From Microvirga thermotolerans (lineage in GTDB: Bacteria > Pseudomonadota > Alphaproteobacteria > Rhizobiales > Beijerinckiaceae), in contig NZ_CP045423.1 in NCBI RefSeq assembly GCF_009363855.1, forward strand, positions 1,766,001 through 1,830,000: 64,000 nt of DNA, written 5' to 3'. Shown here in pieces: positions 1 to 64,000 of this stretch; the first letter of the stretch is position 1; each line of letters starts with the position of its first letter. Both the position numbers and the translations under genes were made by a program. The notes under the pieces were generated by a model. It was not told where the DNA came from. It was given only the letters and a program-made list of their open reading frames with translations, and did not search any database.

Positions 1-114
1 CGCATCGGCTGGATGAGCCATGCGGGCGCCAAGCTCGGCCCGGATCTCGTCTGCCCCGAAACCGGCCGCCGCTACCGTGAGACCGGCCCCAACACACTTG
101 AGGAGATTGCGTGA
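1..114 (+). CDS. C-terminal end of a sugar N-acetyltransferase (WbpD-like), partial
   Basis: Only the last 37 codons are inside the window, ending in TGA at 112-114. The tail reads through a GWMSHAGAKLG stretch and a CPETGRRYRE stretch. This resembles the C-terminal tail of left-handed beta-helix acetyltransferases that act on UDP-3-amino sugars (WbpD/WlbB type). The next gene is an aminotransferase of the WbpE type, and its ATG shares one base with this stop (TGATG), so the two are translationally coupled. Together they suggest synthesis of a diacetylated or aminated nucleotide sugar for surface polysaccharide. The assignment rests on a short tail plus context, so the exact substrate is unknown. 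Confidence 0.6.
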   Translation, partial: RIGWMSHAGAKLGPDLVCPETGRRYRETGPNTLEEIA

Positions 115-1268
115 TGTCGGAACCGATTGCCTTCATCGACCTGGCGGCCCAGCGCGAGCGGATCGGCTCCGCCATGGACGAGGCCATCCTGCGCGTCGTG
201 AACCACGGCGGCTACATCATGGGCCCCGAGGTCAAGACCCTCGAGGCCGACCTGTCCGCCTTCTGCGGCGCCAAGCACGTGATCTCCTGCGCCAACGGCA
301 CCGACGCGCTCGCCATGGTCCTGATGGCCAAGGGCGTGAAGGCGGGCGATGCCGTGTTCTGCCCCAGCTTCACCTTCGCCGCCACGGCCGAGGTGGTCGC
401 CTGGGTCGGCGCCACCCCGATCTTCGTCGACGTCCGCGAGGACACCTTCAATCTCGATATCGCCAGCCTCGAAGCCGGCCTGAAGACCGCCAAGTCGCTC
501 AACCTCAACCCGGTGGGCGTGATCCCGGTCGACCTCTTCGGCCTGCCCGCCGATTACGAGCCCATCGAGACCTTCTGCAAGCGCGAGGGCCTGTGGCTCA
601 TGTGCGACGCGGCCCAGAGCTTCGGCGCCTCCTACAAGGGCCGCAAGGTCGGCGTGATCGGCGATGCGACGACCACGAGCTTCTTCCCGGCGAAGCCTCT
701 CGGCTGCTACGGCGACGGCGGCGCCATCTTCACGAACGACGACGAACTCGCCACGGTCCTGCGCTCGATCCGCGTGCACGGCCAGGGCACCGAGAAGTAC
801 GACAACGTCCGCATCGGCGTGAACGGCCGCCTCGACACCATCCAGGCCGCCGTGCTCATCGAGAAGCTCAAGATCTTCCCGAGCGAGATCGAGGCCCGCG
901 ACCGGGTCGCGAAGTACTACAACGACAACCTGCGCGACGTCGCCCTCGTCCCGGAGGTTCCGGAGGGCTACACCTCCGTCTGGGCCCAGTACACCCTGCG
1001 CATGGGCAGCTTCGACCGCGAGCAGTTCCAGGCCGACCTCAAGGCCGCCGGCATCCCGACCGCGGTCTACTATCCGAAGCCGCTCCACCAGCAGACCGCC
1101 TACAAGGGCTATCCGGTGGCCGGCAACGGCCTGCCGGTCTCCGAGCGCCTCGCCAAGGAGGTCGTGAGCCTGCCGATGCATCCCTACCTCACCCCCGAGG
1201 TGCAGGACCGCATCATTGCGGCCGTGAAGGACGCCCTCGTCAAGCAGCGCAAGGCTGCCGCTGAGTAA
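114..1268 (+). CDS. DegT/DnrJ/EryC1/StrS family PLP aminotransferase (WbpE-like)
   Basis: This 384-residue protein is a nucleotide-sugar aminotransferase that transfers an amino group to a UDP-ketosugar in surface polysaccharide synthesis. Family hallmarks are the N-terminal FIDLAAQ start, the CANGTDALAM phosphate-binding segment near residue 60, the PVDLFGLPADY segment, the CDAAQSFGA segment with the cofactor-contacting Asp, and the FFPAKPLGCYGDGG motif whose Lys194 should carry PLP. A GTG at 111 lies directly before the ATG at 114. The ATG is chosen because it gives the usual one-base overlap with the upstream acyltransferase stop. A strong intrinsic terminator follows at 1298. Length is typical for the family. 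The sugar substrate is inferred only from the neighbour. Confidence 0.93.
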   Translation: MSEPIAFIDLAAQRERIGSAMDEAILRVVNHGGYIMGPEVKTLEADLSAFCGAKHVISCANGTDALAMVLMAKGVKAGDAVFCPSFTFAATAEVVAWVGATPIFVDVREDTFNLDIASLEAGLKTAKSLNLNPVGVIPVDLFGLPADYEPIETFCKREGLWLMCDAAQSFGASYKGRKVGVIGDATTTSFFPAKPLGCYGDGGAIFTNDDELATVLRSIRVHGQGTEKYDNVRIGVNGRLDTIQAAVLIEKLKIFPSEIEARDRVAKYYNDNLRDVALVPEVPEGYTSVWAQYTLRMGSFDREQFQADLKAAGIPTAVYYPKPLHQQTAYKGYPVAGNGLPVSERLAKEVVSLPMHPYLTPEVQDRIIAAVKDALVKQRKAAAE

Positions 1269-1297
1269 GGGATTCAGAAAACCGATCGTCGCGAGAG

Positions 1298-1324
1298 AGC
1301 CGGGCCGCAAGCCCGGCTTTTTTT
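1298..1324 (+). terminator. Rho-independent terminator after the aminotransferase gene
   Basis: A perfect 8-bp stem (AGCCGGGC at 1298-1305 with GCCCGGCT at 1311-1318) closes a 5-nt loop and runs straight into seven T residues. It ends the polysaccharide-sugar operon. Confidence 0.92.
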
Positions 1325-1419
1325 CGTCGAGGTTACAAGTTGACGTAACAATATTTGGCCCTAGCTTGGCCTTGTCCTGCTGCTATGAAGACGGAAGGTC
1401 TCTCAAGGGGGCGAAGACG

Positions 1420-2121
1420 ATGCGGCTGTCCGGGGTTCAGCTCTTCAAGGATCTGGGGATCGATCTCGCGCCCTACGAGGCGCGGGCGCATCTGCGCCGC
1501 TTCGACCCGGAGGAGATCCTGCTCGATTTCGACGACCTGTCCACGGACGTCTATTTCCTGCTCGCGGGCGAGGTGCGGGTCCTCATGCGCACCGCTTCGG
1601 GCAAGGAGGTCATCCTCGACGAGATGAAGTCCGGCGAGCTGTTCGGGGAGCTTGCCGCCCTGGACGGCATCAAGCGCTCGGCGAACGTGACCGCCCTGAC
1701 GAAGGGAGAGGCCTGCGTGATGCCCGCGGCCGTGTTCCGGGAACTGCTCTTCTCGAATGCCAAGGTGGCGGAGCGGCTGTTCTGCCTTATGGCCTCCCGC
1801 ATCCGCGAGCTCAACGCCCGCTTCGTCGAGCAGACCGTCCTCGACCTTCGGCACCGCCTCTATTCCGAGCTCCTGCGCCTTTCGGTGCCGCGTTCGGACA
1901 GGATGGGGGAGCGCGTGATCACGCCGCCGCCGTTCCACCACATCATCGCGGCGAGGATCGGCTGCCGCCGGGAGCAGGTGACCCGCGAGTTCACCATGAT
2001 GTCACAGGAAGGGCTCATCGAGCGCACGCGCGGCGCCCTGATCCTGCTGCAGCCGGAGGTCCTCAGGGCCCGTGTGGCGGAGGCGCTGCGCGAGGACGCC
2101 TGGCGCGGGCCGCGGCATTAG
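1420..2121 (+). CDS. Crp/Fnr family transcriptional regulator
   Basis: The 233-residue protein has an N-terminal cyclic-nucleotide-binding-type beta roll (about residues 20-125, with VYFLLAGEVRV and SGELFGELAALDG segments) and a C-terminal winged helix (about 150-220, recognition region IAARIGCRREQVTREF). No cysteine cluster for an Fe-S cluster of the Fnr kind is visible, so the effector is unknown. A TTG at 1366 would add 18 residues. The ATG at 1420 is preferred because an AAGGGGGCGAAG Shine-Dalgarno-like run lies just before it. The 80 bp upstream hold a GTTAC...GTAAC inverted repeat and an AT-rich stretch that may be the promoter. The gene stands alone between a terminator and a dispersed repeat. 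Confidence 0.9.
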   Translation: MRLSGVQLFKDLGIDLAPYEARAHLRRFDPEEILLDFDDLSTDVYFLLAGEVRVLMRTASGKEVILDEMKSGELFGELAALDGIKRSANVTALTKGEACVMPAAVFRELLFSNAKVAERLFCLMASRIRELNARFVEQTVLDLRHRLYSELLRLSVPRSDRMGERVITPPPFHHIIAARIGCRREQVTREFTMMSQEGLIERTRGALILLQPEVLRARVAEALREDAWRGPRH

Positions 2122-2265
2122 AGCCTTTTCAGGAGAAGTGAGAACCGGTTTTCGCTGGCGCGGCCCTCCGGGTCGCTGGCGCGGCCCTCCGGGTCCGTCC
2201 GACACTGCGGCCAATCAAGAGCTTCTGAGCGGAGTGCGATTCCATCGAAGCGCAATCCGCTCCAG
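2119..2265 (+). repeat. Dispersed intergenic repeat, copy 1 (with 21-bp internal duplication)
   Basis: It begins on the stop codon of the Crp/Fnr gene with TAGAGCCTTTTCAGGAGAAG and contains an ACCGGTTTTCGCTGGCGCGG core. It matches 47434-47560 in the same orientation and, more diverged, 40994-41092 in the opposite one. A 21-bp unit starting CGCTGGCGCGGCCC is present twice in tandem (2153-2173 and 2174-2194). The rest of the gap to 2415 holds a second related module (2262-2335, with an AGGGAACCGTTTTGCGCG segment). No coding potential is credible here. Confidence 0.8.
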
Positions 2266-2415
2266 AGCATCGAGCGCAAAAAAGGGAACCGTTTTGCGCG
2301 GAACGAGGCTCGAAATCGAAAGCCTGGAGCACCGGACGTCAGTTCGAATTCTCGTCCGATGCACAGGCGGATAGGGTAGGGCGCCCGGATCGCCCGTTGC
2401 CGGGCCCCGTCGGCT

Positions 2416-3060
2416 TCATTTTTTTCCGTAGGCGGCGAAGAACACCCGCAGCGCGTTCTCGACGTTGCGGCGGATCTCCTCGTCCGTCGGGCGGCTGCCG
2501 ACGGCGAACAGCAGGCGGCGCATGACGCCCGATTGGCAAAGGTCGAGGAAATGCTGGGCGGCAACCCCGGTGTCCTCAATGTCCAGGCGGCCGGCGGCGA
2601 CCTGGCTGTCGAGATAGCCCTTGAGGCGGGCAATGCCCTGGCAGGGGCCTGCTTCGTAAAACGCGTGGCCGAGCTGCGGCAGCTTGTTGGCCGCGCCGAT
2701 CACCATGCGCACCGAGGAGATGTGCTCGGGGTCGCCCATGCGGTTGAGATAGCTCGTGCCCAGCCGGGCCAGGACGCCGCGCACGTCGGGATCGTCTGCG
2801 TCGAGCCGGAAGAGTACCTCGGCCAGGCAGCGTTTCTCCTCGACGGTCAGGGCCTCGAAAAGCGCTTCCTTGCTGTTGAAGTAGACATAGAGAGTCCCTT
2901 TCGAGACCCCTGCCGCCTTCGCGATCTCCCCCATGCTCGCGCCGTCGAACCCCTGCGCGAGAAAGACCTGTCGGGCTCCTTCCAGGATCTGCCGGCGCTT
3001 GGCGTTGTCCGTGCCGTCCTCGGAAGCGGCGGGCGCCGGCGCGAAACTCGCGTTGCTCAT
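2416..3060 (-). CDS. TetR/AcrR family repressor, divergent from the efflux pair
   Basis: This 214-residue protein has an N-terminal TetR helix-turn-helix (about residues 22-70, GFDGASMGEIAKAAGVSKGT then LYVYFNSKEALF) and a C-terminal ligand domain of the usual length. An ATG at 3096 would add 12 residues, but it would lie inside the palindromic operator. The start at 3060 leaves the operator in the leader and has GGGAGGTGAC upstream. Divergent position next to an HlyD plus DHA2 pump is the classic arrangement for a drug- or toxicant-sensing repressor that controls itself and the pump. The ligand is not predictable. Confidence 0.9.
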   Translation of the reverse strand: MSNASFAPAPAASEDGTDNAKRRQILEGARQVFLAQGFDGASMGEIAKAAGVSKGTLYVYFNSKEALFEALTVEEKRCLAEVLFRLDADDPDVRGVLARLGTSYLNRMGDPEHISSVRMVIGAANKLPQLGHAFYEAGPCQGIARLKGYLDSQVAAGRLDIEDTGVAAQHFLDLCQSGVMRRLLFAVGSRPTDEEIRRNVENALRVFFAAYGKK

Positions 3061-3095
3061 GTGCGTTTTGTCACCTCCCGACAGGTTCTTCTCCA

Positions 3096-3116
3096 TTGAC
3101 CGAACCGTTCAGTCAA
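3096..3116. promoter_or_regulatory. TetR-type palindromic operator in the divergent promoter
   Basis: TGACCGAACCGTTCAGTCA at 3097-3115 is a 19-bp inverted repeat with one mismatched pair (TGAC-N-GAAC-C-GTTC-N-GTCA), and it extends by one T/A pair on each side. It lies 36 bp from the repressor start and 88 bp from the pump gene, so one repressor could control both directions. Confidence 0.8.
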
Positions 3117-3203
3117 ACCATATAAGGATCCCGCAGACGGATTCCAGTGTGCGCAGTGCCGCGGTTCGAGCCCACGTGGCCGGCATGCGAAGGTTGGCAA
3201 GAC

Positions 3204-4427
3204 ATGGCATATCGCGACGACGATACCCGATCCAAGGGCGAAGGTCCCTCTCCACAGGCGGACAGAGCTCCGCGGCCTGCGCCTGAGGCGGAGGGGGCAG
3301 CCGCCGTTCCGCAGGGAACGGGGGCGCCGGAGGGCAAGTCGCAGTCCCGGAAGAAGGCCAGGTTCGGCAAGAAGCCGGTTCTCCTCGCTGTTCTCCTCGC
3401 GGGCCTCGGGTTCGGCGGCTATGAGGGATATCATTGGTGGACTGTCGGCCGGTTCACGGTCTCGACGGACGACGCCTATGTCCAGGCCGACATCACGATC
3501 CTGTCCGCCAAGGTCTCCGGCTACGTGTCCTCCGTTGCGGTTTCCAACAACCAGAGCGTCAAGGCCGGCGACCTGATCGCCAAGATCGACGACGGCGACT
3601 ACCGGCTCGCCCTGCAGGCGGCCAAGGACAAGCTCGCCACCCAGCAGAGCGCCGTCGCGCGCATCGGCCAGCAGATCGAGGCCGCCAGGGCTTCCGTCGC
3701 CCAGGCGGAGGCGCAGGTGGCCGCCGCCAAGGCGGAAGCCGAGCGCGCCGCCGGGGATTTCGCGCGCCAGCAGCAGCTCGCCCAGTCCAACTATGCCAGC
3801 AAGGCCACCTTCGAGAACGCCAAGGCCGAGCGCGACCGTGCCGATGCCAACGTGAAAAGCGCTCAGGCGGCGCTCGCCCTGGCGCAGGCCAACGTTGACG
3901 TGCTCGCCGCCCAGCGGGCCGAGGCCCAGCGGGCCGTCGCGGAGCAGCAGACGGCCGTGGAGAAGGCCGAGCGCGACATTTCCTTCACCGAGATCCGCGC
4001 CCCGGTCGACGGGGTGATCGGCAACAAGGCCGTGGAGGTCGGGACCTTCGTGCAGCCAGGGGCGCGGCTTGCCGCGATCGTGCCGCTCGACAGCGTGCAC
4101 GTGGACGCGAACTTCAAGGAGACCCAGCTCGCCGCGCTCAGGCCCGGCCAGAAGGTCCATCTGACTGTCGACGCCTACCCGGAGGCGGACATCGTGGGCA
4201 CGGTCGAGAGCGTCGCTCCCGCGTCCGGCGCGGTGTTCAGCCTGCTGCCGCCGGAGAACGCGACCGGCAACTTCACCAAGATCGTCCAGCGCGTCCCCGT
4301 CCGCATCGAGGTGTCCGAGGAAGCCGCCCGCACGGGCATGCTGCGACCCGGCCTCTCGGTCGTCGTGAGCGTGAACACCCGCGAGCAGGCGGAGCCCCGG
4401 CAGACGACGCAGGCCGCCCGGCGCTGA
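3204..4427 (+). CDS. HlyD/EmrA family membrane fusion protein
   Basis: The periplasmic adaptor of an EmrAB-type efflux pump, 407 residues. A single N-terminal membrane segment lies at about residues 58-78 (LLAVLLAGLGFGGY). It is followed by the biotinyl-lipoyl-like half (VSTDDAYVQADITILSAKVS), a long Ala/Gln/Glu coiled coil (about 150-270), the second lipoyl half (EIRAPVDGVIGNKAVEVGTF) and a beta barrel. The first 57 residues are Pro/Gly/charge-rich and cytoplasmic. An upstream GTG at 3147 would add 19 residues, but the ATG at 3204 is the conventional start. The MFS pump follows 34 bp downstream, and a TetR operator precedes it. Confidence 0.93.
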   Translation: MAYRDDDTRSKGEGPSPQADRAPRPAPEAEGAAAVPQGTGAPEGKSQSRKKARFGKKPVLLAVLLAGLGFGGYEGYHWWTVGRFTVSTDDAYVQADITILSAKVSGYVSSVAVSNNQSVKAGDLIAKIDDGDYRLALQAAKDKLATQQSAVARIGQQIEAARASVAQAEAQVAAAKAEAERAAGDFARQQQLAQSNYASKATFENAKAERDRADANVKSAQAALALAQANVDVLAAQRAEAQRAVAEQQTAVEKAERDISFTEIRAPVDGVIGNKAVEVGTFVQPGARLAAIVPLDSVHVDANFKETQLAALRPGQKVHLTVDAYPEADIVGTVESVAPASGAVFSLLPPENATGNFTKIVQRVPVRIEVSEEAARTGMLRPGLSVVVSVNTREQAEPRQTTQAARR

Positions 4428-4461
4428 CGGTCCGAGGCACGCCAACCAGTCAGGACGCACC

Positions 4462-6063
4462 ATGGCCGCTTCCGCCGCCATAGCCGAAGGGACCCCGGTC
4501 TCCCGGCCCGCAGCACCCGCGAAGCCGGCGCCCGTCGGCGCGCGCCGGACCTTCGCGTTCATCTGCATGGTGTTCGGCATGTTCATGGCGATCCTGGACA
4601 TCCAGATCGTCTCCGCTTCGCTGGCCGAGATCCAGGCCGGGCTCTCGGCCTCCGCCGACGAGATTTCCTGGGTGCAGACGAGCTACCTGATCGCGGAGGT
4701 CATCATGATCCCGCTGTCGGGCACCCTGTCGCGCGTGCTCTCCACCCGGTGGATGTTCGTGATCTCGGCCGGCGGCTTCACCTTCATGAGCTTCATGTGC
4801 GCCATGTCGTCCTCGATCAACGAGATGATCCTCTGGCGCGCCCTCCAGGGCTTCATCGGCGGCGGCATGATCCCGACCGTCTTCGCCTCGGCCTTCACGA
4901 TCTTCCCGCCCGAGAAGCGTCCCGTGATCTCGCCGATCATCGGGCTCGTGGCGACGCTCGCGCCCACCGTGGGGCCGACCATCGGGGGCTACCTGACCGA
5001 CCTGTTCTCCTGGCACTGGCTGTTCCTGGTCAACATCGTGCCCGGCATCTTCGTCACGGTCTCCACCTACCTCCTCGTGGACTTCGACGAGCCGAACCTG
5101 GACCTGTTCAAGACCTTCGATTGGACAGGGCTCGCCTTCATGGCGGCCTTCCTGGGCTCGCTGGAATACGTGCTGGAAGAGGGACCCAACAACGACTGGT
5201 TCCAGGACGAGGCGGTGGCGGTGCTGGCGGCAGTCTGCGCCGTCGGCGCAATCGGGTTCTTCTACCGGGCGCTCACGGCGAAGCAGCCCATCGTGGACCT
5301 GCGCGCCTTCAAGGACCGCAACTTCCTGGCGGGCTCCTCCTTCAGCTTCGTCCTGGGGATCGGCCTCTACGGCCTCACCTATCTCTACCCCCTCTATCTC
5401 GGGCGGGTGAGGGGCTACTCGTCCCTGCAGATCGGCGAGACGATGTTCGTTTCCGGCGCCAGCATGTTCCTGATGGCTCCCGTCGCGGGGCGCCTGTCGC
5501 GCTCGCTCGACCCGCGGGTCATGATGGCCATGGGTTTCGGTTCCTTCGCCCTGGGCACCTGGCTCATCACGGGCCTGACCAAGGACTGGGACTTCTGGGA
5601 GCTGTTCCTGCCACAGGTCCTGCGCGGCGTGGGGTTGATGATCTGCATGGTGCCAATCAACAACATCGCCCTTGGAACCCTGCCGCCCGAGCGGATCAAG
5701 AACGCCTCCGGTCTCTACAACCTGACCCGCAACCTCGGCGGCGCGATGGGCCTCGCCATCATCAACACGGTTCTCAACAACCGGCTCGACCTCCATCTCC
5801 AGCGCCTCCACGAGAGCGTGAACTGGGCGCGCGCGACGGCGGTCGAGACCCTCGACGCCATGACCCGGACCTATCAGGGCCTCGGCTCGGACGCGGGGGC
5901 GGCGGCGCTCAAGACCATGACCCGCCTGGTGAGGCAGCAGGCGACGGTCATGTCCTTCGCCGACGTGTTCTACCTCCTTACCTTCCTCTTCCTGGCGCTC
6001 ATCGTCGCTCTGCCCTTCGTCAAGAAGCCGAGCGCCGCTGCCTCCGGCGGCGGGGGGCACTAA
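4462..6063 (+). CDS. DHA2 family MFS multidrug transporter (EmrB/QacA type)
   Basis: A 533-residue inner-membrane proton antiporter with about 14 predicted membrane segments. The first helix carries the DHA2 hallmark (FMAILDIQIVSASLAEIQ) and is followed by the WVQTSYLIAEV and PLSGTLSR segments. Motif C lies near residue 165 (LAPTVGPTIGGYLTDLFSWH), as in drug/H+ antiporters. With the upstream adaptor it should form a tripartite pump with a TolC-like channel encoded elsewhere. The pump is presumably induced when a toxic substrate releases the divergent TetR protein. The substrate is unknown. Confidence 0.94.
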   Translation: MAASAAIAEGTPVSRPAAPAKPAPVGARRTFAFICMVFGMFMAILDIQIVSASLAEIQAGLSASADEISWVQTSYLIAEVIMIPLSGTLSRVLSTRWMFVISAGGFTFMSFMCAMSSSINEMILWRALQGFIGGGMIPTVFASAFTIFPPEKRPVISPIIGLVATLAPTVGPTIGGYLTDLFSWHWLFLVNIVPGIFVTVSTYLLVDFDEPNLDLFKTFDWTGLAFMAAFLGSLEYVLEEGPNNDWFQDEAVAVLAAVCAVGAIGFFYRALTAKQPIVDLRAFKDRNFLAGSSFSFVLGIGLYGLTYLYPLYLGRVRGYSSLQIGETMFVSGASMFLMAPVAGRLSRSLDPRVMMAMGFGSFALGTWLITGLTKDWDFWELFLPQVLRGVGLMICMVPINNIALGTLPPERIKNASGLYNLTRNLGGAMGLAIINTVLNNRLDLHLQRLHESVNWARATAVETLDAMTRTYQGLGSDAGAAALKTMTRLVRQQATVMSFADVFYLLTFLFLALIVALPFVKKPSAAASGGGGH

Positions 6064-6101
6064 TCCCGAAGGATATCGACCGGCCGCCGCCGCTCCGGCG
6101 G

Positions 6102-6129
6102 CTTGATCCGCCTCCGCGAGATTCCCATC
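6102..6129 (+). promoter_or_regulatory. RpoH (sigma-32)-like promoter of the small heat-shock operon
   Basis: CTTGAT at 6102-6107 is followed after 16 bp by CCCATCT at 6124-6130. This fits the alphaproteobacterial heat-shock pattern (CTTG... then a C-rich, AT-ending -10). Transcription would start near 6135, just ahead of the structured leader. This is pattern matching, not a mapped start. Confidence 0.5.
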
Positions 6130-6135
6130 TCATGA

Positions 6136-6230
6136 GAGATGGCCGGGCTCCCGGGGAAGCCCGGCCGAACGGGCGCCGGCGCGCCCCGGCGCTCTCGGGT
6201 CCATGTTGCTCGACGGAGGATATGGCGATG
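6136..6230 (+). ncRNA. ROSE-like RNA thermometer in the hsp20 leader
   Basis: Three successive hairpins precede the hsp20 start. Hairpin 1 pairs 6141-6149 with 6158-6166 (9 bp). Hairpin 2 pairs GCGCCGG (6173-6179) with CCGGCGC (6186-6192). Hairpin 3 places CCATGTTGCT (6201-6210) opposite the Shine-Dalgarno and start (GGAGGATATGG, 6215-6225). The TTGCT facing GGAGGAT is the signature of ROSE elements, which hide the ribosome site at low temperature in rhizobial small heat-shock genes. The lack of T-runs argues against these hairpins being terminators. Confidence 0.75.
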
Positions 6231-6680
6231 AGAAGCTTCGATTTTTCCCCTCTCTACCGCTCCACGGTCGGCTTCGACCGCCTCTTCGACATGCTCGACC
6301 AGACCAGGGCCGAGGCAGCGCCCGGCTGGCCGCCCTACAATGTGGAGAAGTGCGGCGAGGACCGCTACCGCATCACCATGGCCGTGGCGGGCTTTTCTCC
6401 CGACGAGATCGAGATCGTCCAGCAGGAGAACGCCCTGAACGTCACCGGACACAAGCCCCCGGAGGACGGGGACGTTCAGTATCTGCACCGGGGCATCGCC
6501 ACGCGCAGCTTCAAGCAGACGTTCAACCTGGCCGACTACGTTACGGTAACTGGGGCGAACCTCGACAACGGCCTGCTGACCATCGACCTGGTCCGCGAGA
6601 TTCCCGAGGAGATCAAGCCCCGCCGCATCGAGATCGCGAGCGACGGCCACAGGACGGTCGAGCACGGGAAGGCAGCCTAG
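6228..6680 (+). CDS. Hsp20 small heat-shock protein (HspA/IbpA class)
   Basis: A 150-residue cytoplasmic holdase chaperone that binds unfolding proteins under heat stress. It opens with the class A signature MRSFDFSPLYRSTVGFDRLF, then an alpha-crystallin domain (about 35-130, with FSPDEIEIVQQENALNV and the GLLTIDLVREIPE end). An ATG at 6222 also exists. The ATG at 6228 is preferred since GGAGGA then sits 7 nt away and the family normally starts MR(T/S)FDFSPL. It is controlled by the RpoH-like promoter and ROSE leader, and it probably shares a transcript with the second Hsp20 gene 64 bp downstream. Confidence 0.94.
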   Translation: MRSFDFSPLYRSTVGFDRLFDMLDQTRAEAAPGWPPYNVEKCGEDRYRITMAVAGFSPDEIEIVQQENALNVTGHKPPEDGDVQYLHRGIATRSFKQTFNLADYVTVTGANLDNGLLTIDLVREIPEEIKPRRIEIASDGHRTVEHGKAA

Positions 6681-6744
6681 GCCGGTCGAGTCGCCCGGAC
6701 CCGTCGCGGGAGAGCTTCGGACCGAAACATGGAAGGAGGATGCC

Positions 6745-7266
6745 ATGAACATGCGCGATCTGATCCCCTGGGGCCGTCACCAACTCGGCTCGGGCCGGTC
6801 CCGGGAAGAAGGGGACCCCTTCATGACCCTGCACAGGGAGATGAACCGCCTCTTCGACGACGTCTTCCGCACCTTCGACATGAGCCCGTTCGGCGGCGGC
6901 ATGGGAGGCATGGGCCGAATGGCGGGCTGGCCGAGCCTCGAGGTCGTCGAGACGGACAAGGACGTCCGCGTCTCGGCGGAACTCCCCGGCCTCGAGGACA
7001 AGGACGTCGAGGTGCTCATGAACGACGGCGTCCTGACGATCCGCGGCGAGCGGAAATCCGAGGTCGAGGACAAGGACCGGTCGTTCAGCGAGCGCTATTA
7101 CGGCCGGTTCGAACGCCGAATCCCGATCCCCTGGGAGGTGGAGGCCGACAAGGTCGAGGCCTCGTTCCGGAACGGACTGCTGACCGTGACCATGCCCAAG
7201 TCGGCCCAGGCCGCCTCGCACGTCAAGCGAATCCCGATCAACGCCGCGGAGGCGACGAAGCACTGA
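6745..7266 (+). CDS. Hsp20 family protein (second, class C-like)
   Basis: A 173-residue alpha-crystallin protein, different in class from its neighbour. It has a Gly/Met-rich N-terminal arm (about residues 45-60), then a crystallin domain from SLEVVETDKDVRVSAELPGL to NGLLTVTMPKS, as in the HspC/Hsp16.5-like group. GGAGGA lies 4 nt before the ATG at 6745, and a second ATG two codons later has wider spacing. Two unlike Hsp20s together can form mixed oligomers, but that is inference. The TGA is embedded in a 13-bp palindrome (TGACCTGAGGTCA) and a strong hairpin follows. Confidence 0.93.
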   Translation: MNMRDLIPWGRHQLGSGRSREEGDPFMTLHREMNRLFDDVFRTFDMSPFGGGMGGMGRMAGWPSLEVVETDKDVRVSAELPGLEDKDVEVLMNDGVLTIRGERKSEVEDKDRSFSERYYGRFERRIPIPWEVEADKVEASFRNGLLTVTMPKSAQAASHVKRIPINAAEATKH

Positions 7267-7278
7267 CCTGAGGTCAAA

Positions 7279-7301
7279 GCGGCGGGGCCCGTCCCCGCCG
7301 C
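7279..7301 (+). terminator. GC-rich hairpin after the hsp20 pair
   Basis: GCGGCGGGG (7279-7287) pairs perfectly with CCCCGCCGC (7293-7301) around a 5-nt loop, 12 bp after the stop codon. No T-run follows, so it may be a weak terminator or a 3' stabilising structure. The rest of the gap to 7462 shows no other feature. Confidence 0.5.
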
Positions 7302-7462
7302 ACCGTGAGCCGGACGATGCGGTCCCGCCCACCGGCGAGGCCTCCGCCGGGGGCCTCTGGCCGCCTTGGGACGAGGGGGTTCATCCTGTTGTTTTCGCCG
7401 CACTTTCATCCTAGTTTGCGCGCTCCGTTCCAACTCTGACCCATGCCGGATACGCGACCAAA

Positions 7463-8629
7463 TTGCCCGTTCCCCTCAAGTCCGCTTCCATCGGCGCCGT
7501 GCGCCGTTCGTTTGCGCCCTGGTCCGACCCTCATGCCGTCCCGCTGATCCGGGTCGAGAACGTCACCAAGCGGTTCGGCGAGGCGATCGCCGTCGACCAC
7601 CTCTCCCTGGACATCTTCGAAGGTGAGTTCTTCTGCCTGCTCGGCCCGTCCGGCTGCGGCAAGACCACCCTCATGCGCATGATCGCGGGCTTCGAGGAGC
7701 CGAGCGAAGGACGCATCGCGCTGGCGGGCAAGAGCCTCGCGGGCGTGCCGCCCTACCGGCGGCCGGTGAACATGATGTTCCAGTCCTACGCGCTCTTCCC
7801 GCACATGAGCGTGGAGAAGAACATCGCCTTCGGCCTGAAGCAGGACGGCCTGCCGAAAGGGGAGATCGCCGCGCGCGTCGGCGAGATGCTCCGCCTCGTG
7901 CAGCTCGAGAAGCTCGCCAGGCGCTATCCGGCGCAGCTCTCCGGCGGGCAGCGCCAGCGCGTCGCCCTGGCGCGGGCGCTCGCCAAGCGCCCCAAGGTGC
8001 TCCTGCTCGACGAGCCCCTCGGCGCCCTCGACAAGAAACTGCGCGAGGAGACCCAGTTCGAGCTCATGGACATCCAGCACGAGCTCGGCATGACCTTCAT
8101 CGTCGTGACGCACGACCAGGAGGAGGCCATGACCATGGCCGACCGGATCGCGGTCATGGACCACGGCCGCATCGTGCAGGTCGCGACCCCCGGCGAGATC
8201 TACGAGCAGCCCAAGACCCGCTTCATCGCCGAGTTCGTCGGCGACGTGAACATTCTCGAAGGGCACGTCCTCGGGCAGGAACAGGGCCTGTGGCGCGTGC
8301 GCTCCTCCGCTGCCGCCGAGCCCCTCACCATCGACGACCCGGACGAGGTTCTCCACCAGGACCAGGCGGTGGCGATCGCGGTCAGGCCGGAGAAGATGGC
8401 CATACAGCGGGACAGGCCGGAGGCGGGCTCCCAGAACGTGCTCGGCGGAGAGGTCTGGGACATCGGCTATCTCGGCGACTGGACCGTGTACCGGGTCAAG
8501 CTCGATTCGGGCGCCATCATCCGCGTGACCCGGGCGAACCGCTCCCGCTACGTGGAGAATCCCATCGACTGGGACGAGCGCGTCTATGTCACCTTCGCGC
8601 CGGATGCGGCGGTGATTCTGGCGGAATAG
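7463..8629 (+). CDS. ABC transporter ATPase, spermidine/putrescine type (PotA-like)
   Basis: The 388-residue ATPase of a polyamine-type importer. Motifs in order are Walker A GPSGCGKTTLMR (about residue 67), Q-loop NMMFQSYALFPH, signature LSGGQRQRVALARAL, Walker B VLLLDEPLGALD, the switch His in VVTHDQEEA, and a C-terminal TOBE-type regulatory domain (from about 285). The start is uncertain: TTG at 7463 or GTG at 7499 are the in-frame options, because no ATG precedes the conserved LIRVENVTKRFG start. It heads a tightly packed three-gene operon with two permeases but no substrate-binding protein nearby. Polyamine specificity follows from family likeness only. Confidence 0.9.
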   Translation: MPVPLKSASIGAVRRSFAPWSDPHAVPLIRVENVTKRFGEAIAVDHLSLDIFEGEFFCLLGPSGCGKTTLMRMIAGFEEPSEGRIALAGKSLAGVPPYRRPVNMMFQSYALFPHMSVEKNIAFGLKQDGLPKGEIAARVGEMLRLVQLEKLARRYPAQLSGGQRQRVALARALAKRPKVLLLDEPLGALDKKLREETQFELMDIQHELGMTFIVVTHDQEEAMTMADRIAVMDHGRIVQVATPGEIYEQPKTRFIAEFVGDVNILEGHVLGQEQGLWRVRSSAAAEPLTIDDPDEVLHQDQAVAIAVRPEKMAIQRDRPEAGSQNVLGGEVWDIGYLGDWTVYRVKLDSGAIIRVTRANRSRYVENPIDWDERVYVTFAPDAAVILAE

Positions 8630-8631
8630 CC

Positions 8632-9537
8632 ATGATCGTGCGGTCCTTTCCGAAGAAGCTGGCCTCCGCCCTGGTGCCGGCCGTGCCCTATCTCTGGCTC
8701 GGCCTGCTCTTCCTCGTGCCGTTCCTGATCGTCCTGAAGATCAGCCTGTCCGATCCGGCGGTGGCGCAGCCGCCCTACAAGCCGGTCTTCGACTGGAGCG
8801 ATATCCTCGGCTTCTTCGGCCAGCTGGATCTCGAGAACTTCGAGACGCTCACGGGCGACGATCTCTACCTGAGGGCGACCCTGTCGTCGGTGCGCATCGC
8901 CGCGGTCTCGACGGCGCTGCTGCTCGTCGTCGGATTCCCCATCGCCTACGCCATGGCCCGCGCGCCGGAGCGCCACCGGCCGCTCCTCGTGGCCATGGTG
9001 ATCCTTCCGTTCTGGACGAGCTTCCTGATCCGCATCTACGCCTGGATTGCCATCCTCAAGCCGGAGGGGCTCCTCAACCAGGTCCTGATGAGCATGGGTC
9101 TGGTCGCTGAGCCGCTGACCGTCCTCAACACGGAGACCGCCGTCTTCATCGGCATCGTCTATGCCTATCTGCCGTTCATGGTGCTGCCGCTCTACGCGAC
9201 TCTCGAGAAGATGGACGACACCCTGATCGAGGCCGCGCAGGATCTCGGCTGCCCGCCCTGGCGCGCCTTCTGGACGATCACCGTGCCGCTCGCCATGCCC
9301 GGCGTCATCGCGGGTTCGCTCCTGTGCTTCATACCGGCAGTCGGCGAGTTCGTGATCCCGGACCTCCTCGGCGGCTCCGAAACCCTGATGATCGGCAAGC
9401 AGCTCTGGAGCGAGTTCTTCTCCAACCGGGACTGGCCGCTCGCCTCGGCGGTCGCCATCCTCCTCCTCATCATCCTGGTGGTGCCCATCGTGATCTATCG
9501 CGACGTGGAAGCGCGCCGGCTGGAGACCCGGCCATGA
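8632..9537 (+). CDS. ABC transporter permease, PotB/PotH-like
   Basis: A 301-residue inner-membrane permease with about six membrane segments, the first near residues 14-36 (VPYLWLGLLFLVPFLIVL). The EAA loop that docks with the ATPase is visible at about residue 199 (EAAQDLGCPPWRAFWTITVP). It starts 2 bp after the ATPase stop. Its TGA overlaps the ATG of the next permease (ATGA). The order ATPase-permease-permease is that of polyamine ABC operons, where the binding protein can be encoded elsewhere. Confidence 0.92.
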   Translation: MIVRSFPKKLASALVPAVPYLWLGLLFLVPFLIVLKISLSDPAVAQPPYKPVFDWSDILGFFGQLDLENFETLTGDDLYLRATLSSVRIAAVSTALLLVVGFPIAYAMARAPERHRPLLVAMVILPFWTSFLIRIYAWIAILKPEGLLNQVLMSMGLVAEPLTVLNTETAVFIGIVYAYLPFMVLPLYATLEKMDDTLIEAAQDLGCPPWRAFWTITVPLAMPGVIAGSLLCFIPAVGEFVIPDLLGGSETLMIGKQLWSEFFSNRDWPLASAVAILLLIILVVPIVIYRDVEARRLETRP

Positions 9538-10337
9538 CGCGCCGCCTGAGCGTCTTCAACGTCACGGCGCTGGTTCTCGGCTTCGCCTTCCTGTACCTGC
9601 CGATCCTGCTGCTGGTGGTCTTCTCGTTCAACGCGTCCCGGCTCGTCACCGTCTGGGGCGGGTTCTCGACCCAGTGGTACGTGGCGCTGTTCCGGAACGA
9701 GGCGCTCATGGAGGCCGCCTGGGTGACGCTGCGGATCGCGCTCCTGTCCGCCGCGCTTTCCACCGTGCTCGGGACGCTCGCCGCCCTGGCCCTGACCCGC
9801 TACGGCCGCTTCCCGGGGCGGACGCTGTTCACGGGCATGGTCTATGCGCCCATGGTGATGCCCGAGGTGATCACCGGCCTGTCCCTGCTGCTGTTCTTCG
9901 TGGCGATCGGGCTCGACAGGGGCTTCCTGACGATCACCCTGGCGCATACGACGCTCACCATGTGCTTCGTCACGGTGGTGGTCCAGGCGCGGCTCATGAC
10001 CTTCGACCGTTCCCTGGAGGAGGCGGCCATGGACCTCGGGGCGCCGCCGCTGCGCACCTTCTTCTCGGTGACCCTGCCGCTGATCTCCCCTTCGATCGTC
10101 GCCGGCTTCCTGCTCGCCTTCACCCTGTCGATGGACGATCTCGTGATCGCGAGCTTCAACGCGGGTCCGGGGGCGACGACGCTGCCCATCAAGATCTACA
10201 GCCAGGTACGCCTCGGCCTGTCGCCGGAGGTGAATGCGGCCTCGGCCATTCTGATCGGCATCGTGGCGGTGGGCGTCGTCACGGCGACGCTGCTCAGCAA
10301 GCGCTCGGCCCTGCGCTCCCGACGCAGCGCTCACTGA
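9534..10337 (+). CDS. ABC transporter permease, PotC/PotI-like
   Basis: The second permease, 267 residues and about six membrane segments, with the EAA loop near residue 163 (EEAAMDLGAPPLRTFFSVTL). The ATG overlaps the stop of the previous permease by four bases, which suggests coupled translation and balanced subunits. Its 3' end overlaps the end of the convergent AsmA-family gene by 7 bp, so there is no room for a conventional terminator between the two transcripts. Confidence 0.92.
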   Translation: MTRRLSVFNVTALVLGFAFLYLPILLLVVFSFNASRLVTVWGGFSTQWYVALFRNEALMEAAWVTLRIALLSAALSTVLGTLAALALTRYGRFPGRTLFTGMVYAPMVMPEVITGLSLLLFFVAIGLDRGFLTITLAHTTLTMCFVTVVVQARLMTFDRSLEEAAMDLGAPPLRTFFSVTLPLISPSIVAGFLLAFTLSMDDLVIASFNAGPGATTLPIKIYSQVRLGLSPEVNAASAILIGIVAVGVVTATLLSKRSALRSRRSAH

Positions 10338-12124
10338 GCGGTCGCGAAGGGGGCGCTTTCCACGCCGAGGAGGGGGCGCGCCGCGCCGGAGCGCTCGATC
10401 AGGGAGCGCGCGTCGGGCGTGATCGCGATGTCGTCCCACCCGCCCGACACGTCGAAGACGATGGCGGGCGCGAGGGGCGGGCTTGGCGTGAGCGGCGAAA
10501 CCTCGACCTTCATGCTGATGCCGCGTTCGGGCAGGGAGACCTTACCGTGCAGGCTGGTAGAGAGGGTGGGGGTGCTGATGCGGCTGTCCACGATCTCGCC
10601 GATCCCGCCGCTGATCGCCAGCTGCGCCTGCACCTGGTCGAAGGGGGTGCGACCCCCTTTCCAGGAAAGGGAGGCGGAGAGGGGCCGCTTCTCGACGCGC
10701 TTCACGGCGTCGTTGAGGGCGATGCCGACGAGCTCCCCTTCCTTCACCGTCACCGTCGAGCGTCCCTGGGCCTGGCGGACCACTTCCGCCGGAGTGGCGC
10801 CGGCGCCCTCCAGAGCGAACTGGCCCTGCGCGCTTCCCGTGATCCAGCGCGGCTGGCCGATCTCCGACAGGAAGCTGGCGATGTTCACCCCGTCGAACAG
10901 GCCCTGGCTCTTCACGTCCACGCCCTTCTCGAAAGCGATGAGGGCAAGGCGGCCCTTGAGGGTGCCTTCGTGGAAATCGGCGCGGCCGAGGGAGGCCTCG
11001 ATCCGGCCCGGCCGGACCAGGATGCTGGCGGCCATGTCCCCGAGATGCAGGCGCCCGAGCTGCGCCTTCATGGCCGACAGGCGCAGGTCCAGATCGTTCC
11101 CGGTGACCTGGGTGAGATTGATCGCCTCCTCGCTCCAGGAACCCGACCCGGCGCGCGCCTGGGCGAGGGGCTGGACGAAGTCGGACAGGTTCAGCCGTTC
11201 CGCCGCAAGGGTCCCCGCGATGACCGGACGTTCCGCGTCGAGGCGGACGGCCAGCGTGCCTTCGAGGGTGTCGGAGCCGAGCGTGACCGTCACCGAGGGC
11301 CAGGAGATGCGGCGGCGGTTGACGGACAGGTCGCCTTCGATGGCGACGGCCTGCATCAGCGAACCGAAGGGCAGGCCGATCCCGCTCCAGCGCAGGAAGT
11401 CGCGCATGGAGGCCGCGCTCAGGAGGCTCTGGCCGGTGAAGCGCGGGTCGTCGCCGATCTGGGCCTCGCCCTGGATGGAAAGGCGCCCCGCCGGGACCGA
11501 GAGGGTCAGGGCGAGCGGGCTCAGCTGATCGGAAGCGAGGCGGACCGGGTCGAAGGAGGCGCGGTCCACCGCGACCCTCTCGCCGCGCCACACGGCGGAT
11601 CCGACCGCATGCAGGGGCTCTCCGACCCCGTTCCAGTTGACCAGGAGGTTCAGGTCGGACAGGCCGGACGCAGGAAGGTCGGTCCAGCGGATGGAGGAGG
11701 CGGCGACGATCAGGCGCCGGGCGTGGGTCTCGCCCATCCGGTCCCTGAAGAGCCGGGCCCAGTCGATCCCGCGCAGCGCCGCCGCCGCGGCCGTGATCCG
11801 GGCGTCGTTCAGGGCGATCTCCGACAGCTCGATTCGCCCCATGAACAGGGGGAGGATGCGCAGTTCGCCGCGCAGGGTCGCCCCCTCTGCCTTAAGGGAA
11901 TGCTTCGGATAGGAGAGGGTGACCTCCTCGAACTTCACCCGCGGCGTCGGCAGGAGTGCGAAGGTGCTGCGGCCGGATACCGCAACGGAAAGGCCGTACC
12001 GTCCCTGGAGATGCTCGGTCACGGCAGCCGCGAGCCCGCCCGGGCTGAGGGTCCAGGGGGCGGACGCCGCGCCCAGAAGGGCGAGCGTGGCCAAGGCGAT
12101 GAAAAGGACGAGGCGGCGGGACAT
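10331..12124 (-). CDS. AsmA family protein
   Basis: A 597-residue envelope protein with an N-terminal membrane anchor (about residues 5-22, LVLFIALATLALLGAASAPW) and a long beta-rich periplasmic body typical of AsmA/TamB-like proteins. The conserved C-terminal AsmA block runs through VTVKEGELVGIALNDAVKRV and the ISGGIGEIVDSRI segment. Family members are linked to outer-membrane assembly or lipid transfer between membranes. The exact role here is unknown. It is transcribed alone, convergent with the polyamine-type operon and divergent from the CoA-transferase operon. Confidence 0.88.
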   Translation of the reverse strand: MSRRLVLFIALATLALLGAASAPWTLSPGGLAAAVTEHLQGRYGLSVAVSGRSTFALLPTPRVKFEEVTLSYPKHSLKAEGATLRGELRILPLFMGRIELSEIALNDARITAAAAALRGIDWARLFRDRMGETHARRLIVAASSIRWTDLPASGLSDLNLLVNWNGVGEPLHAVGSAVWRGERVAVDRASFDPVRLASDQLSPLALTLSVPAGRLSIQGEAQIGDDPRFTGQSLLSAASMRDFLRWSGIGLPFGSLMQAVAIEGDLSVNRRRISWPSVTVTLGSDTLEGTLAVRLDAERPVIAGTLAAERLNLSDFVQPLAQARAGSGSWSEEAINLTQVTGNDLDLRLSAMKAQLGRLHLGDMAASILVRPGRIEASLGRADFHEGTLKGRLALIAFEKGVDVKSQGLFDGVNIASFLSEIGQPRWITGSAQGQFALEGAGATPAEVVRQAQGRSTVTVKEGELVGIALNDAVKRVEKRPLSASLSWKGGRTPFDQVQAQLAISGGIGEIVDSRISTPTLSTSLHGKVSLPERGISMKVEVSPLTPSPPLAPAIVFDVSGGWDDIAITPDARSLIERSGAARPLLGVESAPFATAQ

Positions 12125-12296
12125 GAACTGTGATCGGGGCCTTTGGCTCCGCCCTGGGCAGGGCCCGGGCGGGATGGTGGCGGCGGCGCATCCGCTGCCG
12201 GCGATATCCTTACCTCCATACGAAGGGATTGTCTAAATTGAGGCCAGGTTGCAGGGTGTCGCACAACCGCCCCCGGGCGGAGTGAAGCGGAACAGA

Positions 12297-12332
12297 CCCG
12301 AGAGGGTTCGCAAGAGGGTTTGCAAGAGGGTT
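12297..12332 (+). repeat. Three tandem 12-bp units over the scoA ribosome-binding site
   Basis: CCCGAGAGGGTT, CGCAAGAGGGTT and TGCAAGAGGGTT follow each other without gaps and end 2 bp before the ATG at 12335. Each unit offers a purine-rich AGAGGG that could act as a Shine-Dalgarno. Only the copy at about 12326 sits close to the start. Confidence 0.8.
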
Positions 12333-12334
12333 TG

Positions 12335-13072
12335 ATGGACAAGGTTTACAAGGATGCGCGCTCGGCCATCGCCGAGCTCGTCAAGGATGGCATGACCATC
12401 ATGGCAGGGGGATTCGGCCTTTGCGGCATTCCCGAGGCCCTGATCGAGGCGATCCGGGAATCGGGCGCGAAGGACCTCACCTTCGTCTCCAACAATGCCG
12501 GCGTGGACGGGGTCGGCCTGGGCCGCCTCCTCGAGACGCGCCAGATCCGGAAGATGATCTCGTCCTATGTGGGCGAGAACAAGCTGTTCGCGCAGCAGTA
12601 CCTGTCCGGGGAGCTTGAGCTGGAGTTCAACCCGCAGGGGACGCTCGCCGAGCGCATCCGCGCAGGCGGGGCGGGCATCCCGGCCTTCTACACCAAGACC
12701 GGCGTCGGCACCCTGATCGCCGAGGGCAAGGAGGTCCGCGAGTTCGACGGCGAGAAGTACGTGATGGAGCGCGGCATCTTCGCCGACCTGGCCGTCGTCC
12801 ATGCCTGGAAGGGCGACACGGAGGGCAACCTCGTCTACCGCAAGACGGCGCGTAACTTTAACCCGATGATGGCGACGGCCGCGCGGATCACCGTCGCGGA
12901 GGTCGAGCACCTCGTCGAGGCGGGGGAGATCGACCCCGACTGCATCCACACGCCGGGCATCTACGTGCAGCGAATCGTGCACGTGCCCAACCCGGTCAAG
13001 CACATCGAGCAGAGGACGACCCGCAAGCGCCTCGAGGGCGCGGTTCCGGCGGGCGCAGGGGAGGAAGTCTGA
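12335..13072 (+). CDS. 3-oxoacid CoA-transferase subunit A (ScoA/PcaI type)
   Basis: The 245-residue alpha subunit of a family I CoA-transferase, which moves CoA from succinyl-CoA to a 3-oxoacid such as acetoacetate. Family signs are the glycine-rich [16 protein letters not shown] segment near residue 27, [16 protein letters not shown], and the [16 protein letters not shown] segment. The subunit B start overlaps its stop (TGATG), so the two are made together. Neighbours give no pathway clue. Ketone-body or poly-hydroxybutyrate turnover, or the beta-ketoadipate pathway, are all possible. A tandem repeat covers its ribosome site. Confidence 0.94.
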
Positions 13073-13752
13073 TGGCCTGGACACGCGAACAGATGGCGGC
13101 GCGCGCGGCGAAGGAGCTGCGCGACGGGTTCTACGTCAACCTCGGCATCGGCATTCCGACGCTCGTGTCGAACTTCATCCCGAAGGGGATGCGGGTGCAG
13201 CTTCAGTCCGAGAACGGGATGCTCGGCATGGGTCCCTTCCCCTACGAGGGCGAGGAGGACGCCGACCTGATCAACGCCGGCAAGCAGACCATCACCGAAC
13301 TGCCGACCACGAGCTACTTCTCCAGCGCCGATTCCTTCGCCATGATCCGCGGCGGGCACATCGACCTGTCGATCCTGGGCGCCATGCAGGTGGCAGAGAA
13401 CGGCGACCTCGCCAACTGGATGATCCCCGGCAAGATGGTGAAGGGCATGGGCGGCGCCATGGACCTGGTGGCGGGCGTCAAGCGGGTCGTCGTGGTCATG
13501 GAGCACACCGCGAAGGGCAAGGACGGGTCGGAGGAGCCGAAGCTCCTGAAGGCCTGCACCCTGCCGCTCACCGGCGCGGGCGTGGTCGACATGGTGATCA
13601 CCGATCTCGGCGTCTTCACCATCGACAAGAAGGGCGGCTCCGGCATGACCCTGATCGAACTCGCCGACGGCGTCTCGCTGGACGAGGTCAAGGCCAAGAC
13701 CCAGGCGGACTTCAAGGTGGCGCTGCAGAACGCGCGCTCGAACGCCGCGTAG
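13072..13752 (+). CDS. 3-oxoacid CoA-transferase subunit B (ScoB/PcaJ type)
   Basis: The 226-residue beta subunit. The catalytic glutamate is Glu47 in the [10 protein letters not shown] motif, which forms the glutamyl-CoA intermediate in this family. The [15 protein letters not shown] and [19 protein letters not shown] segments are also typical. It overlaps subunit A by one base and the extended 3' end of the convergent iron-type permease gene by 41 bp. A hairpin of the dispersed CATTCCGG type follows at 13766 and may end both transcripts. Confidence 0.95.
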
Positions 13753-15577
13753 GGAAAATAGCCATGTCGTTCCGGGGCCGCGAAAGCGGTGCCCGGAATG
13801 ACACGGTCTTCGGCGCCTGCGGGGCCGACTTTTCTGCGCCCGCCCGGAAGGACGGCATCGTGCCGCCTCGGGAGCCGGCCGAGCCGGCCTTTCCCGGCCC
13901 GGTTTCGGCGCTACGCACCAGCTGGATCACCGGCGCAAGCCCGACCAGGACGATGACGAGGGCGGCGAGGGAGCCGTCCTCGAAGGCCCCGCGGGACGCG
14001 TGGCCGTAGACGAGGGTGGCCAGCGTCTCCGTGTTGAGGGGGCGCAGCAGCAGCGTCGCCGACAATTCCTTGATGCAGTCCACGAAGACCAGCAGCGCGG
14101 CGCTCGCAAGGGCGGGCCGCAGGAGCGGGATCTGGATCTTCAGCACGAGTTCCCGCGGCCGGGCGCCGAGAATGCGGCCCGCATCCTCGATTCCCGTGGA
14201 GACCCGCTCCAGGCCCGCCGAGAGGGAGCCGGTGGCGATCGGCAGGAAGCGGATCAGGTACGCGATCACGATCCCGCCCGCGGAGCCCATCAGGACGAGG
14301 CCGATCCGCTCCCCCGTGAGAGCCCGCCAGAGGGAGCCGAGGCTTGTGTCCAGCGCAACGAGCGGCGTGAGCAGACCGAGGGCCAGGACCGTTCCCGGCA
14401 CCGCGTAGCCGATGCCGGCGATCGCCAGCGCGGCCTTGGTCAGCCGCAGGCGCGCGAGTCGCGAGGCGGTGACGAGGACGATGCCGAAGGCGAGGGTGGC
14501 GATGGTGGCCGCGCCCGACAGGCCGACCGTCGTGAGAAGGTGGCCGACGAAAGCCTCGTCGATCTGCTCCGCCAGACCCCGGCGGAACACCTCGCGCAGG
14601 AGGAATGCGATGGGAAGCACGAAGCCCATGACCACCGGCAGGGCGCAGAACAGGGTCGCGAGCCAGCGCTGGCGGCCCGAAAGATCGACGGGCTGCGTCA
14701 CCCGCGGACGGCGGGTGGAAAGCGCATAGCGCCGGTCGCGACGGCCGCGGCGCTCCATGACGATCAGCGCGAGGACGATGGCGAGCATCACGCAGGCGAT
14801 CTGCGCGGCGCCCGCGAGGCTGCCGCGATTGAGCCAGGTGGTGAAGATGGACACCGTGAGGGTGCGCACACCCAGGTATTCGCTCGCGCCGATGTCGTTG
14901 AGAGATTCGAGGAGCGCGAGCGACAGGCCTACCGCAAGGGCCGGACGGGCGAGGGGAATGGCGATGGCGCGGAAGAGCGTGTAGCGGCTGGCCCCCAGGG
15001 TGCGCGCCACCTCGATCATGCTGGCGCTCTGCGTGAGGAACATCAGGCGGGCGGCGAGATAGACATAGGGATAAAGCACCGCCGACATCACGAAGACGCA
15101 GCCGTAGACGGAGCGGATCTCCGGGAACCAGTAATCGCCCCGGGACGACCAGCCCATGAGGCTGCGCAAGGCCATCTGCACCGGCCCCGCCGCGTCGAAG
15201 ATCTCCACGTAGATATAGGCGGTGATGTAGGTCGGCACCGCGAGCGGCAGGGGCAGAAGGGCCGCGAGGATGCGGTGCCCCGGGAAGCGGTGAGCGGTGA
15301 CGAGCCACGCGGCCCCGATCCCGACGATGCCGGTGAGAAGCGCGACGCCGCCGAGCAGGAGCCCCGTGTCGAGAAGGGCCGCAGGCAGGATGTCCGCGGT
15401 CACCTGCGCCCACAGGGTCGCCTCGCCCTGTGCGGCGATGCGCACCAGCGAAAAGAGCGGCGCGAGGACGAGCGCCGCGATGCAGGTCACCACCGCGACG
15501 GACCAGAGCGGCGCGCCGTTGAGGGCACGCCGCAGAGCGGTCGCGGAGAGGCGGTGGGACGCGGCAAGCGTGCTCAT
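13712..15577 (-). CDS. ABC transporter permease, ferric-iron type (FbpB/AfuB-like), with extended C-terminus
   Basis: A 621-residue double permease with two copies of the inner-membrane transport domain and about twelve membrane segments. EAA loops lie near residue 190 ([20 protein letters not shown]) and near 470 ([18 protein letters not shown]). It pairs with the Fe3+-binding protein encoded just upstream. No ATPase gene is present here. After about residue 560 the sequence leaves the family and becomes Arg/Ser/Pro-rich ([23 protein letters not shown]), translating an intergenic palindrome and then 41 bp antisense to subunit B. The natural stop has apparently been lost or displaced. Confidence 0.88.
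13766..13802. repeat. CATTCCGG-type palindromic intergenic element
   Basis: A near-perfect hairpin: GTCGTTCCGGG pairs with CCCGGAATGAC, enclosing an inner CCGC-gaaa-GCGG stem. Relatives lie at 32124-32264 and 38246-38283. It sits between the CoA-transferase stop and the normal end of the convergent permease, and is translated into the permease tail. Confidence 0.75.
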
Positions 15578-15621
15578 GGCGGCTCAGGAAACGGCGCGCC
15601 CGTGGCGGGCGCGCCATCGCT

Positions 15622-16659
15622 CTAGCGGTCGAAGCCGACCTTGTCGACGAGGGCGCTGGCCTTGGCGCGGTTCTTGGCCACCTCGGCGAGGCTCATTTCC
15701 TCCGCTTGCAGCGGTCCGAAGGACTTCACGAGCGGGTTGATCTCGATGCCGGGCCGGACGGGGTACTCGTAGTTCACGTCGGCGAAGACGCGCTGGGCTT
15801 CCGGGGAGGTCATGAACTCCATGAGCTTCAGGGCGTTCTCGCGGTTGGGCGCGTTCTTCATCATCGCGATGCCGGAAACGTTCACGTGCGTGCCGCCGCC
15901 CTTGAAGGTCGGCAGGATCACGTTGATCGCCTCGGCCCACTTCTTCTGGTCGGCATTGGTGCCGTTGGTCATGAGGCCGACATAGTAGGTGTTGCCCAGG
16001 CCGATGTCGCATACGCCGGCGAGGATGTCCTTCGCCACGTCGCGGTCGCCGCCCGAGGGCTTTTTGGCGAGATTCGCCTTCACGCCCTTCAGCCATTCCT
16101 CGGTCGCCGCCTCGCCGTGCTTCACGATCATCGCCGCGGTCAGGGCGATGTTGTACTGGTGCTGGAAGGAGCGGGTGCAGATCTTCCCCTTCCACTTGGG
16201 GTCGGCGAGGTCCTCGTAGTTGATCGCCTTGTCCTTCACCCGATCCTTGGAGGCGTAGATGGCGCGGGCGCGCATCGAGAGGGCGTACCAGCGCCCCTCG
16301 GGATCGCGCAACTGCGCGGGAATGGCGCCGTTCAGCACCTCCGACTTGACCGGCTGGGTGATTCCCAGATCGACCGCCTCCTGGATGCGGCCGATGTCGA
16401 CGGTGATCAGCACGTCCGCGGGGCTGTTCTCCCCTTCCGCCTTGATGCGCTCCGCGAGCCCCTGCTCGGAGAAGATCGCGTTGACCTTGATGCCCGTCGC
16501 CTTGGTGAACTCGTCGAGGGTGGCCGAATACAGGCCGGGCTCGCGGTTCGTATAGACGTTGACGACGCCCTGGGCGGAGGCAGAGAGGGTGGAAGCCGCA
16601 AGAGTGCCGAGAACGGCTGCTCCCATCAGCAGATCCCGAACGCAATGTCTCGTCATCAT
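15622..16659 (-). CDS. Fe(3+) ABC transporter substrate-binding protein (FutA/AfuA-like)
   Basis: A 345-residue periplasmic iron-binding protein. A signal peptide occupies about residues 1-29 (LLMGAAVLGTLAASTLSASA, then QG). The mature part begins VVNVYTNREPGLYSATLDEF, where the Tyr and surrounding residues are typical of ferric-binding proteins. Later segments RSFQHQYNIALTAAMI and GLGNTYYVGLM supply family tyrosines. The ATG at 16659 is chosen because GAGGAT lies 4-5 nt before it. An in-frame extension to 16755 lacks a ribosome site and would bury the signal peptide. The permease follows 44 bp downstream. An AT-rich leader with an Irr-like inverted repeat precedes it. Confidence 0.92.
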   Translation of the reverse strand: MMTRHCVRDLLMGAAVLGTLAASTLSASAQGVVNVYTNREPGLYSATLDEFTKATGIKVNAIFSEQGLAERIKAEGENSPADVLITVDIGRIQEAVDLGITQPVKSEVLNGAIPAQLRDPEGRWYALSMRARAIYASKDRVKDKAINYEDLADPKWKGKICTRSFQHQYNIALTAAMIVKHGEAATEEWLKGVKANLAKKPSGGDRDVAKDILAGVCDIGLGNTYYVGLMTNGTNADQKKWAEAINVILPTFKGGGTHVNVSGIAMMKNAPNRENALKLMEFMTSPEAQRVFADVNYEYPVRPGIEINPLVKSFGPLQAEEMSLAEVAKNRAKASALVDKVGFDR

Positions 16660-16758
16660 GAAATCCTCGATAGCAGGTCGCGGGCAACAGGCCCGATCCG
16701 GCGCGGAGGAACCACGCCGGCGTCCCGAGGTCAACAAAAAAGTCTGAAATTTCAATGA

Positions 16759-16776
16759 TTTATAGAAATTCTAAAC
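16759..16776 (-). promoter_or_regulatory. Irr/ICE-like inverted repeat upstream of the iron-binding protein gene
   Basis: On the minus strand TTTAGAA-T-TTCTATA (plus-strand 16761-16775) is an imperfect inverted repeat built of the half-sites seen in rhizobial iron control elements, but with a 1-nt instead of 3-nt spacer. It lies about 100 bp upstream of the start. A TGAAATTTCA palindrome is adjacent at 16745-16754. Confidence 0.35.
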
Positions 16777-16781
16777 TGGAG

Positions 16782-16806
16782 TCAGCTTACAACTTTTCTA
16801 AGCTGA
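16782..16806. repeat. Inverted repeat overlapping the stop of the cyclic-nucleotide-binding gene
   Basis: TCAGCTTA (16782-16789) and TAAGCTGA (16799-16806) form a perfect 8-bp stem around a 9-nt loop. The TAG stop of the minus-strand gene is within it. It could act as a weak terminator for that gene; no T-run follows. Confidence 0.5.
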
Positions 16807-17460
16807 GACGGGCGCCCTCGTCTCCGCCGGCCCCTTCGCTGCGCTCCGCAGGCGGGCGATCTCGTTCTCCATCCGCTCCATGTTGAGGAAGAGCCGCTCG
16901 GTGGTCAGGCGCAGGAAGTAGAAGCCGAACTCTGGGTTCTGGAAATAGAGCTGCCGGACCTCGTCGTAGGTGATGCTGAGGACCTCGCCCTTCTCCAGGC
17001 ATTCGAGCGTCTGGGTGCGCCGGTTGTCCGGGGACAGGAAGCCCATTTCCCCGACCACGCGGCCCTGGGGCAGCTCGATGCCGAGCTCCCTGAGGCGATA
17101 GCGACCGGAGAGCGTGTAGAACATGCAATCGGCCCGGTCGCCCTTCGCGAACAGGATTTCTCCCGCCTCGACCGAACGCTGGCGCATGAAGGGCTTCAGC
17201 CAGTCCATGGAGAGGTCGCTCTGCGATGCGGCCTTCACCTTCTGGATGAGCCTGAGCATCTGGTAGAGGCGAAAGCCGTTCAAGGGGAGCAGGATCAGGT
17301 TGACCGTCATGCTCGGGTAAAGATGCATGAGGCTCGCATAGGTGAGGGAGACGACGTTGGTCGCGATCCCGATGCAGCGCAGCGGGATGATGGTGCGCAT
17401 CGCGCTGCCCGTGATCGAAAGCGCCGCGCCCAGCCATCCGATCGCCTCGATCCACGTCAT
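16798..17460 (-). CDS. Membrane-anchored cyclic-nucleotide-binding domain protein
   Basis: A 220-residue protein with two parts. The N-terminal about 75 residues hold two to three membrane segments (TWIEAIGWLGAALSITGSAM and ATNVVSLTYASLMH). The rest is a Crp-type cyclic-nucleotide-binding roll (SVEAGEILFAKGDRADCMFY through the GRVVGEMGFLSPDNRRTQTL segment that normally holds the phosphate cassette). There is no helix-turn-helix, so it is not a DNA-binding regulator. It probably senses a nucleotide at the membrane. An ATG at 17472 would add four residues. It is transcribed alone, next to the iron ABC gene. Confidence 0.82.
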   Translation of the reverse strand: MTWIEAIGWLGAALSITGSAMRTIIPLRCIGIATNVVSLTYASLMHLYPSMTVNLILLPLNGFRLYQMLRLIQKVKAASQSDLSMDWLKPFMRQRSVEAGEILFAKGDRADCMFYTLSGRYRLRELGIELPQGRVVGEMGFLSPDNRRTQTLECLEKGEVLSITYDEVRQLYFQNPEFGFYFLRLTTERLFLNMERMENEIARLRSAAKGPAETRAPVSA

Positions 17461-17629
17461 CCCTGCCCCCATCGCTGCATTTCCGTTGGGGCATATAACA
17501 TTTCGGCGAAGAAGTCAGGCGATGTGCGATGTCGCACATTACGCAAGGGAAGGTGCGGGTGGCGAATGTCGCCGCTTCCCGACGCGAGGTCTGTGCGCAG
17601 CTTCGGTTCCGCTGGAAACCCGGCGCGTA

Positions 17630-17914
17630 TCAGAAGCGGAAGCCTGCGCCGACCCCCCGTCCCGTCATGACGGGCTCCACGGTCGGCGAGGCGGGAGGCG
17701 GTGCATCGAGGCGGCTCGGCACGTCGATGGAGCGGCGCCGGGGAGCCGCGCTCGCCTGGCGCGAGGCCGGCATTGCCTTCTGGGCCGAGCCGGCGATCGA
17801 GGGCGGCGGAGGAACGGGCGTGCGCGGCAGGACGCCTTGCGGCGCGCTGGTGTTGCAGGCGGCAAGGATGCCGGAAAGCAGGAGAAGGGCAGGGAGCGAC
17901 GCCGGGATCCGCAT
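17630..17914 (-). CDS. Small Pro/Ser/Arg-rich lipoprotein
   Basis: A 94-residue predicted lipoprotein. Residues 1-19 form a signal peptide ending in the lipobox LAAC, so Cys20 would be lipidated. The rest is low-complexity (PRTPVPPPPSIAG, ASAAPRRRS, DAPPPASPTVEP), probably a flexible periplasmic linker. No ribosome site of note precedes the ATG at 17914. A TGACGCAACGTCA palindrome lies 16 bp upstream (17930-17942). No function can be assigned. The 170 bp on its far side (17461-17629) show nothing. Confidence 0.7.
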   Translation of the reverse strand: MRIPASLPALLLLSGILAACNTSAPQGVLPRTPVPPPPSIAGSAQKAMPASRQASAAPRRRSIDVPSRLDAPPPASPTVEPVMTGRGVGAGFRF

Positions 17915-17929
17915 GTGCTGTTCCGTAAT

Positions 17930-17942
17930 TGACGCAACGTCA
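17930..17942. promoter_or_regulatory. 13-bp palindrome upstream of the lipoprotein gene
   Basis: TGACG-CAA-CGTCA is a perfect inverted repeat 16 bp upstream of the lipoprotein ATG, a position suited to an operator. No regulator is identified. Confidence 0.35.
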
Positions 17943-18016
17943 GATGCGCTAACTAAGCCATTCCCCGCAAAAGTCGAGTCGGCCGTCCGCCTGCCTGGCG
18001 GAGGTCGCCGTGCATG

Positions 18017-18045
18017 AAAAAGGCCCGGCGGTAACCGCCGGGCCT
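18017..18045 (-). terminator. Rho-independent terminator of the porin gene
   Basis: A perfect 12-bp stem (AGGCCCGGCGGT with ACCGCCGGGCCT) with a tiny loop is followed on the minus strand by five T residues, 27 bp after the porin stop. Confidence 0.92.
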
Positions 18046-18071
18046 GTCTGTCGCGGATGCGACGTCTCGGC

Positions 18072-18803
18072 TTAGTAGGTCGAGAACTTGTAGTTCAGGC
18101 CGGCGCGGACGACGCCGAACTCGGCGTTCTTCTTGTCGCCGTAGTACCCGAAGTAGTTGTTCTTCGTGTCGAGGTTCACGTACAGACCTTCGATCTTGGC
18201 GGTCAGGTTGTTCGTGAAGGCGTACTCGACGCCGCCGCCGACGGTCCAACCGGTGTTGGTGCCGTTGTCGGAGCCGTAGAAGTAGCCGAGGCCCGGGTAG
18301 TAGAACGAGCTCGCGCCGTTGGCGACGTCGCCGTAGGCGAAACCGCCGGTCACGTAGACGAGGGCGCGGTCGAAGGCCACACCGGCGCGGGCGCGGACGG
18401 TGCCGAACCAGTTGCCGTTGGAGCTGTCGCGGTAGTAGCCGCCCACGTAGAAGTTGCGGTTGCCGCCGCCGATGTCGGCGTACTGGATGTCCGTCTCGAG
18501 ACCGAGGACGAACATGCCCATCTGGTAGTTGTAGCCAACCTGGGCGCCGCCGACGAAGCCGCCGTCGCTGCCGCCACCACCGTAGTAGCCGAGCACCGGA
18601 TCATAGTAGCGGTTGTTGTCGTTGGTGTTCCAGCCGTAGCCGGCGTTCACGCCGACGTAGAAGCCGGTCCAGGTGAAGACCGGAACCGCAGCGATGACCG
18701 GCGCCGGAGCCGCGCGGGACGGCAGGTCGGCGGCCTGAGCGGCCGAGGCAGCGATCGCCAGAGCCGCCGTACCGGCGAGCAGGCCGAGGAGAGATGAACG
18801 CAT
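18072..18803 (-). CDS. Outer-membrane beta-barrel protein (Omp25/31 family)
   Basis: A 243-residue outer-membrane protein. The signal peptide (about 1-24) ends AQAADLPSR, the usual start of mature rhizobial Omp25/Omp31-type proteins. The motif FTWTGFYVGVNAGYGW follows at about 43, then Gly/Tyr/Asn-rich beta strands up to GLNYKF and a terminal aromatic (STY). It is rich in Tyr and Gly with few charges, as expected for an 8-stranded barrel. AAGAGGAAG lies 6-7 nt before the ATG. It has its own terminator and a long AT-rich upstream region, consistent with strong expression. Confidence 0.95.
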   Translation of the reverse strand: MRSSLLGLLAGTAALAIAASAAQAADLPSRAAPAPVIAAVPVFTWTGFYVGVNAGYGWNTNDNNRYYDPVLGYYGGGGSDGGFVGGAQVGYNYQMGMFVLGLETDIQYADIGGGNRNFYVGGYYRDSSNGNWFGTVRARAGVAFDRALVYVTGGFAYGDVANGASSFYYPGLGYFYGSDNGTNTGWTVGGGVEYAFTNNLTAKIEGLYVNLDTKNNYFGYYGDKKNAEFGVVRAGLNYKFSTY

Positions 18804-18949
18804 GAGAGCTTCCTCTTGCTTGAGTTGAGAAGCCGCACATTACTTAGAGTCCTCGGTTTTGGGTATTGCTGTTTAGCAACACCACTAACAAAAACTAAAA
18901 TGATACATTTGAACGCAATAGAGTTACAAGTTAACAATATTGAAACTAT

Positions 18950-19074
18950 GAAATAGTATCAAGTTGACGCGACCCCTTCCTTGTGCACCAATTACTTTAG
19001 CGATTTTCCAGAAACCCTGGGAACTTGCCTTGAGGAGAGAACTTAGCCCTGTCGCAATTGCGGCAGGGCTTTTT
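18950..19074 (+). ncRNA. Candidate small RNA upstream of the pentapeptide gene
   Basis: The 403-bp gap between the divergent porin and pentapeptide genes contains a plus-strand intrinsic terminator (19045-19074) with no open reading frame before it. TTGACG at 18963 could be a -35 element. The start is a guess. A short untranslated RNA or an upstream leader attenuator are the options. The porin-proximal part (18804-18950) is AT-rich porin leader and promoter DNA. Confidence 0.3.
19045..19074 (+). terminator. Orphan Rho-independent terminator
   Basis: AGCCCTG (19045-19051) pairs with CAGGGCT (19064-19070), with an inner CGCAA/TTGCG stem, then five Ts. There is no gene directly upstream on this strand, which implies a short non-coding transcript. 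Confidence 0.85.
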
Positions 19075-19206
19075 CATTGAAACTCCGCGCGGCCGCTCTT
19101 GATTCCAGTGTCGGTCCGTGCCGCTTCGGCTCCGCCTCGACGCGCGACGAAACGGACTCATATGAGCGGCATGGACCGGGACGAGCCGAAGGAACGGGAG
19201 GATGCG

Positions 19207-20019
19207 ATGCGCTGGGGGCAGGATGCGAAGCCGCGAACGGGAGCCGCAGCCGGGCGGACCCGCATGTCGTCTCCGGGGTTCGCCCGTTTCGCGGCCGTCC
19301 TCGCGCTCGTCGCGGCGGTGCCCGGCGTCGCCGAGGCCGGCTGCCAGGACTCGCCGGACCGCGGCGTCAACTGGTCCGGCTGCTCCAAGCCCCGCGTGAT
19401 GCTCTCCGGCGACGACCTGACGGGTGCGGCCTTCAACGGCACGGCTCTCGCGGCAAGCGATTTCGCCAATGCGGTGCTCGCCGGCGCGAGCTTCGTGGGA
19501 GCGGAGGTGAGCCGGACGCGGTTCGACAGGGCGAATCTCGCGCAGGCGAACTTCGAGAAGGCCATGGGGTGGCGCACGAGCTTCGTCGGCGCGAACCTGC
19601 AGGGCGCGAGCTTCGTCCTGGCCGACATGAGCCGCTCGAGCTTCGCGAAAGCGCTGCTCATGGGGGCGAATCTGTCCAAGTCCGAGCTCAACAGGTCGGA
19701 CTTCAACGGCGCCGACCTCTCGGGCGTCGATCTGTCGAAGGCGGAACTGGCGCGGGTCTCGTTCCGGAACGCGAAGCTGAAGGGCGCGAACATCAGCTAC
19801 TCGAATCTGTCCCGGGCCGACCTGGGCACCGCCGACCTCTCCGGCGTCAATCTCACGCGCTCGTACCTTTACCTGACCCGGTTCGGCGCCGCCGATCTCT
19901 CCGGGGTCGTGGGCCTGACCCAGTTTCAGCTCGACATGGCCTGCGGCACGGCGCAGACGAAGCTCCCGGCCGGCCTCTCCCGTCCCGCAGGCTGGCCCTG
20001 CAGCGACGCGGAGGAGTGA
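19207..20019 (+). CDS. Exported pentapeptide-repeat protein
   Basis: A 270-residue protein. A signal-peptide-like stretch (FARFAAVLALVAAVPGVAEA) ends near residue 37. It is followed by a Cys-bearing linker and about 130 residues of A(N/D)LxxA(S/N)F pentapeptide repeats (for example RANLAQANFEKA and NGADLSGVDLSKAEL), which fold as a right-handed quadrilateral helix. The ATG at 19207 is preferred because GGGAGGATGCG immediately precedes it. ATGs at 19162 and 19171 are in frame but lack a ribosome site. Four cysteines, two at each end, may form disulfides in the periplasm. Its role is unknown. Confidence 0.85.
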   Translation: MRWGQDAKPRTGAAAGRTRMSSPGFARFAAVLALVAAVPGVAEAGCQDSPDRGVNWSGCSKPRVMLSGDDLTGAAFNGTALAASDFANAVLAGASFVGAEVSRTRFDRANLAQANFEKAMGWRTSFVGANLQGASFVLADMSRSSFAKALLMGANLSKSELNRSDFNGADLSGVDLSKAELARVSFRNAKLKGANISYSNLSRADLGTADLSGVNLTRSYLYLTRFGAADLSGVVGLTQFQLDMACGTAQTKLPAGLSRPAGWPCSDAEE

Positions 20020-20034
20020 TGCGGGAGGGATCCG

Positions 20035-20262
20035 TCAGGCCTCGTCCAGGACCGGCCTCTGGAGCCGGTCCCTTTCGCGGCTCGCGGCGATCTTCGCGTC
20101 GACGACCCGCTCGATCGCAGCCGTGATCTCGCTCGCCAGGTCCGGATCCGCGAGAGCGGTCTTGAGGAGCCTGTAAAGGCTGCCGGCGGCGAACTCCGTC
20201 TCGCCCAGGGGAAAGGCGTGGGGGAGGTGAAGATCGGATGGCATGTCGCCGTCTCCGTGCAT
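20035..20262 (-). CDS. Small hypothetical protein
   Basis: A 75-residue soluble protein (69 if the ATG at 20244, preceded by GGAGACGG, is the true start). The C-terminal half is helical and charged (LLKTALADPDLASEITAAIE then RVVDAKIAASRERDRLQ). No domain is recognised. It lies convergent to the pentapeptide gene with a 15-bp gap. An in-frame extension to 20436 lacks a ribosome site and is Pro/Arg-rich, so it is not accepted. Confidence 0.5.
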   Translation of the reverse strand: MHGDGDMPSDLHLPHAFPLGETEFAAGSLYRLLKTALADPDLASEITAAIERVVDAKIAASRERDRLQRPVLDEA

Positions 20263-20450
20263 AAGCGGCGCCTCGTCCGGGAGCCCGCGCCGACGAACGA
20301 TAAACCGGGGAGCGGGACTTCCCGATTTCCATAGATGGGTACTCCCGAACGGAAACGGGGAATCGGCCCTGCCGGAATCCGATATTCTCGATGGGCACGG
20401 CACCGATTCGCGGGGCCGGCCTCGCCCAGGCTCCATTCACGGCACGGACC

Positions 20451-21032
20451 ATGTCCCGACACAGAACCGCCTCTCCGGGCCGCCCGCTTGTTCCGGCCGC
20501 ATCGGCGCCGATCGTCGAGACGCAGCGGCTTCGCCTGCGCGGTCACCGGGCCGACGATTTCGACGCGAGCGTCGCCCTCTGGTCGGAGCCCGTCACCATC
20601 CGGTTCATCGGCCCCGGACGCCCCTTCACCCGGGAGGAGAACTGGGCCCGCCTCGTCCGCTATGTCGGCCACTGGTCCCTGCTCGGATACGGATACTGGG
20701 CGGTCGAGGATCGCGCGAGCGGCGCCTTCGTGGGCGAGGTGGGATTCGCCGACTTCAGGCGCGAAATCGAACCGTCCATCGACGGGATGCCCGAGATGGG
20801 CTGGGTCATGACGCCGGAGGTCCACGGCCGCGGCTACGCGACCGAGGCCGTCCGCGCGGCGCTCGCCTGGGGCGACGCGCATTTCGGGCTCGTCCCGACC
20901 GTCTGCCTCATCAGCCCCGAGAACCTGCCCTCGATCCGGGTGGCGGAGAAATGCGGCTTCCGCCCGTTCGAGCGCACGACGTACAAGGACAAGCCGACCG
21001 TGCTCTTCCGCCGCGAGCCGGGCGGCGTGTAG
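20451..21032 (+). CDS. GNAT family N-acetyltransferase (RimJ/RimL type)
   Basis: A 193-residue acetyl-CoA-dependent acetyltransferase. The hallmark opening ETQRLRLRGHRADDFDA (about residue 25) belongs to the Acetyltransf_3 group. The acetyl-CoA loop is PEVHGRGYATEAVRAAL, with the Arg/Gln-x-x-Gly-x-Ala/Gly consensus in RGYAT. It ends with the SIRVAEKCGFRPFER segment typical of this family. An in-frame ATG at 20391 would add 20 low-complexity residues. The substrate may be a protein N-terminus or a small amine and is not predictable. A second, unrelated GNAT gene follows 65 bp later. Confidence 0.88.
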   Translation: MSRHRTASPGRPLVPAASAPIVETQRLRLRGHRADDFDASVALWSEPVTIRFIGPGRPFTREENWARLVRYVGHWSLLGYGYWAVEDRASGAFVGEVGFADFRREIEPSIDGMPEMGWVMTPEVHGRGYATEAVRAALAWGDAHFGLVPTVCLISPENLPSIRVAEKCGFRPFERTTYKDKPTVLFRREPGGV

Positions 21033-21097
21033 AGCGATGCCCGCGGAACGGGAACGGCCGGGCCGCGTTGCCCGAACGACGGAGAGGAGAACAGCGC

Positions 21098-21388
21098 GTG
21101 ACCCAAGACATCGGCCATGCCGGCGTCCGCGACAACCCTGCAAGACGGCGCTTCGAGCTCGAGATCGACGGCCAGGTGGTCTTCGCCGATTACGACCGCA
21201 GCGGGACACGACTCGTCATCCGCCATGTGGAGGCGCCGCCGGCGCTGCGCGGCACGGGAGCCGCGGGCGCCCTGATGCGCGGCGTCGCCGAGATCGCCCG
21301 GTCGGAAGGGTGCACCATCGTGCCCCTCTGCAGCTATGCCGGCGCATGGCTTCGCCGGCACGCAGAGTATCACGACCTTCTCGCCTGA
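21098..21388 (+). CDS. Small GNAT-like acetyltransferase (YjdJ type)
   Basis: A 96-residue short acetyltransferase-like protein of the YjdJ/Acetyltransf_CG group. The motif RRRFELEIDGQVVFADY leads into HVEAPPALRGTGAAGALMRG (the CoA-binding loop) and the conserved VPLCSYAGAWLRRHAEYHDLL end. It starts with GTG at 21098, supported by GGAGAGGAG 8 nt upstream. The family lacks the N-terminal half of normal GNATs. It probably shares a transcript with the preceding acetyltransferase. It is convergent with the hydrolase gene at a 7-bp distance. Confidence 0.85.
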   Translation: MTQDIGHAGVRDNPARRRFELEIDGQVVFADYDRSGTRLVIRHVEAPPALRGTGAAGALMRGVAEIARSEGCTIVPLCSYAGAWLRRHAEYHDLLA

Positions 21389-21395
21389 GCGCGCC

Positions 21396-22046
21396 TCATG
21401 CGCCCTCGCTGAGGCGGGGGACGAACCAGTCCCTCGCGAGCGCCACCACCTGCTCCAGCGTCCCCGGCTCTTCGAACAGATGGCCGGCGCCGGGCACGAC
21501 CGCCATGCTCTTCTCGCAGGCGAGCGCACCGTAGGCCGTCCGGTTCAGGTCGATGACCGGGCCGTCTTCCCCGCCGACGATCAGCAGCGTCGGGGCGCGG
21601 ACCCGGCCGAGAGCCGCGCCCGCCAGGTCGGGCCGCCCGCCGCGCGAGACGATGGCGGCTACGGGGTGGGGGGAGATGGTCTCCGCCACGAGCGCAGCCG
21701 CGGCGCCCGTGCTGGCACCGAAATAGCCGATGCGCCTGTCCCGCAAGGCCGTCCCGGTGCGGACCCAGTCCGTCGCCGCAGCCAGGCGCTGCGCGAGGAG
21801 GGGAATGTCGAACACGTTGTTCCTGTCCGCCGCCTCGTCCTCGCGAAGAAGATCGAAGAGCAGGGTGCCGAGGCCCGCCGCGTGCAGGCCCTCGGCGACG
21901 AAGCGGTTGCGCGGGCTCAGGCGGCTGCTGCCGCTGCCGTGGGCGAAGAGGACAAGGCCCGCACCCTCCCGGGGAGGGACCAGATTCCCCTTGAGCCCAA
22001 GCGGCCCGATCGTGACTTCCATGGCGGAGTGGCTCAAGTGGCTCAT
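21396..22046 (-). CDS. Alpha/beta hydrolase (dienelactone hydrolase-like)
   Basis: A 216-residue hydrolase. The oxyanion segment VLFAHGSGSSRLSPRNRFVA is near residue 33. The nucleophile elbow is GYFGASTGAA, with the serine in G-x-S-x-G. The acid follows APTLLIVGGEDGPV and the catalytic histidine is in VPGAGHLFEEPGTL. The ATG at 22046 has AAGGAGGG 4 nt upstream and is preferred over an upstream in-frame start at 22094. In many proteobacteria this family is fused or adjacent to phosphoribosyltransferase genes, but not here. The 242-bp gap to the next gene shows nothing. Confidence 0.88.
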   Translation of the reverse strand: MSHLSHSAMEVTIGPLGLKGNLVPPREGAGLVLFAHGSGSSRLSPRNRFVAEGLHAAGLGTLLFDLLREDEAADRNNVFDIPLLAQRLAAATDWVRTGTALRDRRIGYFGASTGAAAALVAETISPHPVAAIVSRGGRPDLAGAALGRVRAPTLLIVGGEDGPVIDLNRTAYGALACEKSMAVVPGAGHLFEEPGTLEQVVALARDWFVPRLSEGA

Positions 22047-22288
22047 GGGACCCTCCTTGTCGAAGCGGCGAGGGGCGGGCCCCGCCGGCTCCATCGCACG
22101 GGTTTAGGGCGCTCATTGGCCCATTCCATCCTCATCGCAAGGCGGATCCCGCCTCAGGCGGCGGGGGGCCCTTCACAAGCTGGGAAGTATCGTGCAGCCT
22201 TCCGCCTCCCTCCCAAGTCATGACGCTTGGCGATCCGTTCTGCCGCGGCGACAATGAGTGTCGCTGCGGGTAGGCATGGGAGCGACGA

Positions 22289-23011
22289 ATGGCTTCCTTC
22301 CCGCCGAAGGCCCGGCGCGGCTCCGCAGACGGGCCGCCTGCGGACAGCTTCGAAACCCTTCTGTCCCGCCACGAGGCGGCATTCGCCGGCGGCCGCAAGC
22401 CTGCGAGCGATCCCGATGCGGGCGCGGCCCAGGCGGCCAAGGAGATCGCCGCCCGAATCCAGGCGGCAGTTCTCGAGTCGGGCGTGATCGAGGAACCCGA
22501 GACAGGCGGAGCGCCGGAGGAGCCTCCCGCAGACGGGGATCTCGCCGCGCCGACTCTGTTCGACGAGGAGTTCCGGACGCGCATCATCGCCCATGTGCGC
22601 AAGGGCCTCGCGCAGGAGGCGGAAAACGGAACGGACACCGACCGTCGCCAGCTCGCCTGTTTCGAAGCCGCCGTCGCGGACGGATCCATCGTGGTGGAGC
22701 GCGCCGAGCGGGTCGAGGGGCTGGCCTATCGCGCGATGCGCTCCGTCCTTTACGGATCCGACGGCCGCGTCATCGACGACGGTTCCAGCGAGAGCTGGGA
22801 TGACGACTTCGTCCTCGCCCAGATGGCTCAGGGGCGTGCCATCATCATCGGGACCGCCGAGGCCATCGGCGACGCCCTTCCGAGCCACTATTACGTGAGC
22901 TTCCCGAATCCCGATGTCCTCCTGACCTTCGACCAGCAGCTCTACCGGCTGGCGCGCGAGCAAGCCGAGGAGCCTTTGAGCGAGCGGAAGTCCCCGTCAG
23001 GGTTCTTCTAG
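22289..23011 (+). CDS. Hypothetical acidic protein
   Basis: A 240-residue soluble protein of unknown function. The first about 85 residues are Pro/Ala/Glu-rich and probably disordered. A more ordered part begins at LFDEEFRTRIIAHVRKGLAQ and contains ACFEAAVADGSIVVERAER and a SHYYVSFPNPDVLLTFDQQL stretch. There is no signal peptide or membrane segment. GGGAGCGACGA precedes the ATG. It stands alone, with a CtrA box 17 bp after its stop that belongs to whatever lies downstream. Confidence 0.72.
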   Translation: MASFPPKARRGSADGPPADSFETLLSRHEAAFAGGRKPASDPDAGAAQAAKEIAARIQAAVLESGVIEEPETGGAPEEPPADGDLAAPTLFDEEFRTRIIAHVRKGLAQEAENGTDTDRRQLACFEAAVADGSIVVERAERVEGLAYRAMRSVLYGSDGRVIDDGSSESWDDDFVLAQMAQGRAIIIGTAEAIGDALPSHYYVSFPNPDVLLTFDQQLYRLAREQAEEPLSERKSPSGFF

Positions 23012-23027
23012 GGAAAGTTCCGTTGCG

Positions 23028-23044
23028 TTAACCCTTTGTTAACC
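23028..23044 (+). promoter_or_regulatory. CtrA binding site (full consensus)
   Basis: TTAACCCTTTGTTAACC matches the alphaproteobacterial CtrA consensus TTAA-N7-TTAAC exactly. It sits upstream of a roughly 360-bp plus-strand unit that ends in an intrinsic terminator at 23403-23428. Confidence 0.7.
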
Positions 23045-23240
23045 ATATCGGGGCGAGCATGGTCTCGCCGGTCCGGGGTTCCGGTCCGGCAATCTTCCCG
23101 AAATGCAGGCGAGGCGCGGATGTACCGTCTCGTTCTGCATGGGAAGCCGCGTCGAAGCGTATTTTCCAGAACAGCGTCACATTGCCGTTTTCAGTCTCGT
23201 CCGAAGGCGAGGGCCGGGGCCCTCGCGGGGAGGGTTGTCG

Positions 23241-23309
23241 ATGCTCATCCTCGATCCGATCTCCGGGGAGCTGGTTGAAATCAAGGAATTGCCGGGACAA
23301 CAGCTTTAG
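23241..23309 (+). CDS. Possible 22-residue small protein
   Basis: A short frame encoding MLILDPISGELVEIKELPGQ plus two residues, preceded by GGGGAGGGTTGTCG, which contains a good Shine-Dalgarno at 6-8 nt. It lies inside the CtrA-box-to-terminator unit. The residue composition looks protein-like, but conservation cannot be judged from one sequence. The alternative is that the transcript is untranslated. Confidence 0.3.
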   Translation: MLILDPISGELVEIKELPGQQL

Positions 23310-23402
23310 AAGATGTCTTGGACAAGCCTTGGAAGGGCTTCGCGTGGGGGCAGGCGAAAGGTTCTTCCAGGCAATAAATCCTTGCGATGGGAAACTCCGC
23401 AA

Positions 23403-23428
23403 AGCGCCGGCATCGGCGCTTTTTCTTT
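23403..23428 (+). terminator. Rho-independent terminator of the CtrA-linked unit
   Basis: AGCGCCG (23403-23409) pairs with CGGCGCT (23414-23420) and is followed by TTTTTCTTTT. Nothing recognisable lies in the next 190 bp (23429-23616). Confidence 0.9.
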
Positions 23429-23616
23429 TGACCTCTCTTGTCTAGAGCCGCGACGTTCCAGGCGGAGCCCGCCGCCATTCGCCGGACCGCGCGACCCGGG
23501 CGCCGCGACCGCGGCCGGGCTGCTTTCTTGCTTTTTCCGGTCCTGAATCGGCCCGCTTCCAAAAGTTCAACGCATTTCCGCAAGCTGCCGCGGACCGTAG
23601 CCGCATTTATAGGGTG

Positions 23617-23805
23617 AGAATGGTCGCGGAACGGCTCTCGAACAAGGCGCGAACATCCGAGGGGGCGTATGTTATGGCTTCTGAGGGCGCAAGAAGAACA
23701 AATCGAGAGTTCCCATCACAACTTGATGATTGCTTGGCCGGCATTCATGAGGAAACGGCGGACCGAAACGAGTTCAAGACGTTCTCTATAACTCCTAAGG
23801 ATTAA
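23617..23805 (+). CDS. Possible small hypothetical protein
   Basis: A 62-residue frame from the ATG at 23617 (a GTG at 23614 is also possible), with a weak AGGGTGAGA ribosome-like site. The product is hydrophilic and charged (ARRTNREFPSQLDDCLAGIH). GC content is visibly lower than in neighbouring genes. There is no recognised domain, so it may be spurious. Confidence 0.3.
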   Translation, partial: RMVAERLSNKARTSEGAYVMASEGARRTNREFPSQLDDCLAGIHEETADRNEFKTFSITPKD

Positions 23806-23894
23806 GAGCGCTCATTACGGATGAGGGGCAGTTCGAATCCGCTGGCAGCGCGTTTAATGTCCGAGGGATTGTTACGTTCCGAGGGGAGACGTTG

Positions 23895-24251
23895 ATGCGC
23901 ACTCTGCCGAAATTCCTGATGGCCACGACGGCGTTCCTTGCCGTGGCAAGCACCGCCGCCCCGCCCGCTCAGGCCATGGGCAAATGGCGCGCCTGGTGGT
24001 TCCATCACCATCATCCGGGAGGCTCTCCCGGAGGTTCCCCCGGCGGTTCGCCGGGCGGCTCCCCTGGCGGTACGCCCGGAGGTTCCCCGGGCGGCGGCTC
24101 CAATCTCGGCGCGCCGGGGCCGATTGCGGGCGCGGGCCTGCCCTTCATTCTTCTCGCCGGCGGCTACGTTCTCGTCCGCCGTCGCCGCAATCGCCGCCGC
24201 GCGATGATGCAGCAGGCGGAGGCTCCGACGGTGCAGACCGCTCCCCGCTGA
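23895..24251 (+). CDS. Exported PGGS-repeat protein with C-terminal anchor-like tail
   Basis: A 118-residue protein with a surface-protein layout. It has a signal peptide (about 1-28, ending APPAQAMG), a HHHHP run, and six to seven tandem P-G-G-S/T units (about residues 42-68). Then follow the segment GAPGPIAGAGLPFILLAGGY, a hydrophobic stretch, and a terminal RRRRNRRR cluster. Signal peptide, low-complexity spacer, then motif-helix-Arg tail resembles sorting signals of the PEP-CTERM kind, though the motif is different. GGGGAG lies 7-8 nt before the ATG. A TTG at 23892 is not needed. Confidence 0.78.
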   Translation: MRTLPKFLMATTAFLAVASTAAPPAQAMGKWRAWWFHHHHPGGSPGGSPGGSPGGSPGGTPGGSPGGGSNLGAPGPIAGAGLPFILLAGGYVLVRRRRNRRRAMMQQAEAPTVQTAPR

Positions 24252-24544
24252 GGAGGGGCTCCGGTCCCAACGCACGTCATTTCCGGATCCGGCTGAGGTC
24301 CCTACGCTTCAACCGGGTCCGCAAGGCCGGGTATATGCGGGTCAGCGCCATCGACGGTTTTGGCCTCGCCTCCTCGTTCCGCGTGTTTCCATGACCCGGA
24401 GGACGATCCCGAAGAAGCGTCGAACGCGATCTCCGGAGCTGCCTGAGGCGGGGGCGCCGCGCGCCCTCCCGGCGCATGCGCCGGACCCTCCACGATTTTT
24501 GCGGCCAAGGTGAATCGGTCCGCTCGCGCAGGCGTTACGGGTCG

Positions 24545-24652
24545 ATGAGACCGATCGACAAACACGAATTCGGTGCCCTGTGGGCGCTTCTGTCGGGCGT
24601 CGGCCTGTCCGCCCTGGCGATCCTGATCGCGCTCTATGCGATCCACGGCTGA
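24545..24652 (+). CDS. Possible small single-span membrane protein
   Basis: A 35-residue frame, MRPIDKHEFGALWALLSGVG followed by a hydrophobic stretch (LSALAILIALYAIHG). It would make a typical one-helix small membrane protein. No strong ribosome site is seen (GTTACGGGTCG precedes). The surrounding gap (24252-24712) is otherwise empty, so a small gene is plausible but unproven. Confidence 0.35.
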   Translation: MRPIDKHEFGALWALLSGVGLSALAILIALYAIHG

Positions 24653-24712
24653 GCCGCGCACAGGAACGGCGGCGGCAAGCGGCGGCGCGCGGGACGCGGT
24701 CAAGCGTCATGA

Positions 24713-25933
24713 CTATGGGACAGGCACCTGCGTCGTGCCGATGCGGCGAGCGAACGCCTCGGTCAGCGGGCTGGCTGTGAGGCCATGGGCCAGGATGCTG
24801 AGGATCACCGTCCAGGCGACCGTTGCCGTAAGGACATCGCTGGCCGGCAGGTTCGCATCGAGCACGATGATGGCGAACACGACGCTCGCCAGGCCGCGGG
24901 GGCCGAACCATCCGAGAAAGAGCTTGCCGTCGCCTCCCAGATCCGTGCCGGCCATGGCCAGCCAGACCGGTCCCATCCGAATGACCGTGAGGCTCAGAAC
25001 GGCATAGGTCGCGATCTCCCAGGTCAGCCGGCCGAGAGCCTGTCCGATGACGGCTGCCCCGAAGAGCACCCACGTCAGAAGGCCGAAAAGATCGCCGGCG
25101 CCTTCGGCCGAAAGAAGGAGCTCATGCTTCCGCTCCCGGTGCCGGGCCATCCCGCCGGCCACGACTCCTCCGGCGAAGCAGGCGATGAATCCGCTTCCGC
25201 CCAGCGCCTGGGCGGCCGCGAAGGTGGTGAACGCCAGCGCGACCGCGGGTAGCTGCCGCCAGGTCGCGCTCGACCAGCCTTGGTCGGCGGACAGCCGAAG
25301 CGCCCAGACGCCGGCGGCCGCAAGCCCTGCGCCGACGGCAAGTCCGATCCCGATTTCCTGCGCGAAGTGGTGGAGCACCAGTTCCCACGATCCCGCACCG
25401 TCGACGGGTTCGGCCGCGAGTGCCAGCAGAACGAGGAGAATGGGCACGCAGATGCCGTCGTTGAGGCCGCTCTCCACGTTGAGGCCCTCCCGGATCCGTG
25501 CGGGAACGGAGGGGTTGACCACAACCGCCTTGCCGAGGGCCGCATCGGTCGGGGCCAGCATCGTGGCGAGCAGGGCGCTCTCGGTCATCCCGAACGCCGG
25601 GAAGAGCAGGGCGGCTATGGCGGTGCCCAGCAGGATCGTCAGGGGCAGGCCGATCAGCAGAAGGCGCTCCGGAATCGCATAGCTGATCCTGAGAACCCTG
25701 AGATCGGCGTTGGCCGCATCCGTGAACAGGACCAATGCCAGGGTGAGCTCGGCCAGGGTCCGGAGGCTCCGCGCATGGACATCCAGAGCGAACCAGTTCA
25801 GGACCTCCGGGCCGACGGCGAGCCCGAATGCGGCGAACACGAGAGCCCCTGCAACGGGCGTGCGCTCGAGCCGCCCCGCCACGAGGGCGTATACGAACGC
25901 GAAGGCGAACAGGATGGCCATATCCCGGTACAT
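24713..25933 (-). CDS. Sodium:proton antiporter, CPA1/NhaP-like
   Basis: A 406-residue inner-membrane cation/proton exchanger with about 12 membrane segments. Family motifs are LTLALVLFTDAANADLRVL, the ion-binding region MLAPTDAALGKAVVVNPSVP and ESGLNDGICVPILLV, whose Asn-Asp pair is essential in CPA1 exchangers, and GWFGPRGLASVVFA near residue 345. There is no C-terminal regulatory domain. A second ATG four codons in is also possible. It lies 27 bp downstream of a small membrane-protein gene on the same strand, probably one transcript, so a role in pH or salt stress is likely. Confidence 0.92.
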   Translation of the reverse strand: MYRDMAILFAFAFVYALVAGRLERTPVAGALVFAAFGLAVGPEVLNWFALDVHARSLRTLAELTLALVLFTDAANADLRVLRISYAIPERLLLIGLPLTILLGTAIAALLFPAFGMTESALLATMLAPTDAALGKAVVVNPSVPARIREGLNVESGLNDGICVPILLVLLALAAEPVDGAGSWELVLHHFAQEIGIGLAVGAGLAAAGVWALRLSADQGWSSATWRQLPAVALAFTTFAAAQALGGSGFIACFAGGVVAGGMARHRERKHELLLSAEGAGDLFGLLTWVLFGAAVIGQALGRLTWEIATYAVLSLTVIRMGPVWLAMAGTDLGGDGKLFLGWFGPRGLASVVFAIIVLDANLPASDVLTATVAWTVILSILAHGLTASPLTEAFARRIGTTQVPVP

Positions 25934-25960
25934 GTTCGACCGCCTCCATTCACGGCGGGC

Positions 25961-26494
25961 TCAATCCTCGTCCACGATCCTCAGCCGCGCTCGCTTGACG
26001 AACAGGAGGCGATGAAGCTCCGGTTCGCCCACCACCTGACAGAGTTCCCGGAAGCCGAAGAAGGGGAGCAGGGCGAAGAACAGGAGCAGCGTCGTCGTGA
26101 GAATGCCGAACGGCGTGCCGCCGCCGACCTCGGAAAGGCTCTCCGCAAGATCCTTGCCGCGGAAGTGCCCCACGACGATCTCCTCCAGGATCTCGAAGGT
26201 CACAAGCAGGACCGAGTATACGGCTGCCTTCAAGGCCATCGCATAGACGAGCGGCTCTCGCTCGTAGCGCTCGCCCACCTTCAACTCCTCCGCCACGAAC
26301 ACGATCTTCGCCAGCACGAGCGCATTCACGACCGCGAAACCCTGCCGGTAATGAATGCCGCTTTCCGAAAGGATCAGCGACTTGTGCAACGCCGAGACGG
26401 CCAGCAGCCCCCAAAAGTAGAGAAAGATGATCCCCAGGCGCTTGAGGCCGGAGACCGCTCTCTCCCTGCGGCTGAGACTCGCTGCATCGGACAT
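25961..26494 (-). CDS. Hypothetical integral membrane protein
   Basis: A 177-residue protein with about four membrane segments (IIFLYFWGLLAVSALH; GFAVVNALVLAKIVFVAEEL; AAVYSVLLVTFEILEEIVVG; ILTTTLLLFFALLPFFGF). Acidic residues inside the hydrophobic segments (VAEELKVG, EILEEIVVG) are unusual and conserved-looking. No family name is secure. It precedes the Na+/H+ antiporter by 27 bp on the same strand and may modulate it. That is inference from position. Confidence 0.8.
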   Translation of the reverse strand: MSDAASLSRRERAVSGLKRLGIIFLYFWGLLAVSALHKSLILSESGIHYRQGFAVVNALVLAKIVFVAEELKVGERYEREPLVYAMALKAAVYSVLLVTFEILEEIVVGHFRGKDLAESLSEVGGGTPFGILTTTLLLFFALLPFFGFRELCQVVGEPELHRLLFVKRARLRIVDED

Positions 26495-26578
26495 CGGTCC
26501 CTAATCCTCGCTCGGAACGCGTCTCGTGGAGCCGATCTGCCGCCGGCCCGCGAGAGCGCCGGATCGAACGCGCGGAAT

Positions 26579-26603
26579 GGGCCGGAGGCCTGGCCTCCGG
26601 CCC
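26579..26603 (-). terminator. Hairpin between the repeat-protein gene and the membrane-protein gene
   Basis: GGGCCGGAGG (26579-26588) pairs perfectly with CCTCCGGCCC (26594-26603). It lies 38 bp after the stop of the repeat protein on the minus strand. No T-run follows, so termination strength is uncertain. Confidence 0.5.
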
Positions 26604-26640
26604 ACCCACACCGCGCCGCCACCGCCGCTGGACGTGCGGG

Positions 26641-27384
26641 TCAGGCCGCTTCGCGTTTCTCGCGCAGGAGGTGGGCGAGTAGCATGCGGCGCGCACGCCG
26701 GCGGCGCAGTATCTGGCTGCCGATCAGAAGGCGCATCAGCCGGCGTTCGCCGCCGCCTTCCTCGCCCTCTTCCTCTTCGCCAAAGTCCTCCTCCTCGCCA
26801 CGCTTCTCGCGCAGGAGGTGGGCCAGGAGCATGCGGCGGACGCGCCGGCGCCTCAGGATCGCGCTGCCGACCAGAAGGCGCAGGATGTGACGGTCCTCAT
26901 CGCCGCCTTCCTCCTCTTCGCCGACATCCTCATCCTCTTCCTCTCCCCGTTTCTCGCGCAGGAGATGGGCGAGGACTGCGCGGCGCATGCGCCGCCGCCG
27001 CAGCAGGCGGCTGGCGATCAGAAGGCGCAGGATCCGACGCTCCTCGTCGCCGCCTTCCTCACCCTCCTCGTCCTCCTCCTCGCCAAAGTCTTCGTCCTCG
27101 CCACGCTTCTCGCGCAGGAGGTGCGCGAGAAGCAGCCGGCGCATGCGCCGGCGGCGTACCGCGCGGGCGGCGAGGGGGAGGCGCAGGACCCGGCCCATGT
27201 CGCCGCCGTCCTCGCCTTCCTCCTCGCCCATCTCTTCCTCGCTGAAATCCTCGTCCTCATCCTCGTCTTCGCGCCCCTCGCGCAGGAGGTGGGCGAGCAG
27301 GAGGCGACGCATGCGCTGGCGCTTCAGCATGCGGCTGCCGATCAGGACGCGCGCAAGGTCCTCGTCACGAGCGTTCAAAGCCAT
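26641..27384 (-). CDS. Five-repeat protein of alternating basic amphipathic helices and acidic blocks
   Basis: A 247-residue protein of no recognised family. It consists of five tandem units with periods of 56, 52, 49 and 49 codons. Each has a core like LLIGSQILRRRRARRMLLAH followed by LLREKRG, and then an almost purely Glu/Asp/Gly linker (for example GEEEDFGEEEEGEEGG). The last unit lacks the acidic block. Arg-rich helix followed by acidic block gives a repeating charge pattern suited to multivalent binding or phase separation, which is inference. The ATG at 27384 is preferred over 27390 because AAAGGAG is 6 nt before it. It follows the 170-residue gene by 19 bp and likely shares its transcript. 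Confidence 0.75.
   Translation of the reverse strand: MALNARDEDLARVLIGSRMLKRQRMRRLLLAHLLREGREDEDEDEDFSEEEMGEEEGEDGGDMGRVLRLPLAARAVRRRRMRRLLLAHLLREKRGEDEDFGEEEDEEGEEGGDEERRILRLLIASRLLRRRRMRRAVLAHLLREKRGEEEDEDVGEEEEGGDEDRHILRLLVGSAILRRRRVRRMLLAHLLREKRGEEEDFGEEEEGEEGGGERRLMRLLIGSQILRRRRARRMLLAHLLREKREAA
26655..27295 (-). repeat. Coding tandem repeats of the five-repeat protein
   Basis: The DNA motif TCGCGCAGGAGGTGGGCGAG recurs, with small changes, at about 26660, 26807, 26954, 27110 and 27278. Spacings are 147, 147, 156 and 168 bp, all multiples of three. The unit array is therefore in-frame and prone to recombination-driven copy change. Confidence 0.8.
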
Positions 27385-27403
27385 GATCATCTCCTTTGTT
27401 CGA

Positions 27404-27916
27404 TCAGGTTGTCCTGGAGGCGGCGCGATCTGGTCCCGACTCTTCCGGCGGTGCCCCCTTGGGGCCCTTGGAGCGGGATTCGAGACTGTGGTGGATCAGC
27501 GTTCCCACGATGGCCCGGTCCAGCACATCGCGCCGCATCAGGCGGGCGGCCGGGCTTTCCTCGATGAGGGGCTTCAGCAGGATGCGGCGGAGATCGGCAT
27601 CCTCCCTGGCTTCCTTGGCCTCGCCGGGCTCGTCCTCGCCGCCCAGCACGCAGGCGATCCCGGCTTCGAAGGCCTGCTCGAGAAGCTCCTCCAGCCTGGC
27701 CCGGCCGTTGTTCTTCGCGAGGCTGATCTTCTCGTCCTTCGAGAGTTCGTGGCGCGCGCCGGTGGCGTCGATGCCCTCGATCTGAACGATCTCGCCGGTG
27801 TTTGCATCGACCGTGAAGGCGAAGCGGTCCAGCCGGGCCTGCGGCGACGACGGATCGGAGGGGGTATGCTTCCGGCCTTTCCGTGGCGGGCTGGCGGATC
27901 TGTTGCTGTCGACCAT
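27404..27916 (-). CDS. Hypothetical protein upstream of the repeat protein
   Basis: A 170-residue soluble protein. The N-terminal 28 residues are basic and disordered-looking. Then follow a beta-rich piece (RFAFTVDANTGEIVQIEGID) and helices (NNGRARLEELLEQAFEAGIA; LRRILLKPLIEESPAARLMR). AGGAGGAAC lies 6 nt before the ATG. The gene is co-directional with the HdeD gene (82 bp upstream) and the repeat-protein gene (19 bp downstream). No function is recognised. The shared operon with two stress-type envelope genes is the only clue. Confidence 0.78.
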   Translation of the reverse strand: MVDSNRSASPPRKGRKHTPSDPSSPQARLDRFAFTVDANTGEIVQIEGIDATGARHELSKDEKISLAKNNGRARLEELLEQAFEAGIACVLGGEDEPGEAKEAREDADLRRILLKPLIEESPAARLMRRDVLDRAIVGTLIHHSLESRSKGPKGAPPEESGPDRAASRTT

Positions 27917-27998
27917 GTGGAGTTCCTCCTGCGAATTCCCCCACTGCCCCGGAGGCTTCTTGCGGGCCTCGTTACAAACTGTCCTGAGGCCGTTCGCG

Positions 27999-28580
27999 TC
28001 AGGTCCGGCGCTTCAGAGCCAGGCCCATGCCGATCCAGCCGATCCCGGCGAAGATCAGGTCGATGCCGAGAAAGATGCCGAGCACGAAAAGGCTCGAGAC
28101 CGGCCAGTGCGCGAGGATCATTCCGCCCACGAGCACGGTGACGACGCCCGACAGCGCGACCCAGACCCAGGGTGCGCCTTCGGTCATCTGCATGGCCAGA
28201 AAGATGCGCAGGCATCCCGAGACGATCAGGACCGCACCGAGCATCAGCGTCAGGACGGCGGCGGCCAGAAGCGGGTTACGGAAGGTCACGATGCCTGCGA
28301 CCACGTAGAGCGCGCCGAGAAGGGCCCAGAGAAAGAACTTGCCCCAGCTCTTCACGCCGAAGGCGTTGACGATCTCGGCAACGCCGCTCACGAGCATCAT
28401 GACGCCGACGACCGCCACGGAGACGGCCGTCGCCATGACGACGCTGCCGAGGGCGACGAGGCCGGCAATCAGGAAGATCGCCCCGAGCGCGACGATCCAG
28501 CCCCATTTGACGCGCAGCGGCTCGAGTTCCCGGTCCATGTGCCCCGGAACCGGCGTGCCGATATTGGCCGTATTGGACAT
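27999..28580 (-). CDS. HdeD family (DUF308) membrane protein
   Basis: A 193-residue inner-membrane protein with six hydrophobic segments in three pairs, typical of HdeD. Segments include WIVALGAIFLIAGLVALGSV, VVGVMMLVSGVAEIVNAFGV and the FFLWALLGALYVVAGIVTF block with the family's conserved aromatic/Gly pattern. E. coli HdeD gives acid resistance at high cell density. The role here is inferred from family only. TTGAGGAGG precedes the ATG at the expected distance. It is the first gene of a minus-strand run that includes the repeat protein. Confidence 0.9.
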   Translation of the reverse strand: MSNTANIGTPVPGHMDRELEPLRVKWGWIVALGAIFLIAGLVALGSVVMATAVSVAVVGVMMLVSGVAEIVNAFGVKSWGKFFLWALLGALYVVAGIVTFRNPLLAAAVLTLMLGAVLIVSGCLRIFLAMQMTEGAPWVWVALSGVVTVLVGGMILAHWPVSSLFVLGIFLGIDLIFAGIGWIGMGLALKRRT

Positions 28581-28870
28581 GGGAAAGCCTCCTCAAAAGG
28601 ATCCGTTCGGCGGCCTGTCGGGAACTTCCCGCTCGAGGTGGGATCGAGACGGGATTCCGCTTTCCCCGGAGACGGTGAACGGATCGATTCTGTGTTGCGA
28701 CCGAGCCGTCGTCGACGCGACGGAGGATACGAGGCGCCAGGGCGTCGAAAGCGGCCTTCATTGCATCGCTCCCTCGGGATCGAAGCATTACGCTACGCTG
28801 GCCTTTGTTCAGTCTTCGAGAGAGCCGATAAGATCATGACCGGCCACGGCCTGCTTGACCGAGCAGGACA

Positions 28871-29173
28871 ATGCCTGAACCTTTTGCGACACCCGTCGCC
28901 GCGGTTCATGCGGCGAAAGCGCCGCGCAGCCGGGAGCTTGGCTGGCCGGGGCCCGCCGTCTCGCAGGTTCGCCCGCCCGGACCCGCCCGCGTCGGGAATC
29001 CGATGAAGGGGCATGAACGTTGCGCCTGTGGCGCTACAGTCCAGCCGGCTCGGTCCGCGGCTCTGATGGTGGCCTGGGCCATGCAGGAGGGGGCTGCGCG
29101 GTCTATCGATCTGCCGAATCCGCAGGCGAGGGAGGATGCGAAGCTTCCGGAGCGGGAAACGGAGTTCCGCTGA
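28871..29173 (+). CDS. Possible hypothetical protein in a 670-bp gap
   Basis: A 100-residue frame from the ATG at 28871. It is Ala/Pro-rich, with a CACGATVQPARSAALMVAWA stretch and a charged tail, and lacks a clear ribosome site. The gap 28581-29250 between the HdeD gene and the tRNA has no better candidate on either strand. I rate this doubtful. Confidence 0.3.
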   Translation: MPEPFATPVAAVHAAKAPRSRELGWPGPAVSQVRPPGPARVGNPMKGHERCACGATVQPARSAALMVAWAMQEGAARSIDLPNPQAREDAKLPERETEFR

Positions 29174-29250
29174 GCAGCGACACCGATGCGCCACAGCCGC
29201 GTGAGCGGGTGACGCGCGAAAAAAGCTTCTTGGATTTCAGGGGCTTAAAG

Positions 29251-29324
29251 TGGCTGGGGGACCTGGATTCGAACCAAGACTAACGGAGTCAGAGTCCGCT
29301 GTTCTACCATTAAACTATCCCCCA
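29251..29324 (-). tRNA. tRNA-Gln (CTG anticodon)
   Basis: On the minus strand the cloverleaf reads TGGGGGA acceptor, a D arm with GGTAGAAC, the anticodon stem GCGGA/TCCGT around the loop CTCTGAC (anticodon CTG), and the T arm with GGTTCGAATCC. The acceptor closes with TCCCCCA, a G discriminator and an encoded CCA. 74 nt in all. Both flanks lack coding sequence for about 160 bp. Confidence 0.97.
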
Positions 29325-29486
29325 CCGGTCCCGATATCGCCGCCGCCGGAGAAGATCTCGATCCGGAGGAGGGGGTCGGGCGTTCGTGGTGGCGCTGAGA
29401 TAGGGATTTTTTGGGACGCGGTCAACCCTCTGGATGACGCTTCGTCGGTTCGTCCCGGATCTCCGCCGGCGATGAGCGGCGGAAGA

Positions 29487-30002
29487 TCATGGGGACCGGC
29501 CCGTCAGGCTTCCCGGCGGAAAGTCGTCCTGGGTGGCGAGGTCCACGAAGTCGATCAGAACCTCCGCGATTCGGTCCGCGTCCGCCTCGGCGACGTCGAT
29601 ATCCAGGCGCCGCGTCTCCTTGGGCAGGTACATGTAGAGGTGAACCGTTCCGGTCTCCGCGAGATCCGCCTCCAGGCTTCGGGTGGTCTTGCGCCCGTCG
29701 ACGAAGAGGTCGAGGCGGCCCCGCCCGATGGAGGGAAAGCCCCGGTGGGAATAGTCGTGGGCCCCGACCTCGCTCACCCTCAACTCGGCCCCGATGGCGA
29801 CGAGCTTCCGGTTCAGGTCCTCCAGGAGGGGAGGAAGCTTGTCCCGGACCTTCAGCCACGCCTTGAGAGCGGCCCGTTTCCGGGCGGCCCTTGCGGCAGC
29901 CTCCCGTGCCGCCGATGCGACGCCTGCCCCGGCATCCCGCCGTTCGAAGGCCTCGCGGAACAGAACCCGCTCGAGATGCCGCTCGTTGTCCTCTCGGTTC
30001 AT
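29487..30002 (-). CDS. Hypothetical protein
   Basis: A 171-residue soluble protein. The N-terminal third is a charged Ala/Arg helix (SAAREAAARAARKRAALKAW, coiled-coil-like). The C-terminal part is mixed alpha/beta (RLDLFVDGRKTTRSLEADLA; TVHLYMYLPKETRRLDIDVA). GGAGGACAGGG precedes the ATG. It is transcribed alone between the tRNA and a small exported protein. No family is recognised. Confidence 0.75.
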   Translation of the reverse strand: MNREDNERHLERVLFREAFERRDAGAGVASAAREAAARAARKRAALKAWLKVRDKLPPLLEDLNRKLVAIGAELRVSEVGAHDYSHRGFPSIGRGRLDLFVDGRKTTRSLEADLAETGTVHLYMYLPKETRRLDIDVAEADADRIAEVLIDFVDLATQDDFPPGSLTGRSP

Positions 30003-30220
30003 CCCTGTCCTCCGAGGCGATTACCGGCCGAACCGAACCGGCCCGGCTTCCGAATCGGGATTTTAGGCAGAGTCGGCCATGGGACCTTGCGCAGGATCAA
30101 TATCCCTCGTTGCCAAGCGAGGATCCGGTCGGGCAAGAGGGTTCAGGGATCGTTCAACTCTGCCGCTCCATTGTTCCGTATGGAACCGGGCCGGATTCAG
30201 GTCCCGGCAGGAGACAAGTC

Positions 30221-30571
30221 ATGACATTCGGTCGAAGGGTCCCGCGCTGGACCTTGGGGGCAATCGCCGGGGCTCTGGCTCTCGGGGCCGCGGGTGCGAA
30301 GGCTGCGCCCCTTCCCGTGGGCCCGGTGGAGGCGCCGGCAACCCTGCGGCAGGTCCAGTTCTTCTATGACGGGCCGGACTACGACGATCCGCCGCCGCCC
30401 CGCTATTACGGCCCGCCGCCGCGCTACTACCGGCCTCCGCCGCCCCCGCCGGGCTACGGTTACTACTACGACCGCGAGGCGGCGAAGGAGTACATGAAGG
30501 ACTACCGGCGCGCCCAGAAGGAGATTGCCAAGGATCAGATCCGCGCCTGGAACCGCCGCAACGGCTTCTGA
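30221..30571 (+). CDS. Exported Pro/Tyr-rich small protein
   Basis: A 116-residue secreted protein. A signal peptide covers about residues 1-29 (TLGAIAGALALGAAGAKAAP). The middle is a run of PPPPRYYGPP-type units (about 50-85), and the tail is a charged helix (EYMKDYRRAQKEIAKDQIR). Such Tyr/Pro-rich periplasmic proteins are common in Rhizobiales and have no assigned function. CAGGAGACAAGTC provides a good ribosome site for the ATG at 30221. The gap 30003-30220 shows nothing else. Confidence 0.8.
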   Translation: MTFGRRVPRWTLGAIAGALALGAAGAKAAPLPVGPVEAPATLRQVQFFYDGPDYDDPPPPRYYGPPPRYYRPPPPPPGYGYYYDREAAKEYMKDYRRAQKEIAKDQIRAWNRRNGF

Positions 30572-30614
30572 TCCCGCATCCGGGGGCGGAGAACCTCTCC
30601 GGCTCGCCGAACGC

Positions 30615-31175
30615 TTAATCGTCCATCGCGCCGCCTTCGGGCGGCGTGTCCATGTCGAGTTCCGAGCGGAGCCGGGCGTCGTCCTCGGCCTCCGCGTCGG
30701 CCGCGGCGATTCGGTCGTAGCGGTCGAGGGCGCCCTGGAGGATGTAGGCCGCGGCCATCTTGTCCACCGCCTCCGCCCGCCGCGCGCGGGAGGCGTCCGC
30801 GTCGAGGAGGGTGCGGGTCACGGCGAGGGTGGAGAGCCGTTCGTCCCAGAACAGGATCGGGCCGCCGTAGATGGGCTTGAGGTTGCGCACGAAGGCGCGG
30901 GTCGCCTGGGCGCGCGGGCCCTCGGTGCCGTCCATGTTGAGGGGCAGCCCGACCACGAGCCCGCCCACGTCGTAGCGGTCGATCAGCGCCTTCAGGCGCT
31001 GGGCGTCGGGGGTGAACTTCACCCGCTTGATGGTCTCCAGGGGAGTGGCGATCCGCCGCTCCACGTCGGACAGGGCGAGGCCGATGGTCTTCGTACCGAG
31101 ATCGACCCCCATCAGGCGCGCGCGGGCGGGCAGCCCCTGCATGAGCGCGGTCAGCTCCTGGTCCTTGGCGGGCAA
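30615..31175 (-). CDS. ruvX: RuvX/YqgF, 16S rRNA maturation / Holliday-junction-resolvase-like nuclease
   Basis: An RNase H-fold protein, conserved in bacteria and linked to 5'-end maturation of 16S rRNA. Motifs are [20 protein letters not shown] with the first catalytic Asp, [40 protein letters not shown] with the Glu, and [19 protein letters not shown] with the last Asp. The start is uncertain. TTG at 31175 has AAGGAGG 5 nt upstream (186 residues), while GTG at 31199 gives 194 residues with no ribosome site. The C-terminal 35 residues are acidic and beyond the fold. It is divergent from the metallo-hydrolase gene. Confidence 0.93.
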
Positions 31176-31291
31176 AGCGGCCTCCTTGTCGGCGGGCACT
31201 TTACAGGAAGAAGGGGCGGGCGTCGCCCCGGCCGGTCACGTCTCACGTCTTTCCTTACGGTACCGGATTGCCTAGCTTTCCGGTCGCCTGC

Positions 31292-31313
31292 GGCCTGCCT
31301 GCGGCCTGCCTGC
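31292..31313 (+). repeat. Short tandem repeat in the ruvX/metallo-hydrolase spacer
   Basis: GGCCTGCCTGC occurs twice in tandem (31292-31302, 31303-31313) with partial copies on both sides. Slippage-prone; no known role. Confidence 0.5.
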
Positions 31314-31377
31314 GCCCTGCCGGCCATGGCCGCGCGCCGCTTCCGCTCCATCTCTTTCGGGAATCGAGGGTTCCGCC

Positions 31378-32076
31378 ATGAAAATCACCTGGTTCGGCCA
31401 TTCCACCTTCCGGCTCGACTTCGCGAACAGCGTCGTGCTCATCGACCCGTTCTTCACCGGGAATCCGGCCTTCGAAGGGCGGAAGGAGCAGGCCTGGGAG
31501 GGGACGACGCACATTCTCGTGACCCATGGCCACGGGGACCATGTGGGCGACACGGTCGCGATCGCGAAGGCGACCGGCGCGACGGTGATCACGAATTTCG
31601 ACCTGTGCATGTATCTGGCGAAGCAGGGGGTGGAGAAGTTCGATCCGATGAACACGGGCGGGACCATCGCGCAGGACGGCTTCACCGTGAGCATGGTCCG
31701 GGCCGACCATTCCGCCGGACTCGTGGAGATGGGCGTGAACTTCCCCCTCGGCAGCGCCAACGGCCTCATCGTGAAGGCGCCGGGCGAGCCGACCGTCTAC
31801 CACATGGGCGACACGGACATCTTCGGCGACATGGCCCTGATCGCCGAGATCCACCAGCCGGACGTGGCGCTGGTGCCGATCGGCGACCGCTTCACCATGG
31901 GACCGGAGGTCGCGGCGCTCGCCGTCCAGCGCTATTTCAAGCTCAAGGCCGCCATTCCCTGCCACTACGGCTCCTTCCCGATCATCGAGAAGACGGCCGA
32001 CAGGTTCGTGGCGGCCCTGGACGGGAAGGGGACCCAGGTGGTGGTGCCCCACAAGACGGTGGGCGTGCGGATCTGA
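31378..32076 (+). CDS. Metal-dependent hydrolase, UPF0173 family (metallo-beta-lactamase fold)
   Basis: A 232-residue metallo-hydrolase. The metal motif H-x-H-x-D-H appears as [10 protein letters not shown] near residue 57. Further ligands are [10 protein letters not shown] (about 120) and [12 protein letters not shown] (about 145), and the fold ends with [10 protein letters not shown]. The opening [15 protein letters not shown] is diagnostic for the UPF0173/UlaG-like group. The natural substrate is unknown. The gene is single, with a dispersed palindromic element after it. Confidence 0.93.
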
Positions 32077-32123
32077 GGAGGCGCGGACGACGCCTCATCA
32101 TCCTCCGGAGAGGAAATGGAGCC

Positions 32124-32264
32124 GTCATTCCGGGGCCGCGCAGCGGAGCCGGGAACCCATAAGCACCGACGTTTCAGGACAAGGCATCGCGTCACCCTTG
32201 TGCTTTCCGGGCTCCGGCAACGGCCATGGATTCCGGGCCCGGCCAAGGGCCGTCCCGGAATGAC
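32124..32264. repeat. CATTCCGG-type composite palindromic element
   Basis: The element opens with GTCATTCCGGGGCCGCG and closes with GTCCCGGAATGAC. Inner inverted segments (GAGCCGGGAACCCATAAGCA against CATGGATTCCGGGC) make a long hairpin of about 140 bp. It fills most of the 308-bp gap before gatC. Related short forms lie at 13766 and 38246. Confidence 0.75.
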
Positions 32265-32384
32265 GGAGGAGCGGAGGGACGGACGGCGGCGCGATACGCC
32301 GTTTGTCGTCCCACTTCCGTCATTGCGGGCCCAGGCGGGCGGGTGTTATAGCGCGCCCAACTGCATCAAAGGGTTTGGCCATTC

Positions 32385-32672
32385 ATGTCGGTCGATCAGA
32401 AAACCGTCCGCCGCATCGCGCATCTGGCGCGCATCGCCGTCCAGGAGGAGGATGTTCCTCATCTCCAGGACGAGCTCAACGCCATCCTCTCCTTCGTCGA
32501 GCAGCTCAACGAGGTGAACGTGGACGGGGTCGAGCCGATGACCTCCGTGACCCCGATGACGATGAAGAAGCGCCAGGACGTGGTGACGGACGGCGAAAAC
32601 GCCGAAAAGGTGCTTCTCAACGCCCCCGCCCGCGAGGACGACTTCTTCGTCGTGCCGAAGGTGATCGAGTAG
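32385..32672 (+). CDS. gatC: Aspartyl/glutamyl-tRNA amidotransferase subunit C
   Basis: The 95-residue small subunit of the GatCAB complex, which converts Glu-tRNA(Gln) and/or Asp-tRNA(Asn) into the amide forms. The opening [20 protein letters not shown] and the middle [20 protein letters not shown] are typical, as is the [20 protein letters not shown] segment ahead of the FFVVPKVIE end. gatA follows after 118 bp. The tRNA-Gln gene is about 3 kb away, which fits the biology but is probably coincidental. Confidence 0.96.
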
Positions 32673-32790
32673 CGCGGCCTTCCCCTCCGCTCCCTGCGCA
32701 GGCGCGGCCGAGCGTCCGCAGGACCCCCAGGAGGCATCGCGGCCGAAGCCGGCCCGGACGCCCCGAGACGCCCACAAGAGACCAAGTCCC

Positions 32791-34371
32791 GTGACCGAAC
32801 TGACCCATCTCACCATCGCAGAGGCCCGCGACGGGCTGAAGGCCAAGACCTTCTCCGCCACGGAACTCGCCAAGGCCCATCTCGACGCCATCGAGAAGGC
32901 GAGGGCGCTCAACGCCTATGTGCTGGAGACGCCCGAAAAGGCGCTGGCCATGGCCGGGGCCTCCGACGAGCGCATCGCCAGGGGCGAGGCCCGCCCCCTG
33001 GAGGGCATTCCCCTCGGCATCAAGGACCTCTTCTGCACCGAGGGCGTGGACTCCACCGCCGGGTCGGACATCCTCAAGGGCTTCAAGCCCCCCTACGAGT
33101 CGACCGTCACGCAGAACCTCTGGAACGACGGGGCGGTGATGCTCGGCAAGCTCAACATGGACGAGTTCGCCATGGGCTCGTCCAACGAGACCAGCGCCTT
33201 CGGCCCGGTCGTGTCGCCCTGGCTGCGCGGCAACACCGACCGCCGCGAGGCGGCCCGCACGCTCCTGAACGGCGCGGTCCATCTCAGGATGTCCGACTCC
33301 CAGGCGGCGACCCTGGAGGCCGGCGGCTACAAGGATCTCCTGGTGCCCGGCGGCTCCTCCGGCGGTTCGGCGGCGGCGGTGGCCGCCCGCCTGTGCCTGG
33401 GCGCGACGGCGACGGATACGGGCGGCTCGATCCGCCAGCCCGCGGCCTTCACCGGCACCGTCGGCATCAAGCCGACCTACGGGCGCTGCTCCCGCTGGGG
33501 CACCGTCGCCTTCGCCTCCTCCCTGGACCAAGCGGGGCCCATCGCCCGCACGGTGCGCGACGCGGCGATCATGCTGCGCTCCATGTCCGGCCCGGATCCC
33601 AAGGACACGACCTGCGCTGACCTGCCGGTGCCGGATTTCGAGGCTGCCGTGACGCGCGGCGTGAAGGGGCTGAAGATCGGCATTCCGAAGGAGTACCGGG
33701 TCGAGGGCATGTCCCCGGAGATCGAGAAGCTCTGGCAGCAGGGCACGGAATGGCTGCGCGCCGCCGGGGCCGAGATCGTCGAGGTCTCGCTGCCGCATAC
33801 CAAATACGCCCTGCCCGCCTACTACATCGTCGCTCCCGCCGAGGCGTCCTCGAACCTCGCCCGCTACGACGGCGTGCGCTACGGCCTGCGCGTGAACGGC
33901 AAGGACATCGTCGACATGTACGAGAAGACCCGCGCCGCCGGGTTCGGCCGCGAGGTCAAGCGCCGCGTCATGATCGGCACCTACGTGCTCTCGGCGGGCT
34001 ACTACGACGCCTACTACGTGAGGGCGCAGAAGATCCGCACCCTCATCAAGCGGGACTTCGAGGAGGTCTATGCGCAGGGCGTCCACGCCATCCTGACGCC
34101 GGCGACGCCCTCCAGCGCCTTCGGAATCGGCGAGAAGGCCTCGGCCGACCCGGTCGAGATGTACCTCAACGACATCTTCACGGTGACGGTGAACATGGCG
34201 GGCCTGCCCGGAATCGCCGTTCCCGCCGGCCTCGACTCCCAGGGCCTGCCGCTCGGCCTCCAGCTGATCGGCCGGGCCTTCGACGAGGAGACGCTCTTCG
34301 CCGCCGGACAGGTGATCGAGGACGCGGCCGGACGGATGGAGCTGCCCGGCGCCTGGTGGACCCAGGCGTGA
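32791..34371 (+). CDS. gatA: Aspartyl/glutamyl-tRNA amidotransferase subunit A, with an internal insertion
   Basis: The amidase subunit that releases ammonia from glutamine. The catalytic triad is visible: Lys78 in [11 protein letters not shown], the cis-Ser at about 189 in [10 protein letters not shown], and the nucleophile Ser213 in [15 protein letters not shown]. The protein is 526 residues, against about 485-495 usually. The excess is a roughly 30-residue insert between GPVVSPW (about 144) and LLVPGGSS (about 183), with a [20 protein letters not shown] stretch. It lies just before the catalytic loop and in frame. A small membrane-protein gene overlaps its stop. Confidence 0.95.
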
Positions 34372-34661
34372 CGCCGCCCGTCATCGGCATCGGCGTCTGG
34401 CTCTGGGGCGCCTTCGATCCGGTCCTCATCCTGGTCGCCGCCATCCTGGGCTGGAAGGCCGACCAGGCCGGCAAGGTGGTCGTCGCCGCCATCGGGGCTC
34501 TGGCCGTCGCGGTCCTTGCATCCTGGCTCATCACGGGACTGAACATTCCCTGGTTCGCCCCCGTGAGCCACGACAGCCCGATGCTCCTGCCCGTCCGGGC
34601 CGTCGCGGCGCTGATCTGGGCCGGCGGCGCCTATGCGGTGCGGCGCGTTACGGGGCGCTAG
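34368..34661 (+). CDS. Small membrane protein overlapping gatA
   Basis: A 97-residue protein with three hydrophobic segments ([59 protein letters not shown]). It starts at the GTG of the GTGA overlap with the gatA stop, so translation would be coupled. The in-frame sequence before that is a shadow of gatA. No function is known. Position after gatA does not imply a role in tRNA amidation. Confidence 0.72.
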
Positions 34662-34709
34662 GGCATTGGGCCAAAAAGGGGATTCCACTCCCGGGGGCGA
34701 TGCGGCGCT

Positions 34710-35234
34710 CTAGGTTTCGGCGATGCCGCTGGTCAGGGTCGGGGCGAGCAGGGCCTTGTCGATCTCGTCGAGGGTCGCCTTCTCCGCATCGCTCACGGCG
34801 ACGCCGCCGAAGCCGAGGAAACCGCCTTCCTTGCCGGCCTCCGCCGTCTCCTGCGCCACATGGCGCAGCCATGTCCTGAAGGCGGGTGCATCCTCCGGGG
34901 CCTTCTCCTGGAGGAGGGTGGAAACGGCGCGAAGCTCCGCGATGGCCTTGCCCTTCACCTCCGTGAACTGGCTGCCCCTGAACCTGTCCTGGAAGGAATG
35001 GCGCACCGCGTCCCGCGTCGCCGGATCGGCGATGGCCTCCGCCACCTCCCTGACGAGGGGGCTGGCGCCCGCATCCTGCTTCGCCTCGAGAAGGGCCCAG
35101 CCGCTGGACATGGACTCCTTCAGGAGGCCCCAGAGGCCGCTCGGCTCAGCCGCGGTGATCGCCATTCCGGCCACCATCGGGCTCGCGACGATCCTGGCCC
35201 ATTCGTCCGGTGTGAAATTCGCTTTCCCGGCCAT
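34710..35234 (-). CDS. Hypothetical protein
   Basis: A 174-residue, mostly helical soluble protein. It opens NFTPDEWARIVASPMVAGMA and continues with Ala/Glu-rich helices (LVREVAEAIADPATRDAVRH; KGKAIAELRAVSTLLQEKA) and a glycine-rich turn (EGGFLGFGGVAVSDAEKATL) that looks conserved in the C-terminal part. No family name is certain. It lies 45 bp downstream of the ArsR-type regulator on the same strand and may be co-transcribed. Confidence 0.78.
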   Translation of the reverse strand: MAGKANFTPDEWARIVASPMVAGMAITAAEPSGLWGLLKESMSSGWALLEAKQDAGASPLVREVAEAIADPATRDAVRHSFQDRFRGSQFTEVKGKAIAELRAVSTLLQEKAPEDAPAFRTWLRHVAQETAEAGKEGGFLGFGGVAVSDAEKATLDEIDKALLAPTLTSGIAET

Positions 35235-35279
35235 CTTCGATCCCCTTTCCCGGCTGTGGCGGAAGGATCCGCCGATGCC

Positions 35280-35996
35280 TCAATCCCCGTCGGCTCGGCT
35301 CAGTTCCGTAATCCCGAAGGTGGTGCAAAGCCCTTCACGCCCGGCCGCGGTGATGGAGAGGGCGCGGCTGTCCTTGATCCGCTCCACCCAGCCGAGCTCG
35401 AAAACGCGCCTGCACAGGGCCGCCCCGAGCCGTCCGGCCAGGTGAGGGCGCCGCTCGCTCCAGTCGAGGCAGGCCCTGCACAGGGCGCGGCCGCGGGCGC
35501 CGCTCCGGTCGAGGTCGATGCCGAAATCGCAGAGGAACCGCCGCCCGTCCTCGGTCAGGGCGCCCGCCTCGTCGGACAGGACGATATGGCGGCGCTCCAC
35601 CAGCGCATCGGCGATGGCGGTCCCCAGCCGTCCCGCGAGATGGTCGTAGCATGTCCGTGCCCGGCGCAGGGCCACGTCCCTGGGCCCGACCGGGCGGTGG
35701 CGCTTCGGGCCGGAGGAGGCGACCGCCATGAGCGCCTCGATCGCCTGCGCGACCTCGGGCGAGGCGAGCCGGTAGTAGCGATGCCGCCCCTGCCGCGCGA
35801 CCGTGACCAGGTTGGCCTCCGCGAGCCTGGCGAGGTGCCCGCTCGCCGTCGAGGCGCCGACGCCGCCGTGCCAGGCCAGCTCGCTTGCCGTAAGCGCGCG
35901 GCCGTCCATGAGGGCCGAGAGGATGTTGGCCCGCGCCACGTCGCCCATGAGGGAGGCGATTTCCGCGAGGGTGATGCCGGAGACCATGTTCGTCAT
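35280..35996 (-). CDS. ArsR-family winged-helix regulator with C-terminal extension
   Basis: A 238-residue regulator. The winged helix occupies about residues 10-95 (LMGDVARANILSALMDGRAL; ASTASGHLARLAEANLVTVA; RQGRHRYYRLASPEVAQAIE). A long C-terminal part carries a Cys pair in RALCRACLDWSERRPHLAGR and another Cys (ARTCYDHLAG) that could bind metal or a thiol-reactive ligand. The start may be ATG 35996 or 35987. A perfect 9-bp inverted repeat (ACGTTTCGG...CCGAAACGT) lies 42 bp upstream and could be its operator. The downstream partner gene is of unknown function. Confidence 0.85.
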   Translation of the reverse strand: MTNMVSGITLAEIASLMGDVARANILSALMDGRALTASELAWHGGVGASTASGHLARLAEANLVTVARQGRHRYYRLASPEVAQAIEALMAVASSGPKRHRPVGPRDVALRRARTCYDHLAGRLGTAIADALVERRHIVLSDEAGALTEDGRRFLCDFGIDLDRSGARGRALCRACLDWSERRPHLAGRLGAALCRRVFELGWVERIKDSRALSITAAGREGLCTTFGITELSRADGD

Positions 35997-36037
35997 GGCC
36001 CAAGTCTAGGGGAAAGTCGCGCGAAGGTCAGTGCAGG

Positions 36038-36061
36038 ACGTTTCGGTCGTGGCCGAAACGT
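36038..36061. promoter_or_regulatory. Inverted repeat upstream of the ArsR-type regulator
   Basis: ACGTTTCGG (36038-36046), 6-nt spacer, CCGAAACGT (36053-36061): perfect dyad symmetry with 15-bp centre-to-centre spacing, well placed for autoregulation by the regulator starting at 35996. Nothing else is seen from 36062 to 36173. Confidence 0.5.
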
Positions 36062-36173
36062 TCCGGTCGGGCGGCTGGGGCATCCCATCCGCCCCTGAAC
36101 GGGTTCGATGCCGAGAGCCCTGCCTCGCAGAGGCCCGCAGCAGGCCTCAGGACGTCCTGCGGAGCCGAAAAGA

Positions 36174-36204
36174 ATGAGCCTGACCGCGGTGCGGCCAGGC
36201 TCAT
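36174..36204 (-). terminator. Hairpin after the small TM protein gene
   Basis: ATGAGCCTG (36174-36182) pairs with CAGGCTCAT (36196-36204), with an inner CCGC/GCGG stem. On the minus strand it is followed by TCTTTTC, a partial T-run, 23 bp after the stop. Confidence 0.6.
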
Positions 36205-36226
36205 GAACGCAGCGGAACGCTTTTGC

Positions 36227-36532
36227 TTACTGCTTCGGTGCCGAGCCGGTCGACGGAGCCGCCGGAGCGGTCGTGGAGCCGCTGCCGGTCGGGCCGGCGT
36301 TCGGCGAGTTCGGGGACGACGGAGCCGTCTGGGTCTGTGGCGCCGTGGTGCTGCCCGTCGTGCTCACGTCGCGGTTGCCGCCGTCATAGAAGAGGAAGGC
36401 CAGCAAGCCCAGCGCGATCACGAGACCGCCGATCAAGTAAGCGAGCGTATTGGATCCACGAGCCTCACGGTCGTACACCTCGTTCTCGCGGTTGTAGAGG
36501 TTGGGATCGCGATCCATCGGATCTACAGCCAT
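36227..36532 (-). CDS. Small single-span membrane protein with Ser/Thr/Pro-rich tail
   Basis: A 101-residue protein. It has a charged N-terminus (MAVDPMDRDPNLYNRENEVY), one membrane helix (about 29-50, NTLAYLIGGLVIALGLLAFL), and a low-complexity periplasmic tail of Thr/Ser/Pro/Gly (about 58-101). AAGGAGACAACG sits before the ATG at 36532. An in-frame start at 36565 has no site. No family function is known. The gap to gatB (36533-36755) is AT-rich and probably holds promoters for both directions. Confidence 0.75.
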   Translation of the reverse strand: MAVDPMDRDPNLYNRENEVYDREARGSNTLAYLIGGLVIALGLLAFLFYDGGNRDVSTTGSTTAPQTQTAPSSPNSPNAGPTGSGSTTAPAAPSTGSAPKQ

Positions 36533-36755
36533 CGTTGTCTCCTTGACCATTAACCAGGCGAACAACGCTCGATTGGGGCCGGGGTTTCATCCAGGCTCGG
36601 CTTTAAGGTTAAATATCTGTGCACAAATTATAAATGAACTTAACAATACTGTTGGGTAATCTGAACGGATGTTCAGGTTCGAAAGGGGTTGACCGGAACC
36701 GCCCGAGGCTCTTACTCCGGTTCGAAACCACCGCAATCGGAAGGCGCGAGGCCGC

Positions 36756-38231
36756 ATGAACGCTCCGGTCAATCCAAAGAAGCTCATCAAGGGTGCGACA
36801 GGCGATTGGGAGGTCGTCATCGGCATGGAGATCCATGCCCAGGTGACGAGCCAGGCCAAGCTGTTCTCCGGGGCGTCCACGGCCTTCGGAGGCGACCCTA
36901 ACAGCCACGTGTCGCTGGTGGACGCTGCCATGCCCGGCATGCTGCCGGTCATCAACGAGGAATGCGTGCGCCAGGCGATCCGCACCGGCCTGGGCCTGAA
37001 GGCGCAGATCAACCTCAGGAGCACCTTCGACCGGAAGAACTATTTCTACCCGGACCTGCCGCAGGGCTACCAGATCAGCCAATACAAGAGCCCCATCGTG
37101 GGCGAAGGCAAGGTGATCGTCGACGTGCCGGAAACCGGCGAGACCATCACCGTGGGCATCGAACGCCTCCATCTCGAGCAGGACGCAGGCAAGTCGATCC
37201 ACGACCTGCACCCGACCATGAGCTTCGTCGACCTCAACCGTTCGGGCGTGGCCCTCATGGAGATCGTCTCCAAGCCGGACCTGCGCTCCTCCGACGAGGC
37301 GCGCGCCTACGTGACCAAGCTGCGGACCATCCTGCGCTATCTCGGCACCTGCGACGGCGACATGGAGAAGGGCAACCTTCGCGCCGACGTGAACGTCTCG
37401 GTGCGCCGCCCCGGCGAGCCGTTCGGCACCCGCTGCGAGATCAAGAACGTCAACTCCATCCGCTTCATCGGCCAGGCCATCGAGGTGGAGGCGCGCCGCC
37501 AGATCGGCATCCTGGAGGACGGCGGCGTCATCGAGCAGGAGACCCGCCTCTTCGATCCCGGCCGGGGCGAGACCCGCTCCATGCGCTCCAAGGAGGAGGC
37601 GCACGACTACCGCTACTTCCCCGATCCGGACCTGCTGCCGCTCGAGTTCGACCAGGCCTATGTGGACGAGCTCGCCCGGCACCTGCCCGAACTCCCCGAC
37701 GAGAAGAAGGCCCGCTTCATGGCCGATTACGGCCTGCCGGCCTACGACGCCGGCGTCCTCGTGGCGGAGCGCGCCTCGGCGGACTTCTACGAGGCCGTGG
37801 CCAAGGGCCGGGACGGCAAGGCCGCCGCGAACTGGGTCATCAACGAGCTGTTCGGCCGCCTCAACAAGGAGGGCAAGGACATCGCCTCCTCGCCCGTCTC
37901 CGCGGATCAGCTCGGCGGCATCATCGACCTGATCGGCGAGGGGGTCATCTCCGGCAAGATCGCCAAGGACCTGTTCGAGATCGTCTTCACCGAAGGCGGG
38001 GACCCGCGCCAGATCGTCGAGGCGCGCGGCATGAAGCAGGTGACCGACACCGGCGCCATCGAGAAGGCCATCGACGCCGTGATCGCCGCCAATCCCGACA
38101 AGGTCGAGCAGACCAAGGCCAAGCCGACCCTGCTCGGCTGGTTCGTCGGCCAGGTGATCAAGCAGACCGGCGGCAAGGCGAACCCGCAGGCCGTGAACGA
38201 GCTGCTCAAGGCGAAGCTCGGGATCGAGTGA
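36756..38231 (+). CDS. gatB: Aspartyl/glutamyl-tRNA amidotransferase subunit B
   Basis: The tRNA-binding kinase-like subunit of GatCAB, 491 residues, the normal length. Motifs are [20 protein letters not shown] near residue 18, [38 protein letters not shown] with metal and ATP contacts, and the [17 protein letters not shown] and [20 protein letters not shown] segments. The C-terminal helical YqeY-like domain includes [20 protein letters not shown]. It is separated from gatA by four unrelated genes, so it is expressed from its own promoter. A palindromic element follows. Confidence 0.97.
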
Positions 38232-38245
38232 CGGGCCGGGCGCCT

Positions 38246-38283
38246 CGTCATCCCGGTCTCGCCTGCGGCGCCCCGGAATGACG
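38246..38283. repeat. CATTCCGG-type palindromic element between gatB and the cyclase gene
   Basis: CGTCATCCCGG pairs with CCGGAATGACG around a GC-rich loop. It lies between two convergent genes and may end both transcripts. Confidence 0.65.
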
Positions 38284-38311
38284 GGGTGAGTGAGGCATGC
38301 GGGAGGCGCCG

Positions 38312-39724
38312 TCACGGGATTTCGTAGACGGCGAACTCGGCATGCGTCCCGCGCAGGGCCTTGCGCTGGAGCGTGGGGTGGAGGCCGTGCGCCGCGATGA
38401 CCTGGGAGGTCTGAGGGTCCTCCACGACGGCATCCGTTGCGAAGATGGAGCGGGATTCCGCAAGACCCTGGACCCGCGAGGCGATGTTCACCGTCTGGCC
38501 GAAATAGTCCTGGCGGTCGTTGAGCATCACGGCGAGGCAGGGGCCCTCGTGGATGCCGATCTTGAGCAGAAGGTCCTCGCTCCCGCGCTGCTCGTTGATG
38601 GCGCGCATGGCCTCGCGCATGCGCAGGGCCGCCGACAGGGCATGGTCCGGCGTCGGGAAGGTCGCCATGACCGCGTCGCCGATGGTCTTCACCACCGCTC
38701 CCGCCTCCGAGGCGACGATCTCGTTCAGGACACGGAAATGCTCGCGCACGAGATCGTAGGCGGCGAGATCGCCGACGCGCTCGTAGAGCTCCGTCGAGCC
38801 CTTCAGGTCCGTGAACAGGAAGGTGAGGCTGGTGATCCTCAGCCGCTGATCGATGTCGAGCGTGTCGGTGCGGTACAGGTCCCGGAAGGTCTGGTTCGAC
38901 AGAAGGCGCTTGGCCGTGAGGAACGGCCGCCGCCGCCCGAGCAGCTCGTGCAGGCGGTCATTGGCGATCCAGACGGTGGGGAGCACCCGCTTCGACGTCC
39001 TGTTCTCCAGGAACAGGCGCAGCGGACCGGGGCGCAGCGTCACCGGCTCGTGGCGCGCATGCCCGCCGTTGTAGACGAGGGACAGGCTCTGGCGCTCCCG
39101 CGTCGGCTCGCCCTTGACGTCGATGAACTGCGCGTGGTGGGTGATCGGCTCGAACACGATGATGAATTCGGAAGGGAGCTGCAGGGAGAGGGAGGCTCTC
39201 TCGCCGGGCGGCAGCTCCATGGAATCGAGCACGATCTCGTCGAGGATCTCCCGGAACCGTCCGTCGTCGGGCAGGTCGACGCCCGAGCCCCAGAAGAACT
39301 GCCTGATGTAGTCCGGCATGGGCAGGGCATCGGGGTCGTGGGCGGCGATCCGGCGCACGCGCGGCGAAACGGTGAAGGTCACCTCCACCATCTCGTCGAG
39401 GGTCGGCTCGTAGCCCGCCCCACACAGGGCGCAGCTGTAGGCTTCGTGCCGCACGGTCCGGAGGCTCGTGCCCGCATCGAGCACGCCTCCACATCCGGGG
39501 CAGAGGACGTTCCAGGACATCTCGAAGAGTCCGAGCCGGGCGGCATGCAGAAAGGCTGCGATGGTGCGCTCCTCGTCGAGGCCGTGCCTGGCCGCGAAGA
39601 CGAGGGCGTTGATGCGGTTCAGTTCCGGATCCGGCGCGCCGTCGATCAGCCGCTCGATCGCGTCGACGACCTGGGGATCTGCCGATTGTCTGAGGATTGC
39701 GAGAAGTTTCCGATCTTCACTCAT
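38312..39724 (-). CDS. Class III adenylate/guanylate cyclase with DUF5939-like N-terminal region
   Basis: A 470-residue soluble cyclase. The N-terminal about 290 residues include a zinc-ribbon-like pair of Cys motifs (CPGCGG near 85 and CALCGAG near 109), as in DUF5939-cyclase proteins. The catalytic domain starts near 300: FLFTDLKGSTELYERVGD with the metal Asp, VVKTIGDAVMATFPTPDHAL with Lys and second metal Asp, and QDYFGQTVNIASRVQGLAE with the Asn/Arg pair. All needed residues seem present, so it should be active. AAGGAGGG precedes the ATG at 39724. The 258 bp upstream hold only a CCCTGAG triplet repeat. Confidence 0.92.
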   Translation of the reverse strand: MSEDRKLLAILRQSADPQVVDAIERLIDGAPDPELNRINALVFAARHGLDEERTIAAFLHAARLGLFEMSWNVLCPGCGGVLDAGTSLRTVRHEAYSCALCGAGYEPTLDEMVEVTFTVSPRVRRIAAHDPDALPMPDYIRQFFWGSGVDLPDDGRFREILDEIVLDSMELPPGERASLSLQLPSEFIIVFEPITHHAQFIDVKGEPTRERQSLSLVYNGGHARHEPVTLRPGPLRLFLENRTSKRVLPTVWIANDRLHELLGRRRPFLTAKRLLSNQTFRDLYRTDTLDIDQRLRITSLTFLFTDLKGSTELYERVGDLAAYDLVREHFRVLNEIVASEAGAVVKTIGDAVMATFPTPDHALSAALRMREAMRAINEQRGSEDLLLKIGIHEGPCLAVMLNDRQDYFGQTVNIASRVQGLAESRSIFATDAVVEDPQTSQVIAAHGLHPTLQRKALRGTHAEFAVYEIP

Positions 39725-39982
39725 GGTCCGCCCTCCTTCGAGGTGCAGATTGAGCCCTGAGCCCTGAGTGGCCTGGCGTGCATCGGAGAAGCGCTCTCGC
39801 GTATGCAGGGCCAGCCCGCGGATGCCGCAGAGGATAGCACTTCCCGGCGACAATGGCTTGCAAATTGAGGAAAGGCCCTCCACCGCAACGGCGAAGGACC
39901 GAAAGAACCTTGTCCGATGTCGCGCGCCTGCCTCGGCGTTCGGGAGCAGGCGATCGGCGGAGCGGGGACGGCGCCCGGCGCC

Positions 39983-40321
39983 TCACCGGCGGCGCCAGAT
40001 CTTCCCGCTCCCCGTTCCGCCGGTCGGCAGGGAATAGGCGTATTGAGCGGTTCCGTCAGGATTCATCTTCATGTTCATCTGGCCGCCGGTGCCGAAGTTG
40101 AACGACAGTTCCGACGGCGACCGCCGGACATTGTAGACGCCGTTCTGCCGGCCCTTGAAGTAATAGGCGACGGTGTCGCCCGACACGGTTACGGTGATCG
40201 CATCCGGCCGGCCCCAGGTACCGTCCCATGTTGCTGCGGGTGATTGAGCGTCGGCCTTCCCGAAGGCAAGCAATAGAAGAACCGTTCCAAGTAGAGCTTT
40301 CGAAAAGACATGCACCGGCAT
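39983..40321 (-). CDS. Exported small hypothetical protein
   Basis: A 112-residue secreted protein. The signal peptide (KALLGTVLLLLAFGKADAQS) ends near residue 26. The mature part is beta-rich (TWDGTWGRPDAITVTVSGDT; VYNVRRSPSELSFNFGTGGQ), ends in IWRRR, and lacks cysteine. GAGGGGAGAAACAAC precedes the ATG. The fold could be a small lipocalin-like or DUF-type barrel, but no family is certain. The gap 40322-40496 shows nothing. Confidence 0.75.
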   Translation of the reverse strand: MPVHVFSKALLGTVLLLLAFGKADAQSPAATWDGTWGRPDAITVTVSGDTVAYYFKGRQNGVYNVRRSPSELSFNFGTGGQMNMKMNPDGTAQYAYSLPTGGTGSGKIWRRR

Positions 40322-40496
40322 GTTGTTTCTCCCCTCTTCAGGGCGAAAGATACGCTAAACATGCTGTGAGGATCTGCGTTCTTTCGAGCTACTCCCGCAC
40401 CTCGTTCGAGCAATCGTGCCTTTCCTGGAAATCCTGGACGGGAATGCTTCCCGTGGGGGAGGGGATGTCCAAGACCTGCCGCGGAGGCTCCGCCGC

Positions 40497-40901
40497 TCAC
40501 GCGACGCCGAATTCCTCCGCGTAGCGGTTGGCGACGCGGGTCTGCCACAGGCACAGGGCAGGCGTGACCACGAGTTCGAGGAAAAGACCTCCGAGCATGA
40601 AGAGCGAGGGCAGTCCCGTCAGCATCAGCCCGACGAGCCGTCCGAGGCCGCCGACGGCGACCAGGAGCGTGAGCAGCCGGAAGCGCCCGGTCTTCGCCTC
40701 GATTCCGGGCACCGTGCTCCAGAAGCACAGGCCGATGCCGAGGAGGAGGGCGGACAGGAAGCGGAAATGGCTCTCCGCCGAAATGCTGACCGCGTCCCCC
40801 GTCAGGGCCTGCCCGAACAGGACTCCGTAGAGGCCGATGGCCACCGGCAGGATCGCGAGGATCGCCACCGCCTGCTGCAGAAGCCGCCGTTCCTTTTCCA
40901 T
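40497..40901 (-). CDS. DUF4345-like membrane protein
   Basis: A 134-residue protein with four hydrophobic segments (AVAILAILPVAIGLYGVLFG; FRFLSALLLGIGLCFWSTVP; LLTLLVAVGGLGRLVGLMLT; LFMLGGLFLELVVTPALCLW). The pattern of short first helix, SESHFRFLSALLLGIG and GRLVGL resembles DUF4345 proteins. The ATG at 40901 has GAGGGCGGC upstream. A longer in-frame reading to 41129 runs antisense through the dispersed repeat and is rejected. Function unknown. Confidence 0.78.
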   Translation of the reverse strand: MEKERRLLQQAVAILAILPVAIGLYGVLFGQALTGDAVSISAESHFRFLSALLLGIGLCFWSTVPGIEAKTGRFRLLTLLVAVGGLGRLVGLMLTGLPSLFMLGGLFLELVVTPALCLWQTRVANRYAEEFGVA

Positions 40902-40993
40902 GCCGCCCTCGCCCTGGACCTGCTCCTCCCGGCATTGTGGGTGTTTCGTCCCATGAATCAATCCGGCGAGCCGATCCGATGCTCCCGTCCCGT

Positions 40994-41092
40994 CAAATGC
41001 AAGTCGCCTGTGGACCCGAATGGCCGCGTCAGCGACCCCAGAGGGCCGCGTCGGCGAAAACCCGGTCCACATTTGCGCGCGATGCGCTAGTG
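40994..41092 (-). repeat. Dispersed intergenic repeat, copy 3 (diverged, reverse orientation)
   Basis: Read on the minus strand it contains GTGGACCGGGTTTTCGCCGA, then two tandem units (CGCCGACGCGGCCCTCTGGG and CGCTGACGCGGCCATTCGGG) that correspond to the duplicated 21-bp unit of copy 1. It lies in the spacer before the first GST gene. Confidence 0.65.
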
Positions 41093-41131
41093 TCCGCTCC
41101 GGCCAAGCCAACCCATCGCACAGGTGCAAAC

Positions 41132-41773
41132 ATGACTGCCCGTTTCGAGCTTCACGGCATGTTCGTCTCCGGCCCGACCTACAAGGTCGGCCTGATGCTC
41201 TCCCTTGCCGGGGAGCCCTTCGACTACGTCCACCTCAACCTCATGGAAGGCGAGCACAAGCGCCCGGCCTATCTCGCCAAGCAGCGCTTCGGACAGGTGC
41301 CGATGCTGGTGGACCGTTCGAACGGGCGCCACCTCTGCCAGTCGGCGGCGATCCTGGAATACCTTGCCGACACCCTCGGCAAGTTCGGCGGCGCGAGCCT
41401 CGACGAGCGCCTGCGGGCGCGCGAATGGCTCTATTGGGATTTCGACCGGCTGGCCGCGCCGCTCTACAGGGCCCGGGTCATCAAGGCAGGCTTCCGCCCG
41501 GCGCCGGCGGAGGTCCTCGAGGATTGCCAGGCCGCGGCCAAGACAGCCCTGAAGGTCCTCGACACCCATCTTGCCGGCCGTGACTGGCTGGTCGGCGAGG
41601 GCGTGACCGTCGCCGACATCGACATCTACGGCGTCGTGGCCTTCGCCGGCGCTGCGGGAATCGACCTTGCGGACTATCCGCAGGTGGCGGCCTGGGCGAA
41701 GCGGGTGGAGGCGCTGCCGGGCTTCCAGCCGGCCGATGCCCTGCTGCCGAAGACCTCGCGCGAGGCGGCATGA
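41132..41773 (+). CDS. Glutathione S-transferase family protein
   Basis: A 213-residue GST-fold enzyme. The thioredoxin-like N-terminal domain runs from FELHGMFVSGPTYKVGLMLS through FGQVPMLVDRSNGRHLCQSA (cis-Pro and the glutathione-binding Q-S pair) to ILEYLADTLGKF. The helical C-terminal domain has the N-capping VADIDIYGVVAFAG motif. The catalytic hydroxyl may be Ser14 or Thr16, which is not certain. Its TGA overlaps the ATG of the following acetyltransferase (ATGA), so the pair form an operon. Confidence 0.93.
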   Translation: MTARFELHGMFVSGPTYKVGLMLSLAGEPFDYVHLNLMEGEHKRPAYLAKQRFGQVPMLVDRSNGRHLCQSAAILEYLADTLGKFGGASLDERLRAREWLYWDFDRLAAPLYRARVIKAGFRPAPAEVLEDCQAAAKTALKVLDTHLAGRDWLVGEGVTVADIDIYGVVAFAGAAGIDLADYPQVAAWAKRVEALPGFQPADALLPKTSREAA

Positions 41774-42237
41774 GCCCCGCGAGCGCGATCGCGATCCGCG
41801 AGGCCGAGCGCGGCGACCTGGAGGCCATCGTCCGCCTGCACGAGGAGGATGAGCTCGGCACCCATGGCGACGCATGGACGCCGGAGACCCGCCCGGCCTA
41901 CGAGGCCGCCTTCGACGCGATCGCGCGAAGCCCCGAGAACAGCCTCTACGTCGCCCTGGACGGGGAGGAGATCGTCGGGACCTTCCAGCTCACCTTCATC
42001 CCCAACCTGACGGGCCGCGGCGCCCTGCGGGTGAAGGTCGAGAGCGTGAAGGTGAAGGCCGCCCGCCGCTCCGGCGGCATCGGCGCGCGGATGATGGCCT
42101 TCGCCGAGGAGGAGGCCCGCCGCCGGGGCGCGCGCATGCTGGAGCTCACGTCCAACAAGACCCGCAGGGACGCCCACCGCTTCTACGAGCGCCTGGGCTA
42201 CGCGCGCAGCCACGAAGGGTTCAAGAAGAGGCTTTGA
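41770..42237 (+). CDS. GNAT family N-acetyltransferase
   Basis: A 155-residue single-domain acetyltransferase. The acetyl-CoA-binding region is VKVKAARRSGGIGARMMAFA with the R-x-x-G-x-G pattern. It is followed by RRGARMLELTSNKTRRDAHR and the FYERLGYARSHEGFKKRL end typical of GCN5-type enzymes. Translation is coupled to the upstream GST through an ATGA overlap. The substrate is unknown. It is convergent with the PsiF-like gene. Confidence 0.92.
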   Translation: MSPASAIAIREAERGDLEAIVRLHEEDELGTHGDAWTPETRPAYEAAFDAIARSPENSLYVALDGEEIVGTFQLTFIPNLTGRGALRVKVESVKVKAARRSGGIGARMMAFAEEEARRRGARMLELTSNKTRRDAHRFYERLGYARSHEGFKKRL

Positions 42238-42289
42238 CCCTGGAGCGAACCGAACGGGGCGCGTCCGGAAACGGCGCGCCCCGCGCCCG

Positions 42290-42538
42290 TCAGGCCTTGT
42301 CGCCGCCCTTGAGGCGCTTGTTGCACGCGCTCCAGAATTTCGGCCACTTCATGTCCTTCGTGACATTGCCCGAGGCCTTGGCCGCCTTCCATTCGGCACT
42401 GCACTTCGACATGCGCTCGCGCGCGGCGAGCTGGCCGGCGGTGGGCTCCTTCTTGGACTGGGCGAGGGCCGGAAGCGGCATCGTCAGGAGAAGCGCCGCC
42501 GCCGCGGCAGCAATGGTGCGAGAGACGGGACTCGTCAT
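42290..42538 (-). CDS. PsiF-like exported small protein
   Basis: An 82-residue secreted protein. The signal peptide (RTIAAAAAALLLTMPLPALA) ends near residue 27. The mature part, RERMSKCSAEWKAAKASGNV then MKWPKFWSACNKRLKGG, has the Cys-x(n)-Cys, Trp and Lys pattern of phosphate-starvation-inducible PsiF repeats (one repeat instead of the usual two). The ATG at 42538 follows a GGGGGG run. Role unknown even in model species. Confidence 0.8.
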   Translation of the reverse strand: MTSPVSRTIAAAAAALLLTMPLPALAQSKKEPTAGQLAARERMSKCSAEWKAAKASGNVTKDMKWPKFWSACNKRLKGGDKA

Positions 42539-42737
42539 CGGATAACCCCCCAATAAGCGCCGCGTCGTGGATGTGGGCGCTTTCGCATGTCTCTTACGAA
42601 ATAACGCAACATGCAAGGTGCGCAGGGACGTCATGCGCCCTGTCCACGGGAAATCGTTGCGCATGCTGGCGACGGACCCGATCTTATGTCTTAACGTCGC
42701 GCGTCGAGCGTTCAGTCAACGACCGGAGAGGCATGTC

Positions 42738-43445
42738 ATGGCGGCCGCCGCCCAACAACCGATCGAACTCTATTACTGGCCGACTCCGAACGGGTGGAAG
42801 ATCACCATCATGCTGGAGGAGACGGGGCTTCCCTACAGGGTCCATCCGGTGAACATCGGCAAGGGGGACCAGTTCAAGCCCGAGTTCCTGGCGATCTCGC
42901 CCAACAACAAGATGCCCGCCATCGTCGATCCCGACGGCCCTGACGGAAAGCCGATCTCCGTCTTCGAGTCCGGCGCGATCCTGCAGTATCTCGGCCGCAA
43001 GACCGGCCGGTTCTATCCGGCCGACGAGCGCCGCCGCGTCGAGGTCGACCAGTGGCTGTTCTGGCAGATGGGCGGCTTCGGCCCCATGCTCGGCCAGACG
43101 CACCATTTCCGAATCTACGCGCCCGAGAAGGTGCCCTACGCCATCGAGCGCTACACCAACGAGGCCAACCGCCTCTACGGCGTTCTCGACAAGCGCCTGG
43201 CGGATCGGGAATTCGTGGCGGGCGAGTATTCCATCGCCGACATGGCCATCGCGCCCTGGGCGAAGCTGTGGGAACGGCAGGGCCAGAACATCGACGACTT
43301 CCCGAACGTGAAGCGCTGGCTCGCCGCGGTGCTGGCGCGCCCCGCCGTCGCCCGGGGCATCGCCGTCAGCTCCGAGGACCGGGAGAAGACCGACCTCAAG
43401 GACCCCGCCGTCCAGGCGGTCCTGTTCGGGCAGAAGGCCCGGTAG
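42738..43445 (+). CDS. Glutathione S-transferase, YfcG/Nu-class-like
   Basis: A 235-residue GST. The active-site segment IELYYWPTPNGWKITIMLEE contains the Thr-Pro-Asn motif of YfcG-type disulfide-bond reductases, which use bound glutathione in place of a catalytic Cys/Ser. It continues FLAISPNNKMPAIVDPDGPD and ISVFESGAILQYLGRKTGRF, then a C-terminal helical domain with EYSIADMAIAPWAKLW. GGAGAGGC precedes the ATG at 42738. It is separate from the other GST gene and of a different class. A two-part hairpin follows its stop. Confidence 0.93.
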   Translation: MAAAAQQPIELYYWPTPNGWKITIMLEETGLPYRVHPVNIGKGDQFKPEFLAISPNNKMPAIVDPDGPDGKPISVFESGAILQYLGRKTGRFYPADERRRVEVDQWLFWQMGGFGPMLGQTHHFRIYAPEKVPYAIERYTNEANRLYGVLDKRLADREFVAGEYSIADMAIAPWAKLWERQGQNIDDFPNVKRWLAAVLARPAVARGIAVSSEDREKTDLKDPAVQAVLFGQKAR

Positions 43446-43465
43446 GCTGCAACATTCGCCGCTGC

Positions 43466-43500
43466 CGTGCCGGGGCGGCCTTCCGGGCCGTCCCGGCACG
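43466..43500. terminator. Bidirectional hairpin between convergent genes
   Basis: CGTGCCGGG (43466-43474) pairs with CCCGGCACG (43492-43500), with an inner CGGCC/GGCCG stem. It lies 20 bp on each side of the two convergent stops. No long T-run is present. Confidence 0.6.
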
Positions 43501-43520
43501 ATACCGGAGCCTAGCCGCCT

Positions 43521-43931
43521 TCAATTGATCTTCGTCCAGGTCTGCGAGCGGCAGATGAGGCCGCCGAGGATGCAGCCGGAGAGCTGCATGGCATTTCCGC
43601 CCTTGAAGCTCATCTTGCCGGTATAGGTCTTTCCGTCCTTGTAGTTGTAGAGCTGGCCGGTGAAGCCGTCGCCGGAGGGCCGGATGTCGGTGATCATCTG
43701 GACCCCGACGAGGTTGCGGCCCCTCAGGTTCGGGTCCGGGTTGTTCACGTCCTTGGCCTCGCCCTGGACGGAGACGATGGTGCCGCAATAGGCGTTGCCG
43801 CATTTCGCGACCCTCACCCGGGTCTCCTTGCTCTCGCTGAGATAGATGCCGCTCGGGTCGGCGGATTGCGCCAGGGCTGGCCCGGCCAGGACGGCGAGGC
43901 CGAGGGTGGCGGCGAGAACGGCAGGCTTCAT
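43521..43931 (-). CDS. DUF2147 family exported protein
   Basis: A 136-residue secreted protein. The signal peptide (about 1-22) ends GPALAQS. The mature part follows the DUF2147 pattern: [70 protein letters not shown] and the [17 protein letters not shown] end. It has four cysteines. Family members are small periplasmic barrels of unknown function. The gene stands alone. Confidence 0.88.
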
Positions 43932-44152
43932 GTTTCACTCCCGAAAATGCGGTCTCTCGAAGGACCCTGCCGGAGAGATTAGAGCATCCCGGCCGCAAGG
44001 GTACCGGGTTGCGCACAGGAAAATCCCCTCAGGCGGGCAGGGCGGCCGGCGGCCCACCCCGCTTCTTCGCAGGCGCGAAAGGCCTTGAGGCCCAGGGATC
44101 GCGCCGTTATAAGCGCCGCACTTTCCCATTTGCTTCGCAAAGAGTGAGTTTC

Positions 44153-44575
<423 letters not shown>

Positions 44576-44599
44576 TCCGCCTTTTCGGGCAACGACGCG

Positions 44600-44628
44600 A
44601 TCCCCGGGCTGGTCCCGGGGATTTTTTG
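44600..44628 (+). terminator. Rho-independent terminator of ndk
   Basis: ATCCCCGGG (44600-44608) pairs with CCCGGGGAT (44614-44622) and runs into TTTTTTG, 24 bp after the stop codon. Confidence 0.93.
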
Positions 44629-44713
44629 TTTCCCGGCTGCGTCGCGCCTCCCGCGCGTCGCCCGCGAGAAGCGCGCTTCCCAAGCGGACGGACTTGTCCG
44701 AAGATGCCTCGCC

Positions 44714-46864
44714 ATGAATCAGAGCCCGCGCATCGAGCGTCGCCCCTCCGTCTGCCCGCATGACTGCCCGTCGACCTGCTCCCTCGACGTGGAGGTGATC
44801 GACGGGCGCTCCATCGGGCGCGTGCACGGTGCCAGGAGCAACAGCTACACGGCGGGGGTGATCTGCGCCAAGGTCGCCCGCTATGCGGAGCGCATCCACC
44901 ACCCGGAGCGGCTGCTTTACCCCATGCAGCGCACGGGCCCGAAAGGATCCGGGCAGTTCGAGCGCATCTCCTGGGACGAGGCGCTGGATGCGGTCGCCGA
45001 GGCCTTTCTCCGGGCCGAGGCCGGGTTCGGCCCGCAATCCGTCTGGCCCTATTACTACGCGGGCACCATGGGCTACGTGATGCGCGACGGCATCAACCGC
45101 CTGCGCAACGTGAAGAGATATTCCGGCCAGTATTCCACCATCTGCACGGCGACCGCCTATACGGGCTTCGTGGCGGGCACGGGCAGGCTCGCGGGCCCCG
45201 ACCCGCGCGAGATGGCGAAGGCGGACTGCGTGGTGATCTGGGGCACGAACGCGGTGCACACCCAGGTCAACGTGATGACGCACGCCCTGCGCGCCCGCAA
45301 GGAACGCGGCGCCAAGATCGTCGCCATCGACATCTACATGAACGCCACCATGAAGCAGGCGGACATGGCGCTGCTCGTGAAGCCAGGTACCGATGGCGCG
45401 CTTGCCTGCGCGGTGATGCACGTGCTGTTCCGGGACGGCTATGCGGACCGCGCCTACCTTGCGCGCTATACCGACCGTCCGGAGGAGTTCGAGGCCCATC
45501 TGCAGAGCCGCGATCCGCATTGGGCGGCCGCGATCACGGGCCTGAGCGTCGAGGAGATCGAAGCCTTCGCGCAGCTCGTGGGCGAGCGCCGCCGCACCTA
45601 TTTCCGCCTCGGCTTCGGCTTCGCGCGCCAGCGCAACGGCACCGTGAACATGCACGCGGCCTCCTGCATCCCGGCCGTCACGGGGGCATGGCAGTACGAG
45701 GGCGGCGGCGCCTTCCACAGCAACGGCGCGATCTATCGCTGGAACAAGACGATGATCGAGGCGCTCGACGTCGCCGACACGACCGTGCGCCGGCTCGACC
45801 AGTCCCAGATCGGCCGCGTCCTCACCGGCGACGCGGAGGCGCTGTTCCACGGGCCGCCCGTCAAGGCCATGCTGATCCAGAACACCAACCCGGTCTCCGT
45901 CGCCCCGGAGCAGGAGCTGGTGAAGAAGGGCTTCGCCCGCGAGGACCTTTTCGTGTGCGTGCACGAACAGTTCATGACCGAGACCGCGCTCATGGCGGAC
46001 ATCGTGCTGCCCGCGACCATGTTCATGGAGCACGACGACCTTTATTCGGCGGGCGGGCACCAGCATTTCCAGCTCGGTCCCAAGCTCGTGGAGCCGCCGG
46101 GGGAATGCCGCTCCAACCACGAGGTGATCCGCGCCATCGCCCGGCGCGTCGGCGCGTCGCATCCCGGCTTCGAGATGGAGCCGCGCGAGCTGATCGACTG
46201 GACCCTGAGGCATTCCGGCTGGGGATCCATCGAGGACCTGGAGCGCGAGGTGCACAGGGACGTGCAGCCCGCCTTCCGCGAGGCGCATTACCTCGACGGC
46301 TTCGCCTATCCGGACGGCCGATTCCGCTTCAAGCCGGACTGGACGCGCATTCCCTCGGGCAACAACGGGCCCATGGGGCCGTGGACCGCGCTCCCCGCCT
46401 TTCCCGACCATTGGCCCGTGACGGAGGAGGCGACCGGCGAGCATCCGTTCCGCCTCGCCACGAGCCCGGCCCGGAACTTCCTGAACTCCTCCTTCAACGA
46501 GACCCCGACCTCGCGGGCGAAGGAGGGGCGGCCGGAGGTGATGATCCATCCCCTCGACGCGGCGCCGTTCGCCATCGCGGACGGGGACTGGGTGGTCCTC
46601 CGGAACCGGCGCGGCGAGGTGTATCTGCGCGCGCGCCTCTTCGACGGTGTGCGCCGCGGGGTGCTGATCGCGGAAGGCATCTGGCCGAACGCGGCGCATC
46701 CCTACGGGCGCGGCATCAACACGCTCACCGGCGCGGATCAGGTCGCGCCCTACGGTGGCGCCGCGTTCCACGACAACCGGGTGGCGCTGGCGAAGGCGGA
46801 GCCGGGGCGCGGCTTCCCGCTGCCGGAGGCCGGTGCGGCGGAGGCGGAGCCCGCCGTTGTCTAA
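44714..46864 (+). CDS. Molybdopterin-dependent oxidoreductase (DMSO reductase superfamily)
   Basis: A 716-residue Mo/W-bisPGD enzyme. The N-terminal [4Fe-4S] motif is C14-x3-C18-x3-C22-x28-C51 (in SVCPHDCPSTCSLDVEV and TAGVICAKV). Further segments are CVVIWGTNAVHTQVNVMTHA (cofactor binding), HAASCIPAVTGAWQYEGGGA, LIQNTNPVSVAPEQELVKKG, LMADIVLPATMFMEHDDLYS and the C-terminal RLATSPARNFLNSSFNETPT barrel. There is no Tat-type signal, so it is cytoplasmic. It most resembles the anaerobic-dehydrogenase/FdhF-like group. The substrate is unknown and no electron-transfer partner is adjacent. Confidence 0.92.
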   Translation: MNQSPRIERRPSVCPHDCPSTCSLDVEVIDGRSIGRVHGARSNSYTAGVICAKVARYAERIHHPERLLYPMQRTGPKGSGQFERISWDEALDAVAEAFLRAEAGFGPQSVWPYYYAGTMGYVMRDGINRLRNVKRYSGQYSTICTATAYTGFVAGTGRLAGPDPREMAKADCVVIWGTNAVHTQVNVMTHALRARKERGAKIVAIDIYMNATMKQADMALLVKPGTDGALACAVMHVLFRDGYADRAYLARYTDRPEEFEAHLQSRDPHWAAAITGLSVEEIEAFAQLVGERRRTYFRLGFGFARQRNGTVNMHAASCIPAVTGAWQYEGGGAFHSNGAIYRWNKTMIEALDVADTTVRRLDQSQIGRVLTGDAEALFHGPPVKAMLIQNTNPVSVAPEQELVKKGFAREDLFVCVHEQFMTETALMADIVLPATMFMEHDDLYSAGGHQHFQLGPKLVEPPGECRSNHEVIRAIARRVGASHPGFEMEPRELIDWTLRHSGWGSIEDLEREVHRDVQPAFREAHYLDGFAYPDGRFRFKPDWTRIPSGNNGPMGPWTALPAFPDHWPVTEEATGEHPFRLATSPARNFLNSSFNETPTSRAKEGRPEVMIHPLDAAPFAIADGDWVVLRNRRGEVYLRARLFDGVRRGVLIAEGIWPNAAHPYGRGINTLTGADQVAPYGGAAFHDNRVALAKAEPGRGFPLPEAGAAEAEPAVV

Positions 46865-46951
46865 GTCTTAAGGCTATTGCCGGGCGCCCCTTGACCGTGG
46901 CGGAGCGAGCCTATCCTTAAGCTTGATCGTTTCCTTCCTTCAGGAGCCCCC

Positions 46952-47314
46952 ATGAGAGCCGTTCTCCGTCCGGTGCTGGCCGCCATCGCCATCGCCGCCT
47001 CGACCCATGCCGCCCTTGCCGCCGCCTCCAACATGCCGACCCAGTACCAGCCGGACCCGGCCCTCAAGACGGCGAGCATGGGCGAGCTGCAGTCCCGCGT
47101 GCGCCAGGCCTGCGCCGTGACCCAGGCGCGGATGCAGAACGTGAGCGAGCTCTCCATGTCGCGGAAATGCGACTGCTATGCGGGCCGCACCATGCGCGCC
47201 CTGAGCGCCGACGAGGTGCAGGCCTACCGCGATACCGGCGTGTTCAACGAGACCGCCCGCGCCAAGGCCCTTGGAGCGCTGGACGCCTGCAAGCTGCCGC
47301 GGCCGCAGATGTAA
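46952..47314 (+). CDS. Exported small hypothetical protein
   Basis: A 120-residue secreted protein. The signal peptide (LRPVLAAIAIAASTHAALAA) ends near residue 25. The mature part is helical, with Cys in RQACAVTQARM, the close pair KCDCYAGR and DACKLPRP, so two disulfides are likely. CAGGAGCCCCC precedes the ATG. No domain name is secure. The gene is separate from the Mo-enzyme (87 bp gap). Confidence 0.78.
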   Translation: MRAVLRPVLAAIAIAASTHAALAAASNMPTQYQPDPALKTASMGELQSRVRQACAVTQARMQNVSELSMSRKCDCYAGRTMRALSADEVQAYRDTGVFNETARAKALGALDACKLPRPQM

Positions 47315-47433
47315 GGGGCGTCCGCCCAGCATCGCGATGGGGCGAGGGCCTGCGTCTCGATGCACATGGATGCGCCGCTCTTCTCCCTCTCCCGGTTGGG
47401 GAGAGGGGCGGGGAGGGGAAGTGCCGTTCCGGA

Positions 47434-47560
47434 TAGAGCATTTTCAGGAGAAGTGGAAACCGGTTTTCGCTGGCGCGGCCCTCCGGGTCCGTCCGAAAAT
47501 GCGGCAAACCAAGAGCTTCGGAGCGGAGTGCGATTCTGTTGAAGCGCAATCCGCTCTAGA
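47434..47560 (+). repeat. Dispersed intergenic repeat, copy 2
   Basis: TAGAGCATTTTCAGGAGAAG, ACCGGTTTTCGCTGGCGCGG and CGGAGTGCGATTCTGTTGAA all have close matches in copy 1 (2119-2265). Here the 21-bp unit occurs once. It fills the 331-bp gap between the exported-protein gene and purN; the rest of the gap shows nothing. Confidence 0.8.
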
Positions 47561-47645
47561 CTTGCAATTCCCGAGCCGGTGCCTCGTGCCGGCCTCTCCT
47601 CCCCATCCTGCCGCAACGGCAACCGCGTTGCAGGGCGGCCGAGCC

Positions 47646-48293
47646 TCAACGGGGCGAACGCAATGCCCCGTCGGCGCTCCAGCCTTCCGCGAACACGACC
47701 CGTCCGCCGTCGAGCCGCGCGCGGCCCTCGCAGATCATGCGCAGGGCCTGGGGGTAGAGCAGGTGCTCCTGCGCCAGGACCCGGACCGCGAGGCTGTCCT
47801 CCGTGTCGCCGGGGACGACCGGCACGGCCGCCTGGGCGACGATGGGCCCGGCATCCAGCTCCGGCACGACGAAATGCACCGTGCAGCCGTGCACCAGCAC
47901 GCCTTCTTCCAGAGCGCGCCTATGGGTGTGCGTGCCGCGGAAGAGCGGCAGGAGGGAGGGATGGATGTTGATCATCCGGCCTTCCCAGCGCCCCACGAAC
48001 CAGGAGGTGAGCACACGCATGAAGCCCGCGAGGCAGATGAAGTCGATGGCGCGCTCGCGGAGGGCCGCATCGAGGGCCTGCTCGAAGCTCTCGCGGGTGG
48101 AATAGGCCTTGTGGTCGATGGCGAGGGCCTCGATCCCGGCCGCTCTCGCGCGCTCCAGCCCGCCCGCGTCCGGCCGGTTCGACAGAACGAGCGCGATCTC
48201 GCCCGGGAAGTCGGCACCGCGCGCCGCTTCGATGAGCGAGACCATGTTGGAGCCGCGCCCGGAGATCAGGATGGCGATGCGGCGGCAGGTCAT
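47646..48293 (-). CDS. purN: Phosphoribosylglycinamide formyltransferase
   Basis: A 215-residue enzyme that uses 10-formyl-THF to formylate GAR in step 3 of purine synthesis. Motifs are [20 protein letters not shown] (phosphate binding), [20 protein letters not shown], the catalytic Asn/His in [20 protein letters not shown] and the Asp in [20 protein letters not shown]. It overlaps the purM stop by four bases (ATGA), forming the usual alphaproteobacterial purM-purN operon. Confidence 0.97.
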
Positions 48294-49360
48294 GGGAGCG
48301 CCAGGCGTCCCGCGGTTGCGACCCGCTCGCCGCCCTCGTGGGCGATGGTCTCGCCGATCCGCACCGGATTCTCGCCGGCCTCGCGCAGCCGCGCCGCGAC
48401 GGCGTCGGCTTGGTCGGCCGCCGCGACCGCGATCATGCCGATGCCGCAATTGAAGGTGCGCAGCATCTCGGCCTCCGCGACCCCGCCGGTCGCCGCCAGC
48501 CAGCCGAAGACCGGCGGGACGGGAATGGCGTCGAGGTCGAGCCGCACGCCGATGCCTTCGGGCAGGACACGGGGAATGTTGTCGGGAAAGCCGCCGCCGG
48601 TGATGTGGCAGAGCGCGTTGATGCCCCCGCCGGACCGGAGGGCGGCAAGGAGGCTCTTCACGTAGATCCGGGTCGGTTCGAGGAGGGCCTGGGCGAGGCT
48701 GCGCTCCGGCGCGAAGGGCGCGGGCGCGTCCCAGGCGAGGCCCGACACCTCGACGATCCGGCGCACGAGGGAGAAGCCGTTGGAGTGGACGCCGGAGGAG
48801 GGAAGGCCGATGAGGACGTCCCCGGCCGCGACCGCCTTCGGCAGCAGGGTGCCGCGCTCGGCGGCGCCGACGGCGAAGCCCGCGAGGTCGTAGTCGCCCC
48901 GGGCGTAGAGCCCCGGCATTTCGGCGGTCTCGCCGCCGATGAGCGCGCATCCCGCCAGCCGGCAGCCATCGGCGATGCCCTTCACGATGGCGACGCCGAC
49001 CTCCGGCTCCAGCTTGCCAGTCGCGAAATAGTCGAGGAACAGGAGCGGCTCGGCCCCCTGGACCACGATGTCGTTCACGCACATGGCCACGAGATCGATG
49101 CCGATGGTGTCGTGGATGCCGGTGTCGATGGCGATCTTCACCTTGGTGCCGACCCCGTCGTTGGCGGCCACCAGGATCGGATCCTTGAACCCGGCGGCCT
49201 TCAGGTCGAACAGCCCCCCGAACCCGCCGATCTCCGCATCGGCCCCCGGCCGGCGCGTGGCGCGCACCAGAGGCTTGATCCGGTCGACCATGGCATTGCC
49301 CGCGTCGATGTCGACGCCCGCCTGGGCATAGGTGAGCCCGTCCCGCTTCTTCTCGCTCAT
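48290..49360 (-). CDS. purM: Phosphoribosylformylglycinamidine cyclo-ligase (AIR synthetase)
   Basis: A 356-residue ATP-dependent cyclase for step 5 of purine synthesis. Segments are [20 protein letters not shown], the glycine-rich [40 protein letters not shown], and the conserved [20 protein letters not shown] near residue 245. An ATG two codons upstream (49366) exists. The start at 49360 puts GGGGA at a normal distance. It is translationally coupled to purN. Confidence 0.97.
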
Positions 49361-49508
49361 CGGCATTCCCCGTCCATGCGGGGCAGTAAGGCGAGAGGGG
49401 GCCGAAAGGCAAGGGGGTTTCTGAGCCGGAGTTCCGATCCGCCGCGGCCCGCGCCTACGGCTCCAGCCCGGGAGACGCGTTCCGGACGCGCGGCGAGCGG
49501 AAACGAGG

Positions 49509-49530
49509 AGGGCCGGGACATCCCGGCCCT
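49509..49530 (-). terminator. Hairpin after the 2OG-Fe oxygenase gene
   Basis: AGGGCCGGGA (49509-49518) and TCCCGGCCCT (49521-49530) form a perfect 10-bp stem with almost no loop, about 75 bp after the oxygenase stop. No T-run. The rest of 49361-49603 shows nothing. Confidence 0.5.
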
Positions 49531-49603
49531 GGCCGTCGACGAAGATCTTGCCCTTCCAGGCCCCGGTTGCCTGCTCCGGAAGGGGCAGTCTGCCTCCGGC
49601 ACC

Positions 49604-50227
49604 TTAACGTCCGAAGATGCCCTTGAAGAACTGGGCCACCTTGTTGTGCTTCTTCTTGCGGTCCACGTCGGCCTGGCTCTTGACCCAGGCGATCTGAACC
49701 ACCCGGCGCTCGCCCACGAAGGGCCGGTGGCCGTGCCAGGAATTGTCGGAGCGGAGGAAGGCGAACATGGTGCCCATGGTGGGCGGCACCTCGAGCGCGT
49801 AGGGCTCGAAGTTCTGGCCGTCGTAGAGGACCCGCAGGCGGCCGCCGTCGCCCTGGTTCCACTCGTCGTTCATGTAGACGAGCATGGTCATGACCTTGGA
49901 CGGGCCGTCGGTGTGGATCGCGCCGTATTTCGGCTGCGACCGCTTCATGATGGTGGTCAGGCGCGGGTACTGGTGCAGGTTGAGGCCGAACTTCTTCGAC
50001 AGCTCCTCCGTCAGCTCCGGGCCCTCCAGCTCTTCGATCAGGGTCTTGAAGCGGCCGTGGAGCTTCACCTCGTCCACGGTGAGGTAGCCGGGCTTCTCGA
50101 TATCGGGGAAGTCGCGCCGCAGGTCGTCGATGACGTCCGCCTTGAGAAGATGATCCGCCAGAAGGAAGTCATAGGGCTCCTTCGAGGTCTTGGCGTTGCG
50201 GACGGCATTCAGATCGATGGTTTGCAT
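49604..50227 (-). CDS. 2OG-Fe(II) oxygenase family protein
   Basis: A 207-residue non-haem iron dioxygenase. The iron facial triad is visible: His105 and Asp107 in YGAIHTDGPSKVMTMLVYMN, and the distal His (165 or 167) in DNSWHGHRPFVGERRVVQIA. Arg175 is suited to bind 2-oxoglutarate. The first about 80 residues are helical and the last 25 strongly basic (VDRKKKHNKVAQFFKGIF). It is likely to act on a protein or small metabolite that cannot be named. It is read alone with CAGGGAGCG before its ATG. The gap to ppx (50228-50428) holds a TTTCTA...TTAGAAA inverted repeat. Confidence 0.88.
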   Translation of the reverse strand: MQTIDLNAVRNAKTSKEPYDFLLADHLLKADVIDDLRRDFPDIEKPGYLTVDEVKLHGRFKTLIEELEGPELTEELSKKFGLNLHQYPRLTTIMKRSQPKYGAIHTDGPSKVMTMLVYMNDEWNQGDGGRLRVLYDGQNFEPYALEVPPTMGTMFAFLRSDNSWHGHRPFVGERRVVQIAWVKSQADVDRKKKHNKVAQFFKGIFGR

Positions 50228-50428
50228 GGAGCGCTCCCTGGCGACAAGGTTGCGAATTTCTACCCTAGTTAGAAAGAAAGGTCACCACTCTGACCAGGCC
50301 GCGCCTCCCGCGGGCGGGCGCGACGAGACGGCGCAACCGGTCCGCCGGTTGCAGGATCGCTCCCGGCAGGGTCTGCCCGTGGCCGGAACGGCCCCGGAAT
50401 CATTGCGCTCTGGAAGCGACGGGCCCGG

Positions 50429-51952
50429 TCATTCGATCTCGATGACCGCGCTGCGCTTGAGGAGCTTGGTGAGGGCCTTCAGCCGGCCCTCCAGACGCTC
50501 GTTGGCGAGCGGCGCCATCGAGGAGGGAAGACGCAGGACGATGCGGTCGTCCTCCGCGACGAGCGGCGCCCGGGGAAGGATGCCTTCCATCGCCACGGAA
50601 ATCGGATAGGCGATCCGCATGAGGGCCGCGAGAAGGCGCGCGCGCTCCATGAGCCGGGGGCCGGCAAGCGCCACGATGCGCGAGCCCACCTTGTCGGGCG
50701 ACAGGCCCTCGTGGCGGAAGAAGATGGAAAGGGCGAGATAGGCCCGTCCCGGATGGTCGAGGCCGACGAAGGCGCCGTAGGCGATGAGGTTCAGGCTCTG
50801 CTCGCCCCGATAATCGGGATGGGCCCGCCAGCCGATGTCGGCGAGCAGGCAGCCCGCATGGCGCAGGCGCCGCTCGTATTCGGTCTCGGGAAGGCCGATG
50901 GATTCGATGAAGCGGCTCGTCCATTCCCACAGCTCCTCCCCATGGCGGGGAGAGCGTGAGCGGAGGAGGTTGAGGTCGCCCGCCGCCCGCAGGAGCGGGT
51001 CGAGCCGGCGCTTCTCCTGGTCGAGCTTGTCGTAGAGAAGTCCCTCGCGGACGCCGAGTGCGGAGACGGCGATCTCCCGCGGCATGCCGAGCCGGATGAT
51101 CTCCTCCAGAAGGATCGCGCCGTAGGCGAGGAGCGGCCGGCGCGCCTCCGACACGCTCTCGATGTCCTTGAGCGTCTTGGCGTCCGCCTCCTCGACCAGG
51201 TGGAGGAAGTCCATGCTGTCCCGCGGGTCGATGATGTAGTTGTGCATCACGTGGAGCGGATAGCCGGTCACCGCCTGGTGCAGCCGGGCGAGGGCCCGCC
51301 AGGTGCCGCCGACCGCATAGAAGGTGCGGTCGTGGAGGCTTTCCAGCTGCCCCGCCGCCCGCTCCAGGGTGGAGCGCACGATCTTCTGCGCCTTCTTGAG
51401 GGAGCCGCCGCTCAGGTCCAGGAGCGCGAGGCCGCCGAGGGGCATCGAGACCCCTTCCCCGACCCGGTCGCCCTTCACGTCCACCAGCTCGAGGCTGCCG
51501 CCGCCCATGTCGCCCACCACGCCGTCGGGCCTGTAGAAGCCCGACACGACGCCATAGGCGGAGAGCTGCGCCTCCTTGGCGCCGGAGAGAAGCTCGATGG
51601 GGCAGCCGCAGGCGCGCTCCGCCGCCGCGAGGAAGGCCGGCCCGTTGGAGGCGTCGCGCGCCGCCGCCGTGGCGAGCACGTAGATCTCCGACACGCCCAT
51701 GGTGTCGCAGAGCACCCTGAAGCGGGCGAGGGCCCGCAGCGCCCGGTCCACCGCATCGTCGTCGAGCCGCCCGGTGGTGGCCACGTGCCGTCCGAGGCCG
51801 CAGAGGACCTTCTCGTTGTAGATCGGCGTCGGCGCGCGGGAGACGCCCTCGTAGGCGACGAGGCGAACCGAGTTGGACCCGATGTCGATGATGGCGACGG
51901 GGCTGCCGATCTTGAGCCGCCCCTGCGCCTCGCTGCGCTGCGTGAGCACCAT
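50429..51952 (-). CDS. ppx: Exopolyphosphatase (Ppx/GppA family)
   Basis: A 507-residue phosphatase that trims inorganic polyphosphate. The actin-like ATPase fold shows VAIIDIGSNSVRLVAYEGV (phosphate-1), ATAAARDASNGPAFLAAAER with the catalytic region, GVVGDMGGGSLELVDVKGD (phosphate-2) and AVGGTWRALARLHQAVTGYP. The C-terminal HD-like domain has EYERRLRHAGCLLADIGWRA. It starts 2 bp after the ppk stop, so synthesis and degradation of polyphosphate are encoded in one operon, a common alphaproteobacterial layout. Confidence 0.95.
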   Translation of the reverse strand: MVLTQRSEAQGRLKIGSPVAIIDIGSNSVRLVAYEGVSRAPTPIYNEKVLCGLGRHVATTGRLDDDAVDRALRALARFRVLCDTMGVSEIYVLATAAARDASNGPAFLAAAERACGCPIELLSGAKEAQLSAYGVVSGFYRPDGVVGDMGGGSLELVDVKGDRVGEGVSMPLGGLALLDLSGGSLKKAQKIVRSTLERAAGQLESLHDRTFYAVGGTWRALARLHQAVTGYPLHVMHNYIIDPRDSMDFLHLVEEADAKTLKDIESVSEARRPLLAYGAILLEEIIRLGMPREIAVSALGVREGLLYDKLDQEKRRLDPLLRAAGDLNLLRSRSPRHGEELWEWTSRFIESIGLPETEYERRLRHAGCLLADIGWRAHPDYRGEQSLNLIAYGAFVGLDHPGRAYLALSIFFRHEGLSPDKVGSRIVALAGPRLMERARLLAALMRIAYPISVAMEGILPRAPLVAEDDRIVLRLPSSMAPLANERLEGRLKALTKLLKRSAVIEIE

Positions 51953-51954
51953 CG

Positions 51955-54279
51955 TCAGCGCAGCCCCCGCTTGGCGAGCGCCCTGGGGCTCGACGTCTTG
52001 AGGGACTTGCCTCGTCCGGACAGGCTGGGATTCGTCATGAAGTACCTGTGGGCGTTGAACGGCTCCTCGCCCTTGGCGGGGGCGATGCGGCGGCTCGTGC
52101 CGTCGGAGAGCACCATCCAGCTCTGCTCGTTGTCGAGAAGGTTGGCGAGCATGATCTGGTCGAGGACCTGCTGGTGGACCGTCGGGTTGAGGATCGGGAG
52201 CAGCGCCTCGACCCGGCGGTCGAGGTTGCGCGGCATGAGGTCGGCGGAGGAGATGTAGACGTGCGCCTTCGGATTGGGCAGGCCGAAGCCGTTGCCGAAG
52301 GCGTAGATCCGGGTGTGCTCCAGGAAGCGCCCGACGATGGACTTGACCCGGATGTTCTCCGACAGGCCCTTGATGCCGGGACGCAGGCAGCAGATGCCGC
52401 GCACCACGAGGTCGATCTGCACGCCCGCGGCGCTCGCGTCGTAGAGCGCGTCGATGATCACCGGGTCCACGAGGGAGTTGCACTTGCCCCAGATCGCCGC
52501 GGGGCGCCCGGCCTTGGCGTGGGCGATCTCCTCGCCGATGTGCTGGAGCAGGCGCTGCTTCAGGTTGATGGGCGACACCGCCATGCGCTCGAGCTCCGCC
52601 GGTTCCGCATAGCCGGTGACGAAGTTGAAGATGCGCGACACGTCGCGGCCGATCACCGGGTCGGCGGTGAAGAAGGACAGGTCCGTGTAGATGCGGGCGG
52701 TGATGGGGTGGTAGTTGCCCGTGCCCACGTGGCAGTAGGTGATGAGCTGGCCGCCCTCGCGGCGCACCACCATCGACAGCTTGGCGTGGGTCTTCAGCTC
52801 GATGAAGCCGAACACCACTTGGGCGCCCGCGCGCTCCAGGTCGCGCGCCCAGCGGATGTTGGCCTCCTCGTCGAAGCGCGCCTTCAGCTCGACTAGGGCG
52901 GTCACCGACTTGCCCGCCTCCGCCGCCTCGGCGAGGGCGGCGACGATGGGCGAGTTCGACGAGGTGCGGTAGAGGGTCTGCTTGATGGCGACCACGTTCG
53001 GGTCCCGCGCCGCCTGATGCAGGAACTGCACGACCGCGTCGAAGGATTCGTAAGGATGATGGACGATGATGTCCTTCTCGCGGATCGCGGCGAAGCAATC
53101 CCCGCTGTGCTCGCGGATGCGCTCGGGAAAGCGCGGGTTGTAGGGCTTGAACTTGAGGTCCGGCCGGTCGAGGCTCACGAGCTGCGACAGGTCGTTGAGG
53201 CCAAGCATGCCGTCGACCACGAACAGCTCGTCCTCGGCGATCTCCAGCTCCTCCACCACGAACTGCCGGAGGTCCTCCGCCATCGCCGCCTCGGCCTCGA
53301 GGCGGATCACGCTGCCCCTGCGGCGGCGCTTGAGGGCCGTCTCGAAATGCCGGACGAGGTCCTCCGCCTCTTCCTCGACCTCGATGTCGGAGTCGCGGAT
53401 GACCCGGAACGCTCCCTGCCCCTGCACGCTGTAGCCGGGGAAGAGGCGGCTCGTGTAGAGCACGATCATCTGTTCCAGGGCGATGAAGCGCGTCGAGCCG
53501 GTCTCCGAGAAATCCGGCAGGCGGATGAAGCGCTCGGCCTTCACCGGGAGGCGGATGAGGGCGTTCAGCACCTTCCCGTCGCTCTGGCGCACCAGCTTGA
53601 GGGCGATGGACGAGCCCAGGTTAGGGATGAAGGGGAACGGATGGGCCGGATCGATGGCGAGCGGCGTCAGCACGGGGAAGATGTGGTTGAGGAAGTAGTC
53701 CTCCAGCCACGAAGCCTCGGGTTTGGTGAGCCCCGCCCCGTCCACGAGGACGATGCCTTCCTCCTGGAGGGCGGCCCGCAGCTCGCGCCAGCGGGCCTGC
53801 TGGTCCGAGGCGAGCTTGGAGACCTCCACGGCGATCCTGGCGAGCTGCTCCTGCGGGGTCAGGCCGTCCTGCGAGGTCGTCGCGACCCCGGAGCGGACCT
53901 GCCCGCGCAGGCCCGCGACGCGCACCATGAAGAACTCGTCGAGGTTGTCCGCCGAGATGGACAGGAACCGCAGCTGCTCCAGGAGCGGATGGTTGCGGTT
54001 CGCGGCTTCCTCGAGGACGCGCCGGTTGAACTGGAGCCAGGAGAGTTCCCGGTTGATGAACCGCTGCGGGAACTGGCGCAGGATCGCCCCGTCGAACTCG
54101 ATGTCCGGCGGCGCCTTGGGCGCCGGCGCCTCGCTGACGATCTCTGCCTCATCCAACACGAGCGCGCTGCGCACGTCCGCCTCCACCGTTTTCCGCGAGG
54201 TCCGTTTTGGTTTGGACTTCGTGACGGTTTCGCGACGGCCGGCTGCCGAAGGCTTCACGTCGTCTTCAATCGATCTCAT
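51955..54279 (-). CDS. ppk: Polyphosphate kinase 1
   Basis: A 774-residue kinase that polymerises the ATP gamma phosphate into polyphosphate. After an unusual acidic/basic N-terminal extension of about 60 residues, the PPK1 core begins [20 protein letters not shown]. The phosphorylated His lies in [20 protein letters not shown] (the first PLD-like HKD segment) and the second active segment is [20 protein letters not shown]. Near the C-terminus are [20 protein letters not shown] and [18 protein letters not shown]. It overlaps the end of hdaA by 14 bp. Confidence 0.97.
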
Positions 54280-54958
54280 CCGCGTCCCGAATGGCCCCGA
54301 GAACTTCCGATGCGATGGCGCGCGAGACGCGGCGTCCCCGACTGAGGGCCTCCTTGTCGAGGAGCGTCACCACCTCGGCCGCCTTCGTGAGCGACCGCTC
54401 GATGCGCAGAGCAATGTAGTCGACAACGCTGGTGTCGACCACCAGTTGCCGATCGACGAAGAGCTTGACCAGAACCGCCTTGAGAAGCGCGTCGTCGGGC
54501 GGCTCCAGAGAGACGGCCGTCGCGAGGCGAAGCCGCGACAGTAGGTCGGGCGTACGGATGCCCCAGGCGTCCGGCGGCGTCTCGCAGGTCATCAGCACGA
54601 AGGCCTTCCGCTCCCGGGCCAGGTTGAGCAGGTGGAACAGGGCGGCCTCGTCCCGGTCGGCCCGGTCGATGTCCTCGATCGCCAGGGCTCCGTTGGAGAC
54701 GAGATGCGGAACCTTGTCGCCCGTCACCTCGAAGGCGTCCACCGTCCAGGCGCGGGCGGTCTCGGCCCAGATCGCCGCGAGATGGCTCTTGCCGCTGCCG
54801 CGCGGGCCCGTGAGCAGGAGCACCGTGTCCGGCCATTCGGGCCAGCTCTCGATGATCGCATAGGCCTGCTCGTTGGACGGGCTGACGAGAAAGTCCTCCC
54901 GGCCGAAGCGGGGGGCGAGCGGCAGGTCGAAGGCGAGCTGCTTGGGGCCCTCACGCAT
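54266..54958 (-). CDS. hdaA: HdaA, DnaA-related regulator of replication initiation
   Basis: A 230-residue AAA+ protein similar to the central part of DnaA but without its DNA-binding domain. Motifs are [20 protein letters not shown], Walker A in [20 protein letters not shown], the Walker-B-like [20 protein letters not shown], and the sensor region [20 protein letters not shown]. In Caulobacter HdaA works with the sliding clamp to promote DnaA-ATP hydrolysis after initiation. It overlaps the upstream transporter gene by 8 bp and ppk by 14 bp, so all are probably co-translated. Confidence 0.93.
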
Positions 54959-56072
54959 CGAACTCGATCCGTTTCTTGTCCGTTTCGGGACCCGGCATGA
55001 GGATCACCGGGTCCGTGCCGCGATAGAAGGGGCTTGCAAGGTACTGCCTGAGGGCGAAGCGGGCGATGACGCCGATCGCCGCCGCGAGGGGCACGGCGAG
55101 CAGCAGCCCCACGAAGCCGAACAGGGCGCCGAAGGCGAGCAGCGCGAACATCAGCCAGACCGGATGGAGCCCGACGGAATCGCCTACCAGCTTGGGGGAG
55201 AGGATGTTGCCCTCCACGAACTGGCCGAACACGAACACCCCCAGGGTCGCGAGAATCCAGGTCCAGTCGGGCCAGAACTGAACGATGGCGACGCCCAGGG
55301 ACAGGATCAGGCCCGTGAGGGAACCCACATAGGGGATGAAGCTCAGGATTCCCGAGGTCATGCCGATCATGGCGCCGAAATTGAGCCCGATCAGCGACAG
55401 GCCGACCGCGTAGAACGTGCCGAGGATGATGCAGACCAGGGCCTGCCCGCGTACGAAGCCGGCGATGGCCGTGTCGATGTCCCGGGCGATGGCCCGGATC
55501 GTGTCCCTCTGACGCACCGGCATCCAGGAATCGACCGCGGCGACCATGTGGTCCCAGTCCACCAGCATGTAGAAGGCCACCACCGGCGTCACCACCAGGA
55601 GGGAGAAGATGCTGAGCAGCGCCTGCCCGCCGGACCAGAGGGACTGGATGAAGGTGCCGGCCCAGGCGATGCCCTGGCTCAGGAGGTTGCCGACGGAGGT
55701 CTGCATCTCGGAAAGCGCGCCCGCGCCGCCCAGCTTCTCGACGAGGGGCCCGCCCTGCTCGACGGCAAGCTGCTGAAGCCGGGCCACGTAGCTTGGCAGC
55801 CGCTGGACGAAGGCGCCCACCTGCTGTGCACCGAGCGGCACCACGACCACCAGAAGGACGATGAAGAGCAGGACGAAGATGATGAGGATGACGAGGCTCG
55901 CCCCGAGGCGGCCGATCCCGATGCGCTGGAGCCGGTCGGCCAGCGGGTCGAGGAGGTAGGCCAGCGCGAAGCCCGCGACGAAAGGCAGGAGCACGGTCCG
56001 CAGGACGAGGAGCAGCATCACCGTGACCGCCAGGGCCACGGTCCAGAATGCGATCTGCCTTTGGACCGTCAT
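54951..56072 (-). CDS. AI-2E family transporter (PerM-like)
   Basis: A 373-residue membrane protein with about eight hydrophobic segments. AFWTVALAVTVMLLLVLRTV and LPFVAGFALAYLLDPLADRL are the N-terminal family signature. The soluble middle helix follows (AFVQRLPSYVARLQQLAVEQ), and then GILSFIPYVGSLTGLILSLG and the LVGDSVGLHPVWLMFALLAF motif near residue 310. Despite the name, most members are not shown to export AI-2; ion or small-molecule transport is possible. It overlaps hdaA by 8 bp. This transporter-hdaA-ppk order is common in Rhizobiales. Confidence 0.93.
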   Translation of the reverse strand: MTVQRQIAFWTVALAVTVMLLLVLRTVLLPFVAGFALAYLLDPLADRLQRIGIGRLGASLVILIIFVLLFIVLLVVVVPLGAQQVGAFVQRLPSYVARLQQLAVEQGGPLVEKLGGAGALSEMQTSVGNLLSQGIAWAGTFIQSLWSGGQALLSIFSLLVVTPVVAFYMLVDWDHMVAAVDSWMPVRQRDTIRAIARDIDTAIAGFVRGQALVCIILGTFYAVGLSLIGLNFGAMIGMTSGILSFIPYVGSLTGLILSLGVAIVQFWPDWTWILATLGVFVFGQFVEGNILSPKLVGDSVGLHPVWLMFALLAFGALFGFVGLLLAVPLAAAIGVIARFALRQYLASPFYRGTDPVILMPGPETDKKRIEFDA

Positions 56073-56096
56073 TGCGCCGTCCCGCCTCGTTCCGCC

Positions 56097-56630
56097 TCAG
56101 CCCGTCATGTGCCGGAGCCACCCTCCGAGATAGGCACCCGCCGAGGCTACGGTCAAGGCGGCCACGATCCCCATCATCGCGATCCGGACCGGCTCGGCGA
56201 CCGTGACGTCGAAGGCGTTCGCGGCGAGGACGAAGGCGGCGAAGGCGATCTGCGCGCCGGTGTTGAGCTTGCTGACCAGGAGCGGCTTGATCGCCACCGG
56301 CCTGTGCATGATCCAGGACAGGAGCACGGCCCCGACGATCATCGCATCCCGGGACACGACCGCGATGGCGAGCCAGCCGGGAATGGCTCCCGCCACGGCG
56401 AGGGTGACGTAGATCGACACCAGGAGCGCCTTGTCCGCCACGGGGTCGAGATAGGCCCCGAACTCGCTGCGCATGTCGAAGTGCCGGGCGATGAAGCCGT
56501 CCGCCGCGTCGGACAGGCCCGCCGCGACGAAGAGCACGAAGGCGGCGTCGTAGTGCCCCTGCACGATCATGACGATCAGGAGGGGAACGATGACGAGCCG
56601 GGCGATGGTGATGAGGTTCGGGATGGTCAT
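56097..56630 (-). CDS. CDP-alcohol phosphatidyltransferase family protein
   Basis: A 177-residue inner-membrane enzyme with about five to six membrane segments. The catalytic signature D-x2-D-G-x2-A-R-x(8-9)-G-x3-D-x3-D is intact in LSDAADGFIARHFDMRSEFG plus AYLDPVADKALLV. Resemblance is to PgsA-like phosphatidylglycerophosphate synthases, but genomes often carry a second such enzyme. It may therefore make another phospholipid, such as a cardiolipin precursor. It lies 24 bp upstream of the transporter gene and probably heads that operon. Confidence 0.93.
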   Translation of the reverse strand: MTIPNLITIARLVIVPLLIVMIVQGHYDAAFVLFVAAGLSDAADGFIARHFDMRSEFGAYLDPVADKALLVSIYVTLAVAGAIPGWLAIAVVSRDAMIVGAVLLSWIMHRPVAIKPLLVSKLNTGAQIAFAAFVLAANAFDVTVAEPVRIAMMGIVAALTVASAGAYLGGWLRHMTG

Positions 56631-56775
56631 CGGACAAGATGATGGGGTGCCCGGACCTCGTCCGCAACGGCCAAGCCCGGCGGAACCCTGCCCGGGATCT
56701 GTCGCGAGCGCGAGGCGCGGCCCTGCCGTGTCCCGGGACGGACCCTCACTGCCGCCGACAGGAACGGCCGGCCGC

Positions 56776-57936
56776 TCAGGCCGGCGCGACGGCCCGCATC
56801 TTCACCCGCCCGCGCTCCAGCACGAGGCCGAGCTGCCCGTTCTTCAGCGCCAGGGCCTTTTCCCCGAACAGGGTCCGCCGCCAGCCGTGGAGAGCAGGGA
56901 CGTCGGCCGCGTCGTTCTCGGCGATGGCTTCGAGGTCGTCCACCGTGGCGATGATCTTGGGCGCAACGCCCTCCTGCTCGGCGACCGCCTTGAGCAGCAC
57001 CTTCAGGAGATCGACCACCGCGCCGGTGTTGCCGCGTCCCCGGCTGCGCTCCGGCATGGGCACCGTCGCCGGGTCGCGGGCGAGACCGCGCTCCACGGCC
57101 TCGAGAATGTCGGCCCCGGTGCGCGAGCGCTCGAACCCGTTCGGGATCGTGCGGAGGCGGCCCAGGGCCTCGACGCTGCGGGGCGCCGCGATGGCGATGT
57201 CGACGAGGGCGTCGTCCTTGAGGATGCGCCCGCGCGGCACGTCCCGGCTCTGCGCCTCCCGCTCGCGCCAGGCGGCAACCTCCATGAGCACCGCGACCTC
57301 CTTCGCCTTGCGCAGGCGCCCGGCCAGGCGCTTCCAGGCATGCTCCGGGTCGGCCTGGTAGGTCTCGGGGGAGGAGAGAATGGCCATCTCCTCCGCCAGC
57401 CAGGCGGAGCGGCCGTTCTTCTCGAGCTGGGCGGTGAGCGCCTCGTAGATCTTCACGAGATGGGTGACGTCGGAGAGGGCGTAGGTGAGCTGGGCGTCGG
57501 TGAGCGGGCGGCGGGACCAGTCGGTGAAGCGGGAGGACTTGTCGATGCGGGCCTTGGCGAGGTCGTTGGCGAGCTGCTCGTAGGAGACCGAGTCGCCGTA
57601 GCCGCACACCATGGCCGCCACCTGGGTGTCGAACAGGGGCGCTGGCACCATGCGGCCCAGGTTCCAGACGATTTCCAGGTCCTGCCGGGCGGAGTGAAAC
57701 ACCTTGACCACGCGAGGATCGGCCATCAGCCCGAGGAAGGGCTCCAGGTCCATGTCCGGGGCCAGAGGGTCGACCAGCACGGCATCGGCCGGGTCGGGAC
57801 CTGCCATCTGGATCAGGCAGAGCCGGGGGTAATACGTGGTCTCGCGCAGGAATTCCGTGTCGACGGTCACGAAGGGATGGGCGGCGAGGCGCTCGCAGGC
57901 CCTGCGGAGATCGGCGGTCGTAGAGATCAAGTCCAT
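56776..57936 (-). CDS. rnd: Ribonuclease D
   Basis: A 386-residue 3'-5' exoribonuclease that trims tRNA and other stable RNA precursors. The DEDD-Y catalytic set is visible: Asp and Glu in [20 protein letters not shown], Asp in [14 protein letters not shown], and the Tyr/Asp pair in [20 protein letters not shown]. An HRDC domain follows (about 210-290) and a second helical domain ends the protein. In related genomes rnd is commonly near aspS. Here a peptide-export locus separates them. Confidence 0.96.
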
Positions 57937-58077
57937 GGGGAAGGGTTTTTAGCGGAGTGCGAGCGATCCCGCGACACCTGTTCTTTAGAACGGGAGCACA
58001 GCCGGGGCAAGGATGAGGGATTCGGCCCCGCCGGGGCGGGAGCGCCGCCCGCTCCCGTTGCGGAGGGTGAGACCGGC

Positions 58078-60246
58078 CTATGCCGCCCCCGTCGCATCCG
58101 CCAGACCCGGCGAGGTGTCGATGAAGGCGAGCGAGCCGGCATCCGTCGTGCCGGCGACCCGCCCGTCGCGAAGGACCACGATGCGGTCGGCGGCGCGAAT
58201 CGTATCGGGACGGTGGGCGATCACGACGCGCGTGATCCTCAGCTGCGCCAGCGCCCGGTTGACCTCCCGCTCCTTGTCGATGTCCAGGCTCGAGGTGCCC
58301 TCGTCCATGAAGAGGATCTTCGGCCTGCGATAGAGGGCGCGCGCCAGGAGGACGCGCTGGCGCTGGCCTCCGGAGAGGATCGTGCCCATGTCGCCGACGA
58401 GGGTGTTGTAGTTCATCGGCATGGCCATGATCTCGTCGTCGATCCCGGCCAGCCCGGCGCATGCGCGCATCCAGTCGAGGTCGGGAGCCGCTTCGAAGAA
58501 GGAGATGTTCTCCGCCAGGGTCCCCGACAGGAGATGATCGTCCTGCATGACGACGCCGACACGGTCCCGGAAGGCGCGGATCCCCACGTGATCGAGCGGC
58601 ATCCCGTCCACGAGCACCGTTCCCGTCCGCGGCCTGAACAGGCCGAGCATGATCTTGAGAAGGGTCGTCTTGCCGCCGCCCGAGGGCCCGGTGATCGCCA
58701 CGAACTCCCCGGGCTCGATCCTGAGGCTGGCGCCCGACAGGACGTCGGGTTCCGTGTCCGCATATCGGTAGGTGACGTCCCGGAGTTCGATCCCGCCCTC
58801 GATCGGCCGCTCCACGAGTCCGTGCGCTCCATGGCCGGGCTCCTTCTCGGTCAGGGCGATGTCGGACAGGCGGGACACGTAGAGGTCCAGAAGCCGGTAC
58901 TGGGCCGTCATCTCGATCAGGCTGGTGGCCTTGTCGAGGAACTGCTGCTTGTAGGACATGAAGGCATAGAGCATCCCGACGCTCATGTCGCCCGCCATGA
59001 CGGCGCGCGCGCCCAGATAGACCACGAGGACGTTCTCGAGCCCGTAAAGCAGCTGATTGGCCGTGGAGAAGCCGATCGAGAGGCGGTTCTGCCGCATCCC
59101 CTTGTTGATCATGTCGGCGTAGCGGTTCTGCCAGAGGGCCTCCCGGTCGGGCTCGCGGCCGAAGATCTTGATGCTCTGGATGGCCCGGACCGTTTCGATG
59201 AAGGTCGTATCCTCCTTCGCCCCGGCCTCGATCGCCTCCTCCTGCGCCTGGCGGAGGACGCGGTACGATACCAGCCGCAGCAGGGCGTAGAGCGCGAGGG
59301 CGGCGAAGACGACCGCGGAAAGGGCGGGGCTGTAGACGAGGATCATCGTGAGCGTCAGAACCGCCATGAGGCCGTCGACGGCCGCCTCGATGAGCCCCTG
59401 CGAGAAGAGGTTCTGAATCGGGACCGTGGCGCCGAACCGGGAGACGATGTCGCCGATATGCCGCTTCTCGAACCATTCGAGCGGCAGGCGCAGAAGGTGG
59501 TGGAAGAGATTCGCGCTCATCTGGAAGTTGAGCGCGTTTCCGAGGAACATCAGGACCTGGGCGCGGAGCCACGACGCGCCCACGTTGATGAGCAGCAGAA
59601 GCGTGAAGCCGATGGCAAGCGCGCCCAGGAGGCCCGTGTCCCCCTTCATGACGGCCTCGTCCACGACGAGCTGCATGTAGAAGGGGCTCGCCAGGGTGAC
59701 GAGCTGAAGGATCGCCGTCAGAACGAGCGCCTGTCCGAGGGCCCGGTTCATGCCTGCCAGACGCCCCCAGAACGCGGAGAGCGGCAGCTTGGCGGTTTCC
59801 TTCTTCCTCTCGAAGCCGCTAGTCGGCGTCAGTTCGAGGGCGACCCCGGTGAAATGCCTGCCGGCCTCCTCCAGGGTGCAGGTGCGGATGCCGAAGGCCG
59901 GATCGTGGATGACGATCCGCCGGCCCTTCACAGCCTTCAGCACCACGAAATGGCTCATGTCCCAGTGCAGGATGCACGGGGTCCTGATCGCGCCCAGCTG
60001 CTCGGGCTCCAGTCGCAGGCCGCGCCCGGTCATCCCGATGCGCTGCGCCAGCCCGAGGATGTCCCGGAGGGTCGTCCCCTTCAGGGACACGGAGAACTTG
60101 CGCCGCAGCCCGATCAGGTCGATCTCGTAGCCGTGATAGGTCGCGATCATGGCGAGGCAGGCAAGCCCGCATTCCGCCGCCTCGGACTGCATGAGCATCG
60201 GAAGGCGCGGGCCGCCCGCGAAATCGATCTTCTCGAGGACGTTCAC
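58078..60246 (-). CDS. Peptidase-containing ABC transporter (C39, double-glycine leader exporter)
   Basis: A 722-residue exporter that cleaves a leader after Gly-Gly and secretes the peptide. The N-terminal C39 peptidase is complete: Gln20 and Cys26 in LMQSEAAECGLACLAMIATY, His99 in LHWDMSHFVVLKAVKG and Asp115 in IHDPAFG. Six membrane segments follow (about 170-450). The ATPase has Walker A GPSGGGKTTLL (about 520), signature LSGGQRQRVLLARALY and Walker B ILFMDEGTSSLD. It starts at GTG, overlapping the HlyD stop as GTGA. In-frame sequence further upstream is an HlyD shadow. Confidence 0.95.
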   Translation of the reverse strand: MNVLEKIDFAGGPRLPMLMQSEAAECGLACLAMIATYHGYEIDLIGLRRKFSVSLKGTTLRDILGLAQRIGMTGRGLRLEPEQLGAIRTPCILHWDMSHFVVLKAVKGRRIVIHDPAFGIRTCTLEEAGRHFTGVALELTPTSGFERKKETAKLPLSAFWGRLAGMNRALGQALVLTAILQLVTLASPFYMQLVVDEAVMKGDTGLLGALAIGFTLLLLINVGASWLRAQVLMFLGNALNFQMSANLFHHLLRLPLEWFEKRHIGDIVSRFGATVPIQNLFSQGLIEAAVDGLMAVLTLTMILVYSPALSAVVFAALALYALLRLVSYRVLRQAQEEAIEAGAKEDTTFIETVRAIQSIKIFGREPDREALWQNRYADMINKGMRQNRLSIGFSTANQLLYGLENVLVVYLGARAVMAGDMSVGMLYAFMSYKQQFLDKATSLIEMTAQYRLLDLYVSRLSDIALTEKEPGHGAHGLVERPIEGGIELRDVTYRYADTEPDVLSGASLRIEPGEFVAITGPSGGGKTTLLKIMLGLFRPRTGTVLVDGMPLDHVGIRAFRDRVGVVMQDDHLLSGTLAENISFFEAAPDLDWMRACAGLAGIDDEIMAMPMNYNTLVGDMGTILSGGQRQRVLLARALYRRPKILFMDEGTSSLDIDKEREVNRALAQLRITRVVIAHRPDTIRAADRIVVLRDGRVAGTTDAGSLAFIDTSPGLADATGAA

Positions 60247-61484
60247 ATGCGCCCCCGGATGCTGAAGAGCGGTTCGAGGAGCCAGGCGAGGAGGGAGCGC
60301 TCCGCGAGGACGATGTCCGCCTGCACGGACATGTCGGGCTGGAGGGGGACCTGACGCCCGAAGGCCTGGATCCTCTGCTGCCTGAGACGTGCGGTGACGC
60401 GATAGGACGGCTCCCTGAGAGCGACCTTGCCGAACACCTCGTTGGGCGCCAGGACGACCTGCGAGACCGTTTCGACGACGCCCTCCTGGCTGCCGAACTG
60501 CTGATAGGGGAAGGCGTCCAGCATCAGGCGAACCGGCTGGCCCGGCTGCACGAACCCGATGGCCCGGCTCGGGACGAAGAGCTCGGCCCGCAATTCCGTC
60601 CCTTCCGGCACGAGGGTGAGGAGAGGGCGGTCGGAATCGACGATCTGGCCGGGGGCGACCTGCAGGGCCGTCACCCGGCCCGCGACGGGCGCCCTGACGA
60701 CCTGCGCCCCGCGCGCCTCGATCTCGGCCCGTTCCCGCTCCCGCTCGGCGAGACTCAGGCGCAGCTGGGACAGGCGCTCGCCCGCCTGCACGGGAAGCTG
60801 CTCGCGCTGCAGTTGCGCCTGCTCGAGATCGCGCGCGATGGCGGCCTGCTGCCGGTCGAGCTCGGCGAGAGTCTGACGGGCAGAGAGGAGGACCCCCTCC
60901 TGCTCCTGAAGGGCGACCTTCGTCCCGTTTCTCCTCTGATAGAGCTCGGCGAGGGTCTGCCGGCGCTCCTCCGCGGCCACGATGCGCTGAGCCTGGATAG
61001 CCCTTTGCACGGCGACGGCCTCCAGCTGCGCCCGGATGCTCTGGATCGACGCATCCAGACGGACGGCCTCGTTCGCGACCCGCGCGGGGTCGGACGCGAT
61101 CTGCTCCTTGATGAGCGCGATTTGGGCGTCCAGATGGGTCAGAAGGGTCGCGCCGAGCGTGCGGCCGCCTTCCAGGCCCTGTTGCGCAGCGACGGTGAAA
61201 AGGATCTGGCCGGCCACGACATGGTCGCCCTCGCGCACGTCGAGGTCCGTCAGAACCCCTCCGCGCTGAGCCGAAACCCGGACGACGCCAGCCTGCGAGA
61301 CGAGGATGCCCGTAGCCGTCTCCTTGCGGGCATATCCGGCCGTCGCGATGAAGGCGACCAGCATCCCCGTCGCGGCAAGGAGGAATCCCCCGAGCAGCCG
61401 CCATGACAACGGGGCGGCCGGCATGGAGGCCGCCGTGTGCTCGCGTCCCGTAAGAACCTGTGACCGGAATAACTGGTGCTTCAA
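60243..61484 (-). CDS. HlyD family adaptor of the peptide exporter
   Basis: The 413-residue periplasmic adaptor. Membrane helix at about 30-50 (RLLGGFLLAATGMLVAFIAT), lipoyl half 1 (VRVSAQRGGVLTDLDVREGD), a long Gln/Glu/Arg coiled coil (about 110-260), lipoyl half 2 (VRAPVAGRVTALQVAPGQIV) and a beta barrel up to PLQPDMSVQADIVLAERSLL, the usual end of bacteriocin/microcin-type adaptors. The start is TTG at 61484, the only suitable codon before the conserved LSWRLLGG. It is co-translated with the C39 ABC gene. A perfect 19-bp palindrome lies 20 bp upstream. Confidence 0.93.
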   Translation of the reverse strand: MKHQLFRSQVLTGREHTAASMPAAPLSWRLLGGFLLAATGMLVAFIATAGYARKETATGILVSQAGVVRVSAQRGGVLTDLDVREGDHVVAGQILFTVAAQQGLEGGRTLGATLLTHLDAQIALIKEQIASDPARVANEAVRLDASIQSIRAQLEAVAVQRAIQAQRIVAAEERRQTLAELYQRRNGTKVALQEQEGVLLSARQTLAELDRQQAAIARDLEQAQLQREQLPVQAGERLSQLRLSLAERERERAEIEARGAQVVRAPVAGRVTALQVAPGQIVDSDRPLLTLVPEGTELRAELFVPSRAIGFVQPGQPVRLMLDAFPYQQFGSQEGVVETVSQVVLAPNEVFGKVALREPSYRVTARLRQQRIQAFGRQVPLQPDMSVQADIVLAERSLLAWLLEPLFSIRGRM

Positions 61485-61504
61485 AGTCAGGAACTGCCCT
61501 TAAA

Positions 61505-61523
61505 TGTGAAACTTAGTTTCACA
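61505..61523. promoter_or_regulatory. 19-bp perfect palindrome upstream of the HlyD gene
   Basis: TGTGAAACTTAGTTTCACA, two 8-bp arms with a 3-nt centre, ends 21 bp before the HlyD start. Its position would let a bound protein block transcription or translation of the exporter. No cognate regulator is known. Confidence 0.6.
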
Positions 61524-61584
61524 GACGGGGCGGTTTGACAAGACGCGGGGACGACGGGGAAGGCGGCACAGGCCTCACGGAAGA

Positions 61585-61599
61585 TTGCGCAGCTGCAAG
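61585..61599. promoter_or_regulatory. Degenerate lux-box-like dyad
   Basis: TTGCGCAGCTGCAAG shares the CTGCAAG right arm and a TTGC left arm with the perfect site at 61650. It may be a second, weaker site. A further half-site (CTTGCAG) lies at 61671-61677. Confidence 0.35.
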
Positions 61600-61649
61600 A
61601 AATCCGACCGTGCCGGCAGTGCGGCAGAGCACATGGCTGGCGCATATTT

Positions 61650-61665
61650 CTTGCAGATCTGCAAG
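61650..61665. promoter_or_regulatory. lux/tra-box-like perfect palindrome
   Basis: CTTGCAGATCTGCAAG is a 16-bp perfect dyad. Its inner 12 bp (TGCAGATCTGCA) equal the core of the Agrobacterium tra box bound by the quorum-sensing regulator TraR. It lies 133 bp upstream of the leader-peptide gene and 166 bp from the exporter start. Confidence 0.5.
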
Positions 61666-61679
61666 CTCGCCTTGCAGAG

Positions 61680-61691
61680 TTCACATGTGAA
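61680..61691. promoter_or_regulatory. 12-bp palindrome in the peptide-gene promoter region
   Basis: TTCACATGTGAA is a perfect dyad 107 bp before the peptide ATG. It repeats the TTCACA/TGTGAA arms of the 19-bp palindrome near the HlyD gene, so the same protein may bind both. Confidence 0.4.
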
Positions 61692-61797
61692 TTGTTCCGA
61701 GCTAAACCAGAGGTTGGTGGGAATAAGAAATGTTATCACGTCTTATTTCTTGAGCTTTGGGCCCATGAGGAACAAAGCTCTTTTGGAGGATTACAAG

Positions 61798-62088
61798 ATG
61801 AAAATCGCGATTTCCGAGCTGCATCCGGACGATCTGGAGCGTGTATCTGGAGGGATGATGCGCATCCCGCTTGATGTCTATCTCTCCTTGTATGGCGGTG
61901 TCAGCTATGGAGGCTCGGGAGGCAATACTTCGACCGGTATCGGAGCGGGTGGGCTCAAGAACGCCCCGGTCTCCAGCACGCCACCGAGGCAGAATCCCGT
62001 CGTGTCGCGCTATGCAAGAATGCCCAGGGGCGGAATGTCCGCCTGGGATTATGTGACAAGCCCTGATTCATGGTCGTTCAGGCCGTAA
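61798..62088 (+). CDS. Double-glycine leader peptide, likely substrate of the C39 exporter
   Basis: A 96-residue precursor. The leader KIAISELHPDDLERVSGG fits the double-glycine pattern (hydrophobic residues at -4, -7 and -12, ending GG at 18-19), so cleavage after Gly19 would leave a 77-residue product. The product is Gly/Ser-rich at first (YGGVSYGGSGGNTSTGIGAG), then cationic (RQNPVVSRYARMPRGGMSAW). It has no cysteine, so no disulfide or lanthionine is possible. TGGAGGA lies 8 nt before the ATG. GC content is lower than in neighbours. It is divergent from its presumed exporter. Known bacteriocin or signal families do not match by eye. Confidence 0.82.
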   Translation: MKIAISELHPDDLERVSGGMMRIPLDVYLSLYGGVSYGGSGGNTSTGIGAGGLKNAPVSSTPPRQNPVVSRYARMPRGGMSAWDYVTSPDSWSFRP

Positions 62089-62104
62089 CGCCAGCTGAGG
62101 AGGG

Positions 62105-62138
62105 GCTGGGACTGCTGCTTTGCGGCTGCAATCCCAGC
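62105..62138 (+). terminator. Hairpin after the leader-peptide gene
   Basis: GCTGGGA-C-TGC (62105-62115) pairs with GCA-A-TCCCAGC (62128-62138), one mismatch. It sits between two convergent genes. Only TTCC follows, so it may be a weak or bidirectional terminator. Confidence 0.45.
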
Positions 62139-62178
62139 TTCCAGCACGCATTCTGCTCCGTGAGCATGGGCGGGGGCT

Positions 62179-62568
62179 TTATTTTGCAACTGTCGTCAAC
62201 TTGCGACGCTCTTTCGCCTGCCGCTCCGCCCGCTTCATGAGCCAATCGATGATATTCCTGTCCACGACGAGCCCGGTCTCGGCGTCGACGAGGCGCTCGA
62301 TCCGGTCGGCTCTGAAGCCCCGGTAGCCGTCGTCGGCCATGTCGATGCCGCCCAGGATCGTCTTGCCGGGACCGACCTTCAGCTCACGCGCGATGATCCA
62401 GCGCCGGCTCGGGTTGCCGGCCTGATCCGTATAGTGAAGCTCCAGCGCGCCCTCCATGGGATAGACGTGCCACGCCCCCTCCGTCCGCTCCTCTACGGGA
62501 GCGTTCCGGGCCGGCCTCAGCAGCGATGCGACATGAGCGGGAATCATGGATAGCATATGGCGATTCAT
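62179..62568 (-). CDS. WYL-like domain protein without a DNA-binding domain
   Basis: A 129-residue protein. The core ALELHYTDQAGNPSRRWIIA, followed by DMADDGYRGFRADRIERLVD, follows the WYL ligand-binding pattern (strand, R-x-I, then G-Y-R-x-F-R-x-D-R-I). No helix-turn-helix precedes it. The C-terminus is basic (LMKRAERQAKERRKL). The ATG at 62568 lacks a strong ribosome site. It is convergent with the leader-peptide gene and next to aspS, so it may be part of the peptide locus (regulator or resistance factor) or an unrelated neighbour. Confidence 0.75.
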   Translation of the reverse strand: MNRHMLSMIPAHVASLLRPARNAPVEERTEGAWHVYPMEGALELHYTDQAGNPSRRWIIARELKVGPGKTILGGIDMADDGYRGFRADRIERLVDAETGLVVDRNIIDWLMKRAERQAKERRKLTTVAK

Positions 62569-62715
62569 GTTTTGTTCTTCAAGATTCCGGGTGCTGGCCG
62601 GAGACGATTTTTGGCCCGGGCCGGGCCGGTGAAAATGACCGTTCCGCCTTGACATCCCGAGGCCCGCATGAATGTTGCGCCTTTGATCCGAACCGCTTCC
62701 CTTCAGCAGGCTTCC

Positions 62716-64000
62716 ATGTCCGCCTCCATGCACCGTTATCGCTCCCACACCTGCGGCGCCCTCCGCGAATCCGATGTCGGCCAGGTCGCCCGCCTGTCCG
62801 GCTGGGTGCACCGCATCCGCGACCACGGCGGGGTGCTCTTCATCGACCTGCGCGACCATTACGGGATCACCCAGTGCGTCGTGGATCCCGACTCGGCCGC
62901 CTTCGGGCTGGCCGAGACCGTGCGCTCGGAATGGGTGGTGCGGATCGACGGCAAGGTGCGCAAGCGCCCGGCCGGGACGGAGAACCCGGACCTGCCGACC
63001 GGCATGGTCGAGGTCTACATCACCGACATGGAGGTGCTCGGCCCGGCCGAGGAGCTGCCGATGCCCGTCTTCGGCGACCAGGAATACCCCGAGGAGACGC
63101 GCCTCAAGTACCGCTATCTCGACCTGCGCCGGGAGAGGCTGCACAACAACATCATGAAGCGCGGCGCGATCATCGATGCCCTGCGCCGGCGGATGAAGGA
63201 GAGCGGCTTCTTCGAGTTCACGACGCCGATTCTCACCGCCTCCTCGCCCGAGGGCGCGCGCGACTTCCTGGTGCCCTCGCGCATCCATCCCGGCCGCTTC
63301 TACGCGCTGCCGCAGGCGCCGCAGCAGTACAAGCAGCTCATCATGATCTCCGGCTTCGACCGGTATTTCCAGATCGCGCCCTGCTTCCGCGACGAGGATC
63401 CGCGCGCCGACCGGCTTCCGGGCGAGTTCTATCAGCTCGACGTGGAGATGAGCTTCGTCACGCAGGAGGACGTGTTCCGCACCATGGAGCCGGTGATCCG
63501 CGACACCTTCAAGGAGTTCGCGGACGGCAAGCCGGTGACGGAGGTCTTCCCGCGCATTCCCTATGCCGAGGCGATGCTCAAGTACGGCTCCGACAAGCCG
63601 GACCTGCGCAACCCGCTCGTCATCGCCGACGTGTCGGAGGTGTTCGCCCGCGAGGACGTGACGTTCAACGCCTTCAAGAACGTCATCAAGTCCGGCGGCG
63701 TCGTGCGCGCCGTCCCGGCCCCGGGCGCCGCCGCGCAGCCGCGCTCCTTCTTCGACAAGCTCAACGAATGGGCCCGTTCCGAAGGTGCGCCCGGCCTCGG
63801 CTACGTCGTCTTCGAGGAGGAGGGCGGACAGGTGACGGGCAAGGGGCCCATCGCCAAGTTCATTCCCGAGGCGGCGCAGGCGGCTCTCCGCGAGGCGGCC
63901 GGCGTGAAGGCGGGCGATGCGGTGTTCTTCTCCGCTGGAGTCGAGGACAAGGCGGCCGCGCTTGCCGGCAAGGCCCGCGTGCGCATCGGCGACGAGCTGT
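62716..64000 (+). CDS. aspS: Aspartyl-tRNA synthetase, 5' part (runs off the window)
   Basis: The first 428 codons of a class II synthetase that charges tRNA-Asp. It has the anticodon-binding OB fold ([39 protein letters not shown]), then motif 1 ([20 protein letters not shown]), motif 2 ([20 protein letters not shown]) and [15 protein letters not shown], and part of the bacterial GAD insertion. The start is ATG 62716, or 62728, which matches the usual MHRYRSH opening. Motif 3 lies beyond the window. With GatCAB present the enzyme could be non-discriminating, but that cannot be read here. Confidence 0.96.

What the first reader, a model, noticed from the sequence alone, without database searches (positions are those of the whole stretch)
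58078..62568. Self-contained double-glycine peptide secretion locus inserted between rnd and aspS
Seen: a C39-peptidase ABC exporter with all catalytic residues (Gln20, Cys26, His99, Asp115), a co-translated HlyD adaptor, and a divergent 96-aa precursor whose first 19 residues are a double-glycine leader. Known: C39 exporters cleave such leaders and secrete bacteriocins, microcins or signal peptides. Inference: the 77-aa Gly-rich, cationic, Cys-free product is the substrate, and with no modification enzyme or obvious immunity gene in the locus it may be an undescribed alphaproteobacterial peptide family. The locus interrupts a housekeeping block.
Basis: partly seen in the sequence, partly recalled or inferred. 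Interest (0 to 1): 0.9.

Follow-up and report, generated by a model that had tools for sequence, protein, structure and literature searches.

The report
Swappable bacterial peptide-export locus and substrates
A soil bacterium carries a small export machine that very probably trims and secretes a 77-residue peptide of a new family; related species keep the same machine at the same place but pair it with other peptides, including very short ones that hardly change and look like possible chemical signals.

Summary
In detail: an intact C39-peptidase ABC exporter (58078-60246, -), an overlapping HlyD adaptor gene (60243-61484, -) and a divergent 96-aa precursor (61798-62088, +) with a 19-aa double-glycine leader. 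The precursor is a real gene: homologues beside the exporter in two other Microvirga genomes, dN/dS 0.17-0.47, and a leader profile built without its family ranks its leader first in the window. The exporter lies between rnd and aspS in 26 of 47 genus genomes with rnd; the window's sister lacks it. The 129-aa gene at 62179 is flank, not cassette. By profile such leaders occur in 21 of 26 carriers and 0 of 22 non-carriers (another profile gives one leader-like exception). Substrates differ: hlyD-divergent, mostly unrelated cores in 9 carriers, and two mutually exclusive classes of tiny, near-invariant core, RR[IV]I[VLI]Y (15) and R[KQ]VNEYEGQH(R) (7). The window's genome has neither, but has a second, orphan precursor. 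Best reading: a peptidase-containing type I exporter of unmodified microcin-like or signal peptides at an exchangeable locus. Cleavage, killing and signalling were not tested.

The parts
58078..60246 (-). C39-peptidase ABC exporter (peptidase, membrane and ATPase domains), 722 aa, GTG start
   Evidence: Pfam domains above cut-off; catalytic residues in place; PCAT1 is the nearest solved structure, E 2.2e-99
60243..61484 (-). HlyD-family adaptor, 413 aa, TTG start, overlaps the exporter start by 4 bases
   Evidence: HlyD_3 E 7.2e-20; TIGR01843 E 3.1e-41 but below its cut-off
61505..61523 (.). perfect 19-base palindrome TGTGAAACTTAGTTTCACA about 20 bases upstream of hlyD, operator-like
   Evidence: 0 expected in 100 shuffles at up to 3 mismatches; similar arrangement by eye in G009, G015, G023
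61650..61665 (.). 16-base palindrome CTTGCAGATCTGCAAG between hlyD and the precursor; not seen in relatives
61798..61854 (+). double-glycine leader of the precursor, 19 aa (MKIAISELHPDDLERVSGG)
61855..62085 (+). predicted secreted core, 77 aa, 8141 Da unmodified
   Evidence: cleavage not tested
62179..62568 (-). 129-aa gene of unknown family: host flank, not part of the cassette
   Evidence: between rnd and aspS in 17 of 19 empty sites; no Pfam or NCBIfam match
56776..57936 (-). rnd (3'-5' exonuclease plus HRDC), left flank
   Evidence: open frame and synteny in relatives; the gene name itself was not tested by a family search

Best explanation
The locus is a peptidase-containing type I secretion module. 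The exporter's C39 domain recognises the leader (ISELHPDDLERVSGG), cuts after Gly19 and passes the unmodified 77-aa core through exporter, HlyD adaptor and an outer-membrane channel encoded elsewhere. Shown here: intact catalytic and ATPase motifs, precursor and exporter inherited together in three species, purifying selection on the precursor, association of such leaders with this exporter across the genus. Inferred: cleavage, export, the channel and the function. The product most likely acts outside the cell between bacteria, as a microcin-like antagonist or a kin- or strain-recognition peptide, because the exporter is kept while hlyD-side cores are replaced, the locus is patchily present and exporter alleles are exchanged between close relatives. 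The same exporter probably also serves the orphan precursor near 3,798,453.
For: Exporter intact. Family A precursor divergent from hlyD beside the exporter in 3 of 3 genomes; in G023 exporter, adaptor and precursor lie together on the other side of the 129-aa gene. dN/dS 0.47, 0.29, 0.17. Held-out leader profile finds the precursor first in the window. Leader profile at E<=0.05: 21 of 26 exporter carriers, 0 of 22 others, 25 of 28 hits beside the exporter (Fisher P 3.2e-9, kinship ignored, profile rows partly from the same loci). Precursor beside the exporter in 21 of 26 carriers by inspection. Exporter relatives outside Microvirga also stand beside double-glycine frames in 7 of 11 loci inspected. 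Exporter exchange: G042/G026 rnd 98.2%, aspS 98.8%, exporter 74.0%, with a break inside the exporter gene. PF03412 finds only one other C39-type exporter in the genome, whose catalytic Cys position reads Thr by eye.
Against: No immunity gene in the locus, unlike described microcin and Cdz clusters. Four carriers (G008, G026, G042, G045) have only an unlinked precursor and one (G034) none found, so exporter and local precursor can part. A leader-like frame occurs in G039, which lacks this exporter. Five genomes without this exporter carry other C39 exporters at 46-53% identity elsewhere. The tiny near-invariant cores of relatives fit signalling better than killing. No consensus sigma-70 promoter found between hlyD and precursor. 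The precursor was not folded. No experiment.
Confidence: 0.7

Rival explanations
1. The locus is mainly a signalling exporter. The tiny cores RR[IV]I[VLI]Y and R[KQ]VNEYEGQH(R) are secreted signals of two mutually exclusive types, and the larger hlyD-side peptides, the window's included, are co-exported effectors or divergent signals.
For: RRII class in 15 carriers, RKV class in 7, no genome with both (chance of no overlap 0.0005 if genomes were independent). Nine of ten RKV core positions invariant while leaders diverge; synonymous codon changes in both classes. Conserved upstream region of the RRII genes.
Against: No receptor or regulator gene found with either class; the window's genome, G003, G009 and G034 have neither class, so it would not explain the window's peptide directly. 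The kinship of the genomes weakens the exclusion statistic.
Confidence: 0.25
2. The secreted peptide is a structural or biofilm component, as described for the EbfG proteins of Synechococcus elongatus, rather than a toxin or signal.
For: No immunity gene in the locus; Gly-rich polar core; precedent of a C39 exporter for biofilm proteins (PMC4997328, passages).
Against: Cores of the hlyD-side peptides differ strongly between species, unusual for a structural role; exporter allele exchange.
Confidence: 0.12
3. The 96-aa frame is not expressed or is not the exporter's substrate.
For: The exporter persists without a local precursor in five carriers; no consensus promoter.
Against: Homologues in two species at the same position, purifying selection, ribosome site.
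Confidence: 0.04

Closest known systems
Class II microcin loci of Enterobacteriaceae (such as microcin V, CvaAB)
   Same: Double-glycine leader, 60-90-aa unmodified core, C39 exporter and adaptor (definition from passages of PMC10233263)
   Different: No immunity gene in the locus; precursor family unrelated to any Pfam or NCBIfam model above cut-off; activity unknown
Cdz contact-dependent inhibition system of Caulobacter crescentus
   Same: Alphaproteobacterial type I exporter and adaptor divergent from small Gly-rich exported proteins; exporters more conserved than substrates (passages of PMC5380434)
   Different: One precursor, no CdzI-like gene; core has prolines and polar stretches and one GxxxGxxxG, which the Cdz search filtered out
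PCAT1 (4ry2) and ComA peptidase-containing transporters
   Same: Same domain order; aligned over query residues 19-699 with PCAT1, E 2.2e-99
   Different: Gram-positive; no adaptor there (recalled)
PteB/EbfG of Synechococcus elongatus and HetC of Nostoc
   Same: C39 exporters in Gram-negative bacteria with developmental rather than antibacterial roles (PMC4997328 passages; PMC10986499 outline and abstract)
   Different: No sequence comparison made; functions there do not carry over
NHLP exporters (TIGR03796)
   Same: Best NCBIfam model for the exporter, E 5.2e-158
   Different: 527 bits against a cut-off of 853; no modification enzyme

Membership tests
Peptidase-containing ABC transporter (PCAT) | C39 peptidase, ABC membrane and ATPase domains in one chain with Gln/Cys/His/Asp intact | tested here: met
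Peptidase-containing ABC transporter (PCAT) | Cleaves its substrate after the double glycine during export | not testable with these tools
   needs biochemistry
Class II microcin | Leader of 15-18 aa ending in GG or GA | tested here: met
   19 aa counted from the ATG, one more than the stated range
Class II microcin | Core of 60-90 aa | tested here: met
   77 aa
Class II microcin | C39 exporter and membrane fusion protein | tested here: met
Class II microcin | Immunity gene with the precursor | tested here: not met
   only 90 bases between precursor and the 129-aa flank gene, which occurs in 17 of 19 empty sites; immunity elsewhere not excluded
Class II microcin | TolC outer-membrane channel | not tested
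   not searched in the genome
Class II microcin | Antibacterial activity | not testable with these tools
   needs assays
Cdz-like system | Exporter operon divergent from small exported proteins | tested here: met
Cdz-like system | Hydrophobic glycine zipper without interrupting proline or polar stretches | tested here: not met
   GRAVY -0.34, one GxxxGxxxG, prolines in the core
Cdz-like system | Small transmembrane immunity protein | tested here: not met
   none in the locus; the Cdz paper says immunity genes were hard to find in other Cdz-like loci
NHLP or lanthipeptide export system | Exporter above the family cut-off and a modification enzyme | tested here: not met
   527 of 853 bits; no such gene between rnd and aspS

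The most novel reading that the evidence does not exclude
Microvirga uses a swappable C39-exporter locus for peptide communication: two mutually exclusive pheromone types with near-invariant cores (6-13 residues around RR[IV]I[VLI]Y, 11-14 around R[KQ]VNEYEGQH) are exported through it, while divergent larger peptides such as the window's 77-aa core are co-exported effectors. This would be double-glycine-leader peptide signalling with pherotype-like groups in Alphaproteobacteria.
Probability: 0.25. Interest if true: 0.85.

Novelty: new variant of a known kind. Interest (0 to 1): 0.6.

Why it matters
Double-glycine peptides of Gram-negative bacteria are often predicted but rarely tied to natural variation of one transporter. 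Here one exporter lineage at one chromosomal site of one genus is kept while its substrates are replaced, with empty sites, exporter alleles exchanged between sister species and peptide cores short enough to synthesise. That makes it directly testable whether such loci serve killing, kin recognition or signalling in soil and nodule bacteria.

Tried and rejected
Rejected: the 129-aa gene as immunity or cassette member (in 17 of 19 empty sites). Rejected: a recent plasmid origin visible in PLSDB; the best plasmid exporter is 56.2% identical (Neorhizobium) and the precursor has no plasmid match at E 0.01. Rejected: membership of NHLP exporters. Set aside: a second exporter of the genome near 3.712 Mb, likely a degenerate C39-like type because the catalytic Cys position reads Thr by eye.

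Dropped before counts: weak hits. In some searches only hits with an RRII-type core were counted; only the seven with an RKV-type core. Outside the genus the best weak hits were E 0.002, 9e-4 and 4e-4; these loci were not inspected. One dropped hit, G039:C2:2716128 (MDEKQAPVALTEEELAQITGGG..., 216-aa frame, E 2.4e-4), is leader-like in a genome without this exporter and is an exception to the association.

Led nowhere: regular-expression scans for leaders gave many chance frames, so a profile was used. A shared operator across all loci was not found.

Literature. None of the listed titles concerns this Microvirga locus (one search listed 15 of 19 papers with Microvirga and bacteriocin; one search found none); the core strings occur only in one unrelated hit, a 1902 nursing journal. 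The library holds open-access papers only. Seen as passages: PMC5380434, PMC4997328, PMC10233263. Seen as outline and abstract: PMC10986499. All other papers: search listings only.

Structure prediction of the precursor never ran: machine full.
Full report
What is there. The window comes from an unnamed 3.82-Mb single-contig genome. Among the 78 exporter loci kept, those of 69% identity or more are all from records named Microvirga, so I take the genus as Microvirga. Between rnd (56776-57936, -) and aspS (from 62716, +) lie the C39 exporter, a HlyD adaptor gene overlapping the exporter's start by four bases, a divergent 96-aa precursor and a 129-aa gene of unknown family.

The precursor is real. 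Of 48 genus genomes, two others have clear homologues, G023 (60%, E 4e-22) and G015 (53%, E 2e-19); two further hits of E 0.005-0.008 were not counted. All three precursors lie divergent from hlyD. Nei-Gojobori dN/dS is 0.47 (G000-G015), 0.29 (G000-G023) and 0.17 (G015-G023); by pN/pS the leader is more constrained than the core. The core keeps IP.DVY, NPV..RYAR and GG.SAW. In 397 genomes drawn from the family the profile finds these three and five weak hits of E 0.002-0.009.

The site. rnd was found in 47 of 48 genus genomes. The exporter lies beside it, in the rnd-aspS interval where that could be seen, in 26 and is absent there in 21; in 19 of these 21 aspS was in the fetched stretch, and the 129-aa gene stands between rnd and aspS in 17 of the 19. 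In G005, G009 and G025 of the 26, aspS was not in the fetched stretch. The window's sister on a rnd+aspS tree, G031 (93% identical, support 91), is empty; presence needs at least 8 changes on that tree, against a shuffled mean of 15.7 (quick tree, many weak forks). In G023 exporter, adaptor and precursor sit on the other side of the 129-aa gene, which suggests that the three move together and the 129-aa gene does not.

Exchange. The exporter tree has two starred Microvirga clades, one with the window and seven others, one with 17; G005 was too short to place. Host sisters G042 and G026 (starred) carry exporters of different clades: rnd 98.2%, aspS 98.8%, exporter 74.0%. Along the exporter, identity is 62-68% over the first 480 aligned columns and 86-97% over the last 240, the mark of recombination inside the gene: peptidase and membrane parts differ, the ATPase end is shared. 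The flanks align at the DNA level and the adaptor region does not.

Leaders track the exporter. A leader profile built without family A and without rows from the window's genome gives, in the window plus one other stretch of its genome, the precursor leader (10.6 bits) and an orphan precursor (9.4 bits) as the best two; the next is 3.1. Over the 47 oriented loci (703,140 bases) all 26 hits of at least 12 bits lie in rnd-aspS intervals that carry the exporter; the window's own precursor, at 10.6, is below that line, and many profile rows came from those loci, so the independent part is the held-out G015 (15.5) and G023 (19.7) leaders and the lack of hits elsewhere. Genome-wide, with a profile that held rows of all these families, 21 of 48 genomes have hits at E 0.05 or less; all 21 carry the exporter, none of 22 without it has one, and 25 of 28 hits are beside the exporter (Fisher P 3.2e-9, kinship ignored). 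Five of the 22 carry other C39 exporters at 46-53% identity. Against this stands one leader-like frame in G039, a genome without this exporter, found with another profile. By inspection 21 of 26 carriers have a precursor beside the exporter, four (G008, G026, G042, G045) only an unlinked one, and G034, whose HlyD match is partial, none that I found.

Two kinds of substrate. First, hlyD-divergent precursors in 9 carriers (G000, G003 with two, G004, G009, G011, G015, G023, G032, G040); outside family A their cores show at most weak similarity to each other (best E 0.004, over a Gly-rich stretch). Second, tiny precursors. RR[IV]I[VLI]Y cores, 6-13 residues in all, lie between the exporter's end and rnd on the opposite strand in 15 carriers, with a conserved upstream region; G007 has a second copy with RRIIMH. 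R[KQ]VNEYEGQH(R) cores, 11-14 residues, occur in 7 carriers: G004, G008, G015, G023, G026, G042, G045. No genome has both; if genomes were independent the chance would be 0.0005, but they are kin. Nine of ten positions of the second core are invariant while the leaders diverge, and codons vary synonymously in both classes, so the peptide rather than the DNA is conserved. In G015, G026, G042 and G045 the second class stands at one syntenic site away from the exporter; the matching stretch of the window, 46814-47029, has no such hit. In 397 genomes of the family, profiles of both classes gave no hit outside Microvirga better than 9e-4 or 4e-4; those were not inspected.

The window's genome has neither tiny class. 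It has the orphan precursor MTAYELNEQELGQVAGG + 56 aa (APIIVYAAPITFDL...), from 3,798,453, with several [AR]PI repeats. The likeness of APIIVY to RRIIVY is by eye and may be chance.

Outside Microvirga, relatives of the exporter at 51-68% identity stand beside double-glycine frames in 7 of 11 loci inspected, some with two hydrophobic Gly-rich cores, so the lineage as a whole looks like a double-glycine peptide exporter.

Regulation. A perfect 19-base palindrome (61505-61523) lies about 20 bases upstream of hlyD; similar arrangements are visible by eye at that place in G009, G015 and G023. Most clade-II loci have a different arrangement there, GCAACAT...ATGTTGC. No regulator gene is in the cassette.

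How it most likely works. Leader recognition and cleavage by the C39 domain and export through a tripartite channel follow from what is known of this transporter family (PMC10233263, passages). That the 77-aa core is the substrate is a well-supported inference; I put it at about 0.85. What the peptide does is open. Variation of the hlyD-side peptides under a conserved exporter, patchy presence and exchange resemble the pattern described for Cdz-like systems (PMC5380434, passages) and favour antagonism or kin recognition; the missing immunity gene and the tiny invariant cores of relatives favour signalling. The stated 0.7 is for the explanation as worded, which leaves antagonist and recognition peptide together.

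Membership. It meets the tested features of a peptidase-containing ABC transporter. It meets the leader, core-length, exporter and adaptor features of a class II microcin locus, but no immunity gene was found, so I do not file it as one; it may still work like one. It fails the glycine-zipper filter and the immunity feature of Cdz-like systems.

Verdict. The thing is a new substrate family of a known kind of exporter; the surprise is the genus-wide swap locus and the two tiny, near-invariant peptide classes in relatives.

Noticed in passing
L221:3454-3675 (+), G000:C1 from 3798453: Orphan double-glycine precursor in the window's genome: 17-aa leader and a 56-aa basic core with several [AR]PI repeats, near a TrpF-like and an ornithine-cyclodeaminase-like frame (names by eye).
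   Followed up: partly
L224:1302-9812 (G000:C1 near 3.707-3.716 Mb): A second type I exporter with HlyD-like gene downstream of a 1516-aa frame; its C39-like domain reads Thr at the catalytic Cys position by eye, so probably non-cleaving.
   Followed up: partly
window 6143-6234 (+): ROSE RNA thermometer (RF00435, 50.6 bits, cut-off 45).
   Followed up: no
window 61505-61523 and 61650-61665: Two perfect palindromes between hlyD and the precursor; the first has look-alikes at the same place in three related loci.
   Followed up: partly
L210 (G034) and L220 (G015): G034 has a partial HlyD match and no precursor found, perhaps a decaying locus; rnd of G015 matches in two pieces.
   Followed up: no
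L159 (G039:C2:2716128): Leader-like 216-aa frame in a genome without this exporter.
   Followed up: no
L327:5483-5800 region (G001:C233 from 39482): Unlinked double-glycine precursor MKTAIQILDDAQLKDVGGG + Gly-rich core; its leader and the start of its core resemble those of G011 by eye.
   Followed up: no
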